This document shows positions 1 through 64,000 of a stretch of 64,000 nt of DNA, piece by piece; within the stretch, counting starts at the first letter, position 1; each line of letters opens with the position of its first letter. Made by a program: the position numbers and the translations under genes. The stretch lies in the NCBI RefSeq assembly GCF_022647325.1, contig NZ_CP071405.1, positions 1,178,001-1,242,000 on the forward strand, given 5' to 3'. The notes beneath the pieces were generated by a model. The model worked only from the letters and a program-made list of their open reading frames with translations. It had not been told where the DNA came from and made no database searches. Source of the stretch: Pantoea deleyi. Its GTDB lineage: Bacteria > Pseudomonadota > Gammaproteobacteria > Enterobacterales > Enterobacteriaceae.

Positions 1-833
1 AGGTGGATGTGGCGATCTGCGTCGGGGTGCGCTTTACCGACACCCTGACGGCAGGCTTTACGCAGCAGTTTGATGCGGCACGACTGATCGATCTGCAGCC
101 GTTCAGCGCCACGGTGGCGGGCGAAGAGTTTGCGCCGCTGTCGATGGCCGACGCGCTCGCTGAACTGCAGCCGCTGTTTGAGCGCTATGGCGCGCAGTGG
201 CAGCCCGCCGCCGCGCTGTCTGAATGGCCGTCGGCTGAACCGGCGGCCGTGATCAGCCAGCACGCCTTCTGGCAGGCGATGCAGCGCTTCCTGCAGCCGG
301 GCGATCTGATCGTGGCCGATCAGGGCACCGCCGCCTTTGGCGCTGCGGCGCTGAGACTGCCTTCGCAGGCGGAACTGCTGGTCCAGCCATTGTGGGGCTC
401 AATCGGCTATACTCTTCCGGCAGCGTTTGGCGCACAGACCGCCCAACCCGATCGCCGGGTGATCCTGATTATCGGCGACGGTTCGGCGCAGCTGACTATC
501 CAGGAACTGGGGTCGATGCTGCGCGATCGGCAACCGCTGATACTCTTTTTACTGAACAATGAAGGGTATACTGTCGAACGCGCGATTCATGGCGCCACGC
601 AGCGCTACAATGATATCGCGCAGTGGAACTGGACGGCCCTGCCGCACGCCTTTAGCCTGCAGAAGCAGGCGCAGAGCTGGCGCATCAGTGAAACGGTGCA
701 GCTGGATGAGGTGATGGCGCGGCTGGCTGAACCTCAGACGCTGTCGCTGGTTGAAGTGATCATGCAGAAAGCAGATCTGCCGCCCCTGCTTCGAAAAGTC
801 ACCGCCTGCCTGAATCAACGCAACGGCGGCTAA
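1..833 (+). CDS. ipdC: Indole-3-pyruvate decarboxylase, C-terminal part (gene starts before window)
   Basis: This thiamine-diphosphate enzyme decarboxylates indolepyruvate to indoleacetaldehyde, the key step of the indolepyruvate route to the auxin indole-3-acetic acid. The reading frame is open from the window edge, so the N-terminal half of this roughly 550-residue family is missing. Visible here are the end of the central domain and the whole C-terminal TPP-binding domain. The family motif begins GDGSAQLT near visible residue 158 and ends at the NN of FLLNNEGYTVE about 30 residues later. GSIGYTLPAAFGA precedes it, as in pyruvate/indolepyruvate decarboxylases. Substrate choice rests on overall likeness to IpdC; a phenylpyruvate or pyruvate decarboxylase cannot be excluded. 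A hairpin terminator follows. Confidence 0.85.
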   Translation, partial: VDVAICVGVRFTDTLTAGFTQQFDAARLIDLQPFSATVAGEEFAPLSMADALAELQPLFERYGAQWQPAAALSEWPSAEPAAVISQHAFWQAMQRFLQPGDLIVADQGTAAFGAAALRLPSQAELLVQPLWGSIGYTLPAAFGAQTAQPDRRVILIIGDGSAQLTIQELGSMLRDRQPLILFLLNNEGYTVERAIHGATQRYNDIAQWNWTALPHAFSLQKQAQSWRISETVQLDEVMARLAEPQTLSLVEVIMQKADLPPLLRKVTACLNQRNGG

Positions 834-898
834 GATTCAGATAGTTGCCGCTGTGCAGGGTGGCCTATCGCGGTTAGGCTGTAGCGCACCTGAGTAAG

Positions 899-934
899 AC
901 GCTCACCAATCGCACCGGTGAGCGTTGTTGTTTT
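899..934 (+). terminator. Rho-independent-like terminator after ipdC
   Basis: A 9-bp perfect stem, ACGCTCACC (899-907) and GGTGAGCGT (917-925), has a 9-nt loop and is followed by a T-rich stretch, TGTTGTTTT. It lies 65 bp after the ipdC stop and before glk. Confidence 0.75.
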
Positions 935-953
935 ATGGGCAGAAATTTATAGT
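925..953 (+). promoter_or_regulatory. Candidate sigma-70 promoter of glk
   Basis: TTGTTG (925-930) and TATAGT (948-953) are separated by 17 bp and lie 40 bp upstream of the glk start. The -35 begins at the last base of the ipdC terminator stem. This is a pattern match only; no Cra-like site was recognised. Confidence 0.5.
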
Positions 954-993
954 GTCCTCCAACTCTTAAGACCCCAAGCGGAGCAACAGAAGA

Positions 994-1959
994 ATGACAA
1001 CCTATGCCTTGGTCGGCGATGTCGGCGGTACTAACGCGCGCCTCGCCCTTTGTGAGGTGGAAAGCGGCAGCATCACCCAGGCCAAAACATTCTCAACATC
1101 AGAATATGACAGCCTCGAAGCCGTCATCCGCCACTATCTTGATGAACAACAGCAGGATGTTAAAGATGGCTGTATTGCCATTGCCTGCCCGATTACCGAT
1201 GACTGGGTTGAAATGACCAACCATGACTGGGCGTTTTCCACGCGCAAGCTCAAAGAGAACATCGGTTTTGAACACCTGGAAATCATTAACGACTTCACTG
1301 CGGTATCCATGGCGATTCCGATGCTGACCGCCGATAACGTGATTCAGTTTGGCGGCACCGAGCCGGTTAAAGATAAACCTATTGCGATTTACGGTGCCGG
1401 AACCGGACTGGGCGTCAGCCATCTGGTGCACGTCGACAAGCGCTGGGTGAGTCTGCCGGGCGAGGGCGGCCATGTCGATCTCGCGGCGAACAGTGAAGAA
1501 GAAGATCAGATTCTGGAAGTGCTGCGCGAAGAGCTGGGCCATGTTTCAGCCGAACGCGTGCTGTCAGGCGCGGGTCTGGTTAACCTCTACCGGGCGATTG
1601 TGAAGGTCGATAATCGCGTGCCGGAAAACCTGAAGCCGAAAGACGTGAGCCAGCGTGCGCTGGATGACAGCTGCATCGACTGCCGTCGTGCCCTGTCGAT
1701 GTTCTGCGTCATCATGGGGCGTTTCGGTGGCAATCTGGCGCTGAATCTCGGCACCTTTGGCGGCGTCTATATCGCGGGCGGCATTGTGCCTCGCTTCCTG
1801 GAGTTCTTTAAGGCTTCCGGCTTCCGCGCCGCCTTTGAAGATAAAGGGCGCTTCCGTGACTATGTGGCCAGCATCCCGGTCTACATGATCACGCACGATC
1901 AGCCTGGTCTGCTGGGCGCGGGCGCGCATCTGCGCCAGACGCTGGGTCGCATCCTCTGA
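994..1959 (+). CDS. glk: Glucokinase
   Basis: Cytosolic glucokinase (321 aa, the usual length of the bacterial Glk family) phosphorylates free glucose with ATP to glucose 6-phosphate. The N-terminal phosphate-binding motif [12 protein letters not shown] starts at residue 8. [13 protein letters not shown] (near residue 100) is the sugar-binding segment with its catalytic Asp. [12 protein letters not shown] and [10 protein letters not shown] follow, and YIAGGIVPR is the C-terminal adenosine-side motif. The ATG is preceded by GGAG. The gene is transcribed alone, convergent with ypdB, as next to ypdABC in E. coli. Its role is phosphorylating glucose released inside the cell, for example from disaccharides. 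Confidence 0.97.
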
Positions 1960-1975
1960 TTCTGCCTTATCCCGC

Positions 1976-2023
1976 CTGAGTTTCCGGTCCGCAAAGTCTG
2001 CCGACGCCGGACCGGAAACTCAG
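1976..2023. terminator. Long perfect hairpin between convergent glk and ypdB
   Basis: Two 16-base arms (1976-1991 and 2008-2023) are perfect reverse complements around a 16-nt spacer. The hairpin lies between the glk stop and the ypdB stop, which fits a bidirectional terminator. Neither side has a strong T run (CATCCTTATATTTCT follows on the + strand), so Rho-independent action is uncertain. Confidence 0.55.
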
Positions 2024-2060
2024 CATCCTTATATTTCTCTTCTCGGCCTGAGCAGGTTGC

Positions 2061-2789
2061 CTACAGACGCATCAGCTGTCTGAACTGCTTCACCTTACTG
2101 CGGCTGACGGGCACCTGAAACTCCAGATCGCGCAGCTTCAGCAGATAGGTATTGTTAAACCACGGCTCGATTTCGCGAATTTTGCTGAGGCTGACGCAGT
2201 AGGAGCGGTGGCAGCGGAAAAACTGCTGCTCCGGCAGGCGCGAGCAGAACTCGGTGATGTTCATCGACATCACGTAAGATTCGCGGCGGGTATAGACAAA
2301 CGTCAGCTTCTCATGCGCTTCCACGTAGTAGATATCATTCACGTCTGTGACGATAATCCGCTCATCCTTGATCAGGTTCACCGTCTGCGGCGCGGAGGCG
2401 GCATGAAGCGGATTAACCGCCTGCTGCGTCTGGGCCGTGGCCTCCAGCTTGTTCAGCATGGTAACGATCCGCGACTCCTGATAGGGCTTGAGGATGTAAT
2501 CAAACGCCTCCAGCTCGAACGCCTCTACGGCATGCTCTTTCCATGCGGTAATAAACACAATCAGCGGTTTATGCGCAAACTGATGAATATGCTTCGCCAG
2601 CAGCATGCCATCCAGTGAGGGGATATTGATGTCGAGGAAAATCACATCAACCCGATGCTGCTGCAGATACTTCAGCACGTCGAGGCCATCGTCGAAGCAG
2701 GCCTCAATCTCAATTTTGCTGTGATGCTGGATCATCCAGCTCAGCTCCTGCTGCGCCAGAAATTCATCTTCCACAATGATGGCTTTCAT
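2061..2789 (-). CDS. ypdB: LytTR-family response regulator YpdB
   Basis: DNA-binding response regulator of the YpdA/YpdB system (242 aa; E. coli about 244). Residues 1-120 form the receiver domain with acidic residues E7/D8, phosphoacceptor Asp53 in [11 protein letters not shown], and the conserved K in YILKPYQ. Residues from about 140 to the end form the LytTR DNA-binding domain ([22 protein letters not shown]). In E. coli YpdB responds to pyruvate and activates yhjX. A yhjX homologue with matching boxes lies about 11 kb away in this window. It overlaps the end of ypdA by 4 bp (ATGA), so the two genes are translationally coupled. Confidence 0.95.
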
Positions 2790-4474
2790 AACAGATTCTC
2801 CGCCAGGCGCTGGCCGTTCTTGCTGAGTGTGAAGGCTATCTCGGTGCCTGGCTGATGCCGCACGATCTGTAATCCCTGGCCCGACAGTAGCTTAACCCGA
2901 TGGTGTACGTTGAGCAGGCCGATTTTATTGCCGGGCATCTCGTTGCGCGCCACCCGCGCCATCACATCATCGCTGATGCCCTGGCCGGTATCCCGCACCG
3001 CGATCCGCACCCGATCGCCCAGATCCCGCACGCTCAGCGTCACCACGCCCTTACCCTTGCAGGGCTGGATGCCATGCACGATGGCGTTCTCCACCAGCGG
3101 CTGGATCAGCAGGCTCGGCAGCAGAAAATGCAGATCCTCATCGACGTCATAGATCATCGTCAGCTTGTCACCAAACCGTGCCTGCTCGATGGCGATGTAA
3201 TCTTTGACCTGCCAGAGCTCCTTGCGGATGTCGATCAGCTCGTCGTCATTCAGCTCCAGGTTGTAACGCAGATAGCGCGACAGGTTAATCACCAGCTGGC
3301 GGGCGGTATCGGGATTAAGCCGGATGGAGGAGGAGATCGCATTCAGTGCGTTAAACAGAAAATGGGGATTTATTTTGCTTTGCAGCGCGCGCAGTTCCGC
3401 TTTATTGGCCATTTCGCGCAGCTGCTCCGCGCGGGACACCTCAAGCTGGGTGGAGATGATTTGCGACAGGCCGATCGCCATCTCCTTCAGCGAACCGGTG
3501 ATCCGGTGAGCGCGGCGATAGTAGATTTTCAGCGTGCCGGTCACCTTGCCTTTCTCCCAGAGCGGGATCACGATCATCGAATGGATATCTTTGGTGCGGT
3601 GCGCTTCATCGTTGTTTTTGATAATGATTTTTCCGCTGGCGATCGACTGCGCGGTGGTGGGGCTGATGCCATCATCCCCGTGCTGGTAGTTGTGCTCGCC
3701 ATAGCCGACATAGGCCAGAATCTGCTTTTTATCGGTCATCGCGACGGCATCGGCCTTGATCTCCCGCCGGATAATGTCACAGACGTTGCGCAGCGAGTCG
3801 CTGTTGACCTGCCGGAACAGCGGCAGGGTTTTGTTGGCGATCTCCAGCGCCAGCTTAGCCTGACGGGCGGCGATCGCCTCTTTTTCGCCCTCCACGCTCT
3901 GCACCAGCAGCACGATAATGCCGATGCTGGAGGCACCGAGGATCATCGGCAGGGCGATCTCCGACACGATCGCCAGCCCGAGTGAGGTGGGGCGCGCCCA
4001 CAGCACGATCAGCACCATCGTCAGGGCTTCGCACAGCATGCCGCCGAAGATACCGGCGCGCCAGCGATGCTCTTTTAACACCCGGCGGTTAATGCCGCCC
4101 GCCACGATCCCGGCAATGACGCTGGTGATCAGGCAGGGCACAGAAGTGACGCCGTGAATGTCGATCAGAAAACGGTGAACGCCGGCAATGATGCCGGTCG
4201 CGATGCCGACCCAGGGACCAAACAGGATGCCGCCCGCCATCACCGCGATCACCCGCACATTCAGCAGCGAGCCGTCGACATTCACCCCCGACCAGGTACT
4301 GAACAGCGCGAACAGCGAAAAGATGGCGGTCACCGCGATCTTCTCTGCACGGGTATGCTCATCTTTCTGCAGGAGCTGACGAAACGGGCGGGTGCGCGTC
4401 AGAAAGAACAGGCAGATCAGCATCAGGGCGGCGCGATCAAACACTGCCAGTAACATCGTAAAGTGGGAGGACAC
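2786..4474 (-). CDS. ypdA: Sensor histidine kinase YpdA (LytS family)
   Basis: Inner-membrane pyruvate-responsive histidine kinase, partner of YpdB (562 aa; E. coli 565). The N-terminal ~200 residues hold the multi-span 5TM-Lyt sensor region ([18 protein letters not shown] opens the first span). A GAF domain follows at roughly 220-345. The LytS-type kinase core has the phosphoacceptor His in [13 protein letters not shown] near residue 375. The N-box is [13 protein letters not shown] and the G-box DTGQGISDD. Similarity to E. coli YpdA, recalled from memory, covers the full length including the N terminus, which supports this start. Confidence 0.95.
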
Positions 4475-4738
4475 GGGCGACTCGTCGGCAATGGAAAGTC
4501 TCTCTATGATAAAAAATGTGATCGGGAACCGCTAGCGTCCAGATGACTCATGCCGCGAGAGAGTGTTCCAGATCAATTTTGGCGCCCTCTGCACAAAAAG
4601 GGGAAAAGTTGAGTCAGTATAAGGGGAACGGTTTTTCATGCCCGGGACTGGTCGCTGAGATCGCGTTTTGCTATGTTGCGGTTGCGCGATAACGCACTTC
4701 AGCGACCGCTGGAAAATCGCGTCCATCGGGAGCCGTAC
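4475..4738. other. Intergenic region between divergent ypdA and acetyltransferase gene
   Basis: About 264 bp that must carry both divergent promoters. I see no clear operator or repeat. An in-frame ATG at 4673 would lengthen the acetyltransferase by 22 residues, but it has no ribosome-binding site and the added residues do not look like the family. Confidence 0.5.
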
Positions 4739-5263
4739 ATGCAACTTGTCACCCCCAGACTCACCCTGAGTAAACTGCAGCCGGAAGACTGGCAACTGTT
4801 CCGCGCCGTGCATGAAGATCGCGACACCATGACCTGGGTCAGCGAGATCCCGGACGAGGCCGATATCCGGCAGCGTTTCACCGAACGTCTGGCCCCCTGG
4901 CAGCCAGGCAGTTTTCATATGCTCTGCCTGGTGGCGCGTCGTCGCGACAACGACGAGCCGATTGGCCTGTTTGGCTGCAGCCCCGAATGGGTGCCGCATC
5001 GCCAGGCGGAGGTCGGCTACATGCTGCTGCATCGCCACTGCGGCCAGGGGTATGGCAGTGAGGCGCTGGCCGCGCTGTGCCAGTTTTTGTTCGACGCGGA
5101 TTTCCACAAGCTCAGGGCGATGGTCATCGAGGGGAACTGGGCTTCGCGCCGTATTCTGGAGAAAAACGGCTTCCGGCTTGAGGGAACGCTACGGGATAAT
5201 TATCTGCTGAACGGCGGCTGGGTGAACGATTGGCTGCTGGGACGGCTGAATCCGCAACAATAA
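4739..5263 (+). CDS. GNAT family N-acetyltransferase (RimJ/RimL type)
   Basis: A 174-residue acetyl-CoA-dependent acetyltransferase. It opens with MQLVTPRLTLSKLQPEDWQLF, the usual start of the RimJ/RimL-like GNAT subgroup. The acetyl-CoA pyrophosphate loop is visible as HCGQGYGSEAL (about residues 100-110), followed by the C-terminal motif NWASRRILEKNGFRLEGTLRD. The start at 4739 is chosen because CGGGAG lies 6 bp upstream. The substrate (a ribosomal protein, an amino acid or a small amine) cannot be read from the sequence. It is divergent from ypdA, with alaC 117 bp downstream on the same strand. Confidence 0.85.
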   Translation: MQLVTPRLTLSKLQPEDWQLFRAVHEDRDTMTWVSEIPDEADIRQRFTERLAPWQPGSFHMLCLVARRRDNDEPIGLFGCSPEWVPHRQAEVGYMLLHRHCGQGYGSEALAALCQFLFDADFHKLRAMVIEGNWASRRILEKNGFRLEGTLRDNYLLNGGWVNDWLLGRLNPQQ

Positions 5264-5380
5264 AAATATTTTCCGCCACGCTCGACAAAATGATCCTCAG
5301 CACGTTATGTTCGTAACGGGTCACCACCGTGACCCGCGTCGCTCGGACGGTCCGGGCGCTTACGTAATCCAGAGGTCCTC

Positions 5381-6613
5381 ATGGCTGATAACAGCACACC
5401 CCGTCGTTTCTCGCGTATTGAACGTTTACCCCCTTACGTTTTCAACATCACCGCTGAACTGAAGATGGCTGCGCGCCGGCGCGGCGAAGATATTATCGAT
5501 TTTTCGATGGGTAACCCGGATGGGGCGACACCGCCGCACATCGTCGAAAAGTTATGCCAGGTCGCACAGCGTGACGACACGCACGGCTACTCCACCTCAC
5601 GCGGCATTCCGCGCCTGCGCCGGGCGATATCGCGCTGGTACGCCGAACGCTACCAGGTAGAGATTGACCCTGAATCAGAGGCGATTGTCACGATTGGCTC
5701 CAAAGAGGGGCTGGCGCACCTGATGCTGGCCACGCTGGATCACGGGGATACCGTGCTGGTACCGAATCCCAGCTATCCGATTCATATCTACGGTGCGGTG
5801 ATCGCCGGGGCGCAGGTGCGCTCGGTGCCGCTGGTGGCGGGCGTCGACTTCTTTAACGAGCTGGAACGCGCCATTCGCGAGAGCTATCCCAAGCCAAAAA
5901 TGATGATCCTGGGCTTCCCCTCTAACCCCACGGCGCAGTGCGTGGAGCTGGACTTTTTCGAACGGGTCATTGCGCTGGCGAAACAATATAACGTGCTGGT
6001 GATCCACGATCTGGCCTACGCCGATATCGTCTACGATGGCTGGAAAGCGCCGTCGATTATGCAGGTGCCAGGCGCACGCGACGTCGCCGTCGAGTTCTTC
6101 ACGCTGTCAAAAAGCTACAACATGGCGGGCTGGCGCATCGGCTTCATGGTTGGCAACAAGGAGCTGGTCGCCGCGCTGGCGCGGATCAAAAGTTATCACG
6201 ACTACGGCACCTTCACGCCGCTGCAGGTGGCGGCGATTGCGGCGCTGGAGGGGGATCAGCAGTGCGTGCGCGATATCGCAGAGCAGTATAAACGGCGGCG
6301 TGATGTGCTGGTGAAAGGCCTGCATGAGGCGGGCTGGAGGGTGGATAACCCGAAAGCGTCCATGTACGTCTGGGCCAGAATTCCCGACCACTATGCACAT
6401 CTGGGATCGCTGGAGTTTGCCAAACATCTGCTGCAGGAGGCGAAAGTCTGCGTTTCACCCGGCATTGGCTTTGGCGACTATGGCGATACACACGTGCGAT
6501 TTGCGCTGATCGAAAACAGCGATCGTATTCGTCAGGCGGTGCGGGGGATTAAGGCGATGTTTCGTGCCGACGGTGTCCTGCCAGGCAGTCTGAAAACGGA
6601 CGAAGCGGAGTAA
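5381..6613 (+). CDS. alaC: Glutamate-pyruvate aminotransferase AlaC
   Basis: PLP-dependent fold-type I transaminase (410 aa; E. coli AlaC 412) that makes alanine from pyruvate and glutamate. Visible motifs are [14 protein letters not shown] near the N terminus, [11 protein letters not shown], the [12 protein letters not shown]sp/Tyr pair contacting PLP, and the Schiff-base lysine in [16 protein letters not shown] near residue 246. The C-terminal Arg for substrate carboxylate is in HVRFALIEN. The gene order alaC-ypdAB matches E. coli. A ribosome-binding site (GAGGTCCTC) precedes the ATG. Confidence 0.95.
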
Positions 6614-6664
6614 CGGCCCGCAGGGGCGACTCAGAGGTCGCCCCGTAGCGGCACTGTCGCGCCA

Positions 6665-6739
6665 TTACTTCAGCAGCAGAACGAAGGTTCCGAACCAAAG
6701 TAACGCGAAAAATGATATTCCCATCAAGGCATATTTCAC
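6665..6739 (-). CDS. ypdK: YpdK-like small membrane peptide (24 aa)
   Basis: A 24-codon gene starting with GTG (complement of 6737-6739) and ending in TAA. The predicted peptide opens (V/M)KYALMGISFF, is one hydrophobic helix and ends in Lys. It resembles E. coli YpdK, which as I recall begins MKYFFMGISF, is 23 residues long and also sits beside alaC. A strong ribosome-binding site (AGAGGAG) lies about 8 nt before the GTG. Function is unknown even in E. coli; a single-pass inner-membrane peptide is expected. It points toward the alaC stop (convergent). The annotation rests on position, residue pattern and the ribosome-binding site together. Confidence 0.75.
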   Translation of the reverse strand: MKYALMGISFFALLWFGTFVLLLK

Positions 6740-6941
6740 AAAGCAACTCCTCTGAGCGGTTACGATGATGGCGATCCCAGACCAGTGCAACGCGAACAGA
6801 CAGGGAATCGAGGTCACCATTACACTGTCTGGCTGGCTCGCTTCCGGGTTGATCTGAATAACTCAGAACAGGATCGAGCGCTAATTTACGCGGAATCCCG
6901 GCCAAATGAAATAGGTCCGTTCTGAGATATTGCTCACAATT

Positions 6942-7976
6942 TTATTTCACGTCAATTTCGGGAATCGCCGACATGCCGACACGTAACTGGGCCAGATGCG
7001 GTTGGTCGCTATCCAGCACAATTTTCACCGGCAGACGCTGAACGACTTTAGTGTAGTTGCCTGTGGCGTTATCGGGCGCGATGGCAGAAAAAGTCGCTCC
7101 CGTCGCCGGAGCGATGCTGTCCACATGGCCGGTAAAAGTCAGGCCCGGCAGGGCATCCACCCGCACGCTGACCCGCTGGCCCGGACGCACGTCGCTGAGC
7201 TGAGTTTCAAGATAGTTCGCCGTAATGTAGGTCTGCTGCAGCGGCACAACCGCCAGCAGACGGGTGCCGGCTGAAACATAGGCGCCGGTGCGCACCGCGC
7301 GCTGACCCACCATCCCATCTACCGGCGCGGTGATCCGGGTATAGGAGAGATTCAGCCTGGCCTGATCGACGCTGGCCTGCGCTGCCGCGACATCCGCCTC
7401 AGCGGAACGCACCGCAGCCTGGAGCACGCCCACCTGTTTCACGGCCGACGCCAGCGCCGCCTGACTCTGATGCACGGCCGCCAGGGCGGAACGCTGGTTT
7501 GAGCTGGCTTTCTGCTGATCGTCGGCGGCCACCGTGCCGCTCTTATAGAGACGGTTATAGCGATCGGCGCTCTGTCCGGCATACTGCGCGGACGCCTGGC
7601 TCGCCGCCACGCTGGCTTTCTGCTGATTGATAACCGACTGCTGCTGTTCCAGCTGCGCCTGGCTGCTCAGCAGCTTCGCCTGACTCACCTGCAGATCGGC
7701 TTCTGCACTCTCCAGCGCCACCCGGTAATCGCGATCGTCCAGCGTCGCCAGCAGCTGGCCCGCCCTGACCGGCTGGTTATCCTGCACCTCAACGCGGCTG
7801 ACATACCCTGATACCCTGGGCGCAACCAGCGTGTAGTCGGCGTTGACGTAAGCGTCGTTGGTTCGATGATCGTTGCCGCTCATCAGTGACCAGACCACAA
7901 AGGCCAGGGCCAGTAACACCAGCAGCATCAGGCTCAGCAGCAGGGTTCTTCTCATTTCGAAAGCACGCATATTCAT
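6942..7976 (-). CDS. HlyD/EmrA-type membrane fusion protein
   Basis: Periplasmic adaptor of a tripartite efflux pump (344 aa). One N-terminal membrane segment (about residues 9-30, LLLSLMLLVLLALAFVVWSL) is followed by a first lipoyl half (SGYVSRVEVQDNQPVRAGQLLATLD). A long Ala/Gln-rich coiled-coil hairpin spans roughly 80-195. The second lipoyl half and beta-barrel follow (RITAPVDGMVGQRAVRTGAYVS). It overlaps the upstream MFS gene by 4 bp, so the two form one unit, like emrAB or emrKY. The substrate is unknown. E. coli carries emrKY in the same general chromosomal interval, but orthology is not claimed. Confidence 0.9.
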   Translation of the reverse strand: MNMRAFEMRRTLLLSLMLLVLLALAFVVWSLMSGNDHRTNDAYVNADYTLVAPRVSGYVSRVEVQDNQPVRAGQLLATLDDRDYRVALESAEADLQVSQAKLLSSQAQLEQQQSVINQQKASVAASQASAQYAGQSADRYNRLYKSGTVAADDQQKASSNQRSALAAVHQSQAALASAVKQVGVLQAAVRSAEADVAAAQASVDQARLNLSYTRITAPVDGMVGQRAVRTGAYVSAGTRLLAVVPLQQTYITANYLETQLSDVRPGQRVSVRVDALPGLTFTGHVDSIAPATGATFSAIAPDNATGNYTKVVQRLPVKIVLDSDQPHLAQLRVGMSAIPEIDVK

Positions 7977-9565
7977 TTATTCCGGAGAGGGGGTTGAATC
8001 AAAGTCTGCGGCGGCCAGACCCGCGTTGGCAGGAGGGCGGTCAGCACCAACAGGCAGGCGGCGAAGCCGGTCAGCATCAGAAAGCTGTCGCTCAGGCCGA
8101 GCACCGTGGCCTGGTGTCTGACCAGAGTGGCAAAGCCGCTGAGATTTTCGCTGGCGCTGCCATCCGGCAGCAGCGGCAGGCTGCGGCTGGCCTGACCGGC
8201 CACCGGTGCGGTCATCAGCCAGCTGCGGTCGGCCGCCTGGTTGATCAGGACGCTGGAGTGAAACTGCTCACGGTGGGAGAGAAAGACCTCAACCAGCGTG
8301 GAGGCGGCGATGCTGGAAAAACCGCGCACGGTATTAAACATCGCCGAAGCAAAGGGGCCTTCAGGCGGCGCGACCACGCTGGTGGCGCTCATCAGTATCG
8401 GCAGAATGATCATCGGCTGGCCGAACGCCTGCAGAATCTGCAACAGCCAGAAATTCTGTCGCGCCCAGTCACTGGTGATCTGTGTGCCGAGCAGGCAGGC
8501 GATCACCAGCAGGCCGACGCCCGCCGTCAGCACCCAGCGGCAGTCAATCCAGCGGATATTGAGCAGGGCGGCAATCAGCGGGGCGATGATCAACTGCGGC
8601 AGGCCGACCGTCAGCGCCAGCGGAGCAAACTCAAGCGGGCGGAAACCGCTGACCTGCGCCAAATAGACCGACGGCAGCGCGGAGCCGGAGAGCCCCAGAA
8701 TCAGCACGCAGGCCAGCCCCAGCAGGCCGTGCGCCAGATTGGGTCGCCGGAGCATCTGCAGTCTGAACAGCGGCAGCGGGTGAAACCACTCATTGATCAG
8801 GAACACCAGCAGCAGCGGCAGCGCGGTCAGCAGCATGCCGGTAATCAGCGGCGAATTCAGCCAGTCGAGGCGTTCGCCCTGCGTCAGCACCAGAACCAGC
8901 AGCGCCACGCTGCTGCAGCCGGTGACCATGCCAAACAGGTCGATCTGCTGAAAGCGTTCCGGCCGCAGTGGATCCTGAGGCAGTCCCCAGCCAATCAGCA
9001 GCATCGCAATCAGCATGCCGGGCACGACCTGCCAGAACACCATCATCCAGCTGACATGATCGGTCCACAGCGACGCCAGCGAAGCCGCCATGTTGGGGCC
9101 GAACGTGGCGGTGAGGGCATAGCCCGCCAGACCAAACAGTTTAAACGGCGGCGGCAGAAAGCGCAGGGCGACGGTCATCAGCATCGGCGGCAGAGCGCCG
9201 CCAAACAGCCCCTGCAGGACGCGCAGGCTGATAAACAGCGTGGGGTCCGACACCAGCGGCAGCAGGAATCCGGTCAGCATAAAGCCCGCCGAGACGCCGA
9301 GCGTAAAACGCCGCAGCGACAGGGTGACGGCGAACCAGGGCGCAATCATCATCGCAGCCACTTCGGCGGCCTGATAACCGGAAATAATCCAGCTACCCTG
9401 ATCGTAACCGATGCCGATTGCGGCACGGATATCGGCCAGCGCGATATCACTGACGCGATCGTTCAGCCCGGAGGTCAGCGCGGCAATCAGTACACCGACC
9501 AGGCCCAGGGCCAGTCGCAGTGTAAAAGGGTGGGGGGCCGGCGCAGGCGCAGGCTGGGTAGTCAT
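7973..9565 (-). CDS. DHA2-family (EmrB-like) MFS drug transporter
   Basis: Inner-membrane proton-driven efflux permease with about 14 predicted spans (530 aa, usual for DHA2). The family hallmarks are the early sequence LGLVGVLIAALTSGLNDRVSDIALADIRAAIG in its periplasmic-entry region, the WIISGYQAAEVAAM segment, and the long loop before the last span (HREQFHSSVLINQAADRSWL). It is the first gene of an operon with the membrane fusion protein and is divergent from an iclR-type regulator. Two 27-bp repeats in the 149-bp gap are probable operators. Substrates (antimicrobials or plant phenolics) are speculation. Confidence 0.9.
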   Translation of the reverse strand: MTTQPAPAPAPHPFTLRLALGLVGVLIAALTSGLNDRVSDIALADIRAAIGIGYDQGSWIISGYQAAEVAAMMIAPWFAVTLSLRRFTLGVSAGFMLTGFLLPLVSDPTLFISLRVLQGLFGGALPPMLMTVALRFLPPPFKLFGLAGYALTATFGPNMAASLASLWTDHVSWMMVFWQVVPGMLIAMLLIGWGLPQDPLRPERFQQIDLFGMVTGCSSVALLVLVLTQGERLDWLNSPLITGMLLTALPLLLVFLINEWFHPLPLFRLQMLRRPNLAHGLLGLACVLILGLSGSALPSVYLAQVSGFRPLEFAPLALTVGLPQLIIAPLIAALLNIRWIDCRWVLTAGVGLLVIACLLGTQITSDWARQNFWLLQILQAFGQPMIILPILMSATSVVAPPEGPFASAMFNTVRGFSSIAASTLVEVFLSHREQFHSSVLINQAADRSWLMTAPVAGQASRSLPLLPDGSASENLSGFATLVRHQATVLGLSDSFLMLTGFAACLLVLTALLPTRVWPPQTLIQPPLRNK

Positions 9566-9593
9566 TGCAGGCGATCTCGTTATTGTGATGCAG

Positions 9594-9665
9594 TGTACTG
9601 CGATGTGATACAGGGCGTAATATTACATCCCGGTATGCTGTATTGCAATGCGGTACAGGGTGTAA
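9594..9665. promoter_or_regulatory. Paired dyad operators between efflux operon and iclR-type gene
   Basis: A 27-bp direct repeat with five mismatches occurs at 9594-9620 and 9639-9665, 45 bp start to start. Each copy begins with a 19-bp dyad of form TGTANNGCRATGYNNTACA. The second copy (TGTATTGCAATGCGGTACA) is a near-perfect palindrome; in the first only the TGTA/TACA ends match. The position between divergent regulator and target genes suggests these are IclR-type binding sites. Confidence 0.6.
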
Positions 9666-9714
9666 AACGTGCGCCATTCGCGCTACAGTAAGGCAGCTCA
9701 AACAGGACGACGCT

Positions 9715-10500
9715 ATGGCACATCAACCCTCCAGCCGCGAGGATGAAAAATCGGGCGGTATTCAGGTCATTGCCCGCGCGGCAAAAATTCTTAATGCCCT
9801 GGGCGAACAGCCGGGCGGCATGAGCCTGGGCGAGATCGCGCAGGCGGTCGCGCTGCCCCGCTCAACGGTTCAGCGTATTGTCGCCGCGCTCGACAGCGCA
9901 GAACTGGTGCGCAGCACCGGCGCGGGCGGCCTGCGTCTGGGACCGGCGCTGCTGAAACTGATCTCCAGCGTCCATACCGATGTGGTTGATCTGGTCAGCC
10001 CGCTGCTGGAAAAACTCTCCTCTGACACCAATGAAACCGTCTCCCTGGCGCGAGCCAGCGGCAGCCAGCTGGCGATTATTCATCATGTGGTGGCGTCGCG
10101 TGAGCTGCGGGTGGTGCCCCATATGGGCCTCAATCTGCCGCTCTACAGCACTTCCGGAGGCCGGGCACTGCTGGCGCTGGAGTGCGAAAAGGATGTGCGG
10201 ACGATCGTTGGCGACGCCTGGCAGGAGTTAACCGATATGACGGTGAAAACGCTGCCGCAGCTGCTGGCGTTGATCCGGGAGGTGCGCGAAACCGGCATCG
10301 CCGTGGATCGCGGAGAAACGCTGGAAGGTATCTCGACCATGGCGTTTGCGCTCGATACGCTGTTTGGTCGCTTTTCTGTCTCTTTGCTGGTGCCCTCTGC
10401 CCGTTTTCTGCGTCACGAAGCGCGTTTCCGCGACGAGATGCTGAAGTGCAAAGAGGCGCTGGTGCGTGAAATCGGCAAAGTCGCCGCGATTGAAGGATAA
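9715..10500 (+). CDS. IclR-family transcriptional regulator
   Basis: A 261-residue regulator. The N-terminal winged helix-turn-helix (about residues 18-80) contains SLGEIAQAVALPRSTVQRIVAAL. The C-terminal IclR effector domain includes NETVSLARASGSQLAIIHHV and YSTSGGRALLA. The start at 9715 gives the usual family length; the longer frame from 9643 lacks family sequence. It is divergent from the EmrAB-like operon and only 7 bp before a universal stress protein gene, so it probably controls the pump and is co-transcribed with the stress gene. The effector ligand is unknown. Confidence 0.9.
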   Translation: MAHQPSSREDEKSGGIQVIARAAKILNALGEQPGGMSLGEIAQAVALPRSTVQRIVAALDSAELVRSTGAGGLRLGPALLKLISSVHTDVVDLVSPLLEKLSSDTNETVSLARASGSQLAIIHHVVASRELRVVPHMGLNLPLYSTSGGRALLALECEKDVRTIVGDAWQELTDMTVKTLPQLLALIREVRETGIAVDRGETLEGISTMAFALDTLFGRFSVSLLVPSARFLRHEARFRDEMLKCKEALVREIGKVAAIEG

Positions 10501-10507
10501 GCCCCTG

Positions 10508-10960
10508 ATGAAAACCCTGCTGATGGCCATCGACCACTCTCCGGTCGCGGAAAAAGTGGTTGCGTTAACGATTGAAGAAGCGCTGGCGCATCGCGCCGGG
10601 GTGGTGGTGCTCTGCTGTGTCGATCCTGCCTACTCCTCCTGCAATCAGCCGATGGAGATCGACGCGGGTGAAGACCCGGCCGATTTTGTGGCGGCGCAGG
10701 ATGAGCAGAATACGGCCGAGATGACGGTACGCCATGCGCTGGCACCGCTGCTGCGCGCGGGTATCGATGCGCGAGGCATGATTCTGGCGGGCGAGGCGGC
10801 CGATACCATCGTCGCCCAGTCGCAACAGCTCAAGGCCAGTATGATCATCATGGGCCGGCGCCATCTCTCTTCGTTCAACCGGCTGTTAAAAGGCTCGGTC
10901 AGTGCATCGGTTATCGAACGCGCTAACTGTCCCGTGCTGATTGACGTGCGTAAGGATTAA
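10508..10960 (+). CDS. Universal stress protein (UspA family)
   Basis: A 150-residue alpha/beta nucleotide-binding-fold protein of the Usp superfamily. It begins KTLLMAIDHSPVAEKVV, the first strand with its Asp. The C-terminal nucleotide loop is MGRRHLSSFNRLLKGSVSASVIERANCPVLI, a variant of the G-2X-G-9X-G(S/T) motif in which the second glycine is not obvious, so ATP binding is uncertain. It begins 7 bp after the iclR-type stop and is followed 9 bp later by a membrane protein gene, forming a three-gene unit. The physiological role is not predictable. Confidence 0.85.
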   Translation: MKTLLMAIDHSPVAEKVVALTIEEALAHRAGVVVLCCVDPAYSSCNQPMEIDAGEDPADFVAAQDEQNTAEMTVRHALAPLLRAGIDARGMILAGEAADTIVAQSQQLKASMIIMGRRHLSSFNRLLKGSVSASVIERANCPVLIDVRKD

Positions 10961-10969
10961 CTCCGCAGC

Positions 10970-11776
10970 ATGAATTTACTGCCTGTTATAACGCTGGCGG
11001 CGTTTGCGCTGCTGGCGCTGATTGTCATTGTGCTGATCAAAACCACCCGGCTGCGTCTCTGGCAGGGGCTGCTCATCTTCCTGCTGCCGCTGATCGTGGC
11101 GAACCTGCTCTGGTTCAGCTGGGTTGCGCCGCAACAGCGGCAGGCCGCTCAGCGGGAGCAGGCGGTCAGTCAGCTGACTAAGATGCCCGGCTTCCGGGTG
11201 CTGCAGACGCAGGAACCGGCGCTCTGGCTGCTGCTGACCCAGGAGCTGACGCGACGTATCCGCGCCGGAGAACCGGCGGAGAAGGCAACGGGCGAACTGC
11301 GGGGCTGGCTGATTGAGGTGATCAATCAGCGGCTGATGCGCGGCACGGATGCGGCTGTCGTCCACTACATCAGCGTCTCGGTCGAAGAGATGCAGGCGCT
11401 GAACCAGATCGATCCGGGCCTCTGCTTCCGTTATCTCTATCCACAGGTGAGCGGAGGCATCAATCTGCAGAACACGCTGTCACCGGCGCTGAACCGCAAG
11501 GAGGCGGAAGCGATGGAGCAGCTGCTGCTGAACAGCCCGCCGCCTGAACAGCCTCTGGATAAGACCCAGGCACAGGACGATCTGCAACAGATCGTAGGCC
11601 AGCTCTACCGGAAGTGGGGCGACAGGCTGCAGCAGCTGAATATGCCGGCTGACACGGCCGTAGATCGCTCCTCGCTGTGTGCCATGTCAATCGATCTCTA
11701 CAGTGCGATTCTGGCATTACCTGACAAGCGCGCCGCCAACCTGTTACGTAGAATGATTGCCCTGACTGGCCAGTAA
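10970..11776 (+). CDS. Unknown membrane-anchored protein (268 aa)
   Basis: I do not recognise this family. Two strongly hydrophobic segments at the N terminus (about residues 5-27 and 33-52) flank KTTRLRLWQG. They are followed by about 215 soluble residues, rich in Gln, Leu and Arg and mostly helical in look. A hydrophilic stretch NSPPPEQPLDKTQAQDD occurs near residue 190. The soluble part could be periplasmic or cytoplasmic depending on topology. It follows the iclR-usp pair by 9 bp and ends before a hairpin, so it is most likely co-expressed with them. Confidence 0.75.
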   Translation: MNLLPVITLAAFALLALIVIVLIKTTRLRLWQGLLIFLLPLIVANLLWFSWVAPQQRQAAQREQAVSQLTKMPGFRVLQTQEPALWLLLTQELTRRIRAGEPAEKATGELRGWLIEVINQRLMRGTDAAVVHYISVSVEEMQALNQIDPGLCFRYLYPQVSGGINLQNTLSPALNRKEAEAMEQLLLNSPPPEQPLDKTQAQDDLQQIVGQLYRKWGDRLQQLNMPADTAVDRSSLCAMSIDLYSAILALPDKRAANLLRRMIALTGQ

Positions 11777-11787
11777 CGGGCGGGAAC

Positions 11788-11819
11788 AGCGGGCGAAAAA
11801 AAGCCCGCTAAGCGCGGGC
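11788..11819 (+). terminator. Overlapping alternative hairpins after the usp operon
   Basis: Three complementary blocks are present: GCGGGC (11789-11794), GCCCGC (11803-11808) and GCGGGC (11814-11819). The middle block can pair with either neighbour. The A-rich loop would give a T run only on the other strand. It acts as a terminator at the operon end at best; no clear T run follows. Confidence 0.45.
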
Positions 11820-12042
11820 AGGGAAGAGAGAGAGGCAGACTCTTATTATTGGCATTTCCTGGTGTGGTGCAGGTTTCGTTACGTCTGAATTTATCCTGTC
11901 ATGTCTGGCACGATAGTAACAGCCATTTAATCATATTGAATTAATCGGTAAAAGCTTCGTAATTTCTGGTTTTTCGCGCATTTATCCTATGGATGCGTGG
12001 CAGGCTGCGTCTTAAACTGCGCGGCAACGTGAGGACAATCTG

Positions 12043-12324
12043 ATGAAAAAACTACTTACCGGCGCGGTAGCGCTGTTATTGCTGGCAGGCTGTACTGCCA
12101 GCAAACCCGGGGCATTTGAACGTGTTGATGAAGATCCGACCTCAAATACCGTGCAGTATCGTTTTGACCCGCTGAAGGTCAATCGCGATGCGATGGATCT
12201 CGATCTGGCGAATTACTGCAGCAATAAAGGATTTGATAAAGTCGAGGCGCTGCCTGCGCAGGAGAGTCATATTCCGGGCCTGCAGAAAGCGTGGTTCCAG
12301 TGTAATTACGCGCTGAAAAGCTAA
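12043..12324 (+). CDS. Small putative lipoprotein (93 aa)
   Basis: The N terminus MKKLLTGAVALLLLAGC is a clear type II signal peptide with lipobox LLAGC, so Cys17 should be acylated and the protein membrane-anchored in the periplasm. The mature part (about 76 residues) is acidic-neutral with two further cysteines, in LANYCSNKGF and WFQCNYALKS, which could form a disulfide. I do not recognise the family. It has its own upstream region (266 bp, AT-rich) and a perfect hairpin right after the stop, so it is monocistronic. Confidence 0.8.
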   Translation: MKKLLTGAVALLLLAGCTASKPGAFERVDEDPTSNTVQYRFDPLKVNRDAMDLDLANYCSNKGFDKVEALPAQESHIPGLQKAWFQCNYALKS

Positions 12325-12331
12325 ATAAAAC

Positions 12332-12353
12332 GGGCGGGATAATTATCCCGCCC
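12332..12353. terminator. Palindromic terminator between two small lipoprotein genes
   Basis: A perfect 22-base palindrome with GGGCGGGAT and ATCCCGCCC arms lies 8 bp after the upstream stop. It is followed by TTAAAGTGTGTTTCTTTT, and on the other strand by TTTTATTTAG. It can serve both convergent genes. Confidence 0.75.
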
Positions 12354-12399
12354 TTAAAGTGTGTTTCTTTTATTTTATGCTGTGTGACATCTTTGCCCG

Positions 12400-12573
12400 T
12401 CAGTGGCGATGGTGACCGCCATGATACCCACCATGATAGCCTCCATAGTAGCCTCCGTGATACCCGCCGCCCCCTCCGCGGTGCCAGCCGTTGTCATGCC
12501 GGGGAGTGATAATACACCCGCTTAATAACGTCATGAGCGCCACGACCGAAGCGACTTTAATTAATCTCTTCAT
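12400..12573 (-). CDS. Gly/His/Tyr-rich small lipoprotein (57 aa)
   Basis: The start at 12573 is chosen because AGAGGAG lies upstream and because MKRLIKVASVVALMTLLSGC is a standard lipoprotein signal with lipobox LSGC; an upstream in-frame ATG adds 12 charged residues that would spoil it. After Cys20 the mature chain is about 38 residues. Its tail is a run of Gly-Gly-Tyr-His units (YHGGYYGGYHGGYHGG) ending HHRH. The His density suggests metal binding, but this is inference. It is convergent with the other small lipoprotein gene. Confidence 0.75.
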   Translation of the reverse strand: MKRLIKVASVVALMTLLSGCIITPRHDNGWHRGGGGGYHGGYYGGYHGGYHGGHHRH

Positions 12574-12837
12574 AGGAACTCTTCTCCTCTTTTCCCATGA
12601 GGATGACACTACGCTGAAAAAGTGGAGTGAAGATGCAGGCTTTGTAGAGTTATTTCATCAGATATGACGAAATATTTCAGGGTGCGGAATTTTGCAGAAG
12701 ATTGAAATAAGAGAATCAGAATGGGCTGAATAATAAATACTATCAGAGAGAATAGTCTCAAAATCAAGCGAAAATAATCTTCCGCGGAAAGTTTTTACAA
12801 CTACATTATTAGCATGTCAGTTCAACGGGAGAGAAAC

Positions 12838-13713
12838 ATGGCGCACGACGTAAAACATATACTGGCTTTGCAGGCGGAGCTGGGTGAGTGTCCGCTCTGG
12901 TCGGTCAGGGAACAGGTGCTGTGGTGTGTCGATATTCTGGCACCGGCGATTCACCGGTTCGATCCGGTCAGCGGCGATCTGCAGACCTTTCCGCAGGCGG
13001 AGCACGTAGGCTGCATCGGTCTGCGCGAGCAGGGCGGCCTTATCGCCGCCCTGCGTGGTGGTGTCTGGCTGCTGGATGCGCAGGGTAAACCGGAAAAAAA
13101 GATTGCCGACAACCCCGGCGAGGCCGCGCGGAGCCGCTTTAACGATGGCCGCGTCGATCCCTGGGGAAATTTCTGGTGTGGCAGCCTGTGGGAACCGCAG
13201 GATAAAAATGGCGGGCTGCTGTGTCGCGTCACGCCGGATCTGAAGCTGGAGGTCAGAGCGCGCGATATCAAAATCTCCAACGGACTGGCCTTTTCGCCTG
13301 ACCGGCGCTGGATGTATCACAGCGACACGCCAAATGCGTCGCTCTACCGCTATCCGTTAGATGAGCAGGGCGAACCGGGCGAACGTACGCTGTTCCGCCG
13401 CTTCGACGCCAGCGGCGGCTTACCGGATGGCGCGGCGGTGGATAGCGAAGGTTTCTACTGGTCAGCACAGTTCGATGGCGGACGTGTGGTTCGTATCGAT
13501 CCTCAGAGCGGGGAGATTGTCGATGAGATCCTGCTGCCGGTGAAGTGGCCGACGATGGTGGCGTTCGGCGGTGCCGATCTCAAAACGCTGTTTATCACCA
13601 GTTCGCGGGAAGATCGCACGGAAGAGGAGCTGGCGCGCTATCCGCACTCCGGCAATATCTTTGCGGTGGAAGTCGCGGTCGCTGGCATGGCAGAGCCGCT
13701 GTTCCGCGGCTAG
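12838..13713 (+). CDS. SMP-30/gluconolactonase family sugar lactonase
   Basis: A 291-residue six-bladed beta-propeller hydrolase of the SMP-30/gluconolaconase/LRE family, probably opening a sugar-acid lactone such as an arabinono- or gluconolactone. Visible family features are the metal-ligand Glu in LGECPLWS near the N terminus, FNDGRVDPWGNFWCGSL with the conserved Asn/Asp, SNGLAFSPDRRWMYHSDT, and GLPDGAAVDSEGFYWSAQ with its Asp. The start at 12838 follows GGGAGAG; the upstream ATG at 12814 has no such signal. No sugar operon surrounds it, so the substrate is open. Confidence 0.85.
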   Translation: MAHDVKHILALQAELGECPLWSVREQVLWCVDILAPAIHRFDPVSGDLQTFPQAEHVGCIGLREQGGLIAALRGGVWLLDAQGKPEKKIADNPGEAARSRFNDGRVDPWGNFWCGSLWEPQDKNGGLLCRVTPDLKLEVRARDIKISNGLAFSPDRRWMYHSDTPNASLYRYPLDEQGEPGERTLFRRFDASGGLPDGAAVDSEGFYWSAQFDGGRVVRIDPQSGEIVDEILLPVKWPTMVAFGGADLKTLFITSSREDRTEEELARYPHSGNIFAVEVAVAGMAEPLFRG

Positions 13714-13718
13714 AGACG

Positions 13719-13743
13719 CGGGCCGCGTGAGGCGGCCCGTTCT
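13719..13743. terminator. Hairpin between convergent lactonase and yhjX
   Basis: CGGGCCGC (13719-13726) and GCGGCCCG (13732-13739) form an 8-bp stem with a 5-nt loop, in the 32-bp gap between two convergent stops. The T run is weak (TTCT). Confidence 0.6.
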
Positions 13744-13745
13744 GA

Positions 13746-14975
13746 TTAATGACGTTGCAGAACCGGCGCCGCCGTTACTGAACGCTGTGGTAAGCGGATG
13801 GTGAGTGACAGGAACAGGGAGATAACCAGCAGCGTCATGATCAGGCTGAAGGTCACGGTGAAACCGCCAAACAGCGAGGCGACCAGGGAACCCAGCACGC
13901 TGCCGATACCAAATCCCAGATAGAGCAGACCGTAATTTTTGGTCAGGTTATTGAGACCAAAGAAGTCACTCACCAGCGACGGGAACACCGTGATGGTTCC
14001 GCCAAAGCTGAAGGCGACACAGGCGAGTGAGAGGAAGAAGGTCACTTCGTTCATCCGGGTAAAGAGCAGCACGCTCATGCCGATCAGTGAGACGATCTGC
14101 GCCAGCGAGATTACCCGGATACGCAGCATTTTGTCAGACAGTACCCCCAGCACCAGACGGCCGCTCAGGTTAGCGATGGCGATCACGGTGACGGCGCTGG
14201 CCGCACTCTGCGTGGAGAGGTGCACCAGACCTTCGCCGATATCTTTGGCGACGCCGATGACATAGAGTCCGCTCATGCAGGCGGTCAGAAACATCAGCGC
14301 CAGCATCCAGTACTGCGGCATACGGACGGACTGGGCCAGCGTATAATCCCGCGCAGGCTGCTGTCCCTGCTGACGCGGGCTTTTCTCCTGCACCGGCGCG
14401 TCACGCATCAGCAGTGCCCCGAGGATGATCATCGACATCGCTATCACGCCCCAGATCATAAAGGTCTGCTCCAGACCGACCGTCGCCAGCAGCGCCCCGC
14501 AGATAAATTTGAAGCCCAGGCTGCCCAGACCATATGCACCGATGGCACAGGCGGAGATCATCCCTTTGCGCTCCGGGAACCACTTCACGCAGTTGGAGAG
14601 CGTCATCAGATAGCCTGCACCATCGGCCAGACCGACCAGCAGGCCAGCGCTGAAATAGAGCATCATCAGGTTATCTGCCTGGGAGGTCAGCCAGAATCCC
14701 AGCGCCATCAGCACTCCGGCGCCCATCGTCACACGGCGTACCCCAAACCGCTCCTGCAGTTTACCGGCCAGTGAGGAGGCGATGGCCAGCCCTAAACTCA
14801 GCAGGCCAAACGAGAAAGCGACCTCACTGATGGGGGCATCCAGCTTCTGCGACAGCTGGCCGTTGAACAAACTCCACGTATAAACGGACCCCAGTGCAAA
14901 CTGAGTGATGACGGTGCCGAACAATGTAAGCCAGCGTGAACGCTGATAAGAAGCCTGCTGAGTCTGGTTCATCAT
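13746..14975 (-). CDS. yhjX: MFS transporter YhjX (YpdAB target)
   Basis: A 409-residue, 12-span major facilitator of the oxalate/formate antiporter type, very close to E. coli YhjX as I recall it (shared RWLTLFGTVITQFALGSVY, KLQERFGVRRVTM and SNCVKWFPERKGMISA). In E. coli YpdA/YpdB strongly induces yhjX in response to pyruvate, and a role in pyruvate handling has been proposed. Three YpdB-like boxes lie 76 bp or more upstream. A GGGAGAG ribosome-binding site precedes tandem ATGs; either could be used (409 or 408 aa). Confidence 0.93.
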   Translation of the reverse strand: MMNQTQQASYQRSRWLTLFGTVITQFALGSVYTWSLFNGQLSQKLDAPISEVAFSFGLLSLGLAIASSLAGKLQERFGVRRVTMGAGVLMALGFWLTSQADNLMMLYFSAGLLVGLADGAGYLMTLSNCVKWFPERKGMISACAIGAYGLGSLGFKFICGALLATVGLEQTFMIWGVIAMSMIILGALLMRDAPVQEKSPRQQGQQPARDYTLAQSVRMPQYWMLALMFLTACMSGLYVIGVAKDIGEGLVHLSTQSAASAVTVIAIANLSGRLVLGVLSDKMLRIRVISLAQIVSLIGMSVLLFTRMNEVTFFLSLACVAFSFGGTITVFPSLVSDFFGLNNLTKNYGLLYLGFGIGSVLGSLVASLFGGFTVTFSLIMTLLVISLFLSLTIRLPQRSVTAAPVLQRH

Positions 14976-15050
14976 TTATCTCTCCCATCCGGGAATCTGG
15001 AAACTGCAGTCAGCATAAAGCAGTGGCTCGCGCGCATGAGCGGTAAAGGT

Positions 15051-15102
15051 ATGAACGGAACGGATTGGGGAATGAAATGCCATTCAGGCGGTATGAACGG
15101 CA
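15051..15102 (-). promoter_or_regulatory. Three phased YpdB-type boxes upstream of yhjX
   Basis: Read on the minus strand toward yhjX: TGCCGTTCAT (15102-15093), GGCATTTCAT (15081-15072) and TTCCGTTCAT (15060-15051). Both spacers are exactly 11 bp, giving a 21-bp period. The middle box equals the YpdB motif I recall from the E. coli yhjX promoter, where two copies with an 11-bp spacer are described. A possible -10 (TATGCT, 15017-15012) lies downstream without a good -35, as expected for an activated promoter. Confidence 0.8.
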
Positions 15103-15264
15103 TTGCGTTGGAAAGCGGCGGGGCGGTGTTGCGTGAAAAGTAACCAAAGAGGCAGCTTAATCAGGAAGCGTAACCACCCGTAAGATAATGTTTCAGCGCG
15201 TCGGTTATCTGAGCAGGTTTGCGGATTATTTGCCAGACTGAGAGTTCACCTATCAGGAGGAAAT

Positions 15265-15498
15265 ATGAAAGACCGGACATATGAATCCAACACCAGTGAG
15301 GATGACGTTTGCTGCATCATCGGTCAGGCCGTGATTGAACTGAGTACAGAACAACAGCCTGTGACCAAATCGACGCTGGCACTGAAACTGCTGTCGATGG
15401 CCGATCGTGACAGTGACGACGAGCGTGTTCTGCTCTACTGGATCGCCCGTAAGGCGATCAATCAGCCACAACAACTCCTTCAGCAGCAGTGGGCATAA
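15265..15498 (+). CDS. Small protein, probably YmgB/AriR-like (77 aa)
   Basis: A short acidic, helical protein preceded by an excellent ribosome-binding site (CAGGAGGAAAT). Residues about 15-70 (VCCIIGQAVIELSTEQQPVTKSTLALKLLSMAD) resemble the two-helix AriR/YmgB/YcgZ regulators of biofilm and acid resistance in E. coli, which act by binding partner proteins. The match is by pattern and size only and is moderate. It stands alone in the divergent gap upstream of yhjX. Confidence 0.6.
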   Translation: MKDRTYESNTSEDDVCCIIGQAVIELSTEQQPVTKSTLALKLLSMADRDSDDERVLLYWIARKAINQPQQLLQQQWA

Positions 15499-15534
15499 CG
15501 CCCCATCAGATGCGGGCTGTCTCCCGCTTCCCTG

Positions 15535-16434
15535 TCAGGCAGTGATCCGGCGACGGCTTGCCGGCCAGCGGGCAAACATCACGACATTGCCCAGCAGAAT
15601 CATGACAAGGCCAGGGATGGCGCTGGCATGCCATTCATACCCTTCGTAACGGGTAGAGAGTGCCAGCGCCACCAGCGGAAAGAGAACCGTCGTATAGGCC
15701 GCCCGACTGGCACCAATCCGTCCCACCAGCGTAAAGTAAGCACCGAAGCCCACCACCGAACCCACGATAGCCAGATAGGTTAATGCCCCCAGCCACTGCA
15801 TATTCCAGGTCGGTTGCAGCGAAACACCCTGCAGCAGCGAAACCAGTGCCATCATCAGCGCGCCGTACAACATGCCGTAACTGTTGGTGGTCAGCACATC
15901 GCGTTGTAACCGCTGATGCCGCTGGCTGATCATATTGCCGAAGGAGAAGCCCAGCGTGCCCAGCGCACTCAGACCGATGCCCCACATCAGTCCGGCCGAG
16001 GCTTCCGTGCTGCGCAAATCGTGCCAGAACAGCGCAACGATTCCGGTCATCCCCAGTACGATGGCCGGGATCAGGCGTACGGAAGGGCGCTGACGGAAGA
16101 ACAGCCAGCCGTTGATGGCGTTATACATCACGGCCATCGAGAAAATGACCGATTCCAGACCGCTGCTGATATAGGCGGACGCAGAATAAAAGCAGACAAA
16201 ATTAAAGCCAAAGACGCAGCAGCCCTGTAGCAGACAAAAGAGGTGGTCCCGCAGCGTCAGCCTGTGAAGGCGCTTTATCAGTTTAAGCAGCAGTAACATC
16301 ACCAGCGAAGCCAGCAAAAAACGCCAGAATACCGCGACGGTTACGGCGCTCATGCCCGCAGACTGTTGCGCGTAGATCGCAATCCAGGTCGTTCCCCAGA
16401 TCAGCACGACAGAGAGATACAAAAACAGATTCAT
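15535..16434 (-). CDS. EamA/DMT-family inner-membrane transporter
   Basis: Drug/metabolite transporter with 10 predicted spans as two EamA repeats (299 aa from the chosen start). The start MNLFLYLSVVLIWGTTWIA is the canonical first span; GGAGGAG lies 10 bp upstream. The frame stays open farther upstream but adds an Arg/Gln-rich stretch unlike the family. FGNMISQRHQRLQRDV marks the linker and start of the second repeat. It is divergent from an araC-type gene; together they look like an efflux gene and its activator. The metabolite is unknown. Confidence 0.88.
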   Translation of the reverse strand: MNLFLYLSVVLIWGTTWIAIYAQQSAGMSAVTVAVFWRFLLASLVMLLLLKLIKRLHRLTLRDHLFCLLQGCCVFGFNFVCFYSASAYISSGLESVIFSMAVMYNAINGWLFFRQRPSVRLIPAIVLGMTGIVALFWHDLRSTEASAGLMWGIGLSALGTLGFSFGNMISQRHQRLQRDVLTTNSYGMLYGALMMALVSLLQGVSLQPTWNMQWLGALTYLAIVGSVVGFGAYFTLVGRIGASRAAYTTVLFPLVALALSTRYEGYEWHASAIPGLVMILLGNVVMFARWPASRRRITA

Positions 16435-16488
16435 CGCCGGGTTCTCCTCCATAAAACGCTGAGTCTGCGCGGAAAACCGCCTCTGCGC

Positions 16489-16525
16489 TTGCAACGGGTT
16501 GCGCCGGGTTTGCAAAATCTTGCGC
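16489..16525. promoter_or_regulatory. Tandem AraC-type operator between exporter and regulator
   Basis: Two copies of TTGCAA-N4-TTGCGC occur at 16489-16504 and 16510-16525, exactly 21 bp (two helical turns) apart. The four TTGC half-sites are phased at 10, 11 and 10 bp. This is the geometry expected for an AraC-family protein whose two helix-turn-helix motifs contact adjacent major grooves. The block lies 55 bp upstream of the exporter start and 87 bp upstream of the regulator start. Confidence 0.65.
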
Positions 16526-16612
16526 ATTTTTACCCTCTGTTCCGCTACGGTCTGTTTTCTGACGGGCGCACACCGTAAACTGGCACTCTGTTTGATCTGA
16601 ACTGACACGCCG

Positions 16613-17482
16613 ATGAGCCTATACCAGACCTTTGACATGCTGCAGCGCCACAAAGCCCAACTGCGTGATCAGGTGCAGCTTCAGAGCGGCATTCAGCTGG
16701 CAGCCTGGTTCAACAGCGGCGATCGCGTGACCAACCACAGCGATCACCATACGCTGAGCCTCTATGTGGCGGGCGGTTACGACACCTGGCATAAAACGCC
16801 TCATGGCTGGCGCAACGGCGGCGCGCCGGATCGTTTCTGTCTGATGCCCGCCGGTACAGAGTCCACCTGGGATCTGCGCGCCGATCTCGCCTTTGTGCAC
16901 CTCTATTGCAGTGAGGCGCATCTGCGGCAGCTGGCCGAACGGGTCTGGGATCGCAGTCCGGCGCAGTTAACGCTGGATGAGAAAATCTTTTCCACGGATG
17001 ACCGCATCACTCAACTCTATCGCCACTTTCTCCTGAGCAGTGACTGGCAACAGCCTGCCAGTCAGTTAATGCTGAGCAGCGCCTCCACGCTGCTGCTGAC
17101 CCATCTGTTACAGCACTACAGCGAAGTTAACTGGCAGCTGCCTCAGGTGCGGGGAGGGCTGGCACCGGCCGTATTACGCCGCGTCATCGATTTTATCGAT
17201 GCCCATCTTGACCAGCCTTTAACGCTCGCCGTGCTGGCACACGAAGCGGCGCTGAGTGAGTTTCATTTTGCCCGTATGTTCCGTCACACCACTGGTGAAG
17301 CGCCGCACCAGTTTGTGATGCGACGCCGTATGGATCGTGCGCGGGTGCTGCTTGAACGGCCCGAACTGACCCTGACCGCCATCGCCCTGCAGTGTGGTTT
17401 TCACTCCTCAGCCCACTTCAGCCACCGTTTCCGCCAGGTATACGGAACCACACCCTCTGCCTGTCGCCGGGCACTCCGCTAA
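16613..17482 (+). CDS. AraC-family transcriptional regulator
   Basis: A 289-residue regulator. The N-terminal ~170 residues form a cupin-like sensing domain (HTLSLYVAGGYDTWHK, RFCLMPAGTESTWDL). The C-terminal ~100 residues carry two helix-turn-helix motifs, LTLAVLAHEAALSEFHFARMFRHTTGEAPHQFV and LTLTAIALQCGFHSSAHFSHRFRQVYGTTPSACRR, the second matching the AraC signature. It is divergent from the EamA exporter and probably binds the TTGCAA-N4-TTGCGC sites between them. The inducer is unknown. Confidence 0.92.
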   Translation: MSLYQTFDMLQRHKAQLRDQVQLQSGIQLAAWFNSGDRVTNHSDHHTLSLYVAGGYDTWHKTPHGWRNGGAPDRFCLMPAGTESTWDLRADLAFVHLYCSEAHLRQLAERVWDRSPAQLTLDEKIFSTDDRITQLYRHFLLSSDWQQPASQLMLSSASTLLLTHLLQHYSEVNWQLPQVRGGLAPAVLRRVIDFIDAHLDQPLTLAVLAHEAALSEFHFARMFRHTTGEAPHQFVMRRRMDRARVLLERPELTLTAIALQCGFHSSAHFSHRFRQVYGTTPSACRRALR

Positions 17483-18011
17483 ACATCCTGTTCTGCGCAA
17501 CGTTTTTTCGCTTCTGCGGACAGGCTCAGACCTGATCGGGCGCATAAAAGCCGGGAGTGCAAAATAACCGTTTACCTCGGTCAGAAAAATTTTCTTATTA
17601 TCTGAGGATCATCTCTGCTGGCTTTTTTTCGCCTTAGACGCTATCAGTAATAAACGATGTAATTTCATTCTCATTTCGGATTGTCCGTAATCTAAGTGTT
17701 AAAAATTTACAGGTGCTGCGGTTTCTGATTTTAAAATATTAACCTTAATCAATTTAATCGGACTTTATGATGTATCTGCTATTTAATTCTATTGTGACGA
17801 TACAAACGTTTGTCTGTTAAACCTTTAGTGGTCCAGTTAGCTGGTATGGCAGCATTATCCTCCCTGATTTTTTTAGTATAAAAATCTAAGAATGTTCTCA
17901 TTGAAGTTTAATGATCTGTTTGTTTGATCTTTTGTCGATCATTGTTCTATTATCGCGGGCAGATAAATCGGGTCTGAAACATATCTGTGGCGATAAGAAA
18001 GGGATGATGAA
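17483..18011. other. AT-rich non-coding region upstream of type VI remnant
   Basis: A 529-bp stretch with no convincing gene. From about 17570 to 17990 it is strikingly AT-rich (runs such as TTTAAAATATTAACC) compared with its surroundings. This is typical of H-NS-silenced promoters of acquired secretion loci. I found no tRNA-end duplication or insertion-sequence repeat here. The left boundary of the former type VI island is probably within or just before it. Confidence 0.55.
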
Positions 18012-18767
18012 ATGGCTGAAAGTTTCCAGAATGAAGTGCCAAAGGCACGTATTAATTTAAAACTCGATCTCCATACTGGCGGCGCAGGGAAAAAAACTGA
18101 ACTACCACTTAAATTACTGGTTGCAGGTGATTTCAGTAATGGTCAGGACGCGTCGCAATTATCGGATCGGAAAAAGGTTAATGTAGATAAAAATAATTTT
18201 GACTCTGTTCTTTCCGAATATTCCCCAAAAGTTAACCTCACCGTTAAAAATACGCTGGCAGGCGACGGCAGCGAAGAAAACATCAGTCTGACATTCCGCA
18301 GCATCAGGGATTTTTCTCCGGAACAGATCTCCCGGCAGATACCCCAGCTGAAGGCGATGCTCTCCATGCGCAATCTGCTGCGTGATCTCAAGGCCAACCT
18401 GCTGGATGCCAATGCCGATGAAGGGCAGACACCACTGGCCACCATGGTGCAGGTTTACCAGCTCCGGGACCGCCAGAAGGTGGATGCGGCCGACTACCAG
18501 AAACTGCTGCGCGATGCGGATAACACCCTTAAAGAGGATATTGTCGTCAGCAAGTCTCTGCTGGTGATGCCCAGAGGCAGCGTGACGCTCAATATGCCGA
18601 TGAACGAAGAAGCGAAATTTGTGGCGGTGGTGGGGCTGTTTAATCGGCCGGATATCAAAAACAACACCTGGAAGCTGGTACTGAGCCGCGACGACCTCGA
18701 CCCGGACAAGCCGCGCACCATCCAGCTTAACAGCACCGGGCTGACCCTGGTTCCAGTGAAGGAGTAA
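18012..18767 (+). pseudogene. In-frame TssB-TssJ chimera, type VI secretion remnant
   Basis: The 251-residue product joins two proteins that are normally separate. Residues 1 to about 132 are the TssB (VipA) sheath subunit: the typical N terminus MAESFQNEVPKARINLKLDL, then SLTFRSIRDFSPEQI and LSMRNLLRDLKANLLD. From about residue 133 the sequence is the C-terminal part of the TssJ outer-membrane lipoprotein (MVQVYQLRDRQKVDAADYQ, SLLVMPRGSV, KFVAVVGLF, TWKLVLSRDDLDPDKPR). The end of TssB, everything between, and the TssJ signal and lipobox Cys are absent. A deletion within the locus, fusing near nt 18405-18420, explains this. Neither half should work in its normal place. Confidence 0.85.
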
Positions 18768-18771
18768 ACTC

Positions 18772-20781
18772 ATGGACACCACCCTCGATAACTGGCTGGC
18801 GCTGTTTGACGGGCAGACCCGCTACCGCTTTGAGATAAACGACAGCATCCTGAAGCCGGATGTGCTGAACCTCCACGGTCGGGAAGCGCTGAATGCACCG
18901 TTCAAATGGCGCATTGAGTTCACCACGCCGCAGAAAGGCATCAGTCGTCAGGATGCGATGCTGAAGTATGCCACCCTCAGCATGCTCAGTGGCAGAGTCG
19001 TGCAGGGTATCATTACCGGCTTTGAGGTCCTCAACGAAACCGTGGACCAGACGCATTTCGCCGTAACGCTTTCCTCGCGCCTGGCACTGCTTGCCCATAC
19101 CCGCCGCTGCGCGGTCTGGCAGAATGTTTCGGTACCGGAACTGGTGGCGCAGGTCCTGCGCAGCCACGGGCTGGAAGGAGCAGATTTTGAATTCCGGCTG
19201 GAACGGACTTACCCGGTCCGCGAACTGATCACCCAGTGGCGGGAAACGGACCTGCAGTTTATGCAGCGGATCCTTGCTGAGGTCGGTATCTGGTTCCGTA
19301 CCGGGGTCAACACGACCACCGGGCTGGATACGGTGACCTTCGCCGACAGCCAGTTGCAGTATCAGTTTGATGTACGCCTGCCTTACCGGGAACCGTCGGC
19401 GCTTTATGACGGCGCGGTGGACGCGGTGTGGGATGCCAGAGTGTGGCACCACACGGTGACCGGCCGCGTGGCCACCCGGGATTACAACTACCGCACCGCC
19501 AGTACGCCGATGGATGCACAGGTCAGCGTCAGAAACGAGGTGGCTACTACCGGAGAATGTTATCGCTATCTTGCCCCTTATCATGAAGCGGGCGATGAGA
19601 CCACCTCTGAGCCGGAAACCGAAAGCGGCGCCTTTTACGCACGCATTCAGCATGAACACGCCCTCAACAACGCGATACGCCTGCATCTCTTCAGCAATGC
19701 CAGTGACCTGACGCCGGGCATGGTGCTGGAAACCAGTGACAGTGACGTGCCGGAGCTGAAAGAGGGAATGGTGATTACACTCACCACCTTCCGCGCGGCC
19801 CGGGATACCCGTCTGCACGTTTCCGTGTGGGGCATGCCCTACAGCGAGCAGTTCTGCTTCAGACCAGAACCTGCGCCGCGCCCGCTTATTGCCGGCACGC
19901 TGACCGCCCGTGTCGAGAGCGACGAGAAGAATGCGCCGTATGCGCATCTCGATGAAACGGGCCGTTACCGGGTGAAGCTGGACTTCAGCCGCGAAGACGC
20001 AGAGCAGGGCTACAACTATCTGTGGATACGTCAGGCCAAACCGTACGCCGGGGAAACGTACGGTTGGCACACGCCGCTGATTGACGGTACGGAAGTGGGC
20101 ATTGCTTTTGACGGCGGTGACCCGGACCGACCCTACATCGCCTATGCGTTCCATGACTCTGAACATCCGGACGTGGTCACCCGGGACAACCGCAGCCAGA
20201 ATATCCTGCGCACCGCGGGCCAGAACGAACTGCGGATGGAAGACCTGCGCCAGAGCGAGCATATTGCGCTCAGTACCCCGTTCGGGACTACGGCGCTGAA
20301 TCAGGGACATATCGTTGATGCAGAGAACGAGCCACGGGGTACCGGCTTTGAGCTGCGCACCGATGAGTTCGGGGTCATACGTGTGGCAAAAGGGCTGCTG
20401 GTCACCGCCGATGGCAAAGTGAACGGCGAAGGCGATGTGCTGGATAGGGATGTGGCACTCCGGGAGATTGAGGCTGTCCGCGCCCAAATCGAGGGGCTTG
20501 CCAGCGCCACCCGCCAGGCGAAAGCCCTGGAAGCTGACATTGCCAGTCAGCAGGCGATGTTCGCCACACGGCTGAAAACTATCAATGAGATGATCCATTT
20601 CTCCGCACCCGAGGGGATGGCGTTTACCAGCGCAGAGCATCTGCAGCTGGCGGCCACGAAGAATGTCGCCCTGAACGCCGGTGGGGATACCCGTCGCGCT
20701 CACGCCCGAACAGCTGGAGGTCTTACAGCATCGCAACGCGCGACTGCAGGATATGACCGTGCAGACTGCGGAGCAGCTTGA
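18772..20781 (+). pseudogene. VgrG/TssI spike protein, truncated in its C-terminal region
   Basis: Begins 4 bp after the chimera stop with GGAG upstream. Residues 1 to about 640 are a good VgrG: the phage gp27-like N-terminal domain (YRFEINDSILKPDVLNLHGREALNAPFKW, LVAQVLRSHG, YPVRELITQWRETD), then the gp5-like OB-fold with LWIRQAKPYAGETYGWHTPLIDGTEV and GDPDRPYIAYAFHDSEHPDVV. The C-terminal DUF2345 segment starts (AFTSAEHLQLAATKNVALNAGGDT) but breaks near nt 20680. The last ~28 residues are an Arg/Ala-rich out-of-frame reading of the next fragment. The needle could still trimerise, but the tip is lost. Confidence 0.8.
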
Positions 20782-21217
20782 CCGGCTGGAGCGGCTGCCG
20801 CCTGACTGGACGATGAGCTACAGCCGGCAACTGGCAGAACAGGCACAGAAACTCTGGCCGGAACAGGCAAAACCGCTGATGCAACAGTGGCAGCGGCAAC
20901 GCAGCGCGGCTGCCCTGCCGACAGCGCAGCTCAACGGCTGGCATCAGGGGATGTCATCGTTACAGAAGCTCAGTGACAGACTTAACGGCCTCGACGAGCA
21001 GAAGGGAAAATATATGACGGTCAGCGAGCTGAAATCGGTAGTTTTTTCCACTGTGCAGGCATTCAATCAGTCGCTACCGGCCGAAGAGCAATTGCGGATA
21101 CTGTCGCAAACGCCAGCGGGGGAGCCTTTACCCGCAGCGGCCAGCGCCCGGCTGGAGATGCATCTGAAGCAACTGAACGCTCGCTACGCTGAAATTAAGC
21201 AGCGGGCAGCGAAATAG
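20681..21217 (+). pseudogene. Out-of-frame C-terminal fragment of an unidentified protein
   Basis: A 178-codon frame, shifted relative to vgrG, beginning at the VgrG break with VALTPEQLEVLQHRNARLQDM. It is helical and rich in Gln, Leu and Ala (QLAEQAQKLWPEQAKPLMQQW), ends AEIKQRAAK, and has normal codon use for this genome. The only start is a GTG without a proper ribosome-binding site inside vgrG, so it is most likely the 3' end of a gene once encoded farther downstream, such as a type VI effector or accessory protein, fused by deletion. I do not recognise the family. Confidence 0.55.
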
Positions 21218-21428
21218 AGCGCGAGCGTTCGTCGCGGGCCGGTGAGCGCCGCCACCGCTCTGCATGAGCCAGGCCATGCTGCGTATCTGCAGAATAATCC
21301 GCACTGTTTTTCAGAAGCGCGCGGGCAAGTCCGGAGATCGTTTTCGCTATGCCGGTAAGCAGTTACCTGGGAAGTTGATGCTTTGCAGAGATATGAAAGA
21401 GAGAAGGGCGGTGAAGGTCCGATCAGGA

Positions 21429-21503
21429 TGGTGTCCCCTGCAGGAATCGAACCTGCAACTAGCCCTTAGGAGGGGCTCGTTATATCCATTTAACTAAGAG
21501 GAC
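21429..21503 (-). tRNA. argW: tRNA-Arg (anticodon CCU)
   Basis: The 75-nt minus-strand sequence begins GTCCTCTTAGTTAAATGG and ends GGGGACACCA with an encoded CCA. The acceptor arms GTCCTCT and AGGGGAC pair with one G-U. The anticodon loop contains CTCCTAA with anticodon CCT, and the T arm GCAGGTTCGATTCCTGC is intact. It matches E. coli argW as I recall it. In E. coli this tRNA is an integration site for phage-type elements and lies beside yfdC, as here. Its 3' end faces the type VI remnant. Confidence 0.97.
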
Positions 21504-21513
21504 CGCGGCGCGC

Positions 21514-21543
21514 AGTATAGCGCAAACAGGCCGGGAGATTCAC
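21514..21543 (-). promoter_or_regulatory. Candidate argW promoter
   Basis: On the minus strand TATACT (21519-21514) lies 10 bp before the tRNA 5' end, followed by a GC-rich discriminator (GCGCGCCGCG) typical of stable-RNA genes. The -35 region (about 21537-21543, TGAATC) is weak. Confidence 0.5.
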
Positions 21544-21713
21544 TATATCGGTGTGCGTTTGCTCATTCCGCCAGCAATCGGGCCGTTAGCCTGAGCATGA
21601 CAACGCACGTTGTGGCGGGAATCGTCCTGTTAAGATGACGGTGCGTCGCGGGTTACGGAGGCGGGAACTCACGCCATAACGGCGTCAGGCTTTGCCGCGC
21701 CGTTAAATTCCCA

Positions 21714-21784
21714 GCACCAGCCTGAACGATCTGGCTGGTGCATCATCGGAAAAGCAGACAGGCCCGCTAAAGTCGCCTGTCTGC
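21714..21784 (-). terminator. Two hairpins downstream of yfdC
   Basis: The nearer hairpin has 10-bp arms GCAGACAGGC (21754-21763) and GCCTGTCTGC (21775-21784). On the minus strand it is followed by TTTT, so it fits a terminator for yfdC 8 bp after the stop. A second one, GCACCAGCC (21714-21722) and GGCTGGTGC (21733-21741), follows directly. Confidence 0.7.
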
Positions 21785-21791
21785 CAGATTG

Positions 21792-22727
21792 TTACTCTGC
21801 GTTTTCCTGCTCTTCGCGCTGACGGCGCTTCTCCTGCTTACGCTTCTCCGCCTTCGCCTTCGCCACGGCAGCTTCACTCATATCATTGCGGATCTGCGCG
21901 TGACTGATCAGGGCAAAAATCAGCGTGCCGCCGGTGATGTTGCCGAGCAGGGTCGGCAGGGCAAACGGCCAGAGGAACTCATGCCAGCTGATGCTGCCAC
22001 TGAACACCAGGTAGAGCACTTCCACCGATCCCACGACGATATGCGCCAGATCGCCCAGCGCAACCAGCCAGGTCATCATCACAATCACCAGCAGTTTGGC
22101 CCCGCCCGCAGACGGAAACATCCAGACCATGGTGGCGATAATCCAGCCGGAGATCACCGCATTGGCAAACATCTCGCCAGGCGTGTTCTCCATCACCTTC
22201 TTACTGATCTCCGTAAATGCCTGTCGGGTCGCCTCGTCGAATATCGGCATTTCATTGAAGGCCAGCGCACCCAGCGCTGTGCCAATCAGGTTACCCAGCA
22301 GCACAATCCCCCACAAACGCAACAGCAGGCCGCCATTACCCCAGGTTGGCTTGTGCATCACCGGTAACACGGCGGTTACGGTATTTTCGGTAAAGAGCTG
22401 CTGACGGGCCATGATGACGATGACAAAACCAAAGGTATAGCCGAGGTTCTCCAGCAGAAAGGCACCCGGCACGCCCTCGAGGTGCACCTGAAATATGCCT
22501 TTCGCCATTAACGAAGCGCTCATCGAGAGGCCCGCCGCAATCGCGGACCAGAGCAGCGCCATGCCGTCGCGCTCCAGCTCTTTTTCCCCATCCTGGCGGA
22601 TCTCTTCATGGATCGCTGCGGCTCGCGAGGGGAGCGCCTCCTCATCGACTTCGATGTCAGTGCCCTGTTCCTTCTCTTCACTGTCTACGTCGTTAGGACC
22701 CTGTTCATTACCTGATGAAGGCTTCAT
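21792..22727 (-). CDS. yfdC: FocA/NirC-family inner-membrane protein YfdC
   Basis: A 311-residue formate/nitrite-transporter-family channel, usually pentameric with six spans per chain. A long acidic, charged cytoplasmic N-tail (about residues 1-60, with DSEEKEQGTDIEVDEEALP) distinguishes YfdC from FocA. The membrane core contains LGNLIGTALGALAFNEMP and ISGWIIATMVWMFPSAGG. The C-terminal tail is Lys/Glu/Arg-rich. Its position next to argW and upstream of the mlaA region agrees with E. coli. The transported substrate is not established. Confidence 0.9.
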   Translation of the reverse strand: MKPSSGNEQGPNDVDSEEKEQGTDIEVDEEALPSRAAAIHEEIRQDGEKELERDGMALLWSAIAAGLSMSASLMAKGIFQVHLEGVPGAFLLENLGYTFGFVIVIMARQQLFTENTVTAVLPVMHKPTWGNGGLLLRLWGIVLLGNLIGTALGALAFNEMPIFDEATRQAFTEISKKVMENTPGEMFANAVISGWIIATMVWMFPSAGGAKLLVIVMMTWLVALGDLAHIVVGSVEVLYLVFSGSISWHEFLWPFALPTLLGNITGGTLIFALISHAQIRNDMSEAAVAKAKAEKRKQEKRRQREEQENAE

Positions 22728-22970
22728 ATTTTCTCCTGGTGATAGTGCTGTCGCGTTATAAGCGTAGCCCTTTTTTATTTGCCGATAAGGTTACGGCTGA
22801 TGCGAATAAGCGTAACAACCTTTTTCGGAACTGCATTTTTATTCAGAGGCCCGACGATACCGCACGAATAAGCCGCTGAGAGCAAAACTGAGCGGTAGCT
22901 CACACTTCGGCCCACAGCAACATTGTGGTAATATCCCGGCCACTTTTTAGCTGGTGCGATTCCCCCCTCA

Positions 22971-23588
22971 ATGTTGGAAATCATTACGCTCACTTGTGCT
23001 TACGACGAACGTTCGCTGTTCCGGCGGCTCTCATTCCGCGTCTCCGCAGGTGACATTGTGCAGATTGAAGGGCCTAACGGCGCGGGCAAGACGTCGCTGC
23101 TGCGCCTGCTGGCGGGCCTGAGCCGGCCCGAAGCGGGTGAAATACGCTGGCAGCAGCAGCCGATTCTGCGGCAGCGTGAAACCTGGCATCAGGCGATGCT
23201 CTACCTGGGTCATCATCCGGGCATCAAAGGCGTGCTCACGCCGCTGGAAAATCTGCGCTTCTATCATCCCGACTGCAGTGACGCGCAGATCTTCGCGGCG
23301 CTGGAGGCGGTAGATCTCACGGGGGAGGAAGAGGTGCCGGTCAGCCGTTTATCGGCGGGGCAGCAGCGTCGCGTGGCGCTGGCGAGACTCTGGCTCAGCC
23401 GCGCGCGCATCTGGATCCTCGACGAGCCGCTCACCGCCATCGACAAGGCGGGTGTTGAGACATTAATAGCGCAATTTACCCGCCATGCCGATAACGGGGG
23501 CGCCGTGATCCTGACCACCCATCAGGATCTGCCCGCAATGGCGGCGCGGGTGCGCAAAATACGTCCTGGCGATGAGGAGGCTGACTGA
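22971..23588 (+). CDS. ccmA: Cytochrome c maturation ATPase CcmA
   Basis: ATP-binding subunit (205 aa) of the CcmABCD complex, which uses ATP to release holo-CcmE from CcmC in System I cytochrome c biogenesis. Walker A is [11 protein letters not shown] near residue 35, the ABC signature is [12 protein letters not shown], and Walker B is [14 protein letters not shown]. It is the first gene of a nine-gene operon; the stop overlaps the ccmB start (TGATG). The promoter should lie in the 243-bp gap shared with divergent yfdC. Confidence 0.96.
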
Positions 23589-24247
23589 TGCTGTTTCGCC
23601 TGATCCAGCGTGAGCTGCGCATCGCCTTTCGCGGCGGAGCGGATGTGATAAATCCGCTCTGGTTTTTCCTGATTGTGATCACGCTGTTTCCGCTGGGCAT
23701 TGGCCCCGATCCGCAGCAGCTGGCGCGCATCGCACCGGGCGTCGCCTGGGTGGCCGCCCTGCTGGCGTCGCTGCTGGCGCTGGAACGGCTGTTTCGTGAC
23801 GACTTCAGCGACGGTTCGCTGGAGCAACTGGCGCTGCTGCCGACGCCGCTGCCGGTCATCGTCATCGGTAAGGTAGTGGCGCACTGGCTGGTGACCGGCG
23901 TACCGCTGATCGTCCTGTCGCCGCTGGCCGCGCTGCTGCTGTCGCTGGATATGAACGGCTGGTGGGCGATGGCATTAACGCTGCTGCTTGGTACACCGAC
24001 GCTCAGTTTTCTCGGGGCGATTGGGGTAGGGCTGACCGTAGGCTTACGGCGCGGCGGCGTGCTGCTGAGCCTGCTGGTACTGCCGCTGGCGATTCCGGTT
24101 CTGATCTTCGCCAGCGCGGCGATGGAGGCGGCCAGTCAGGGATTGCCCCTCGGCGGTTATCTGGCGATTCTCGGCGCGATGCTGCTGGGCAGCGCCACAC
24201 TCTCGCCGTTTGCCACGGCGGCGGCGTTACGCATTACTTTGCAATAA
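23588..24247 (+). CDS. ccmB: Heme exporter subunit CcmB
   Basis: Inner-membrane subunit (219 aa, about six spans) that couples the CcmA ATPase to CcmC. It opens FRLIQRELRIAFRGGADVINPLWFF and contains FRDDFSDGSLEQLALLP, both characteristic of CcmB. It is translationally coupled to ccmA by a one-base stop/start overlap. A 68-bp gap to ccmC is the longest within the operon. Confidence 0.95.
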   Translation: MLFRLIQRELRIAFRGGADVINPLWFFLIVITLFPLGIGPDPQQLARIAPGVAWVAALLASLLALERLFRDDFSDGSLEQLALLPTPLPVIVIGKVVAHWLVTGVPLIVLSPLAALLLSLDMNGWWAMALTLLLGTPTLSFLGAIGVGLTVGLRRGGVLLSLLVLPLAIPVLIFASAAMEAASQGLPLGGYLAILGAMLLGSATLSPFATAAALRITLQ

Positions 24248-24315
24248 CCGGTGTTGCGGTCACGCGCGCGAAAGACGCGGCAACCCCTTTTTTATCGTTA
24301 ATGTGAGCACTTGAT

Positions 24316-25056
24316 ATGTGGAAAGCGTTACATCAGCTGGGCAGGCCCGAACGCCTCTATCAGTTGTCGGGGCGACTGGTGCCCTGGTTCGCCATTTCCG
24401 GGCTGGCGGCGTTGCTGCTGGGCTGGGTCTGGGGATTTGGATTTGCACCCGCTGACTATCAGCAGGGCGACAGTTTTCGCATTATGTACATTCATGTGCC
24501 CGCCGCGATGTGGTCGATGGGCATCTACGCTTCTATGGCCATCGCCGCTTTTATCGGGCTGGTGTGGCAGCTGAAAATGGCCGATCTGGTCTCTGCCGCG
24601 ATGGCACCGGTGGGCGCGGTCTTTACCTTTATTGCGCTGGTCACCGGAGCCGCCTGGGGTAAGCCGATGTGGGGCACCTGGTGGATCTGGGATGCACGGC
24701 TGACTTCGGAGCTGGTGCTGCTGTTCCTCTATATGGGCGTGATTGCGCTCTATCACGCGTTTGACGATCGCCGCACCGCAGGCCGGGCCGCGGGCGTCCT
24801 GATTCTGGTTGGCGTGGTGAATCTGCCCATCATTCACTTCTCCGTGCAGTGGTGGAATACCCTGCACCAGGGGTCGTCGGGGATTCTCCAGCAGGCGATC
24901 GCGCCGGTGATGCGCACGCCGCTGCGCTGGGCCATCATCGGTTACCTGCTGCTGTTCGTGACGCTGACCCTGATGCGACTGCGTAACCTGATTCTGTTAA
25001 CGGAACGCCATCGTCCCTGGGCGCTGACGGTGGCAAAACGGGGAGAGCAGAGATGA
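24316..25056 (+). CDS. ccmC: Heme delivery protein CcmC
   Basis: Six-span inner-membrane protein of the heme-handling family (246 aa) that loads heme onto CcmE. The tryptophan-rich WWD motif on the periplasmic side is clear: WGKPMWGTWWIWDARLTSELVLL (about residues 114-136). The flanking heme-ligand histidines are probably in IMYIHVPAAMWS and IIHFSVQWWNTLHQG. It overlaps ccmD by 4 bp. Confidence 0.95.
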   Translation: MWKALHQLGRPERLYQLSGRLVPWFAISGLAALLLGWVWGFGFAPADYQQGDSFRIMYIHVPAAMWSMGIYASMAIAAFIGLVWQLKMADLVSAAMAPVGAVFTFIALVTGAAWGKPMWGTWWIWDARLTSELVLLFLYMGVIALYHAFDDRRTAGRAAGVLILVGVVNLPIIHFSVQWWNTLHQGSSGILQQAIAPVMRTPLRWAIIGYLLLFVTLTLMRLRNLILLTERHRPWALTVAKRGEQR

Positions 25057-25286
25057 CACCCGCCTTTTCCTCCTGGCACGCCTTCTTTGCGATGGGGGGC
25101 TACGCCTTCTACGTTTGGCTGGCGGTGGCCTTTACGCTGCTTCCGCTGATCGGTCTGACGCTGCACACGCTGCTGCTGCGCCGCCGCCTGCTGGCTGAGA
25201 TTCGCCAGCGTGAGGCGCGTGAACGTCGTATCCGGGCAGCAAAATCTAAAAAAGCCGCGGCTGAAGCGGCAGGAGAGACATTGTGA
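25053..25286 (+). CDS. ccmD: CcmD, small subunit of the CcmABCD complex
   Basis: A 77-residue single-span protein that helps release holo-CcmE from CcmC. One hydrophobic helix (about 17-40, [21 protein letters not shown]) is followed by a strongly basic Arg/Lys tail ([27 protein letters not shown]), the usual CcmD layout. It overlaps both neighbours by 4 bp. Confidence 0.93.
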
Positions 25287-25768
25287 ATACCCGTCGACGC
25301 AACCGCCTCTATGCGGCGGTGGCGATTCTGCTCGGCCTCAGCCTGGCCACCGCGCTGGTGATGTATGCGCTGCGCTCTAATATCGATCTCTTTTATACGC
25401 CGGGTGAGATCCTCTACGGCAAAGGCGAGGCACACGAGAAGCCCGGGACGGGCCAGCGACTGCGCGTCGGTGGCATGGTGATGCCGGGCAGCGTCCGGCG
25501 CGATCCGAAAACGCTGGCCGTTTCCTTTAAACTCTACGACGCCCGCGGCGTGGTCAGCGTCAGTTTTGAGGGCATCCTGCCGGATCTGTTCCGGGAAGGG
25601 CAGGGCGTGGTGGCGCAGGGCGTTCTCACAGCGGGCAACCACATTGTCGCCAAAGAAGTGCTGGCGAAACATGATGAGAAATATACACCGCCGGAGATCG
25701 AAGACGCGATGAAGAGCAACCCGGCTGGTCAGCAGTCCTCTTATCAGGCAGGACGTAAATCATCATGA
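25283..25768 (+). CDS. ccmE: Heme chaperone CcmE
   Basis: Membrane-anchored periplasmic heme carrier (161 aa). A single N-terminal anchor (about residues 9-29) precedes an OB-fold domain ([18 protein letters not shown]). The covalent heme-binding histidine and its tyrosine partner are in [12 protein letters not shown] (E. coli H130/Y134 motif). The C-terminal tail is flexible and charged. It is coupled by 4-bp overlaps to ccmD and ccmF. Confidence 0.96.
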
Positions 25769-27723
25769 TGCCAGAGATCGGAACCTTTCTGCTCTGCCTG
25801 GCGCTGGGCCTCGCCCTGCTGCTGAGCAGCTATCCACTGTGGGGCGCCCTACGCCAGGACGCCCGCCTGATGGCGATGGCGCGCCCGCTGGCCGGGGGCC
25901 TGTTTGTCTGCATCGCAGCGGCGTTTGCCCTGCTGGTCTGGGCCTTTATCTGCAACGATTTTACCGTTGCCTACGTCGTCACCAACTCTAACAGCCTGCT
26001 GCCGGTCTACTACCGTATCGCCGCCACCTGGGGCGCGCATGAGGGTTCGCTGCTGCTGTGGGTGCTGCTGCTCAGTACCTGGACACTGGCGGTGGCGCTC
26101 TTCAGTCGCGGGATGCCGCAGGATGCGCTGGCGCGGGTGCTGGCGGTGATGGGAATGATCAATCTCGGTTTCCTGCTGTTTATCCTGCTGACCTCCAATC
26201 CGTTTGCCCGTACGCTGCCGGACTTCCCGATTGACGGGCATGACCTGAACCCGATGTTGCAGGATATCGGCCTGATCTTCCATCCGCCGCTGCTCTACAT
26301 GGGCTACGTTGGCTTTTCCGTGGCGTTTGCCTTTGCCATCGCCTCGCTGATGGCCGGACGGCTGGACACTGCCTGGGCGCGCTGGTCGCGTCCCTGGACC
26401 ACGGCGGCCTGGGTCTTTCTGACCATCGGGATTGTGCTCGGCTCCGCGTGGGCCTATTACGAGCTGGGCTGGGGCGGCTGGTGGTTCTGGGACCCGGTAG
26501 AGAACGCCTCCTTTATGCCGTGGCTGGCGGGAACGGCCCTGATACATTCGCTGGCGGTTACCGAAAAGCGTGGCACCTTCAAGGCCTGGACCGTGCTGCT
26601 GGCCATCACCGCCTTTTCACTCAGCCTGCTGGGCACCTTCCTGGTGCGCTCCGGCGTGCTGGTGTCGGTACACTCTTTTGCCTCCGATCCGGCGCGCGGG
26701 ATGTTTATCCTCGCGTTTCTGGTGATTGTGATCGGCAGTTCGCTGCTGCTCTATGCCATTAAAGGCGGCCAGGTGCGTGGCCGGGTGCAGAATGAAACCT
26801 GGTCGCGCGAATCGTTCCTGCTGGGGAACAACGTGCTGCTGATTGCTGCCATGCTGGTGGTACTGCTCGGCACGCTGCTGCCGCTGGTGCACAAACAGCT
26901 GGGCCTGGGCAGCATTTCGGTCGGCGAGCCGTTCTTTAACACCCTGTTCAGCTGGCTGATGGCGCCCTTTGCGCTGCTGATGGGGATCGGCCCGCTGGTG
27001 CGCTGGCGGCGCGATGAGCCGCAGAAGCTGGCAAAGCGCCTTGCGCTGGCGCTGGTGGTGACCCTGGCCTGTTCCGTCATCATTCCGTGGTGGCTGCAGG
27101 ATCGCATCGCGGCGATGAGCGTGGTGGGGCTGCTGATGTCCCTGTGGATTATCATCCTGACGCTGCTCGAACTGCATGAGCGCGCCACGCATCGCCATCG
27201 CTTCTTTACCGGTTTACGGCACCTGTCGCGCAGTCACTGGGGGATGGTGCTGGGGCATCTGGGTGTGGGCGTCACGGTCATCGGCATCGCGTTCAGCACC
27301 CAGTACAGCGTGGAGCGCGATGTGCGCATGAGGGCGGGCGACAGCATTGATATCCATCGTTATCACTTCGTCTTCCGCGGCGTGCAGAATCTGCAGGGCC
27401 CGAACTACAGCGGCGGCATGGGCATCATTGATGTTACCCGCGACGGCAAACCGGAAGCGACACTGCAGGCAGAAAAACGCTTTTACACCGCGGCCCGCAC
27501 CATGATGACCGAAGCGGCAATTGATGGCGGCGTCAGCCGCGATCTCTATGCGGCGCTGGGTGAGGAGCTGGATGATGGCGGCTGGGCCGTGCGCATCTAC
27601 TACAAACCCTTTGTGCGCTGGATCTGGGCCGGTGGCGTGCTGATGGCGCTGGGCGGCCTGTTCTGCCTGTTTGACCCCCGTTATCGTTCGCGCAAAAAAG
27701 CCGGACGTGAGGAGCGGACGTGA
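25765..27723 (+). CDS. ccmF: Cytochrome c heme lyase subunit CcmF
   Basis: Large polytopic protein (652 aa) that ligates heme from CcmE to apocytochrome c. The WWD-type motif is [19 protein letters not shown] near residue 235. [22 protein letters not shown] and [19 protein letters not shown] are conserved segments, the latter with a heme-ligand His. A periplasmic beta-rich domain sits near the C terminus ([23 protein letters not shown]). It overlaps ccmG by 4 bp. Confidence 0.96.
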
Positions 27724-28277
27724 ACAAAAAAATCCTGTTTATTCCCCTGATGCTGTTTCTGCTGCTGGCGGCGGCGCTGCTGTGGCAGCTGACACGCAAC
27801 GCAGAGGGCGACGATCCGACCCGTCTCGAATCTGCCCTGATTGGCAAGCCGGTGCCGCTGTTCCGTCTGGAAGCGCTGGATCAGCCTGGCCAGACCTACG
27901 ATCAGCGCGTGCTGACGGAGGGTAAACCGATCCTGCTGAACGTCTGGGCAACCTGGTGCCCGACCTGCCGCGCCGAACATCACTACCTGAACAGCCTGGC
28001 GGAGCAGGGGATTCGGGTGGTGGGACTGAATTACAAAGACGATCGTCAGAAAGCGGTGAACTGGCTGAACACGCTGGGGAATCCCTATGCGCTGAGTCTC
28101 TATGATGGCAACGGCATGCTAGGGCTGGATCTTGGCGTCTATGGCGCGCCGGAGACCTTCCTGATCGACGGCAAAGGCATTATCCGTTATCGCCACGCGG
28201 GCGATCTCAATCCACGCGTCTGGGAGCAGGAAGTGAAACCGCTGTGGATGAAATACAGCGCGGAGGCGGGATCATGA
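27720..28277 (+). CDS. ccmG: Thiol:disulfide oxidoreductase CcmG (DsbE)
   Basis: Membrane-tethered periplasmic thioredoxin-like protein (185 aa) that keeps apocytochrome or CcmH thiols reduced. An N-terminal anchor (about residues 4-22) is followed by the thioredoxin fold with active site WATWCPTCRAEH near residue 79 and cis-Pro region YGAPETFLIDGKG. Its stop overlaps the ccmH start (ATGA). Confidence 0.95.
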   Translation: MNKKILFIPLMLFLLLAAALLWQLTRNAEGDDPTRLESALIGKPVPLFRLEALDQPGQTYDQRVLTEGKPILLNVWATWCPTCRAEHHYLNSLAEQGIRVVGLNYKDDRQKAVNWLNTLGNPYALSLYDGNGMLGLDLGVYGAPETFLIDGKGIIRYRHAGDLNPRVWEQEVKPLWMKYSAEAGS

Positions 28278-28729
28278 GAGCGCTGATAGTGATCTGCGGC
28301 CTGCTGTTCAGCTTCTCACTCTGGGCCGCCATTGACACGTTGCAGTTTGACTCGGTCGCGCAGGAGGAGCAGTACCGCGATCTGACCGCCTCGCTGCGCT
28401 GCCCGAAGTGTCAGAACAACAGCATCGCCGATTCCAATGCGATGATTGCTGCCGATATGCGCCTGAAGGTCTATCAGCTGATGAAGCAGGGCCAGAGCCG
28501 CCAGCAGATCATCGACTATATGGTGGCGCGTTACGGCAATTTCGTCAGCTATTCGCCGCCGGTTACTCCCTCAACGCTGATTCTGTGGGTGGGGCCTGCG
28601 CTGTTTGTACTGCTGGGCGGCGCGGTGATTATCCTGCGCAGCCGTCAGCGCAAAACCCGCAGTGAGCTGAGTGACGATGAACAACAGCGTCTTGATGCGC
28701 TACTGAAATCTGACAGGAAGCCCTCATGA
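28274..28729 (+). CDS. ccmH: Cytochrome c maturation protein CcmH (short form)
   Basis: Periplasmic-facing thiol protein of the heme lyase complex (151 aa). A signal/anchor at the N terminus is followed by the redox motif LRCPKCQNNSIADSN, a three-helix domain and a second membrane span (about 100-121). In E. coli CcmH is fused to the TPR domain; here the TPR part is a separate gene. The start at 28274 is chosen because it yields the canonical signal sequence and a 4-bp overlap; an in-frame ATG at 28244 adds ten hydrophilic residues. Confidence 0.93.
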   Translation: MRALIVICGLLFSFSLWAAIDTLQFDSVAQEEQYRDLTASLRCPKCQNNSIADSNAMIAADMRLKVYQLMKQGQSRQQIIDYMVARYGNFVSYSPPVTPSTLILWVGPALFVLLGGAVIILRSRQRKTRSELSDDEQQRLDALLKSDRKPS

Positions 28730-29937
28730 GTGCATTCTGGATCACCCTTTTTCTGTTACTGCTGGCGGCCTGTACGCTGTTTCTGGCCGCAGGCTGGCGG
28801 CAGCGTCAGGCCAGCACGGGCGACCGCGACCGTCTTAACCAGCGTTTTTACCATCAGCGGGTCGAAGAGCTGGCGCAGGATGAAGCGCAGGGCGTTGTCG
28901 CTGAGCGACCGCTGATGGAGCGGGAGCTGCAGCAGACGCTGCTGGCCGATATTCCGCCAGCAGAAGCCCAGGCGTCACACCGCAGCAGCCGCTGGATTCT
29001 GCTGCCGGGCGTCATTGTGCTGGTTGTGGTCTCGCTGGGCACTTATCTGAAAACCGGCGGCCTGGCGCAATTCACCGGCTGGATGCAGGTCCGGCAGGCG
29101 TATCCTGAACTGCGCGCCCGGCTGATGGACCCCGGTGCGAAACCGCTGAGCATGGAGGAGCTGGCGCGTCTGCAGCTCGGATTGCGTACCGCACTGCAGC
29201 AGGAACCGGATAATCTGGCCGACTGGACGATGCTGGGACGGCTCGGCATGGTGCTCAACAATGCGGAGATCGCCAGCCAGGCATTTGAGCGCGCATTGCA
29301 GCTCGCTCCCAACGATCTGGCGCTGAAGCAGGATTATGCAGAGGTACTGACGCGATCTTCCGATCCGCAGGATAACCGTCAGGCGACCCTGCTGCTGAAG
29401 TCGCTGCGCAAAGCGGATCCGCAGAACCTGCGCACCCTGAGCCTGCTGGCGTTTAACGCCTACGGGCAGCAGCAGTACGATCAGGCTATCGACGCCTGGC
29501 AGACGCTGCAGGGGCTGCTGCCGGCGGGCGATGCGCGCCATGCGATGATCGCCCGCAGTATCGAAAAGGCCCGGAGTGCTGCCGGACAGCAGGGGCGTCA
29601 GCTGGCGCTTAACGTGACGCTGACGCCGCAGGCAGAAAAAATGTTACCGCAGGACGGAGTGTTGTATATTTCGGTTTCTGACGGGGTGTCACCGGTGCCG
29701 GTGGCGGTCAAACGCCTGCCGCTCAGTCACTTCCCGCTGGCGCTGACGCTGGATGACAGCAACGCCATGATGCCGGATCGTCTGCTTTCGGCGCAGCATC
29801 AGGTGGCGGTCCGGGTGCGGATCTCCCGCGACGGCAGCGCCACTCCTCAGCCGGGCGACTGGCAGGGCCAGAGCGCGGTAACGCCCTGGGACGGGCAGCA
29901 GCCGATAGCGGTAGAGATTAATCAGCAGACTCCCTGA
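28726..29937 (+). CDS. ccmI: Cytochrome c maturation protein CcmI (TPR domain)
   Basis: Apocytochrome c chaperone (403 aa). Two membrane spans (about 3-21 and 87-106) are separated by a Gln/Arg-rich cytoplasmic loop. TPR repeats lie at roughly 135-285 (LADWTMLGRLGMVLNNAEIASQAFERALQLAPNDLALKQDYAEVL), and a C-terminal domain at 290-403 resembles the end of the E. coli fused CcmH. It is the last gene of the ccm operon. Confidence 0.92.
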   Translation: MSAFWITLFLLLLAACTLFLAAGWRQRQASTGDRDRLNQRFYHQRVEELAQDEAQGVVAERPLMERELQQTLLADIPPAEAQASHRSSRWILLPGVIVLVVVSLGTYLKTGGLAQFTGWMQVRQAYPELRARLMDPGAKPLSMEELARLQLGLRTALQQEPDNLADWTMLGRLGMVLNNAEIASQAFERALQLAPNDLALKQDYAEVLTRSSDPQDNRQATLLLKSLRKADPQNLRTLSLLAFNAYGQQQYDQAIDAWQTLQGLLPAGDARHAMIARSIEKARSAAGQQGRQLALNVTLTPQAEKMLPQDGVLYISVSDGVSPVPVAVKRLPLSHFPLALTLDDSNAMMPDRLLSAQHQVAVRVRISRDGSATPQPGDWQGQSAVTPWDGQQPIAVEINQQTP

Positions 29938-30087
29938 TGAGGCTCTGCGACAACATTAATAACCACAGGTGCCATTGCCTGCTGCCACTGGCACAAAGTC
30001 AGCTATGCTCATCGGGTAAGCCGCTTCGATACCCGGCCGTAACCTGAATGATGGGTAGACCTTTTTCATCCGCACAGGGAGATTGGA

Positions 30088-30852
30088 ATGAATTTTCGCC
30101 TGACCAGCCTGGCTGTTGCCAGCGTCCTTCTGGTGGGTTGTGCCAGTTCAAAGCCGGCGAATAGCGATCCTGCTGAACGCAGCGATCCGTTCGAGGGCTT
30201 TAACCGCACGATGTTTAACTTTAACTACAACGTGCTGGACCCCTATCTGCTGCGTCCGGTGGCGGTGGCCTGGCGTGATTATGTGCCGGTCCCGGCGCGT
30301 ACCGGCCTGAGCAACTTTCTGGGCAACCTTGAGGAGCCAGCCAGCATGGTCAACGCCATTCTGGTGGGGGATGGACGCGATGCGGGCATTCACTTTACCC
30401 GTTTCTTCCTGAACAGCGTGCTGGGCCTGGGCGGTTTCATCGACGTTGCCGGTAAAGCGAACCCGGCGCTGGCGCGTGAAGAGCCGCACCGTTTCGGGAC
30501 CACGCTCGGCCACTATGGCGTCGGCTATGGCCCCTACGTCGAACTGCCTGCGTACGGCAGCTTCACGGTCCGTCAGGATGGCGGCGACTACGTGGATACG
30601 CTCTATCCGATCCTTGGCTGGCTCACCTGGCCGATGTCGATCGGTAAGTGGACGCTTGAAGGGATTGAGTCCCGTGCGCAGCTGCTGGATTCCGATGGCA
30701 TCCTGAAACAGCAGCGCGACCCTTATGCCTTTATCCGCAACGCCTACTTCCAGCGTCACGACTTCCTGGCGCGCGGCGGTAAGCTGAAGCCGGAAGATAA
30801 TCCTAACGCGGCGGCGATTCAGGATGACCTGAAGGATATCGACGCGCCGTAG
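30088..30852 (+). CDS. mlaA: Outer-membrane lipoprotein MlaA (VacJ)
   Basis: Retrograde phospholipid-transport lipoprotein (254 aa; E. coli 251) that removes mislocalised phospholipids from the outer leaflet together with OmpC/F and passes them to MlaC. The signal ends LLVGCASSK with lipobox Cys18. Family motifs follow: DPFEGFNRTMFNFN, NFLGNLEEPASMVNAIL, RFFLNSVLGLGGFIDVA and FGTTLGHYGVGYGPYVELP. It is transcribed alone from a 150-bp upstream region and convergent with fadL, as in E. coli. Confidence 0.96.
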   Translation: MNFRLTSLAVASVLLVGCASSKPANSDPAERSDPFEGFNRTMFNFNYNVLDPYLLRPVAVAWRDYVPVPARTGLSNFLGNLEEPASMVNAILVGDGRDAGIHFTRFFLNSVLGLGGFIDVAGKANPALAREEPHRFGTTLGHYGVGYGPYVELPAYGSFTVRQDGGDYVDTLYPILGWLTWPMSIGKWTLEGIESRAQLLDSDGILKQQRDPYAFIRNAYFQRHDFLARGGKLKPEDNPNAAAIQDDLKDIDAP

Positions 30853-30867
30853 TGGCAGGCGAGCAGG

Positions 30868-30893
30868 CTGCGGATCCGGTATGCGATCCGCAG
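30868..30893 (+). terminator. Hairpin just downstream of mlaA
   Basis: CTGCGGATC (30868-30876) and GATCCGCAG (30885-30893) form a 9-bp stem with an 8-nt loop, immediately before the main terminator. It has no T run of its own. Confidence 0.5.
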
Positions 30894-30897
30894 CCAT

Positions 30898-30934
30898 AAA
30901 AAAAAGGGCGACTCATCCGGGTCGCCCTTTTTTT
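30898..30934. terminator. Bidirectional terminator between mlaA and fadL
   Basis: AGGGCGAC (30905-30912) and GTCGCCCT (30921-30928) form an 8-bp stem flanked by an A7 run on one side and a T7 run on the other. It is a textbook terminator for both convergent genes. Confidence 0.92.
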
Positions 30935-30945
30935 CATGCCGTCTG

Positions 30946-32229
30946 TCAGAACTTATAGTTAAAGTTCGCACCGTAGAGCCACGCCTTACCTTCAGAGGTA
31001 AAGGTATACGGGCCTTCTTTCACCGTCACTTTCTGTCCATGCATATAAGAGATGCCTACATCCACCGAGGCATCATCGTTAAAGGCATAGGAGGTCCCGG
31101 CGCTCAGCCACAGACGATCCTGGTCCGGAATGGAGATGGAACGCTTGTCGGCGGGCACCGGACTGTCGTCAAACGCGATACCGGTGCGGAAAGTCCAGTT
31201 TTTGTCGTAGGAGTAGGTGGTGCCCAGCGCGATGCGGTAGGCATCGTGGAAGCTCTCATCTTTATAGAACAGCGTCTGGCCATTCGATCCGGTTGCTTTC
31301 AGCTCCTGGAACTGACTCCAGCTGGTGTACGCCATGCTGTAGTGCACTGCCCACTGCGGTGCCACTTTATGCCAGCCCGACACTTCCCACATCTCCGGCA
31401 GATTCAGGGTCAACGCACCCGGAACGGTGGTGCCGCTGGTGCCATAAGGGATGCCGGTCACGGTCGGATTGTTCACCGCATTCAGGCGCGATGAGAGGCT
31501 GCTCTTATAATCGCCATCGAAATCGACTTTGACTTCTGAACGGTAGGTAAAGCCGAAGCGGTTATTCTCATCCACTTCATACAGGACACCGGCGTTCCAG
31601 CCGTAGCCCCACTCGTCGCCTTTCAGATGGGCCACCTGCGTGTCTGCCGGTACGCCCAGTCTCGCGCCGGATTCACCCGCATAACGTTCAATTTTAGCTT
31701 TCGCATAGACCGCATCAAAACCGACGCCCACGCTGAAATGTTCATTTAACCGGTAGGCGGTGCTCAGATTGAAGTTGCCGGTGACCAGGTCGGTCTTACC
31801 GCCATAGCCGCCTGCGGTATACCCATTATTAAACTCTGTTGCTAAGCCGTAGTTAGAGGTGGCTGACGCCCCGATCCACCACTGATCGTTAATAGGCTGA
31901 ACGTAATGAATATTCGGCACCCACTGATTCGGGGCAATATTATTCGCATCCAGGCTGCGTCCGCTGGGACTGCGACCACTGATATTGACGTCCGGCGCAA
32001 TATACACCGCACCGATAGAAAACTCGGGGCGATCCATTAACGCCATGGTTGCCGGGTTACGGCTGGCGGAGGCTGCCGTATCACCCATTGCCCCTTCGCC
32101 TGAATATGCGCGACCTAAACCAATCGAAGAGAACTCATTTAACTGAAACCCAGCTGCGTAAACGTGTGAAGAGACAAGCGCCACTGCAGCCGCCACGGCT
32201 GACTTTGCAAACAGGTTTTTATGGTTCAT
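30946..32229 (-). CDS. fadL: Long-chain fatty acid outer-membrane channel FadL
   Basis: Outer-membrane beta-barrel importer for exogenous long-chain fatty acids (427 aa; E. coli 446). The start at 32229 gives a normal signal peptide ([21 protein letters not shown]) with the mature protein beginning [22 protein letters not shown], the plug hatch region of FadL. The C terminus ends NFNYKF, a typical terminal Phe for Bam recognition. An in-frame ATG 29 codons upstream lacks signal-like sequence. FadR-like sites lie 89-124 bp upstream. Confidence 0.95.
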
Positions 32230-32317
32230 GACCACAACCTCATGTGAATTATTATTTAACGCTATAACGTCGCGTAACAAAGGACGGCGGATTGTAGGGA
32301 CTGACGTAAAGCGCACA

Positions 32318-32353
32318 TATCAGACCAGTGCGGAGAGTATAGGTCCGACCTGT
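32318..32353 (-). promoter_or_regulatory. Two FadR-like operators upstream of fadL
   Basis: GGTCCGACCTGT (32342-32353) matches 12 consecutive positions of the FadR consensus AGCTGGTCCGACNTGTT. TATCAGACCAGTG (32318-32330) resembles the same site in the opposite orientation. E. coli fadL also has two FadR sites. Repression by FadR, relieved by acyl-CoA, is inferred. Confidence 0.7.
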
Positions 32354-32586
32354 GTGCAAGTTGCAATATTGTTTTTAAAATATTTCAGGTTTGATCGTTT
32401 AAAATTCGATCTGCATAACAAAACTGACCTGATTCTGCACAGCATACCGATTCCAGTTTGTTCTGGATCAATTTTTATTGTGATATTCGTCACTTAGCGC
32501 CAGGCGCGTGGCACATCCTCAGGCAAGCGGGTAAAATTTCGGCCATAAAATCGCTCAACCACCCGATTGCGGGTCAGGAGAATGAA

Positions 32587-32883
32587 ATGACTGATGCCAT
32601 TAAAAAATGCAGTGCGAATGAAACCGCCGCCTGCTGTTGTGTCGATGTGGGTACGGTGATGGATAACACCGATTGCACCGCCAGCTGGTCGGAGTGGTTT
32701 GCCAGCCGCGCGGAAGCGGACGCGAAGTTAGCGCAGCTCACGCGGCGTGCCCGCGAGGTGGAATCGGAACCCTGCGTGATTGAAGCCCGCTTCAGCGACA
32801 TAAATCAGGGCGTGCAGCTCGACATCGACTTCACTTTCAGCTGCCAGGCGGAAACCCTGATTTTCCAGCTCGGTTTGCGCTGA
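32587..32883 (+). CDS. yfcZ: YfcZ/YiiS-family conserved protein
   Basis: A 98-residue cytosolic protein of the DUF406 family (E. coli YfcZ 94 aa). It opens [27 protein letters not shown] with a cysteine cluster, then [30 protein letters not shown] and [19 protein letters not shown]. The start at 32587 is preceded by AGGAGAATGA. The function is unknown; the place between fadL and fadIJ is conserved with E. coli. Confidence 0.9.
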
Positions 32884-32891
32884 CTCCCCCG

Positions 32892-32916
32892 ACGCCGCGT
32901 CAGTGCGGCGTTTTTC
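32892..32916 (+). terminator. Terminator after yfcZ
   Basis: ACGCCGC (32892-32898) and GCGGCGT (32905-32911) form a 7-bp GC-rich stem with a 6-nt loop, followed by TTTTTCATTTT. Confidence 0.88.
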
Positions 32917-32985
32917 ATTTTCGTGTTTCTCTTCGCACTTTTTCCTTTCCGGTATTGGCGGCTCACCCGCTTGTGGTTAACACTG

Positions 32986-33002
32986 ATCAGGTCAGACCTC
33001 TT
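32986..33002 (+). promoter_or_regulatory. FadR-like operator upstream of fadI
   Basis: ATCAGGTCAGACCTCTT agrees with the FadR consensus AGCTGGTCCGACNTGTT at 12 of 16 defined positions, including GGTC and GAC. It lies 39 bp before the fadI start. FadR represses the fad regulon in E. coli, so repression here is inferred. Confidence 0.65.
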
Positions 33003-33041
33003 CAGGCAATGATGCCACAGTCCCAGTCACAGGTGAGAACA

Positions 33042-34352
33042 ATGAGCAAAGCGCAGCCGCTGCTGACGCGCGATGGTGAACGCATCGCAATAACCCACGG
33101 GTTACGCACCCCTTTCCTGCGCCAGGCGACCGGCTTTCATGGCATCCCCGCCATTGAACTGGGACGAATGGTGGTCAGCGAATTACTGGCGCGCAGTGAG
33201 CTGCCGCCGGAGGTTATCGAACAGCTGGTCTTTGGTCAGGTGGTTCAGATGCCGGAAGCGCCAAACATTGCGCGCGAGATTGTCCTGAGCAGCGGGCTCG
33301 GCGTGCAGACCGATGCTTACAGTGTCAGCCGCGCCTGCGCCACCAGTTTTCAGGCGGTCGCCAACGTGGCGGAGAGCCTGATGGCGGGCACCATCTCGGC
33401 GGGAATCGCCGGTGGCGCAGACTCCTCGTCGGTGCTGCCGATCGGCGTTACCAAAACCCTGGCGCGTGCGCTGGTGGATCTCAATAAAGCCCGCAGCGTC
33501 GGACAAAAACTGCAGATCCTGCGCCGTCTGCGCCCGCGCGATCTGCTGCCGGTGCCGCCTGCCGTGGCGGAGTATTCCACCGGGCTGCGGATGGGTGACA
33601 CGGCCGAGCAGATGGCGAAGAGTCACGGCATAACGCGTGAAGCGCAGGATGCGCTGGCGCTGCGGTCTCATCAGCGAGCCGCCAGAGCCTGGCAGTCCGG
33701 CGTTCTGCAGCAGGAAGTGATGGCAGCCTTTGTGCCGCCGTGGAAAAGCGCCATCGATCAGGACAACAATGTGCGCATGAACGCGAAGGCAGAAGATTAC
33801 GCCCGGCTGCGTCCGGCGTTTGACCGTCAGCACGGCAGCGTCACCGCCGCCAACAGCACGCCGCTGACCGATGGCGCGGCGGCCGTGATTCTGATGCGCG
33901 AAGGCCGCGCCCGCGAACTGGGTATCAGCCCGCTGGGCTATCTGCGCAGCTACGCCTTTACGGCAATCGATGTGCAGCAGGATATGCTGCTGGGCCCCGC
34001 GTATGCCTCGCCGCTGGCGCTGGATCGGGCCGGGGTCACGCTGGACGATCTTACGCTTATTGATATGCACGAAGCCTTTGCGGCCCAGACGCTGAGTAAC
34101 CTGCAGCTGTTCCGCGACGAGCGGTTTGCCCGCGATATCCTGAATCGTCCGCATGCGCTGGGCGAAGTGAATGAAGAGCGCTTCAACGTGCTGGGCGGAT
34201 CGATCGCCTATGGTCATCCCTTTGCCGCCACGGGCGCACGTATGATCACGCAGACACTGAATGAACTCCGGCGACGCGGTGGCGGGCTGGGGCTGGTCAC
34301 GGCCTGCGCAGCGGGCGGTCTGGGTGCGGCAATGGTTCTGGAGGCCGAATAA
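33042..34352 (+). CDS. fadI: 3-ketoacyl-CoA thiolase FadI (beta subunit, anaerobic-type complex)
   Basis: Thiolase (436 aa, the E. coli length) that cleaves 3-ketoacyl-CoA to acetyl-CoA and a shortened acyl-CoA, working with FadJ. The acylated Cys lies in [20 protein letters not shown], the His in [16 protein letters not shown], and the second Cys in [18 protein letters not shown]. The start [17 protein letters not shown] (33042) follows the FadR-like site; an open frame upstream of it is not family sequence. The stop overlaps the fadJ start (TAATG). Confidence 0.96.
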
Positions 34353-36448
34353 TGGAGCAGAAAGCGTTTCATCTGACGATGCGCGGAGATCACGTCGGCA
34401 TCATCACTATTGATGTTCCCGGCGAGAAGATGAACACCCTGAAAGCGGAATTTGCCGGAGAGATAACGGCCATTATCGCAGAGGCGCGGCGCGATCCGCA
34501 GCTGGCGGGTCTGGTGCTGATCTCCGGTAAAACGGACAATTTTATCGCTGGCGCAGACATCAGCATGATTGACCGCTGCCAGAGTGCGCAGGAAGCCGAA
34601 GCGCTGGCAAAGCAGGGCCAGGAGGTGATGGCCGCGCTGGATGCGCTGCCGTTTCCGGTGGTCGCGGCGATTCACGGTGCCTGTCTCGGTGGCGGTCTGG
34701 AGCTGGCGCTGGCGTGCGATGCGCGCATCTGCTCGCTGGATGACAAAACCCGGCTCGGGCTGCCGGAAGTACAGCTCGGCCTGTTGCCGGGGTCGGGCGG
34801 TACGCAGCGATTGCCGCGATTGATCGGCGTCCGGCAGGCGCTGCCGCTGATCCTGACCGGCAAAAGCGTGCGGGCGAAACAGGCGCGCAAGCTGGGGATC
34901 GTTGACGACGCCGTGCCGCGGTCGATTCTGCTGGAAACCGCCATCGCCAGGGTAAAGAAAGGCAAGGTCAGCGGACGCACACTGCCGCTGCGCGATCGAC
35001 TGCTGCAGGGGCCAGGCGGTCGCCAGGCCCTGTTTACGCTGGCGGCCCGTCAGACGGCCGCGAAAACCCAGGGTAACTATCCGGCGGCGCAACGCATCAT
35101 CGACGTGGTGCGCACCGGGCTGGCGCAGGGCAGCCGGGCCGGTCACGACGCGGAAGCGCGTGCCTTCGGTGAACTGGCGATGACGCCCGAATCGGTCGCG
35201 CTGCGCGGCATCTTCTTCGCCACGACCGCCATGAAAAAGGAGCGGGGCGGAGACGCCGAACCCGCCAGCATCAGGCGCGTCGCTGTTCTTGGTGGCGGTC
35301 TGATGGGCGGCGGTATCGCCAGCGTCACCGCTATCCATGCCGGCTTGCCGGTGCGCATCAAAGATATCAGCCTGGAAGGGGTTAACCACGCGCTGAAAAG
35401 CAGCTGGGAACTGCTGAGCAAAAAGGTCAGGCGACGTCAGATCACCCCGGCACAGCGGCAGCAGCAGATGGCCCGCATTACCGGCGGCATCGATTACCAG
35501 GGCTTTGCCCGGCGCGATGTGGTGATTGAAGCCGTCTTTGAGGATCTGGCGCTGAAGCAGCAGATGGTCCGCGACGTGGAGGCGCACTGTCAGCCCCATA
35601 CGCTGTTCGCCTCCAACACCTCCTCGCTGCCGATTGCGGAGATCGCCGCGGGCGCGCAGCGTCCGGAAAATGTCATCGGGCTGCACTACTTCAGTCCGGT
35701 CGGGAAGATGCCGCTGGTGGAGGTGATCCCCCATCTGAATACGTCCACCGCGACGCTGGTGACCACGGTAGCGCTGGCGCGCAGCCAGGGCAAAACCCCG
35801 ATTGTGGTGGCGGACAAACCCGGCTTTTATGTTAACCGCATCCTGACGCCCTACATCAATGAGGCGATGCGCTGTCTGCTGGAAGGGGAGCCGATCGACC
35901 ATATCGATCGCGCGCTGGTGAAGGCCGGTTTCCCGGTGGGGCCGCTGCAGTTGCTGGATGAGGTCGGTATCGACGTCGGCAGCAAAATCAGCCCGATTCT
36001 GGAGCAGGCTTATGGCGAACGCTTTGCCGCGCCTGCCGCGTTTGACGCGGTGCTGAAAGCGGGGCGCAAAGGCCGTAAAAACCGGAAAGGCTTCTATCGC
36101 TACGACCAGCCTCGCTGGCAGCGTAAAAAACCCGACGCCTCGCTCTATGCACTGCTGAAGGTGACGCCGCAGGTCCGGCAGAGCGACGCGGAGATAGCGG
36201 AACGCTGCATGATGATGATGCTCAACGAGGCGGCCCGCTGTCTCGATGAACAGGTGATTCGCTGCGCCCGCGACGGGGATATTGGCGCGGTGTTTGGCAT
36301 CGGTTTTCCGCCTTTCCTGGGCGGCCCGTTCCACTACATGGCGCGACTGGGGGCGGCGGACGTCGTCAACAGATTAACCCGGCTTGCGCAGCGTTATGGG
36401 GATCGGTTTACCCCCTGTGACGCGCTGATTCAGGCGGCCAGAAAATAG
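34352..36448 (+). CDS. fadJ: Fatty acid oxidation alpha subunit FadJ
   Basis: Bifunctional enoyl-CoA hydratase/3-hydroxyacyl-CoA dehydrogenase (698 aa; E. coli 714). The N-terminal crotonase domain (1 to about 190) holds [15 protein letters not shown] and [19 protein letters not shown], with the catalytic Glu in [18 protein letters not shown]. The NAD-binding motif is [16 protein letters not shown] near residue 312, and catalytic His is in [17 protein letters not shown]. The C-terminal dehydrogenase domains are complete. It is coupled to fadI. Confidence 0.96.
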
Positions 36449-36507
36449 ACGAAATTTTACATTTCTGCTGAAAGTGGAATAACCAACCCAATTCAGCGGG
36501 TTAGAAA

Positions 36508-36531
36508 TGCGCCGCCAGAGTGTGCGGCGCA
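36508..36531 (+). terminator. Hairpin after fadIJ
   Basis: TGCGCCGC (36508-36515) and GCGGCGCA (36524-36531) form an 8-bp stem with an 8-nt loop, 60 bp after the fadJ stop. No T run follows. The rest of the 224-bp gap should contain the sixA promoter (TTGACTATACTG near 36569-36580). Confidence 0.5.
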
Positions 36532-36672
36532 GCATGATTCTGAGAAGTGCTTATTTAATAAACAACCGGTTGACTATACTGAAGTCATTAGGGTAAAACA
36601 CAGCGTTCATTCGCAGAGTGAAGAGTCAGGCGCGTCGCGCCGGGCGATATCGACAAACAACAGCGGTGCTTT

Positions 36673-37155
36673 ATGCAAGTTTTTATCATGCGTCACGGCG
36701 ATGCGGCTCTGGAAGCAGCCAGTGATTCAGTCAGGCCTTTAACCTTATGTGGCTGCGACGAATCCCGCCAGATGGCTCACTGGCTGAACAGCCAGACGCC
36801 GGAAATTGAGCGTGTCCTGGTGAGTCCCTATTTACGCGCGCAGCAAACGCTCGCTACCGTGCGTGAAGCCTTTTCCCTGCCTGAAAATCAGGATGTGCTG
36901 CCGGAGTTAACGCCGGGTGGCGATCCGGAGCGCGTCGGCTGCTATCTGCAGATGCTGGCGAACGAAGGGGTGAAATCGGCTCTGGTGATCTCGCACCTGC
37001 CGCTGGTAGGGTATTTAGTCTCTGAGCTCTGCCCGCAGGAGGCGCCGCCGATGTTTGCCACATCCGCCATCGCCTGCGTTGAGTTCGACCCTGCTGAACA
37101 TGCCGGCAAACTGCTCTGGCAGGTCAGCCCGAAAAAGCTGGCGAAAGCCATCTGA
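36673..37155 (+). CDS. sixA: Phosphohistidine phosphatase SixA
   Basis: Histidine-phosphatase-superfamily enzyme (160 aa; E. coli 161) that dephosphorylates phosphohistidine, on ArcB or, by later work, NPr of the nitrogen PTS. The catalytic RHG triad is at residues 7-9 (MQVFIMRHGDAALE); RVLVSPYLRAQQT supplies the second Arg, and ALVISHLPLVGYLV the second His. It is a single gene after fadIJ as in E. coli. Confidence 0.94.
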   Translation: MQVFIMRHGDAALEAASDSVRPLTLCGCDESRQMAHWLNSQTPEIERVLVSPYLRAQQTLATVREAFSLPENQDVLPELTPGGDPERVGCYLQMLANEGVKSALVISHLPLVGYLVSELCPQEAPPMFATSAIACVEFDPAEHAGKLLWQVSPKKLAKAI

Positions 37156-37187
37156 CTTCTGGCGGGCCGATTACACCGGCCCCGTCC

Positions 37188-37736
37188 TCACGGCAACTCG
37201 GGCGGTTGCCACTCCTCAATTTCAATCAGCACCAGCAGCGCGGCGTCACCGCCGAACAGTTTCGGTGCCTGATGAAAGGCCATCACCCACGGATGCTGGG
37301 CCAGCCACAGCGGCGTCTGCTGCTTCAGAATATGTTTTCCATGTCCGGTCATGACGCTGGCGCAGAACAGATGTTCACGGCGGCAGGCGGCGATCAGTGC
37401 GCCCAGCTCCTGCTTGGCCTGCTGCTGGGTCAGGCCGTGCAGGTCGAGGAAAATCTCCGGCGTATAGTCGCCGCGACGCAGTTTTTTCAGCTCAAAGTGG
37501 CTGACGTCGGCGCGCACGTAGCGGGTTGCGCCTTCGGTAGAGAGCAGCGGCTGAAACTCATCCGAGAAGTAGTGGCTGTTGTCCGCCTGCTCTGAAAGCA
37601 GACGTTTTATCGGCACCTGGCGCGTTTTTACCGGCGCTTTGTGGACAAATGTGTCCTGTTTTAACTGACGCGTGCCAGTCATTAACTGGCGAAACAGCGC
37701 CTGATCATCCGGGCTTAAGGGCGTTTTTTTACTCAT
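37188..37736 (-). CDS. smrB: Ribosome-rescue endonuclease SmrB
   Basis: Smr-domain nuclease (182 aa; E. coli YfcN/SmrB 183) that cleaves mRNA at collided ribosomes. An N-terminal helical extension (about 1-90, [19 protein letters not shown]) precedes the Smr domain. Its motifs are [19 protein letters not shown] (DLHG) and [22 protein letters not shown] (GHG). It is divergent from prmB with a gap of about 160 bp, as in E. coli. Confidence 0.93.
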
Positions 37737-37895
37737 GGCAGGTCAGTCATATCAGAAAAGGCTGTCACACAGCAGAGCCGATACCTTACCGTTAAGTACG
37801 AATAATTGTCAGCTTTTTCACCTCGCTGCGCTGAATTCTCTCCGGCTTCATGGCACACTACTGGCCGATTTAGCAAAAGGCCTGCGGAGGGCTAC

Positions 37896-38828
37896 GTGGA
37901 CAAAATTTTCGTCGATGAGGCAGTGAACGAACTGCACACTATTCAGGACATGCTGCGCTGGGCGGTGAGCCGCTTTTCCGCTGCCGGAATCTGGTACGGG
38001 CATGGCACAGATAATCCCTGGGACGAAGCCGTTCAACTGGTCCTGCCGTCACTCTGGCTGCCGCTGGATATTCCGGAAGATATGCGCAATGCGCGTCTGA
38101 CCGCCAGCGAGCGTCTCTTAATCGTCGAGCGCGTGATCCGTCGCGTCAACGAGCGTATTCCGGTCGCCTATCTGACCAATAAAGCCTGGTTCTGCGGCCA
38201 CGAATTCTTTGTGGATGAGCGCGTGCTGGTGCCGCGTTCACCGATCGGCGAACTGATCGAGAACCGCTTTGCCGGTCTGGTCAGTGCCCCGCCGCGTCAT
38301 ATTCTCGATATGTGCACCGGCAGCGGCTGTATCGCGATTGCCTGCGCCTACGCCTTCCCGGAAGCGGAAGTCGATGCGGTCGATATTTCGACCGGTGCGC
38401 TGGCGGTGGCCGAGCAGAACATCGAAGAGCATGGCCTGATCCATCAGGTTACGCCGATCCGTGCCGATCTGTTCCGCGAACTGCCGCCGCTGAAATACGA
38501 TCTGATCGTCACCAATCCGCCTTATGTGGATGCGGAAGATATGGACGACCTGCCGAATGAATATCGCCATGAGCCGGAGCTTGGCCTGGCAGCCGGCAGC
38601 GACGGCCTCAAGCTGGTGCGCCGCATACTGGCCTGCGCGCCTGACTATCTCAGCGAGCAGGGCGTTCTGGTCTGCGAAGTGGGCAACAGCATGGTGCACA
38701 TGATCGAGCAGTATCCTGATGTGCCGTTCACCTGGCTGGAATTCGACAACGGCGGGGACGGTGTCTTTACCCTGACGCGCCAGCAGATCGTCGACGCACA
38801 ACACCATTTCTCTTTTTACAAAGACTAA
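37896..38828 (+). CDS. prmB: Ribosomal protein uL3 glutamine methyltransferase PrmB
   Basis: SAM-dependent N5-glutamine methyltransferase of ribosomal protein L3 (310 aa, identical in length to E. coli). It starts at GTG (37896), with GGAGG 5 bp upstream; the sequence from [22 protein letters not shown] matches E. coli from its first residue. An upstream in-frame ATG would add 30 unrelated residues. SAM motif [14 protein letters not shown] and catalytic [11 protein letters not shown] are visible. Confidence 0.95.
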
Positions 38829-38873
38829 AAGTGGGGCGAAGCCTCGCCCGCCGAACTCTGACAAGGAAACAGC

Positions 38874-39959
38874 ATGGCCGGAAACAGCATCGGGCAATTT
38901 TTTCGAGTAACCACCTTTGGCGAATCCCACGGTCTGGCGCTGGGCTGTATCGTTGATGGCGTGCCGCCGGGCATTCCGCTGACGGAGGCCGACATTCAGC
39001 ACGATCTCGATCGCCGTCGTCCCGGCACCTCGCGCTACACCACACAGCGTCGCGAGCCGGATCAGGTGAAAATTTTGTCGGGTGTTTTTGAAGGGGTCAC
39101 CACCGGCACCTCTATCGGTCTGCTGATTGAGAATACCGATCAGCGCTCCCAGGATTATGGCGCCATCAAGGATCTCTTCCGTCCCGGCCATGCTGATTAC
39201 ACCTACGAGCAGAAATATGGTCAGCGCGACTATCGCGGCGGCGGCCGCTCGTCGGCGCGCGAAACCGCGATGCGCGTCGCGGCGGGCGCGATTGCCAAAA
39301 AGTATCTGCAGATGAAGCATGGCGTGGTGGTGCGCGGTTATCTGGCGCAGATCGGTGACGTCGCCTGTGAGCTGAAAGACTGGAGCATCGTTGAACAGAA
39401 CCCGTTCTTCTGCCCGGATGCCGACAAGCTGGAAGCGCTGGATGAACTGATGCGTGGCCTGAAAAAAGAGGGCGACTCCATTGGCGCGAAAGTGACGGTC
39501 ATGGCGGATAACGTGCCGCCAGGCCTGGGCGAGCCGGTCTTTGACCGTCTGGATGCCGATCTGGCGCATGCGCTGATGAGCATCAACGCGGTAAAAGGCG
39601 TCGAAATCGGTGACGGTTTTGCCGTGGTGAACCAGCGCGGCAGCCAGCATCGCGACGAAATCCGTCACGACGGTTTCCAGAGCAACCACGCGGGCGGCAT
39701 TCTGGGCGGCATCAGCAGCGGCCAGACCATCAGCGCCAACCTGGCGATGAAACCGACCTCCAGCATCACCGTCCCGGGCAAAACCATTACCCGCGACGGC
39801 GAAGAGGTGGAGATGATCACTAAAGGCCGCCACGATCCCTGCGTCGGGATCCGCGCCGTGCCGATCGCCGAGGCGATGATGGCGATCGTCCTGATGGATC
39901 ATCTGCTGCGCCAGCGTGCGCAGAACGGTGACGTTAACAGCTCCGTGCCACGCTGGTGA
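38874..39959 (+). CDS. aroC: Chorismate synthase
   Basis: FMN-dependent chorismate synthase (361 aa, E. coli length) converts EPSP to chorismate, the branch point for aromatic amino acids, folate and quinones. Signatures [21 protein letters not shown] (N-terminal), [22 protein letters not shown] (central) and [17 protein letters not shown] (C-terminal) are all present. A small hairpin (GGGCGA/TCGCCC, 38834-38849) lies between prmB and aroC; the AAGGAAAC ribosome-binding site precedes the ATG. Confidence 0.97.
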
Positions 39960-39963
39960 CAGG

Positions 39964-40788
39964 ATGAAGAGACTCCTGCTTATCCTCAGCGCGCTGCTGG
40001 TCAGCGCATCCAGCCTGGCGGCGACGCCGTGGCAGCGTATTCAGCAGCCCATCAGCGGTGCGCCCCAATCCATCGGGGGCTTCGCCAACGGCTGTATCGT
40101 TGGTGCTGAGGCGCTGCCGCTGAATTCACCTCACTATCAGGTGATGCGTCAGGATCAGCGTCGCTATTTCGGTCATCCCGATCTGATTCAGTTTATTCAG
40201 CGACTCAGTAACCAGGTGCACAACCTGCAGCTGGGCAATGTGCTGATCGGCGATATGGGCATGGCAGCAGGCGGCCGCTTCAGCAGCGGTCACGCCAGTC
40301 ACCAGACCGGACTCGACGTCGATATCTGGCTGCAGCTGCCCAAAACCCGCTGGAGCGCGCAGCAGCTGCTGAAGCCGCAACCGCTGGATCTGGTGGGGCC
40401 GGGCGATCGCAATGTGATTGCCCGTCACTGGCAGCCCGAAATTGACAGCCTGATTAAACTGGCGGCGAAAGATGATGAAGTTACGCGTATCTTCGTCAAT
40501 CCGGCGATTAAAAAGCAGCTATGTGCCGATGCGGGAAGCGACCGGGCGTGGCTGCGCAAAGTGCGTCCGTGGTTCGCTCATCGCGCTCATATGCATGTGC
40601 GGCTGCGCTGCCCGGCGGGCAGTCCCGGGTGCGAAGAGCAGCCTGAACCGCCTGCGGGTGACGGCTGTGGCGCCGAGCTGCAGAGCTGGTTCCTGCCGAA
40701 GCAGCCGGGTTCAGGCGCGCCGGTGAAACGCGAGCCGCCACCGCTTCCGCCTGCCTGTCAGGCCCTGCTGGATAAACATCTACTGTAA
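39964..40788 (+). CDS. mepA: Penicillin-insensitive murein endopeptidase MepA
   Basis: Periplasmic zinc LAS-family endopeptidase (274 aa, E. coli length) that cleaves D-Ala-mDAP cross-links. Signal peptide [20 protein letters not shown] with the mature chain starting near TPWQRI. Zinc ligands lie in [17 protein letters not shown] (His, Asp) and [15 protein letters not shown] (HMH). Pairs of cysteines are conserved. It starts 4 bp after the aroC stop. Confidence 0.95.
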
Positions 40789-40796
40789 GGGATTCC

Positions 40797-41600
40797 ATGG
40801 ATTGGTTTGTGGTCAGCCCGCTGCTGGTCGGGCTGCTGTTCTTAATCGCCATGCTCGCCGGTTTTATCGATTCCATCGCGGGCGGCGGCGGGTTACTGAC
40901 CGTGCCTTCGCTGCTGGCTGCGGGCCTCTCTCCGGCCCAGGCGCTGGCGACCAATAAGCTGCAGTCGGTCGGCGGATCGTTTTCCGCCAGCCTCTATTTT
41001 GTCCGGCGCGGCGCGGTCAGTCTGAAAGAGCAGAGGCTGAACATCGCCATGACGCTGCTCGGTTCGGTACTGGGCGCCATCCTGATCCAGCGCCTGCAGG
41101 CGGATTTTCTGCGTCAGATGCTGCCGCTGTTCCTGATCGCTATCGGCCTGTGGTTCCTGCTGATGCCGCGTCTGGGGGAAGTGGACCAGACGCGCCGCCT
41201 GCATGGCCTCGCCTACGCGCTGGTCGGCGGCGGAGCGATAGGATTCTACGACGGATTCTTCGGCCCCGGCGCTGGCTCTTTCTATGCGCTGGCGTTTGTC
41301 ACGCTCTGCGGCTACAACCTCGCCAAAGCGACCGCCCATGCCAAGGTACTGAACTTCACCTCGAACGTGGGCAGCCTGCTGTTCTTTATGTTTGGCGGTA
41401 AAGTCGTCTGGGGAACCGGTCTGATCATGATGCTCGGGGCTTTCTGCGGTGCCCGCATGGGCGCGCGCCTGGTGCTGAGCCGCGGACAGAAACTGATCCG
41501 CCCGATGGTGGTGATTGTCTCCGCCGTCATGAGCATTAAATTATTGTGGGACAGCCACGGCAGCGCCATTATGGCCTGGCTTGCCGCGCTGCAATCGTAA
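40797..41600 (+). CDS. yfcA: TauE/SafE-family membrane protein YfcA
   Basis: Inner-membrane permease (267 aa; E. coli 269) with about eight spans of the TauE/SafE sulfite/organosulfonate exporter family. Its two repeats begin AGFIDSIAGGGGLLTVPSLL and GFYDGFFGPGAGSFYALAFV, the family signature. The substrate is unproven. It is eight bases after mepA and therefore probably co-transcribed with aroC-mepA. Confidence 0.93.
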   Translation: MDWFVVSPLLVGLLFLIAMLAGFIDSIAGGGGLLTVPSLLAAGLSPAQALATNKLQSVGGSFSASLYFVRRGAVSLKEQRLNIAMTLLGSVLGAILIQRLQADFLRQMLPLFLIAIGLWFLLMPRLGEVDQTRRLHGLAYALVGGGAIGFYDGFFGPGAGSFYALAFVTLCGYNLAKATAHAKVLNFTSNVGSLLFFMFGGKVVWGTGLIMMLGAFCGARMGARLVLSRGQKLIRPMVVIVSAVMSIKLLWDSHGSAIMAWLAALQS

Positions 41601-41619
41601 CTTTTCACGTGAACCTGTC

Positions 41620-42165
41620 ATGAACCCGACCCATCATTACGAACAGCTGATCGCGCTGTTCGATCGCTGCTTCAGCGATGAATTTCAGACCCGTCTAATT
41701 AAAGGCGACGATGAACCGATCTATCTTCCTGCCGACGAAACGTCGCCGTGGAACCGGGTGGTCTTCGCCCACGGCTTTTACGCCAGCGCCCTGCATGAAA
41801 TCTCTCACTGGTGCATCGCCGGCGAAGCCCGTCGTAAGCTGGTCGATTTTGGCTACTGGTATTGCCCGGATGGCCGCGATGCCCAGACGCAGAGCCAGTT
41901 TGAAGCGGTAGAAGTGAAGCCGCAGGCGCTGGAGTGGATGTTTTGTACCGCGGCAGGCTTTCCCTTCAACGTGAGTTGTGACAATCTCGATGGAGATTGT
42001 GAGCCGGATCGCATTGCGTTTCAGCGTAAGGTGCATGCTCAGGTGATGCGTTATCTGACGTCGGGTATTCCCGACCGTCCCGCGCGTTTTATTACCGCTC
42101 TGGCGGAATTTTATGGCAGACCGCCATTAACCGCGTCGCAGTTTCCCTGGCCGGACGATCTGTGA
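41620..42165 (+). CDS. epmC: Elongation factor P hydroxylase EpmC
   Basis: Iron-dependent hydroxylase (181 aa; E. coli YfcM 182) that hydroxylates the lysylated residue of EF-P. The metal-site-like motif [15 protein letters not shown] and [14 protein letters not shown] are visible. The start [18 protein letters not shown] (41620) fits the family. EpmA/EpmB partners are not in this window. Confidence 0.93.
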
Positions 42166-42197
42166 TGCAGCAAGGCATGATTAAAAGAGGAATTGAG

Positions 42198-42482
42198 ATG
42201 ATCGCAGAATTTGAAGCGCGTATTCTGGCCCTGATTGACGACATGGTTGATCACGCCAGCGACGATGAGCTGTTCGCCAGCGGTTATCTGCGCGGGCACC
42301 TGACTCTGGCGGTCGCGGAAGTCGAGCAGCTGGATGAACACACCCCGGAAGCGCTGCAGGTTCAGGTCTCACGCAGCCTGCAAAATGCCATTGCCGCCGG
42401 TGAACTTTCACCGCGCGACCAGGCCCTGGTCGTCGGCATGTGGGATAACCTGTTCGTTCAGGCCCGCCAGCTCTCCGCGTAA
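42198..42482 (+). CDS. yfcL: YfcL family protein
   Basis: A 94-residue cytosolic helical protein of unknown function (E. coli 92 aa; shared MIAEFE(A/S)[26 protein letters not shown]). The start at 42198 follows AGAGGAATTGAG; two in-frame ATGs upstream lack both ribosome-binding site and similarity. It is downstream of epmC in the same direction. Confidence 0.9.
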
Positions 42483-42488
42483 TCGTGC

Positions 42489-42506
42489 CGGGCGGCGTGC
42501 CGCCCG
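42489..42506. terminator. Hairpin between convergent yfcL and mnmC
   Basis: CGGGCGGC (42489-42496) and GCCGCCCG (42499-42506) are almost contiguous, giving an 8-bp inverted repeat with a 2-nt centre. No T run is present on either strand. Confidence 0.5.
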
Positions 42507-42515
42507 TTGCGTCCG

Positions 42516-44522
42516 CTAGACCGCTTTTCCCTTCAGTAATTTCCTGACCCAGTAACGATTCGGATTGAGCGCCGCCAGCGTCGCAGCATCCAGCGGCTGC
42601 GGTTCACCCGCCAGCTGGGCGGCCAGCACTTCGGCCACCAGCGGTGCACTGCACAGGCCGCGCGATCCCAGCGCACCAGCAATAAACAAGCCCGGCAGAT
42701 CGGGCGCTTCAGCGACCTCACCGCCGCGGGCCAGCGTGGCCGGCAGATCGGCATACTGCGCCAGCGTTGCCGCATAATCGGGCACGCTGCCGACCATCGG
42801 CAGGTGATCGCGCGACGCACAGCGCACACCCATTCTCGCTTCGCCGCCACTGACATCGACGCCTCTGGCCCACTCGCCGTCCGGCAGGCAGTGCACCAGC
42901 CGACTGCGGTTCTCCTGCTGATCCGTCTCGCGATAATCGGTGGTGGTCTCGCCCCGGCGGTAGCTGGCGCCAATGCAGTGGGTGCCAAACTGCGGGCTGA
43001 CAGGCGTCAGATAGCCGTCGTAACAGAGCACCGTCTGCAGCGCATCCAGGCCGGGCGTGGAGGGAACGTGACTGACCTGACCGGCCACCGCATAGGCTGG
43101 CAGGGGGGCGCTCTGGATAAAGTCAGCAATGGTGTGACCGTTCGTCAGCACCACGCTGGTGTGGCGAACCGCCGGACGATCGCGGAAAGTGAGCGTCCAC
43201 TGCTCATCCTCGCGCGACAGCGTCTCGACGCGGTGCAGCCAGTGAATGCGCAGGCCCTGAGTTTCGCCATAGGCCAGGATCGCCGTCGTCAGTTCGACCG
43301 GTGAAAGCCAGCCGCCCTGCGGATAGAAAATACCGTCATGGCCATGTTTAACATTCGCCAGCCTTTCTGCCTCGGCGACATCGACGTGATGGGCGATCGT
43401 CTCTGGCAGCCCCATCGCCAGCATCTTCCCGATCTTTTTACGGCTCTTCTCATCCCAGCCCAGTTGCAGCACGCCACTCCAGGCATGTTCATAGCTGACG
43501 TTTAGCTGGTCGTAGAGCCTGCGGGCGAAGCCAAAGGCCGCCGGGAAAAAGGTCGCCAGGGCCGGATCGTGCTGGTTGAGAAGCGGGTAGAGCGCCCCCT
43601 GACGGTTACCGGAGGCGTTCAGCGCGGGCGCTTCATCGGCACAGTAGAGCGTTACCCGCCAGCCGCGACGCAGCAGCGCCAGCGCCAGGGTCGCACTGGC
43701 AACGCCACCGCCGATCAGGGCTACTTCGCGCTCTTCAGCGGCGCGGCGGTGATACCACGGCTGCGGGCTGGGCAGTGCAGGCGCATCCTGCAATGTGCCG
43801 CACAGCATCTCGCGTTTCGGACCAAATCCTTTGCGGCGGATGACGTCAAAGCCCGCCTGCTGCAGCCCGCGCCGCACAAAACCGGCGGCGGTGAAGGTGG
43901 CGAAGGTCGCCTCCGGCCGCGCCAGCCTTGCCATCATGCCGAACAGCTCCGGCGTCCACATGTCGGGGTTCTTCGACGGGGCAAACCCGTCCAGGAACCA
44001 GGCATCCACCTGGCGATGCAGACTTTCATCCAGCTGACTCATCAGCGCGTTAATATCCCCCAGCCAGAGATCCAGCGTGATGCGACCGCCATCAAACAGC
44101 AGCCGCTGACAGCCGGGCAGGGCAGCAGGCCACTGCGCCTGCAGCGCCCCGGCCCAGTGTGCCAGTTCAGGCCAGTGCTGATGGGCCGCCGCCAGATCTT
44201 CGCGGGTCAGGGGGAATTTTTCGAAACTGATGAAGTGCAGTCGTCTGAGAGGGGCATCCGGCTGTTCACGCTGAAAGGCGTCGAACGCCTGCCACAGCGT
44301 CAGGAAATTGAGACCGGTGCCAAAACCGCTCTCCGCCACGACCAGGAGATCGCGCGGATGCGCAGCAAAACGCTGGGGAAAACCGTTCCCGCCAAGGAAT
44401 ACGTAGCGCGTCTCTTCCAGACCGTTGTCATTAGAGAAATAGACGTCATCAAACGCTCGGGAAACAGGTGTACCCTGTTCATTCCAGTTTAGCTGTGCAT
44501 GTTCAACCGATGTTAATTTCAC
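42516..44522 (-). CDS. mnmC: Bifunctional tRNA wobble-uridine modification enzyme MnmC
   Basis: Two-domain enzyme (668 aa; E. coli 668) finishing mnm5s2U34. The N-terminal methyltransferase (about 1-245) has [17 protein letters not shown] and [22 protein letters not shown]. The C-terminal FAD-dependent oxidase (about 260-668) begins with dinucleotide motif [21 protein letters not shown] and ends with [21 protein letters not shown]. It is divergent from fabB with a 154-bp gap, as in E. coli. Confidence 0.96.
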
Positions 44523-44598
44523 GGCAAAGGCTCATTTTTCAGGCAGTGGCGCGATTTTAACGACCCACGTGACATGACGCAAATTTACAAAAGGAAAT

Positions 44599-44639
44599 AG
44601 CTGATCGGACTTGTTCGGCGTACAAGTGTACGCTAGAGT
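44599..44639 (+). promoter_or_regulatory. fabB promoter with FadR and FabR sites
   Basis: AGCTGATCGGACTTGTT (44599-44615) differs from the FadR consensus at two positions. It runs into the -35 TTGTTC (44611-44616). GCGTACAAGTGTACGC (44618-44633) is a perfect-arm palindrome matching the FabR operator and fills the 17-bp spacer before the -10 TAGAGT (44634-44639). In E. coli FadR activates and FabR represses fabB; the same arrangement is inferred. Confidence 0.85.
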
Positions 44640-44676
44640 GCATCCCAATTAAGAAGAAGTGGATGAGGAAGATTGA

Positions 44677-45897
44677 ATGAAACGTGCTGTGATTACTGGC
44701 TTAGGGATCGTTTCCAGTATTGGTAATAACCAGCAGGAAGTGCTGTCATCTCTGCGTGAAGGACGCTCTGGCATCACCTTTTCTGAAGAGATGAAAGATT
44801 CCGGCATGCGTAGTCACGTCTGGGGTAACGTTAAATTAGATACCACCGGCCTCATCGATCGCAAAGTTGTGCGTTTTATGAGTGATGCGTCCATCTATGC
44901 TTATCTCTCCATGGAAGAAGCGATTAAAGATTCCGGCCTCAGCGCTGAAATGTATCAGAGCAACCCGCGTGTGGGTCTGATTGCCGGTTCAGGCGGCGGT
45001 TCGCCACGTTTTCAGGTGTTCGGTGCGGACGCCATGCGCAGCCCGCGTGGTCTGAAAGCCGTGGGTCCCTATGTCGTGACCAAGGCGATGGCATCCGGTG
45101 TATCTGCCTGCCTCGCCACGCCATTTAAAATTCATGGCGTAAACTACTCGATCAGCTCCGCCTGTGCCACCTCTGCGCACTGTATCGGTAACGCGGTTGA
45201 GCAGATTCAGCTGGGCAAACAGGATATCGTTTTTGCCGGTGGCGGCGAAGAGCTGTGCTGGGAGATGGCCTGTGAGTTCGACGCAATGGGCGCGCTCTCT
45301 ACCCGCTACAACGACACGCCAGAAAAAGCGTCACGCACCTATGACAACGAGCGCGACGGCTTCGTTATCGCCGGTGGCGGTGGCATGGTCGTGGTTGAAG
45401 AGCTGGAGCATGCGCTGGCCCGTGGTGCGCACATCTATGCCGAAATCGTCGGTTACGGTGCGACCTCCGATGGTGCCGACATGGTTGCGCCGTCAGGCGA
45501 AGGCGCAGTGCGCTGCATGAAGATGGCGATGAACGGTGTGGATACCCCAATCGACTACCTGAACAGCCACGGTACTTCCACCCCGGTGGGCGACGTGAAA
45601 GAGCTGGGTGCGATCCGCGAAGTGTTTGGCGACAACACGCCGTACATCTCTGCGACCAAAGCCATGACCGGTCACTCCCTGGGTGCGGCGGGCGTGCAGG
45701 AAGCGATCTACTCACTGCTGATGCTGGAACATGGCTTTATCGCGCCTAGCATCAACATCAGTTCACTCGATGCGGCAGCGGAAGGCATGAACATTGTCAC
45801 CCAGCCGATGGAAAAAGAGCTGACCACGGTGATGTCCAACAGCTTCGGCTTCGGCGGCACCAACGCCACGCTGACCATGCGTAAATATCAGGCGTAA
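44677..45897 (+). CDS. fabB: 3-oxoacyl-ACP synthase I (KAS I)
   Basis: Condensing enzyme FabB (406 aa, E. coli length), needed for elongation and for unsaturated fatty acid synthesis. The acylated Cys (about residue 163) is in [17 protein letters not shown]. The two catalytic His residues are in [12 protein letters not shown] (about 298) and [14 protein letters not shown] (about 333). The C-terminal GFGGTNATL loop is intact. It is a single transcription unit with a strong terminator. Confidence 0.97.
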
Positions 45898-45916
45898 TCA
45901 TTACGTCAGGATGCTG

Positions 45917-45941
45917 AAGGGCCGGCTTGCCGGCCCTTTTT
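45917..45941 (+). terminator. Terminator after fabB
   Basis: GGGCCGGC (45919-45926) and GCCGGCCC (45929-45936) form an 8-bp stem with the sequence AAGGG on the left and TTTTT (45937-45941) on the right. Confidence 0.92.
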
Positions 45942-46045
45942 CTTTGCCCGGCGCAGTGCGCGTCTTTTTCACCTTGACGTTTCCCCCTGACGTAAAGGCG
46001 CATCCGTCTGAAGTCTCCCTCCCTGCGCCTGTTTAACGCTCCGCC

Positions 46046-47479
46046 TTAATCCGCCTGCAGCAGCGCTCGCAGCTTATCGCACCCTGTTACGATCTCCTCC
46101 GGCGTCAGCGCCGCAAAGCCCAGCATCCAGCCCTGCTGCGGCGTGGACCCGGCATAGAGCGGACTCAGGCGCGGCAGCAGCAGACCCCGCTGTGCTGCCA
46201 GCGCGGTCAGTCGCGCTTCCCGTTGTGGCTCTTGCTGGTTGAGTTTCACCGTGACCTGCAGGCCGCCGCCGCTGGCCATCGGCGTGAGCCAGGGCGACAG
46301 CCGCTGCGTAATCTGCGTCCGCAACAGATCCCGACGGCTGTGATAGAGCTGACGCATCAGCCGCAGATGGCTGGCGAAATGGCCCTGCTGCAGAAAGGCG
46401 GCGGTTATCGCCTGCGGCAACAGGGCACTGTGACCGTCCAGCACGCTGCGCGCCTGGCCGAGGGGCGTGATCAGCGCGGGCGGAACAACCATCCAGGCCA
46501 GCCGCAGCGAGGGGAACAGCGATTTAGAAAAGGTGCCCAGCGTAATCACCCGCTGATAGCGATCCAGGCCCTGCAGGGCCGGAACAGGACGCTCGTCGTA
46601 ATGAAACTCGCTGTCATAATCGTCCTCGATCAGCCAGCTCTGGTGGCGCTGCGCCCACGCCAGCCACGCCAGACGCCGTGGCAGGCTCAGCGTGGCGCCG
46701 GTGGGATAATGGTGCGAGGGGGTCAGATACATCAGCTTCGCGCTGCCGCTGGCGGGCAGCGCGCCTTCGGCGTCCACCCCGATGCCGCGCACCTGTGCGC
46801 CAGCGGCCAGAAACGCGTTGCGGGCGCCGGGATAACCGGGCTCCTCCATCCACACCGTGTCGCCAGGATCGACCAGCATCATAGCCAGCAGCTGCAGCGC
46901 CTGTTGCGAACTGGTCAGAATGATGACCTGCTCCGGCTGGCAGACTACGCCCCTGGCGAGCGACAGATAATCGGCGAGGGCGCCGCGCAGTGGCAGATAG
47001 CCGCATGGATCGCCATACCCCATCGCCGCGCTGCCCAGGGTGCGCTGCACGTTGCCGGTTAATCGTCGCCAGAGATCGTGAGGAAATGCACGTAACTCCG
47101 GTGAACCGGCGGCAAATGCATGGGGAAAAGGGGGATCCTGACAGCCTCCGGTCGCCAGCACCTGCTGGCCCCGCGCCGAGAACCGGGCAGGCTGAGGGCG
47201 GCTCGCTGGCGACTGCGGGCTGACGGGAACGGTAATGGCAACAAAGGTACCGCGCCCGGTCTCGCGTCGCAGATAGCCTTCACTCTCCAGCTGTCCGTAA
47301 GCCGCCTCCACCGTGACGCGGGACAGCCGCAGGTCCTGCGCCAGCTGTCGGCTGGAGGGCAGCTGCTGCCCGGCGTGCAGATGATGACGGTGGATTGCCA
47401 GCCGCAGAGTGGCGCAGAGCCGCTCACGCACGCCGCCGCTCGCCTGATGCTGGAAAAGTTGTAACAGCGGAGAGCTCAT
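46046..47479 (-). CDS. MocR/PdxR-family regulator (GntR HTH plus aminotransferase domain)
   Basis: A 477-residue regulator. The N-terminal GntR winged helix (about 10-75) contains LPSSRQLAQDLRLSRVTVEAAYGQLESEGYLRRETGRGTFV. It is followed by a fold-type I aminotransferase-like domain. The PLP lysine is probably in VITLGTFSKSLFPSLRLAWMVVP, and the DYDSEFHYDERP motif is typical of the family. Such proteins sense PLP or amino-acid-PLP adducts. It is divergent from a rhodanese gene with an 87-bp gap, which it probably regulates. E. coli has a transporter gene at this spot instead. Confidence 0.9.
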   Translation of the reverse strand: MSSPLLQLFQHQASGGVRERLCATLRLAIHRHHLHAGQQLPSSRQLAQDLRLSRVTVEAAYGQLESEGYLRRETGRGTFVAITVPVSPQSPASRPQPARFSARGQQVLATGGCQDPPFPHAFAAGSPELRAFPHDLWRRLTGNVQRTLGSAAMGYGDPCGYLPLRGALADYLSLARGVVCQPEQVIILTSSQQALQLLAMMLVDPGDTVWMEEPGYPGARNAFLAAGAQVRGIGVDAEGALPASGSAKLMYLTPSHHYPTGATLSLPRRLAWLAWAQRHQSWLIEDDYDSEFHYDERPVPALQGLDRYQRVITLGTFSKSLFPSLRLAWMVVPPALITPLGQARSVLDGHSALLPQAITAAFLQQGHFASHLRLMRQLYHSRRDLLRTQITQRLSPWLTPMASGGGLQVTVKLNQQEPQREARLTALAAQRGLLLPRLSPLYAGSTPQQGWMLGFAALTPEEIVTGCDKLRALLQAD

Positions 47480-47566
47480 ATGGGTCTTATCCCTGATGAG
47501 GAATGGGTATCAGTAAGCAGTCCAATTTGCCGTAAACTGCCTGCTCACCACAACAGGAGAATCGCG

Positions 47567-48010
47567 ATGTCATCGGTTTTACGCATTCCGGCCGCCACGC
47601 CGCAGCACAGTCTGGAGTATCTGCAGGCTAAACTCGCTTACTACACTGACGCCTGGGATCTGGCGGAAGATTTAGGGCAGCAGCTCACGGATATTGTCGT
47701 GATTGATGCGCGCGCCCCGGACGCGTATCGCGCCGGACATATCTGCAGCGCGATTAACTTTCCGCATCGCGGCATGAACGCGGAGAGCACGGCCCGGCTC
47801 GACCGCAGCAAAGTCTATGTCACCTATTGTGACGGCATCGGCTGCAACGGCTCGACGAAAGCGGCTCTGAAGCTGGCTTCGCTGGGGTTTCAGGTCAAAG
47901 AGCTGACTGGCGGGCTGGATTTCTGGAAACGGGACGGTCATCCGCTGACGTGGGGGGAGGCGGCGGGTGAATGGCCCGTTTCCGGGCCGGCGGCATCCTG
48001 TGGCTGCTGA
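47567..48010 (+). CDS. Rhodanese-domain sulfurtransferase
   Basis: A single-domain rhodanese-like protein (147 aa). DIVVIDARAPDAYRAGHICSAINFPHRGM is the N-terminal rhodanese signature. The active-site loop is VTYCDGIGCNGSTKAALKLASLGF, with the persulfide Cys (CDGIGCN) and a second Cys four residues on. GGLDFWKRDGHPL closes the fold. The C terminus ends SCGC. The start at 47567 follows CAGGAGA. The divergent MocR regulator suggests a link to sulfur amino acid or taurine metabolism; the acceptor is unknown. Confidence 0.88.
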   Translation: MSSVLRIPAATPQHSLEYLQAKLAYYTDAWDLAEDLGQQLTDIVVIDARAPDAYRAGHICSAINFPHRGMNAESTARLDRSKVYVTYCDGIGCNGSTKAALKLASLGFQVKELTGGLDFWKRDGHPLTWGEAAGEWPVSGPAASCGC

Positions 48011-48011
48011 C

Positions 48012-49058
48012 TCAGAACACCAGCCAGAGCAGGAAGATAACTAACAGCGCGACAAACAGACCCAGCAGGGGACGCTGAGCCAGAGGTTGCAGACCCGCGG
48101 GCAGCGAGGCGACAAACGGCGACCAGATCGGCTGCGGCTTGATCTCGCTGGGCGCCAGCGGCTGCTCGTGAAGTTTCTCTGCCCGCTCGGCGCGACGGCT
48201 GAACAGGAAGTTAAGCAGATCCTGCGTCTGGGTCGCGGTGAGCACGGTCTGCGGCGTCGCCTGGAAACGCTGCTGGCTGTACTCCTCCAGCTGGCTCTGT
48301 TCCTGCTTATCCAGCGGCTGTTTCAGGGACGCCTCCAGCAATTGCAGCGTCGGCGCGCTGTGCTGGCTCAGCGTCTGGCGCACCTGCAGATACTGGGTCA
48401 GCAGCGGGAAGTGGCGCGACGGGATCGGATCGCCGCTGGTCAGATTCACCAGCTTCAGGGCCGCCGTCCAGAGCTTCCCGGTCGATTCACCGGTCGCGGC
48501 CGCCAGACGGATCACCTGCTGATTCAGCGTATGGTGCTCGGCAGGCAGCAGGGTGCGATCGCTGACGCGGATCTGTTGCGGCTGCGGGATCGTCATCTGC
48601 CCGTTCTGCAGCATGGTCAGCACCTGGTGCAGCTGATCCTGACTCAGCGCGCTCAGCACGGTCTGACCAAACTGCTGGCGAATGAAGTCGCTGACCGCCT
48701 GACGGTTATTGCCCTTAGGCAGCAGCTCGGTGAGCTGGGTCATCAGCTGACGCGTGGCGTGGCCGTTCTGCGCCTGGGTCAGGCGGCTGTTAAGGTACTG
48801 TTCCGCTAACGGAAAGTGGCGCGACTGCAACTCAGCCTCGCTCTTCACGCCGACCTCATGGCGAACGCCCGCCCAGAGTTCAGGCGCTTTGAGATTGCTG
48901 AGCGAAGAGATACGCACGATCAGACGTTCTAAGGTGGTGCGCTGCGCAGGGGAGAGCGGCTGCTCACCGGCCACCGAACCGTGACGCGAAACGCCGGTTT
49001 GCGGATTGACAGATGAACGATCGCCGACCGGCACACCGGGGCCGCTGAGAGGTTGCAT
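48012..49058 (-). CDS. flk: Flagella biosynthesis regulator Flk
   Basis: Inner-membrane protein (348 aa) that in Salmonella prevents premature switching of flagellar export substrate specificity. It has a Gln/Leu-rich cytoplasmic body with two related helical halves (both containing SRHFPL...QYL) and a single C-terminal anchor (LGLFVALLVIFLLWLVF). The start MQPLSGPGVPVGDRSS (49058) gives the family N terminus; an upstream ATG adds 22 unrelated residues. It lies between fabB and pdxB, as in E. coli, but tail to tail with the rhodanese gene. Confidence 0.88.
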   Translation of the reverse strand: MQPLSGPGVPVGDRSSVNPQTGVSRHGSVAGEQPLSPAQRTTLERLIVRISSLSNLKAPELWAGVRHEVGVKSEAELQSRHFPLAEQYLNSRLTQAQNGHATRQLMTQLTELLPKGNNRQAVSDFIRQQFGQTVLSALSQDQLHQVLTMLQNGQMTIPQPQQIRVSDRTLLPAEHHTLNQQVIRLAAATGESTGKLWTAALKLVNLTSGDPIPSRHFPLLTQYLQVRQTLSQHSAPTLQLLEASLKQPLDKQEQSQLEEYSQQRFQATPQTVLTATQTQDLLNFLFSRRAERAEKLHEQPLAPSEIKPQPIWSPFVASLPAGLQPLAQRPLLGLFVALLVIFLLWLVF

Positions 49059-49122
49059 GGCGGATTCCTTGGAAAAACAGAACAGCGTGGGGTGCGCCGG
49101 AACAAGAATAGGCCATGATAGC

Positions 49123-49150
49123 AAAAGCCCCCGTGAAATCCCACGGGGGA
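49123..49150 (-). terminator. Terminator of the tctCBA operon
   Basis: CCCCCGTG (49128-49135) and CACGGGGG (49142-49149) form an 8-bp stem with a 6-nt loop. On the minus strand, downstream of tctA, it is followed by CTTTTGC. Confidence 0.75.
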
Positions 49151-49169
49151 CATCTGTTTGATGCGAGAT

Positions 49170-50675
49170 TTACTCTTCCGCCAGCTTCAGGCGATGACGA
49201 CGCCAGCGTTTCCAGAGTGGCGGGACAAGCAGGACCACAATCGCCAGCACCAGCAGCACTTTGCAAATCAGGCTTTCCCACAGGATCACCAGATTGCCGT
49301 TACTGATCGACAGGGCGCGGCGCAGGTTCTGTTCGAGCATTTCACCCAGCACGAAGCCCAGAATCAGGGGCGACATCGGGAAGTCCATTTTGCGCAGGAT
49401 ATAGCCGAAAATCCCCAGACCGACCATCAGCAGCAGATCGAAGGTGGTGCTGTGCACGGCGTAAACGCCCACGGCGGAAATCGCGGCGATGGCCGGCACC
49501 AGGATCCAGAGCGGAATGCTCAGCATACGGGCAAAAACGTTGATCATCGGGATGTTCATCACCAGCAGCATGACGTTGCCAATCAGCAGTGCCGCGATCA
49601 GACCCCAGACGATATCCGGCTGCTCGACAAACATCGCCGGGCCTGGCGTGATGTTATAGAGCGTCAGGGCGCCGACCATCACCGCCGTGGTGCCGGAACC
49701 AGGGATACCCAGCGTCAGCATCGGGATAAAGGAGCCACAGGCGGAGGCGTTGTTTGCCGCTTCCGGGGCGGCCACGCCGCGGATATCGCCTTTACCGAAC
49801 TGGTCACTGCCGCTGATTTTTTTCTCCGTCATGTAGGCGATGGCGCTGGCGATGGTCGCACCGGCACCCGGCAGAACGCCGACAAAGAAGCCCAGGAAGG
49901 AGGAGCGTAGCGTTGCACCGGTTGCCATCGCCGCCTCTTTCATGTTGAACATCATGCGGCCGCTCGCCCGCACCGCCTTCTGACCGCTGCTGGTTGATTC
50001 CAGCATCAGCAGAATTTCACTGACCGAGAACAGGCCAATCACGACAACCACAAACTGAATGCCGTCGGAAAGGTGGACGCTTTCGAAGGTAAACCGGTAG
50101 ACGCCGGTATTCGCATCCACCCCGACCGTCGCCATGCCCAGACCGATTAAGGCGGCAAGGAACGATTTCAGCGGGTTGTGGCTCATCATGCTGCCCAGGC
50201 AGGCGATGGCGAAGACCATCAGGGCAAAATATTCAGCCGGTCCGAACGCCAGCGACCAGCTGGCCAGCAGCGGGGCGAACAGAATGATCCCCACGATAGC
50301 GATGGTGGAGCCGATAAACGAGCTGACCGCCGAAATGGAGAGGGCGACGCCCGCTTTACCCTGCTGCGCCATGGGGTAGCCATCCAGCGCGGTCATGATG
50401 GCACCGGCATCGCCCGGCACGTTGAGCAGAATCGAGGAGATACGTCCGCCATACTCACAGCCGATATAAACCGTCGCCAGCAGGATCAGCGCCGATTCAG
50501 CCGGCAGGTGCAGCGCAAACGCCAGCGGCATCAGAATTGCCACGCCGTTAATCGGGCCGAGGCCAGGCAGCAGGCCGACGATGGTGCCGATAAAGCAGCC
50601 GATCAGGGCGATCAGCAGATTCTCTGGCGTCATGGCGACGGCAAAGCCCTGCATTAAAAAGGACCAGGTATCCAT
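49170..50675 (-). CDS. tctA: Tripartite tricarboxylate transporter large subunit TctA
   Basis: Main membrane channel (501 aa, about 12 spans) of a TTT-family secondary importer. Conserved glycine-rich motifs are GCFIGTIVGLLPGLGPINGVAILMPLAF near the N terminus and FVGVLPGAGATIASAIAYMTEKK in the middle. The protein ends in a basic tail (KRWRRHRLKLAEE). It is the last gene of tctC-tctB-tctA. In Salmonella the system imports citrate; here the exact substrate depends on TctC and is not certain. Confidence 0.93.
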   Translation of the reverse strand: MDTWSFLMQGFAVAMTPENLLIALIGCFIGTIVGLLPGLGPINGVAILMPLAFALHLPAESALILLATVYIGCEYGGRISSILLNVPGDAGAIMTALDGYPMAQQGKAGVALSISAVSSFIGSTIAIVGIILFAPLLASWSLAFGPAEYFALMVFAIACLGSMMSHNPLKSFLAALIGLGMATVGVDANTGVYRFTFESVHLSDGIQFVVVVIGLFSVSEILLMLESTSSGQKAVRASGRMMFNMKEAAMATGATLRSSFLGFFVGVLPGAGATIASAIAYMTEKKISGSDQFGKGDIRGVAAPEAANNASACGSFIPMLTLGIPGSGTTAVMVGALTLYNITPGPAMFVEQPDIVWGLIAALLIGNVMLLVMNIPMINVFARMLSIPLWILVPAIAAISAVGVYAVHSTTFDLLLMVGLGIFGYILRKMDFPMSPLILGFVLGEMLEQNLRRALSISNGNLVILWESLICKVLLVLAIVVLLVPPLWKRWRRHRLKLAEE

Positions 50676-50685
50676 GATGCTCTCC

Positions 50686-51120
50686 TTAACTCAGCCAGCT
50701 GCCGACCGGAAGGGTGACTTCCAGCAGACGATCAAATGCGTAAAACAGCGCGGTGCCCATCACCAGCCCGGCCAGCGCGGCGGCCCACCAGCGCGCCCCG
50801 AACAGCAGGCCGATGCCAAAGGTCAGCAGCGTCGTGCAGATGGCGAAGCCCAGCGTCTCGAACAGCCAGCCATAGAGCATCATCATCACGGCCAGCGCCG
50901 CCAGCCGTTTCAGGGTGCCGCTGGCGGGCCACTGAATAGCGTCCGGTTTACGAAAGAGCATCAGCACGGCGCAGATAGCCATCAGGCCCAGGATCGCCAT
51001 CGGGAACGGGCGCGGCCCCACCGGTTCGTAACTGTATTCACTCTGGATCTGCCAGGCCACTACCATGCCGCCGAGGCACAGCGCCAGCCACAGGGCAGCA
51101 AAAATACGATCGCTCATCAT
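50686..51120 (-). CDS. tctB: Tripartite tricarboxylate transporter small subunit TctB
   Basis: Four-span small membrane subunit (144 aa) with the TctB pattern: a first span with ALWLALCLGGMVVAW, the loop YEPVGPRPFP (conserved GPRxFP), then paired C-terminal spans including GARWWAAALAGLVMGTALFYAFDRLLEVTLP. It is placed between tctC and tctA with short gaps of 9-10 bp. Confidence 0.92.
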   Translation of the reverse strand: MMSDRIFAALWLALCLGGMVVAWQIQSEYSYEPVGPRPFPMAILGLMAICAVLMLFRKPDAIQWPASGTLKRLAALAVMMMLYGWLFETLGFAICTTLLTFGIGLLFGARWWAAALAGLVMGTALFYAFDRLLEVTLPVGSWLS

Positions 51121-51129
51121 CTGCTCCCG

Positions 51130-52110
51130 TTATTTGGCCAGGCCAAAGGATTTAGCCTGCTCACGGTAATCCGCCACCTGCTTCTTCACGTAGCTGTCGA
51201 GCGCCTGACCGGTCAGGTTAAATTCGAACAGTCCGCGCATGTCGCGCTGCTTTTTGAACTCCGGCGTCCCGACCATCTTTTTGAACGCCTCATCCCACCA
51301 CTGATAATCGGCATCGCTGACCTTCGGACCGAGGTAGTAGCCGCGGATCACCGGCCAGACGATGTTAAAACCCTGCTCTTTGGCGGTCGGTACTTCCGCC
51401 AGCTGGCCCGGCAGACGCTGATCGGACATCACGGCCAGCACCCGCATTTTGCCGCCCTGCAGGTGCGGCACCATCTCACTCATGTCACCGGAGACCACCT
51501 GAATATGGTTGCCGAGCAGCGCCGTCACCGGCTCACCGCCGCCCTCAAAGGCGACATAGCGCATCTTGCGGGGATCGATACCGGCTTCGCGTGCCAGCAG
51601 CGCGGTCTTCATCCAGTCCTGGCTGCCGATTGACGCCCCGGCACCCACCACCACTTTGGTAGGATCTTCTTTCATGGCCGCCATCAGCTCACCCAGGGTT
51701 TTCCACGGCGCATCTTCACGCACCGCCACCATGCCGTAATCGGTGCCGACGGCCGCCAGCCACTTCACGTCGTCAACGGTATAGCGGCCAAACTTGCCCT
51801 GAGAGAGGTTGAGCAGCGAGCCGCCGGAGAAGGCGACAACGGTGCCCGCCTCGGCCGGACGCTGGGCGATGATGGCGTTATAGGCGACCGCGCCGACGCC
51901 GCCGGGCATGTAGGTGACGCGCATCGGCGTCTTAATCTGGCCGGTTTCCTGCAGTGAGACCTGCAACAGTTTGCAGGTCAGATCAAAACCGCCGCCGGGT
52001 TTCGCGGGCGCGATACATTCGGTGCGGCCCGGCCCCTCTTCGGCGATGGCATGCGTCGCCATCAGCGTCAGCAGGGTGGTGGCGAGGGCGGCAGGCATTA
52101 ATTTTTTCAT
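51130..52110 (-). CDS. tctC: Tripartite tricarboxylate transporter substrate-binding protein TctC
   Basis: Periplasmic binding protein (326 aa) of the Bug/TctC family. Signal peptide MKKLMPAALATTLLTLMATHAIA. TECIAPAKPGGGFDLTCKLLQ is the family substrate loop, and TYMPGGVGAVAYNAI follows. The start at 52110 has GGAG upstream and gives a standard signal; a nearer ATG upstream adds four residues. It is divergent from tctDE. Confidence 0.92.
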   Translation of the reverse strand: MKKLMPAALATTLLTLMATHAIAEEGPGRTECIAPAKPGGGFDLTCKLLQVSLQETGQIKTPMRVTYMPGGVGAVAYNAIIAQRPAEAGTVVAFSGGSLLNLSQGKFGRYTVDDVKWLAAVGTDYGMVAVREDAPWKTLGELMAAMKEDPTKVVVGAGASIGSQDWMKTALLAREAGIDPRKMRYVAFEGGGEPVTALLGNHIQVVSGDMSEMVPHLQGGKMRVLAVMSDQRLPGQLAEVPTAKEQGFNIVWPVIRGYYLGPKVSDADYQWWDEAFKKMVGTPEFKKQRDMRGLFEFNLTGQALDSYVKKQVADYREQAKSFGLAK

Positions 52111-52183
52111 TGCAGGCTCCATTCATTCATCCAGAGTGTGATTGCTGCTGAAACATCAGCGTTATCGAATTGTTAAAACAGCC

Positions 52184-52202
52184 ACCTTTCATTTACCTTT
52201 CA
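52184..52202. promoter_or_regulatory. Possible TctD site in the tctC/tctD gap
   Basis: ACCTTTCA occurs twice (52184-52191 and 52195-52202), 11 bp apart. OmpR-family response regulators usually bind such direct repeats with 10-11 bp spacing. The site lies 29 bp before tctD and 74 bp before tctC. Confidence 0.45.
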
Positions 52203-52230
52203 GGGACCGGATTTAATGACAGGATGTGAT

Positions 52231-52902
52231 ATGCGTCTCTTACTGGTGGAAGATACGGCTGACCTGGCGCGCTGGCTGCAGAAGGCGCTGACGCAAAAAG
52301 GGTTTGCGGTTGACTGGGTGGCGGATGGCGTGGCGGCCGATCACGCCCTGCAATGTGAAGCCTATGCGCTGGTCGTGCTGGATGTCTCTCTGCCACGGAT
52401 CGATGGCCTGGAGGTGCTGACCCGGCTGCGGCGGCGGGGCCAGAGCGTGCCGGTGCTGTTGCTGACCGCGCGCAGCGCGCTGGATGACCGGGTGCGTGGC
52501 CTGAACCTGGGCGCGGATGACTACCTGACCAAACCCTTTGAGCTGGATGAGCTGGAAGCGCGGCTACGGGCGCTGCTGCGGCGCAGCCAGAGCCAGACCA
52601 CGCAGAATCAGTCGCTGGGCCAGCTGAGGCTGGACAGCGAGGGCTATTTCCTGCTGGCCGACAGGCCGCTGGCGCTGACCCCGCGCGAATCGAGCGTCCT
52701 GACGACGCTGATGCAGCGTCATGGCCGGCCGGTCTCCCGGCAGTTTCTCTATGAGCAGACCTTCAGCCTGGCGGATGAAGCCAGCCCGGAGAGTATCGAG
52801 CTTTACGTGCACCGGGTCAGAAAAAAACTGGCGGGCAGCGATGTGGCGATTGTGACGCTGCGCGGGCTGGGTTACAGCCTGGAAACGCTGCCATGCGGCT
52901 GA
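52231..52902 (+). CDS. tctD: OmpR-family response regulator TctD
   Basis: A 223-residue response regulator. The receiver domain has acidic pocket EDTAD near the N terminus, phosphoacceptor Asp in LVVLDVSLPRIDG (about residue 51) and Lys in DDYLTKPFELDEL. The C-terminal winged helix includes LTPRESSVLTTLMQRHGRPVSRQFLYEQ and SIELYVHRVRKKLAG. The start at 52231 has AGGA 6 bp upstream; an ATG 15 bp earlier is a weaker choice. It overlaps tctE by 10 bp and probably activates the divergent tctCBA operon. Confidence 0.92.
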   Translation: MRLLLVEDTADLARWLQKALTQKGFAVDWVADGVAADHALQCEAYALVVLDVSLPRIDGLEVLTRLRRRGQSVPVLLLTARSALDDRVRGLNLGADDYLTKPFELDELEARLRALLRRSQSQTTQNQSLGQLRLDSEGYFLLADRPLALTPRESSVLTTLMQRHGRPVSRQFLYEQTFSLADEASPESIELYVHRVRKKLAGSDVAIVTLRGLGYSLETLPCG

Positions 52903-54281
52903 CGCATTCGCTGCGGGGTGAGCTGCTGGCCTGGTTTGGCCTGCCGCTGCTGTTGCTCTGGGCGCTTTCGGTCTATACCCACTATCAGAGCGGGCTGGCG
53001 GCCGCGAATCAGGCCTACGATCGCTCGCTGCTGGCGTCCGCGCGGACGGTGGCGGAGCGGCTGGTGGTGCGGCGGCAGCATCTGGAGGTGGACGTGCCCT
53101 GGGTCGTGCTCGACAGTTTCGAGCGCAACATGAACGACCAGCTCTTCTACCAGGTGATCTCCCCGGAAGGCAAAACCTTATCCGGCTACAACGATCTGCC
53201 GCCGATTCCCATCACCAGCAAAATGTCGGCCGCCTATCCGGCGCTGGTGCACTTCTATGACGGCCGCTATCACCAGCAACGTATCCGGGTTGCGGCGCTC
53301 TGGCAGCCGGTAAGCGAGTCAGGGGTGGATGGCATGGCGCTGGTGCTGGTGGCCGAAACCGTTCACTCCCGGCAGGAGTTTGCCCGCGGGCTGATGCGCA
53401 CCGCGCTGATCAGCCAGAGCGGTCTGGTGCTGATGACGCTGCTGCTGGCGGGCCTGATGCTGCGCCGGGTGTTGCGCCCGCTGCGGCGGCTGTCGCGCAT
53501 CGTATTGCAGCGCGACGGTGGCGAGTTAACGCCACTTCCCTCGCTGCCTTGGTCGGAACTGCAGCCGCTGATCATCGCCTTTAACCGCTATCTTGCCCGG
53601 CTGCGGGGGCTGCTGGCGCGCCAGGATCGTTTCAGTGCTGACGCCGCGCACCAGCTGCGCACGCCGCTGACCATCCTTAAAACCCAGGTCAGCGTCGCGC
53701 TCAGCAGTGAACGGCCCGAAGCCTGGCAGGAGAGCCTGCTCGGCATGCGGCATACGCTGGATGAGACCATTATCCTGACCGATCGGCTGTTGCAGCTGGC
53801 CCGTATCAAAGCGCGTCACGGCGAGGACAAACCGATGGCGCAGGTGGATCTGGCGGCCATTGTGCGCGACGCCTGCTTCAGCCGCTATACGGCGGCCCGC
53901 ACCCGGCAGATTGATCTGGGCTATGAAGGGGAAGAGAGCAGCCTGGTCAGGGGCGACGGGGTACTGTTGGGCGAACTGTGCGCCAACCTGCTGGACAACG
54001 CGATTAAATATACCCCCTGTCACGGCATCGTCACTGCACGGGTGGTGGCGGGCGGGCTGGAAATCGAGGACAGCGGGCCGGGCATTGAGGGAGCAGAGCA
54101 TCTGAAGGCGCTACAGCCTTTTCAGCGGCTGGACAATGCGGGCATGCAGCCGGGAGCCGGTATCGGCCTGGCGCTGGTGCAGGATATCTGTGCCTGGCAC
54201 GGCGCAACCATGCAGCTGGATCGCAGCCCGCAGCTGGGCGGGCTGCGGGTTACGGTACGGTTTACAGCTGATTCAGGCTGA
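52893..54281 (+). CDS. tctE: Sensor histidine kinase TctE
   Basis: Inner-membrane kinase (462 aa). A first span (about 10-30) and a second (about 170-190) bound a periplasmic sensor domain of the 2CSK_N type (ERLVVRRQHLEVDVPWVVLDSFERNMND). Then come HAMP, the H-box FSADAAHQLRTPLTILKTQ (phosphoacceptor His about residue 252), N-box LLDNAIKYTPCHG, G1 EDSGPGIEG and G2 GAGIGLALVQDI. It is co-transcribed with tctD. Its last 20 bp overlap the convergent eamA-type gene. Confidence 0.92.
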   Translation: MRLTHSLRGELLAWFGLPLLLLWALSVYTHYQSGLAAANQAYDRSLLASARTVAERLVVRRQHLEVDVPWVVLDSFERNMNDQLFYQVISPEGKTLSGYNDLPPIPITSKMSAAYPALVHFYDGRYHQQRIRVAALWQPVSESGVDGMALVLVAETVHSRQEFARGLMRTALISQSGLVLMTLLLAGLMLRRVLRPLRRLSRIVLQRDGGELTPLPSLPWSELQPLIIAFNRYLARLRGLLARQDRFSADAAHQLRTPLTILKTQVSVALSSERPEAWQESLLGMRHTLDETIILTDRLLQLARIKARHGEDKPMAQVDLAAIVRDACFSRYTAARTRQIDLGYEGEESSLVRGDGVLLGELCANLLDNAIKYTPCHGIVTARVVAGGLEIEDSGPGIEGAEHLKALQPFQRLDNAGMQPGAGIGLALVQDICAWHGATMQLDRSPQLGGLRVTVRFTADSG

Positions 54282-55161
54282 CCGCCTTTCGCCGGGTGAG
54301 GGGCGTGCGCAGCCGCTGCGCCAGGATCACCCCGGCAAGCGTCAGACCGCCGCCGATCCAGTGGTAGCTGTGCAGATGCTCATGCAGAAACAGCACGGCG
54401 ATCAGGGCGGTAAACAGCGGGATCAGGTTCATAAAGATGCTGGTGGTGCTGGCACCCAGACGCTGAACACCGTGGATCCACAAAAAGGGTGCGATGATCG
54501 AGGCAAACAGGCCGGCAAACAGCACCAGCGGCAGGTTGTGCAGGTTCAGGGCGACCGTCGGCGCCAGCAGGAAGCCGGGCAGTAACAGCAGCACACCAAA
54601 GAAAATCTGCACGTAGAGGCTGTGCCAGATCGGCAGCGGCAGCGCCCAGCGGCGGGTCAGCACGCCATAGAGCGCATAGGCGGCCGAGGCGGCCAGCATC
54701 ATCAGTTCTCCCTTGCCCAGCCCCTGACTCAGCAACTGCGTGACGTTACCCTCGCTCACCAGCCACACCAGACCGGTAAAGGAGATCACGCTGCCGAGCA
54801 GGATCCCGAGCGTCGGCGCAATCCGCAGGATCACCACGCTCAGCAGCACGGTAAGCAGCGGGATCAGCGCACCAATGATCCCCATAAAGAGCGCGCTGAC
54901 GCTGTGTGCGGCGTAATAGGCCAGGCTCTGATAGAGCGCCATGCCCAGCAGGCCGAGCATGGCCAGCCGCCACAGGTGCGGCTTAATCGCCTGACGCGTG
55001 CGCCAGACGCCGGGCAGCACAAACGGCGTCAGCACCAGCAGTGCCAGCAGCCAGCGATAGAATGAGATCGCCGAGGGATCGATCGCGCTGGCCGAAAGTT
55101 TGCTGACAATCGAGTTGATCGACCAGATCACTACCGCCACAAGCGGATAAAGGAAAAACAT
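54262..55161 (-). CDS. EamA/DMT-family transporter
   Basis: Ten-span drug/metabolite transporter (299 aa) with two EamA repeats. It begins MFFLYPLVAVVIWSINSIVSKLSASAIDPSAISFYRWLLALL, the usual first two spans, and its second half has GELMMLAASAAYALYGVLTRRW. The start at 55161 follows AAAGGAAAAA; the frame runs 25 codons farther upstream without family sequence. It is divergent from an araC-type gene and shares its 97-bp regulatory gap. The substrate is unknown. Confidence 0.88.
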   Translation of the reverse strand: MFFLYPLVAVVIWSINSIVSKLSASAIDPSAISFYRWLLALLVLTPFVLPGVWRTRQAIKPHLWRLAMLGLLGMALYQSLAYYAAHSVSALFMGIIGALIPLLTVLLSVVILRIAPTLGILLGSVISFTGLVWLVSEGNVTQLLSQGLGKGELMMLAASAAYALYGVLTRRWALPLPIWHSLYVQIFFGVLLLLPGFLLAPTVALNLHNLPLVLFAGLFASIIAPFLWIHGVQRLGASTTSIFMNLIPLFTALIAVLFLHEHLHSYHWIGGGLTLAGVILAQRLRTPLTRRKAVSLNQL

Positions 55162-55171
55162 GCTGACGCTC

Positions 55172-55256
55172 CGGACACGGTAAAGATGCGCAGTGTACGC
55201 TTGTCCGGATTTATCCAGATAGTTAATATCGGACAAAATAAATCACCGGGCGGACA
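55172..55256. promoter_or_regulatory. CGGACA repeat cluster between second eamA/araC pair
   Basis: Four copies of CGGACA lie in 85 bp: 55172-55177 (+), 55202-55207 (as TGTCCG), 55230-55235 (+) and 55251-55256 (+). The second and third form the inverted repeat TTGTCCG...CGGACAA, and the third and fourth are direct repeats at 21 bp. The likely ligand is the adjacent AraC-family protein. Confidence 0.55.
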
Positions 55257-55258
55257 GA

Positions 55259-56038
55259 ATGAGCCAGAAAGTCACCTATCAGCCGCCGGCGGATGCGCCG
55301 CAGCTACGCTACTTTATGCGTTATGAGCAGGCCAACGCCCGCACCGAGTATCTGCCGCATGCGCATGCCTGGGGCCAGCTGATCATGGTGAAGAGTCATG
55401 TGCTGGAGATGCAGGTCGAAGGGGAGCGGCTGCTGACACCGGCAGATATTCCGGTCTGGATCCCGCCGGGTCAGCAGCACAGCAGCTATAACCACCGTCA
55501 GGCCCAGTTCCGGACCTTTAATCTGGCCGCTTCGCTGTGTCGCGAACTGCCGACGCGCGCCTGCCTGATGCTGGTCGATCCGATCGCGCACGCCATCATG
55601 GATACCTTCGCGGAACAGCATCTTGAACAGCCCGAAACCGACGCGCAGTGGCGACTGTGCGAGGTGCTGCGCGACCGGCTGCAGCTGGCGCAGGTGCAGG
55701 AGAGCTATCTGCCCACCTCCACGGATAAGTTCCTCGCGCCGGTGTTACATGCGCTGGAGGCCTGTCCGGGCGATAACACCACGCTGGCGGGCTGGGCGGC
55801 GCGGGTCTTCACCACCGAGCGGACGCTGGCCCGGCGCTGTCAGCAGCACCTGAATATGACGTTTGGCGAGTGGCGGCAGCGGCTGCGCTTTCTGCGTGCC
55901 ATCGGGCTGCTGGAGCAGGGCGAAAGCGTGCAGAGTATCGCCTGGGAACTGGGCTACAGCTCCGCTTCGGCGCTGATCGTGATGTTCCAGCAGCAGGCGG
56001 GCACCACGCCGGATCGCTACCGTTCGCGGTTAGGCTAA
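55259..56038 (+). CDS. AraC-family regulator with cupin sensor domain
   Basis: A 259-residue regulator. The N-terminal cupin has HAHAWGQLIMVKSHVLEMQVEGERLLTP and WIPPGQQHSSYN (about 35-80), typical of AraC proteins next to exporters. The C-terminal double helix-turn-helix contains TLAGWAARVFTTERTLARRCQQHLNMTFGEWRQRLRF and SVQSIAWELGYSSASALIVMFQQQAGTTPDRYR. It is divergent from the eamA-type gene; its own ATG is just after the last CGGACA box, suggesting autoregulation. Confidence 0.9.
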   Translation: MSQKVTYQPPADAPQLRYFMRYEQANARTEYLPHAHAWGQLIMVKSHVLEMQVEGERLLTPADIPVWIPPGQQHSSYNHRQAQFRTFNLAASLCRELPTRACLMLVDPIAHAIMDTFAEQHLEQPETDAQWRLCEVLRDRLQLAQVQESYLPTSTDKFLAPVLHALEACPGDNTTLAGWAARVFTTERTLARRCQQHLNMTFGEWRQRLRFLRAIGLLEQGESVQSIAWELGYSSASALIVMFQQQAGTTPDRYRSRLG

Positions 56039-56092
56039 CGGGCCGCTTTGTGCCAGAATAATCCCCCTCATATGTAACTGACAGGAAAAGCC

Positions 56093-57229
56093 GTGGTGAA
56101 AATTCTGGTCGATGAAAATATGCCGTATGCCCGTGAGCTGTTCAGCCGGACCGGCGAGGTGGTCGCGGTACCGGGGCGTCCGCTGCCGGTGGCAGAGCTG
56201 GCCGACGCCCAGGGGCTGATGGTGCGCTCCGTCACCCAGGTCAATGAGGCGCTGCTGTCGGGCACGCCGGTGAAGTTTGTCGGCACCGCCACGGCAGGCA
56301 CCGATCATGTCGACGAGGCCGGGCTGCAGCGGGCAGGCGTAGCGTTCTCCGCCGCGCCCGGCTGTAACGCCATTGCGGTGGTGGAGTATGTCTTCTCCGC
56401 GCTGCTGCTGCTGGCAGAACGCGACGGCTTCCAGCTGCGCGACCGTACCGTCGGCATTGTCGGCGTCGGTAACGTCGGCGGGCGGCTGCAAAAGCGGCTC
56501 GAAGCCTGGGGCATCCGGACGCTGCTGTGCGATCCCCCGCGCGCCGACCGCGGTGATGAAGGCGAGTTCCTGTCGCTGGACGCCGTGGCCGCGCAGGCTG
56601 ATATCCTGACGTTCCACACGCCGCTGTTCAAAGAGGGCCCTTACCGGAGCTGGCATCTGGCCAATGCGGCGCTGCTGATGGGGCTGAAACCCAATACCAT
56701 CCTGATCAACGCCTGCCGCGGCGCAGTGGTGGACAACGCCGCCCTGCTGGAGGTGCTGAACATGCGCCACGATCTGAGCGTGGTGCTCGATGTCTGGGAG
56801 CCGGAGCCGGATCTCTCGCTGGCGCTGCTGGACAAGGTCGATATCGCCACGCCCCATATCGCGGGCTACACGCTGGAAGGCAAGGCGCGTGGCACGACCC
56901 AGGTGTTCGAAGCCTGGTGCGACTTTATCGGTCAGCCGCAGCAGGTGCCGCTCAGCACTTTACTGCCAGTGCCGGAGTTCAGTGAGGTCACCCTGAATGG
57001 CCCGCTGGATCAGCCAACGCTGAAACGCCTGGCGCATCTGGTGTATGATGTGCGCCGCGATGATGCCCCCTTGCGTAAAGTGGCGGCAAAACCCGGTGAG
57101 TTTGATCGCCTGCGCAAGCAGTATCAGGAGCGCCGCGAGTGGTCATCGCTGCAGGTAAACTGTGATGATGCCGCCACGGCCGGAATGCTGAACCAGTTGG
57201 GCTTTAACGCACTCTTCTCCCCTGAATAA
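56093..57229 (+). CDS. pdxB: Erythronate-4-phosphate dehydrogenase PdxB
   Basis: NAD-dependent dehydrogenase of the DXP-dependent pyridoxal phosphate pathway (378 aa). The start is one of two adjacent GTG codons (56093 or 56096), both downstream of AGGAAAAG; no ATG fits. NAD motif [20 protein letters not shown] lies near residue 117. Catalytic Arg is in [16 protein letters not shown] and His in [18 protein letters not shown]. The C-terminal PdxB dimerisation domain is complete. Confidence 0.95.
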
Positions 57230-57400
57230 CGCCTGCTGCGTGCCCGGTTGACCGTTTCCATACGGAATCAGCTGGAAAGGCTGCGGTGCGCCGAGCTGAC
57301 GCCCGATCGGGCGGCGGGTTAAAGGGGGGATAAATCTGAATCCCCGGGCGGTGAATATCACCGCCTTCTGTTTTTATGTCATTGTCTGGAGTAAACCAAC

Positions 57401-58408
57401 ATGTCTGACGGCTGGAATATTGCGCTACTTGGCGCGACAGGCGCAGTAGGGAACGCTGTACTGGAACTGCTGGCGGAACGCCAGTTCCCGGTTGGTGAAT
57501 TATATTTACTGGCCAGCGAGAACAGCGCAGGCGAAACGAAGCGCTTCGAAGGCCGCACGCTGCGGGTCGAAAATACCGGGTCATTCGACTGGTCACAGGC
57601 GCAGCTGGCCTTTTTCGTGGCGGGACGTGAGGCTTCGGCGCGCTATGCCGATGACGCCGCCAACGCGGGCTGTCTGGTGATCGACAGCAGTGAGCTGTTT
57701 GCGCTGGAGCCGGATGTGCCACTGGTGGTGCCGGATGTGAACCCGCACGTGCTGGCGGACTATCGCAATCGCAACATCATCAGCGTGGCCGATAATCTGG
57801 TGAGCCAGCTGCTGACCGCCATTAAACCGCTGGTGGATGCGGCGGGTCTGGGGCGTCTGCAGGTGACGAACCTGCTTTCCGTCTCCAGCTACGGCAAAGT
57901 GGCCGTGGATGCGCTGGCGGGTGAAAGTGCCCGTCTGCTGAACGGCATTCCGACTGATGAGCACCATTTTGGGCGCCAGCTGGCCTTTAACCTGATGCCC
58001 CAGCAGGCCGATGCCGAAGGCAGCGTAGAGAGTGAACGCCGTCTGATCGATCAGGTGCGTAAGGTGTTGCAGGACGAAGGCTTACCGATTGCGGTCAGCA
58101 GCGTGCAGGCCCCGGTGTTCTACGGTAATGCGCAGATTGTTCACATCGAAAACCTGCGTCCGCTCTCGGCGGAGGAAGCGCGCGCCGAACTGGCGCTGGC
58201 GTCAGATATTCGTCTGAGCGAAGAGGATGAAGTGCCGACACCGGTAACGGATGCCTCGGGCAATGGTGAGCTGAGCATCGGCTCCGTGCGCAACGACTAC
58301 GGTATCCCGGAGCTGCTGCAGTTCTGGTCTGTGGCGGACAATATTCGCTTTGGTGGCGCGCTGATGGCGGTGAAAACCGCTGAGAAACTGGTTCAGGAGT
58401 ACCTGTAA
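57401..58408 (+). CDS. usg: Usg, aspartate-semialdehyde dehydrogenase-like protein
   Basis: A 335-residue homologue of aspartate-semialdehyde dehydrogenase (E. coli Usg-1 337). The NAD(P) motif is [15 protein letters not shown]. Where real dehydrogenases have a catalytic NCS motif, the equivalent segment here reads [15 protein letters not shown], so the catalytic Cys appears to be missing, as is usual for Usg, and the biochemical role is unknown. It is two bases before truA in a pdxB-usg-truA-dedA-accD order identical to E. coli. Confidence 0.92.
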
Positions 58409-58410
58409 CC

Positions 58411-59214
58411 ATGTCAGAAGGTCAGACGCACAAACTGGCGCTCGGCATCGAGTATGACGGCAGCCACTACTATGGCTGGCAGCGTCAGAATGAAGTCCGC
58501 AGCGTGCAGGAGAAGGTGGAACGCGCGCTGTCGAAAGTGGCCGATCATCCGGTCAGCATTTTCTGCGCGGGCCGGACCGATGCGGGCGTGCACGGAACCG
58601 GGCAGGTGGTGCATTTCGAAACCACCTCGCAGCGGCCGGATGGGGCGTGGACGCTGGGCGTTAATGCCAATCTGCCGCCGGACATTGCGGTTCGCTGGGT
58701 AAAGGCGGTGCCGGACGCGTTTCATGCCCGCTTCAGCGCCACAGCGCGACGCTATCGCTACCTGATCTACAATCAGCGTCTGCGTCCGGCGGTGCTGGCG
58801 AAGGGAGTGACGCACTTCTACCATCCTCTGGATGCGGAGAAGATGCATCGCGCCGGGCAGTGCCTGCTGGGCGAGAATGATTTCACCTCATTCCGCGCGG
58901 TGCAGTGTCAGTCGCGCACGCCGTGGCGCAACGTGATTCACCTCAACGTGACGCGCCAGGGCGCTTACGTGATTGTGGATATCAAAGCCAACGCCTTTGT
59001 GCATCACATGGTGCGCAATATCGTGGGCAGCCTGATGGAGATAGGCTGCGGCAATCAGCCGGAGTCATGGATGGCAACGCTGCTGGCGGCGAAGGATCGG
59101 ACATTAGCCGCCGCCACCGCCCGGGCAGAAGGGTTGTACCTGGTGGCGGTGGATTATCCGTCGCACTTTGCGTTACCACAGCCGCCGATGGGACCGTTGT
59201 TCCTCGCGGATTAA
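58411..59214 (+). CDS. truA: tRNA pseudouridine(38-40) synthase TruA
   Basis: Pseudouridine synthase (267 aa; E. coli 270) for positions 38-40 of the anticodon stem. The catalytic Asp57 is in [28 protein letters not shown] and [17 protein letters not shown] are family motifs. Its start is 2 bp after the usg stop, indicating co-translation. Confidence 0.96.
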
Positions 59215-59243
59215 TTCACTTTCAGGACTTTAAAGGGCGCGCT

Positions 59244-59906
59244 ATGGAGTTTCTCCATTTTCTGGTTGATTTTATTTTGCACATTGATGTGCATCTTGCC
59301 GAACTGGTTGCGCAGTACGGTGTCTGGATTTACGCTATTTTGTTCCTGATTCTGTTCTGCGAAACCGGACTGGTGGTCACACCGTTCCTGCCGGGTGACT
59401 CGCTGCTGTTTGTGGCGGGCGCGCTGGCGGCGCTGCCGGGTAACGACCTCAATGTGCACCTGATGGTGACATTGCTGGTGGTGGCGGCGGTGCTGGGTGA
59501 TGCGGTGAACTACACCATTGGCCGTCTTTTCGGCGAGCGGCTGTTCAGTAACCCGGACTCGAAGATATTCCGTCGCAGCTATCTGGATAAAACCCATGCG
59601 TTCTACGCCCGTCACGGCGGAAAAACCATTATCCTGGCGCGTTTTGTGCCGATCGTCCGGACCTTTGCGCCGTTTGTAGCCGGCATGGGCCATATGTCCT
59701 ATCGCCACTTCGCGCTCTTCAACGTTACGGGTGCGCTGCTGTGGGTGCTGCTGTTCTCCTATGCCGGCTACCTGTTTGGCGATCTGCCGGTGGTACAGGA
59801 AAACCTGAAGCTGCTGATTGTGGGCATTATCCTGGTCTCGATTCTGCCCGGTGTGATCGAAGTCTGGCGTCATCGCCGTCAGGCTAAGCAGCAGAAGCTG
59901 CCATAA
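59244..59906 (+). CDS. dedA: DedA-family membrane protein
   Basis: Inner-membrane protein (220 aa; E. coli 219) of the DedA/VTT family, implicated in lipid scrambling, membrane potential and undecaprenyl phosphate recycling. Family motifs are [44 protein letters not shown], and [34 protein letters not shown]. The start at 59244 (GGGCGCGCT upstream) is chosen; the same frame is open far into truA but that part is not coding. Confidence 0.94.
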
Positions 59907-60050
59907 CGAATCGCTCAGGGGTAAGACCAGATTTTTATCCACAGTCTGAACAGGTTGTGGTTTAATGAGCGACATTTACCGTCTGCTGAAGCGGTTTTCA
60001 GCAGTATCAAGACGACTGGACCAGGTCAGTTTTAAACAGAAAGGTCATCA

Positions 60051-60965
60051 ATGAGCTGGATTGAACGCATTCTTAATAAAAGCACCACGACGCCTGCGCG
60101 CAAAGCTAGCATCCCGGAAGGGGTGTGGACGAAGTGTGACAGCTGTGGTCAGGTGCTTTACCGCGCTGAACTGGAGCGCAATCTTGAGGTCTGCCCGAAG
60201 TGTGACCACCACATGCGTATGCATGCCCGTGAACGCCTCGGCAGTTTCCTCGATCAGGGCACCATGGTTGAGCTTGGCAGTGAACTTGAACCTAAAGATC
60301 TGCTGAAGTTCCGTGACTCGAAAAAGTATAAAGATCGTCTGGTTGCGGCGCAGAAAGCGACCGACGAGAAAGATGCGCTGATCGTGATGAAAGGTCAGCT
60401 GCACGGCATGCCGGTTGTGACGGCCGCCTTTGAATTTGCCTTTATGGGCGGTTCAATGGGCTCTGTGGTCGGCGCCCGTTTCGTCCGTGCCGTTGAGCAG
60501 GCGCTGGAAGATAACTGCCCGCTGATCTGCTTCTCCGCCAGTGGTGGCGCCCGTATGCAGGAAGCGCTGATGTCGCTGATGCAGATGGCGAAAACCAGTG
60601 CGGCGCTGGCAAAAATGCAGGAGCGCGGTCTGCCTTACATTTCTGTGCTGACCGACCCGACCATGGGCGGCGTTTCAGCCAGTTTTGCTATGCTGGGCGA
60701 CCTCAACGTGGCGGAACCGAAAGCGCTGATCGGCTTTGCCGGTCCACGCGTTATCGAGCAGACCGTCCGTGAAAAACTGCCGCCGGGCTTCCAGCGCAGT
60801 GAGTTCCTGATTGAGAAGGGCGCGATCGACATGATCATTCGCCGCCCGGAAATGCGCTACAAACTGGCGAGCCTGCTGGCAAAAATGATGAACCTGCCGG
60901 CACCGCTGCATGACGGTGAACAGTCCGTTCCTGCGACGACTGAATCGGAAAGCAACGAGGCCTGA
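60051..60965 (+). CDS. accD: Acetyl-CoA carboxylase carboxyltransferase subunit beta
   Basis: Carboxyltransferase beta subunit (304 aa, E. coli length) that with AccA transfers CO2 from biotin to acetyl-CoA, the first step of fatty acid synthesis. The N-terminal four-Cys zinc ribbon is at C29, C32, C48 and C51 (CDSCGQ and CPKCDH). The crotonase-like core has [21 protein letters not shown] and [17 protein letters not shown]. The zinc ribbon in E. coli also allows mRNA binding and autoregulation. Confidence 0.97.
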
Positions 60966-60975
60966 CAGGAGATAG

Positions 60976-60998
60976 AGAGGCACGCCCGTCGTGCCTCT
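60976..60998 (+). terminator. Hairpin between accD and folC
   Basis: AGAGGCACG (60976-60984) and CGTGCCTCT (60990-60998) form a 9-bp stem with a 5-nt loop, 10 bp after the accD stop, followed by TACC only. Partial termination or mRNA stabilisation is possible. Confidence 0.6.
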
Positions 60999-61059
60999 TA
61001 CCAATGCACCGTATACCGCAGCATCAGTCTGACGGGTATCAATAAGCAAAACGGGACAT

Positions 61060-62328
61060 ATGGACAATCTTCACCTTCCTCAAGCCACGTCGCCTTTGGC
61101 CACGTGGCTTTATTATCTTGAGCACCTGCATACTCAGGCCATCGAACTGGGTCTGGACCGTATTCGTCAGGTTGCACACCGTCTCGACCTGCTGAAACCC
61201 GCCCCTTTCGTCTTCACCGTGGCCGGCACCAACGGCAAAGGCACCACCTGTCGCACACTGGAAACGCTGCTGATCGCCGCAGGCTATCGCGTGGGCGTCT
61301 ACAGTTCGCCACATCTGGTGCGCTACACCGAACGTGTCCGGGTGCAGGGTGAGGAGCTGAGCGAGGCGCAGCACTGCGCCAGCTTCGCGGAGATCGAGGC
61401 CGGGCGTGGCGATATCTCACTGACCTACTTTGAATTTGGCACGCTCTCGGCGCTGAACCTGTTCCGTCAGGCGCAGCTCGATGTGGTGATCCTGGAAGTG
61501 GGGCTGGGCGGACGGCTGGATGCCACCAATATCGTGGATGCCGATGTCGCCGTTATCACCAGCATCGCGCTGGATCACACCGACTGGCTTGGCCCGGATC
61601 GCGAAAGCATCGGGCGCGAGAAGGCTGGTGTCTTCCGGGCCGGAAAGCCTGCCGTCGTCGGCGAAGCCGATATGCCGCAGAGCATTGCCCGCGTCGCGCA
61701 GGAAAAGGGCGCGCAGCTGCTCCAGCGCAACACTGACTGGTCCTGGCATGCGCAGGCCGGGAGCTGGTCGCTGCGCGATGCGATCGGTGAACTGAACGAT
61801 CTGCCGCTGCCGCAGGTGCCGCTGCCAAATGCGGCGACCGCGCTGGCGGCGCTGCGGGTTTCCGGGCTGACGGTCAGCGAGGCGCAGATCCGCGCCAGCC
61901 TGCCGCTGGCGATGCTGCCGGGGCGTTTTCAGACCTTCAGCGAGTCACCGCGCGTGATTCTGGATGTCGCTCACAATCCGCACGCGGCGACCTATCTGGC
62001 CTCGCGGCTGGCGGCCCTGCCGAAACGCGGCAATGTGCACGCCGTCGTGGGTATGCTGCATGATAAAGATATCGCCGGAACGCTGGCGGCGCTGGCACCG
62101 GTCGTCGATGCCTGGTACTGCGCGCCGCTGGAGGGGCCACGCGGCGCCACGGCTGAGCAGCTGCTGGACGCGCTGCCGCAGGGCGAGGCGTTTGGCTCGG
62201 TTGAGCTTGCCTGGCAGCAGGCGCGCCAGCGCGCCGTGCCGCAGGATATTGTGCTGGTCTGTGGCTCATTCCACACCGTGGCACAGGTCATGGAATCGAT
62301 TGAAACGGAGAAAGGACGTGGCAAGTAA
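61060..62328 (+). CDS. folC: Folylpolyglutamate/dihydrofolate synthase
   Basis: Mur-ligase-family ATP enzyme (422 aa; E. coli 422) that adds glutamate to dihydropteroate and to folates. P-loop: TVAGTNGKGTTCRTLETLLI. VGLGGRLDATNIVDADVAVITSI and LDHTDWLGPDRESIGREKAGVFR follow, and the C-terminal domain has ILDVAHNPHAATYLASRL. The last 11 bp overlap dedD. Confidence 0.96.
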   Translation: MDNLHLPQATSPLATWLYYLEHLHTQAIELGLDRIRQVAHRLDLLKPAPFVFTVAGTNGKGTTCRTLETLLIAAGYRVGVYSSPHLVRYTERVRVQGEELSEAQHCASFAEIEAGRGDISLTYFEFGTLSALNLFRQAQLDVVILEVGLGGRLDATNIVDADVAVITSIALDHTDWLGPDRESIGREKAGVFRAGKPAVVGEADMPQSIARVAQEKGAQLLQRNTDWSWHAQAGSWSLRDAIGELNDLPLPQVPLPNAATALAALRVSGLTVSEAQIRASLPLAMLPGRFQTFSESPRVILDVAHNPHAATYLASRLAALPKRGNVHAVVGMLHDKDIAGTLAALAPVVDAWYCAPLEGPRGATAEQLLDALPQGEAFGSVELAWQQARQRAVPQDIVLVCGSFHTVAQVMESIETEKGRGK

Positions 62329-63097
62329 GTTTCAGAACCGTTTAGTCGGTACCGTTATTCTGGTTGCCGTGGGCGTGATTGTGCTGCCCGGGCTGCTGGA
62401 TGGTCAGAAGAAGCATTACAAAGAGGAGTTCGCCGCCATTCCGCTGGTGCCGAAACCCGACGATCAGCAGGACAGCGAGATGGTGCCGCCGGTCACGCAG
62501 TCCCTGCCGGCTCAGCCGCCGGAAGGCGCGGGCAGTGCCGTCAGCAGCAGCAACGGCGGCATGGCCAGCGCCACGGCGGAGCAGGGACGGACGCAGCCTG
62601 AGGAAGAGAGCGAGCCGGCCGTTGTGTCGCCGCCGCCGGTGCATCAGTCTGTGCCTGCCCAGACGGTAACGAAGCCGAAAACGGAAGAGACGCGCAAGCC
62701 GAAAGTGACCGAGCAGACGAAACCGAAAACGGTTGAGCAGCAGAAGCCAAAAACGGTGGAGCAGCCTAAACCGAAGCCGGTCGAGCAGCCGAAAGTGGTG
62801 GAACAGCCGAAGCAGGAAGAGCCGCCGAAAGCCGCCGAGAGCACCGCCCCGGCAGGGCAGGCTTACGTTGTACAGCTGGGGGCGCTGAAGAACGCGAGCA
62901 AAGTCAATGAGATCGTTGCGCAGCTGCGGCTGTCGGGCTACCGCGCCTTTACCGTGCCTTCCACGCCGGTACAGGGTCAGATCACCCGCATTTATGTGGG
63001 ACCGGATGCCTCGAAAGCCAAAATGCAGAGTGCGGTGGGCGAGCTGAAAAGCATCTCAGGGCTGGGCGGCGTCGTGAAGCCTTACAGCGCTCGTTAA
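62318..63097 (+). CDS. dedD: SPOR-domain cell division protein DedD
   Basis: Bitopic inner-membrane septal protein (259 aa; E. coli 220). It starts at GTG (62318), with GGAGAAAGGAC before it inside folC. One span (about 10-27) is followed by a long Pro/Lys/Glu/Gln linker (about 45-180) with repeated KPKTVEQ-type units. The C-terminal SPOR domain (about 185-259, YVVQLGALKNASKVNEIVAQLRLSGYRAF) binds denuded septal glycan. The linker accounts for the extra length. Confidence 0.92.
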   Translation: MASKFQNRLVGTVILVAVGVIVLPGLLDGQKKHYKEEFAAIPLVPKPDDQQDSEMVPPVTQSLPAQPPEGAGSAVSSSNGGMASATAEQGRTQPEEESEPAVVSPPPVHQSVPAQTVTKPKTEETRKPKVTEQTKPKTVEQQKPKTVEQPKPKPVEQPKVVEQPKQEEPPKAAESTAPAGQAYVVQLGALKNASKVNEIVAQLRLSGYRAFTVPSTPVQGQITRIYVGPDASKAKMQSAVGELKSISGLGGVVKPYSAR

Positions 63098-63224
63098 CGC
63101 GTTCATCGACGCTGCCGATAGCAATAACAGGCCGCGTCTTTGCGCCGCCAGATTCACCGGTTAAGCCGGTCTCTGGTCTGAAAATATGAAGATTTTCAAC
63201 GGACTGTCTGGCTGAAAATCAACC

Positions 63225-63256
63225 GGGCGATGGTCTTTTTTTTCATCGCCCTTTTT
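63225..63256 (+). terminator. Terminator upstream of cvpA
   Basis: GGGCGATG (63225-63232) and CATCGCCC (63244-63251) form an 8-bp stem with an 11-nt T-rich loop, followed by TTTTT. It ends the accD-folC-dedD transcript. Confidence 0.88.
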
Positions 63257-63281
63257 ATGGATGCAGAAAAAGAAAACCGCT

Positions 63282-63310
63282 ACGCAAACGTTTTCTTTTT
63301 CTGTTAGAAT
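63282..63310 (+). promoter_or_regulatory. PurR operator and promoter of cvpA-purF
   Basis: ACGCAAACGTTTTCTT (63282-63297) is a complete match to the PurR box consensus ACGCAAACGTTTTCNT. A -10-like TAGAAT follows at 63305-63310, so bound PurR would cover the promoter. This is the arrangement of the E. coli cvpA-purF promoter. Confidence 0.92.
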
Positions 63311-63361
63311 GCGCCCCGAACTGGATGCAGGGGTGCAATTGCACTGGCGCTGGAAAAGTTC

Positions 63362-63847
63362 ATGATCTGGATTGATTACGTCATTATTGCGGTAGTTGGT
63401 TTTTCGGCTCTGGTCAGCCTCGTTCGCGGGTTTGTCCGGGAAGCCTTATCTCTCGTTACCTGGGGATGCGCGTTTTTTGTCGCCAGTCATTACTACGCCT
63501 ACCTTGCAGTCTGGTTTACAGGTTTTGACGACGAACTGGTTCGTAACGGTATCGCCATCGGTGTGCTGTTTGTGGCGACCCTGATTGTGGGAGCCATCGT
63601 GAACTACGTTATCGGCTCGCTGGTGGAAAAAACCGGCCTGTCGGGAACCGACCGGGTGTTGGGCGTCTGTTTCGGGGCGTTGCGGGGTGTGCTGATCGTA
63701 GCCGCTTTGCTGTTCTTCCTTGATACATTCACTGGCTTTTCCAGAAGTCCGGACTGGCAGCAGTCCCAACTCATTCCCGAGTTCAGTTATATCATCAGGT
63801 GGTTTTTTGATTACCTGAAAAGCACGTCGAGTTTTTTACCCCGGTGA
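63362..63847 (+). CDS. cvpA: CvpA family membrane protein (colicin V production)
   Basis: Four-span inner-membrane protein (161 aa; E. coli 162) required for colicin V production in E. coli and linked to envelope stress tolerance. [35 protein letters not shown] is the family N terminus, and [20 protein letters not shown] the central loop. It is the first gene of the PurR-controlled cvpA-purF operon. Confidence 0.95.
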
Positions 63848-63884
63848 TGTGACCGGGAGTGCGGCTTAATGAGGAAATGACAAC

Positions 63885-64000
63885 ATGTGCGGTATTGTCG
63901 GTATCACCGGTTTCATGCCGGTCAACCAGTCGATCTATGACGCGTTAACGGTGCTCCAGCACCGCGGGCAGGATGCCGCAGGCATTTGTACTATCGATGC
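63885..64000 (+). CDS. purF: Amidophosphoribosyltransferase, N-terminal part (runs off window)
   Basis: Begins 37 bp after cvpA with GAGGAA upstream. The first residues, [38 protein letters not shown], include Cys2, the N-terminal nucleophile of the glutaminase domain after Met removal, and the [10 protein letters not shown] motif. It catalyses the first committed step of purine synthesis. Only 38 codons are in the window. Confidence 0.95.

Follow-up and report, generated by a model that had tools for sequence, protein, structure and literature searches.

Chimeric frame and remnant locus

How the type VI secretion system (T6SS) sheath subunit TssB came to be joined to the lipoprotein TssJ in one open reading frame, and whether the product is anything other than a scar, is the question raised by this locus of Pantoea deleyi, which was analysed within a window of 64,000 nucleotides (the whole stretch of DNA under study, to which positions refer unless another stretch is named). 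The frame at 18012–18767 is translated into 251 residues with zero internal stops and consists, as a first-pass annotation had claimed from the letters, of TssB residues 1–132 followed in frame by TssJ, which begins at about its residue 58. In DNA alignments, similarity to tssB of the closest relative identified (a genome here called G042) stops at 18407, and similarity to tssJ of G014 and G020 sets in at 18410. The TssB part is too short, ending at residue 132 as compared with 165 residues in G042 TssB (full length about 165). When the two parts were set against their families, as had been proposed in that annotation, each scored above cut-off. In Pfam, T6SS_VipA/TssB (PF05591) matches residues 7–135 with 155 bits (cut-off 24) and T6SS-SciN/TssJ (PF12790) residues 132–241 with 85.2 bits (cut-off 27); in NCBIfam, TIGR03358 (TssB) covers residues 4–134 and TIGR03352 (TssJ) residues 132–229, the latter with a score of 55.6 against a cut-off of 31.6. 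No single family in Pfam or NCBIfam spans the entire 251-residue frame, and the possibility that it represents one known family can be set aside. Since the family models score both halves above cut-off, automatic annotation may count such chimeric frames as TssB or TssJ. The frame is devoid of cysteine, and the TssJ part thus has no lipobox cysteine. A ribosome-binding site ahead of the chimera was read by eye. In a whole-chimera search, residues 1–251 were matched in this genome alone, i.e., in one of 61 genomes of the genus Pantoea. A row from G016 covering chimera residues 1–154 was rejected as a second chimera, being a normal TssB.

Together with the pieces that follow it, the chimera forms a remnant of four T6SS pieces, tssB'-'tssJ-vgrG'-'vasL (Table 1). 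These four alone were found at the locus, where the full T6SS core gene set is missing, and where the cognate tssC beside tssB is absent. Join 1 shares at most one or two bases in an alignment by eye, and no repeats around the joins were found that account for either of them. A cleanly deleted T6SS cluster had been proposed earlier; the locus is indeed a remnant of such a cluster, but the deletion is not clean: both joins are non-homologous, and the piece between them differs in ancestry from either edge. The earlier account had overlooked the second join, between vgrG and vasL, and the separate ancestry of the middle piece. In a plasmid search with 16000–22800, among the 20 matches listed of 26 records, nine from Pantoea fall on tssB only, at about 80%, and the remaining ones fall on the tRNA stretch. 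Genes of this site presumably go by the labels YfdC, CcmA and argW.

Table 1. Features of the remnant locus and its flanks, with positions in the window
Feature	Position	Strand	Description	Evidence
AraC-family regulator	16613..17482	+	left flank, vertical (G042-like)	Pfam HTH_18/HTH_AraC
tssB'	18012..18407	+	TssB residues 1-132, including TssC-binding helix 103-131; last 33 residues gone	92.7% DNA to G042 tssB
join 1	18408..18410	+	in frame, non-homologous, little or no microhomology by eye	junction alignment with G042, G014, G020
'tssJ	18411..18767	+	TssJ from residue 58 of 175; without signal peptide and lipobox	91.2% DNA to P. deserta tssJ
vgrG' frame	18772..20781	+	GPD, base_V, Vgr, weak DUF2345 start (below cut-off), then about 30 out-of-frame residues	
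join 2, vgrG/vasL	20676..20689	+	out of frame	short imperfect similarity by eye
'vasL	20687..21217	+	VasL residues 300-475 (last 176)	Pfam VasL 141.5 bits; 80% amino acid to G042
tRNA-Arg (CCT)	21429..21503	-	right edge of site	ARAGORN
formate/nitrite-transporter family gene	21792..22727	-	right flank, vertical	Pfam Form_Nir_trans

Full gene set in the nearest relative found

Between equivalent flanks, G042 carries a full T6SS gene set of about 35 kb (tssB at 7678 and the end of vasL at 42957 in a stretch of 60 kb), comprising TssB, C, K, L, OmpA/TagL, Hcp, ClpV, VgrG, TssM, A, F, G, J, E, and VasL, where TssG and TssJ are named from their matches. The suggested comparison with a Pantoea genome that keeps the full cluster is thereby available at the same flanks, and the locus in P. 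deleyi, with joined truncated core genes where G042 has the full set, is a T6SS deletion remnant. According to a published account, the T6SS-3 loci of Pantoea and Erwinia are without PpkA, PppA, and FHA genes, contain variable regions linked to vgrG, and were perhaps acquired horizontally (PMC3235180). The G042 cluster fits this description by gene content, not by tree, whereas the window locus retains four fragments only.

Ancestry of the pieces

The left piece (16001–18407) is 87% and the right piece (20676–25000) 90% identical to G042 in DNA. The middle piece (18410–20689) resembles instead E. psidii (88.1% DNA), Mixta tenebrionis (87.5%), P. deserta (86.8%), Ca. P. haifensis (86.2%), and Cedecea davisae (85.6%), and this core type is thus shared with Erwinia, Mixta, Cedecea, and further Pantoea. 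The TssJ encoded by G042 has just 48% identity to the TssJ part in the window. Among this genome, P. deserta, Ca. P. haifensis, Mixta, and E. psidii (where tssB and tssJ are on separate contigs), the tssB pieces are 71–77% identical (Mixta to E. psidii 91%) as compared with 87–91% for the tssJ pieces; Cedecea davisae, with its two loci more than 1 Mb apart, was left out of this comparison. The synonymous distances from this genome to G020 and G014 are 1.8 and 2.1 for tssB, and 0.46 and 0.31 for tssJ. Because tssJ is much closer than tssB among these genomes, edge and core of these clusters have separate histories. The T6SS core thus passes from one species or genus to another, with the tssB edge remaining in place, and the chimera combines a vertically inherited tssB with a horizontally spread tssJ. 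In G014 and G020, VgrG and its tail are read in separate frames, whereas in the window the weak start of DUF2345, which we take to be the COG4253 tail of VgrG in the account of T6SS-3, is in frame.

Proposed origin of the scar

Based on the anatomy of the locus and the ancestry of its pieces, we consider it very probable that the scar is a young deletion of a T6SS cluster, in which a mosaic cluster underwent two internal deletions and a join came to be in frame by chance. The cluster would once have stood between the AraC-family gene and the flank with tRNA-Arg and the formate/nitrite transporter, and its ancestor would have combined native tssB and vasL edges with a core of E. psidii/P. deserta type (...tssJ-vgrG...) obtained by horizontal exchange. 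A first internal deletion with non-homologous ends would have removed about 26–30 kb between tssB and tssJ, as judged from their distance in G020 and G014, and a second, likewise with non-homologous ends, would have removed the segment from the vgrG tail to vasL. Join 1 would have been in frame by chance (about one in three), placing a 251-residue TssB'-'TssJ behind the native tssB start. The protein, if made, should be cytoplasmic because the TssJ signal peptide is lost, and would most likely be unstable and without function because the cognate TssC is gone. The two-step order is one that we infer, since an intact mosaic ancestor with a G042-like tssB and an E. psidii-type tssJ was not seen among the clusters, and the core may instead have changed in the G042 lineage rather than in this one.

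The middle piece, with an ancestry unlike both edges, and the two non-homologous joins could also result from a one-step replacement, where 2.3 kb of foreign tssJ-vgrG was joined illegitimately to the resident tssB and vasL, removing the cluster at once. We regard such an event as unlikely. Clusters with a species-specific tssB and a common core exist, so that nothing beyond internal deletions in an ordinary mosaic cluster is required; moreover, partial clusters are frequent at the site. The stepwise deletion of a mosaic cluster would illustrate a way in which T6SS clusters die, with the core swapped between genera, the edges kept, and internal deletions leaving readable chimeras.

Age and selection

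Of the differences between the TssB piece and its counterpart in G042, 2 are nonsynonymous and 27 synonymous, which gives a dN/dS of 0.017 at a dS of 0.38 (flanking genes 0.30 and 0.27). Both nonsynonymous changes are assigned to the branch of this genome, and a simple Poisson model, with half of the dS assigned to this branch, disfavours a phase of neutral drift longer than about 11% of it. The dN/dS values of the TssJ piece (0.05–0.12) and the VgrG piece (0.07–0.11) equal those of their relatives, although the VgrG piece is an imperfect neutral control because it retains a start of its own and might be in use. For the VasL piece, the frame of which is still open, dN/dS is 0.23 against G042, as compared with 0.06–0.36 for other pairs with usable dS and 0.19–0.22 for pairs at similar distance. 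Clear relaxation is not evident here, and some relaxation may have taken place; the VasL piece is a weak control because several of its comparators sit in decayed clusters.

Relaxation is also absent from the VgrG piece and from the TssJ half, now devoid of its export signal, and youth therefore accounts for the intactness of the frame with no need to invoke selection on TssB. A young age of the scar is thus probable, and the recent deletion claimed in the first-pass annotation agrees with the lack of relaxed selection in the TssB, TssJ, and VgrG pieces. Its other suggestion, that the truncated TssB is still selected, is unsupported, because the TssJ and VgrG pieces are no more relaxed than their relatives, and in the VasL piece, still an open frame, dN/dS is unremarkable.

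Decayed clusters and chimeras in related genomes

Across the genus, as seen in stretches from part of the 61 genomes, the interval from the AraC-family gene to the transporter gene contains a full cluster, a partial one, or none. Partial remnants are present at the same flanks in P. agglomerans (G001), G002, G049, G057, and G004, where the G004 remnant has tssC cut at residue 250. In P. agglomerans NBRC 102470 (G001), an in-frame chimera of TssC residues 1–54 and the C-terminal part of TssF occupies 222 codons at the same chromosomal site (L045:10523-11188), its short TssC part being detected by tblastn only. Away from the site, a single frame of 283 codons in G015 reads through TssK(1-131)::TssM(1020-1075)::TssG(230-320) and yields three Pfam matches (L163:12354-13202); it is situated behind a near-full-length tssB match and a full-length tssC match. 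Further in-frame chimeras are TssC::TssG in G046, OmpA::VasL in Enterobacter vonholyi, TssC::TssK in G284, TssC::TssL in G505, and TssM::TssG in G467. Pfam matches to every part were obtained for six of the seven chimeric frames scanned, the TssG part in G046 remaining below the gathering score. In Enterobacter chuandaensis, an 855-codon frame (L089:14072-16639) runs through pieces of OmpA/TagL, ClpV, and VasL; a second ClpV piece is out of frame, after which the VasL frame is regained. In G032 (L143-L144), about half of the T6SS genes and the adjoining transporter gene are split over at least two frames, which reflects either a decaying genome or a poor assembly.

The TssB-TssJ fusion had been called unusual, but this does not hold for it as a kind, since relatives contain other in-frame chimeras of T6SS core genes. 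All have truncated core genes of a decayed cluster in one open frame, but they involve different gene pairs, and none is TssB::TssJ. The object belongs to an ordinary kind, namely a T6SS deletion scar, probably young, with a join that is probably in frame by chance, here with a mosaic history. Among the papers listed, none on T6SS gene fusions or in-frame scars was found, as judged by titles and the openings of abstracts. Comparable remnants are described for E. coli ST410, with deletions of 21.0 kb between rhsG and tssM, where no mobile element is involved, and of 19.8 kb between tssD1 and tssA2 (PMC10711316). As in the window, a large internal T6SS deletion has joined remnant genes; in contrast to the window, which has an in-frame join and a middle piece of separate ancestry, the available part of that report mentions no in-frame chimera.

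Proportion of in-frame joins

In a first set of joins, 11 of 19 are in frame (one-sided p 0.024 against 1/3), and 10 of 17 when the pair in the window is taken out (p 0.027). This set was gathered with one automated rule from 160 stretches, giving 20 rows, of which ClpV/VgrG in G032 was dropped as a case of normal neighbours. The stretches overlap, were picked through matches to TssB, TssJ, TssC, or VasL together with odd frame lengths, cover a part of the odd rows listed, and constitute a non-random sample. Weak joins are included, namely TssB/Hcp in G057 (out of frame), TssC/VgrG in L171 (in frame; second part 30% identity), and VgrG/VasL in L175 (in frame; about 40%), whereas TssG/TssJ in G001 (out of frame) and OmpA/ClpV in L089 (in frame), seen with an earlier reference set only, were not counted.

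In a replication set from Enterobacter, 4 of 8 joins are in frame (p 0.26), which is not significant alone, and one of these (ClpV/TssG in L201) contains a stop. The set has 9 rows in 16 stretches, with L206 dropped because it is the L083 join counted before; odd rows such as G451 and G475, among others, lie outside it. Five of the stretches (L199-L202 and L207) were added, in deviation from the plan set beforehand, for the proximity of tssC and vasL, at a point when the distances were known and the joins not yet seen, and contribute two in-frame joins of five, while the originally planned rule gives two of three. Pooled, 15 of 27 joins are in frame as compared with 9 expected (one-sided p 0.014), in a test that is post hoc and in which joins within a single genome are not independent.

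An in-frame share above one in three at such scars fits pure chance less well, but the excess is suggestive, a lead and not a result. It could mean that decaying T6SS clusters keep open chimeric frames above chance, perhaps through loss of out-of-frame joins by polarity or harmful tails, with TssB-TssJ as one survivor that possibly touches the other T6SS of this genome; we find this improbable at present. Whether joins in decaying clusters are in frame in more than one case in three can be tested on large genome sets.

Possible interference with the second T6SS

A further alternative, in line with the decoy mentioned in the first-pass annotation, is that the chimera is kept as an interfering TssB, whose helix would engage TssC of the second T6SS and thereby poison or tune the assembly of the sheath. 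In EAEC TssB1, helix 103-131 is required for TssC binding, and Ile110 and Leu117 are reported as important (PMC3840085). In the chimera this helix is whole, with the break falling one residue past it, and the positions Ile110 and Leu117 are kept in EAEC TssB1 numbering. With the TssC-binding helix intact, interference with the second T6SS is possible, though unsupported. The TssB half is also highly conserved, and A-B homologues from different bacteria are reported to bind each other (PMC3656785). The second T6SS of this genome (G000:C1:2366941-2389353) includes an FHA-type (TagH) protein, and 8 of 10 scanned proteins at that locus match T6SS families (TssG, TssF, TagH, TssD, just below cut-off, TssC, TssM, TssK, and TssJ).

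Several observations speak against such a role, which we judge to be very unlikely. Identity to the second system is low: its TssC, the only one found in this genome, is 45% identical, and its TssB, the only other match in a protein search of the genome (6 of 6 candidates scored), 33%. Conservation is no pointer to TssB in particular, given that relaxation is likewise missing in the VgrG piece and the TssJ half, and the chimera occurs in one of 61 genomes. Furthermore, TssB-sfGFP is reported to be stabilised by TssC (PMC3840085). The best stretches against ten solved TssB-type sequences end at chimera residues 123–137; an AF2 model of the chimera (16 TssB and 5 TssJ part-rows) is uninformative, with a mean pLDDT of 34.2.

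Finally, that an assembly artefact created join 1 is hardly credible, given that no second copy of the pieces was found in the genome (the protein search above, and a DNA search with one place reported among the best 4 of 88 candidates), that the region sits inside a contig of 3.99 Mb, and that other assemblies carry similar scars.
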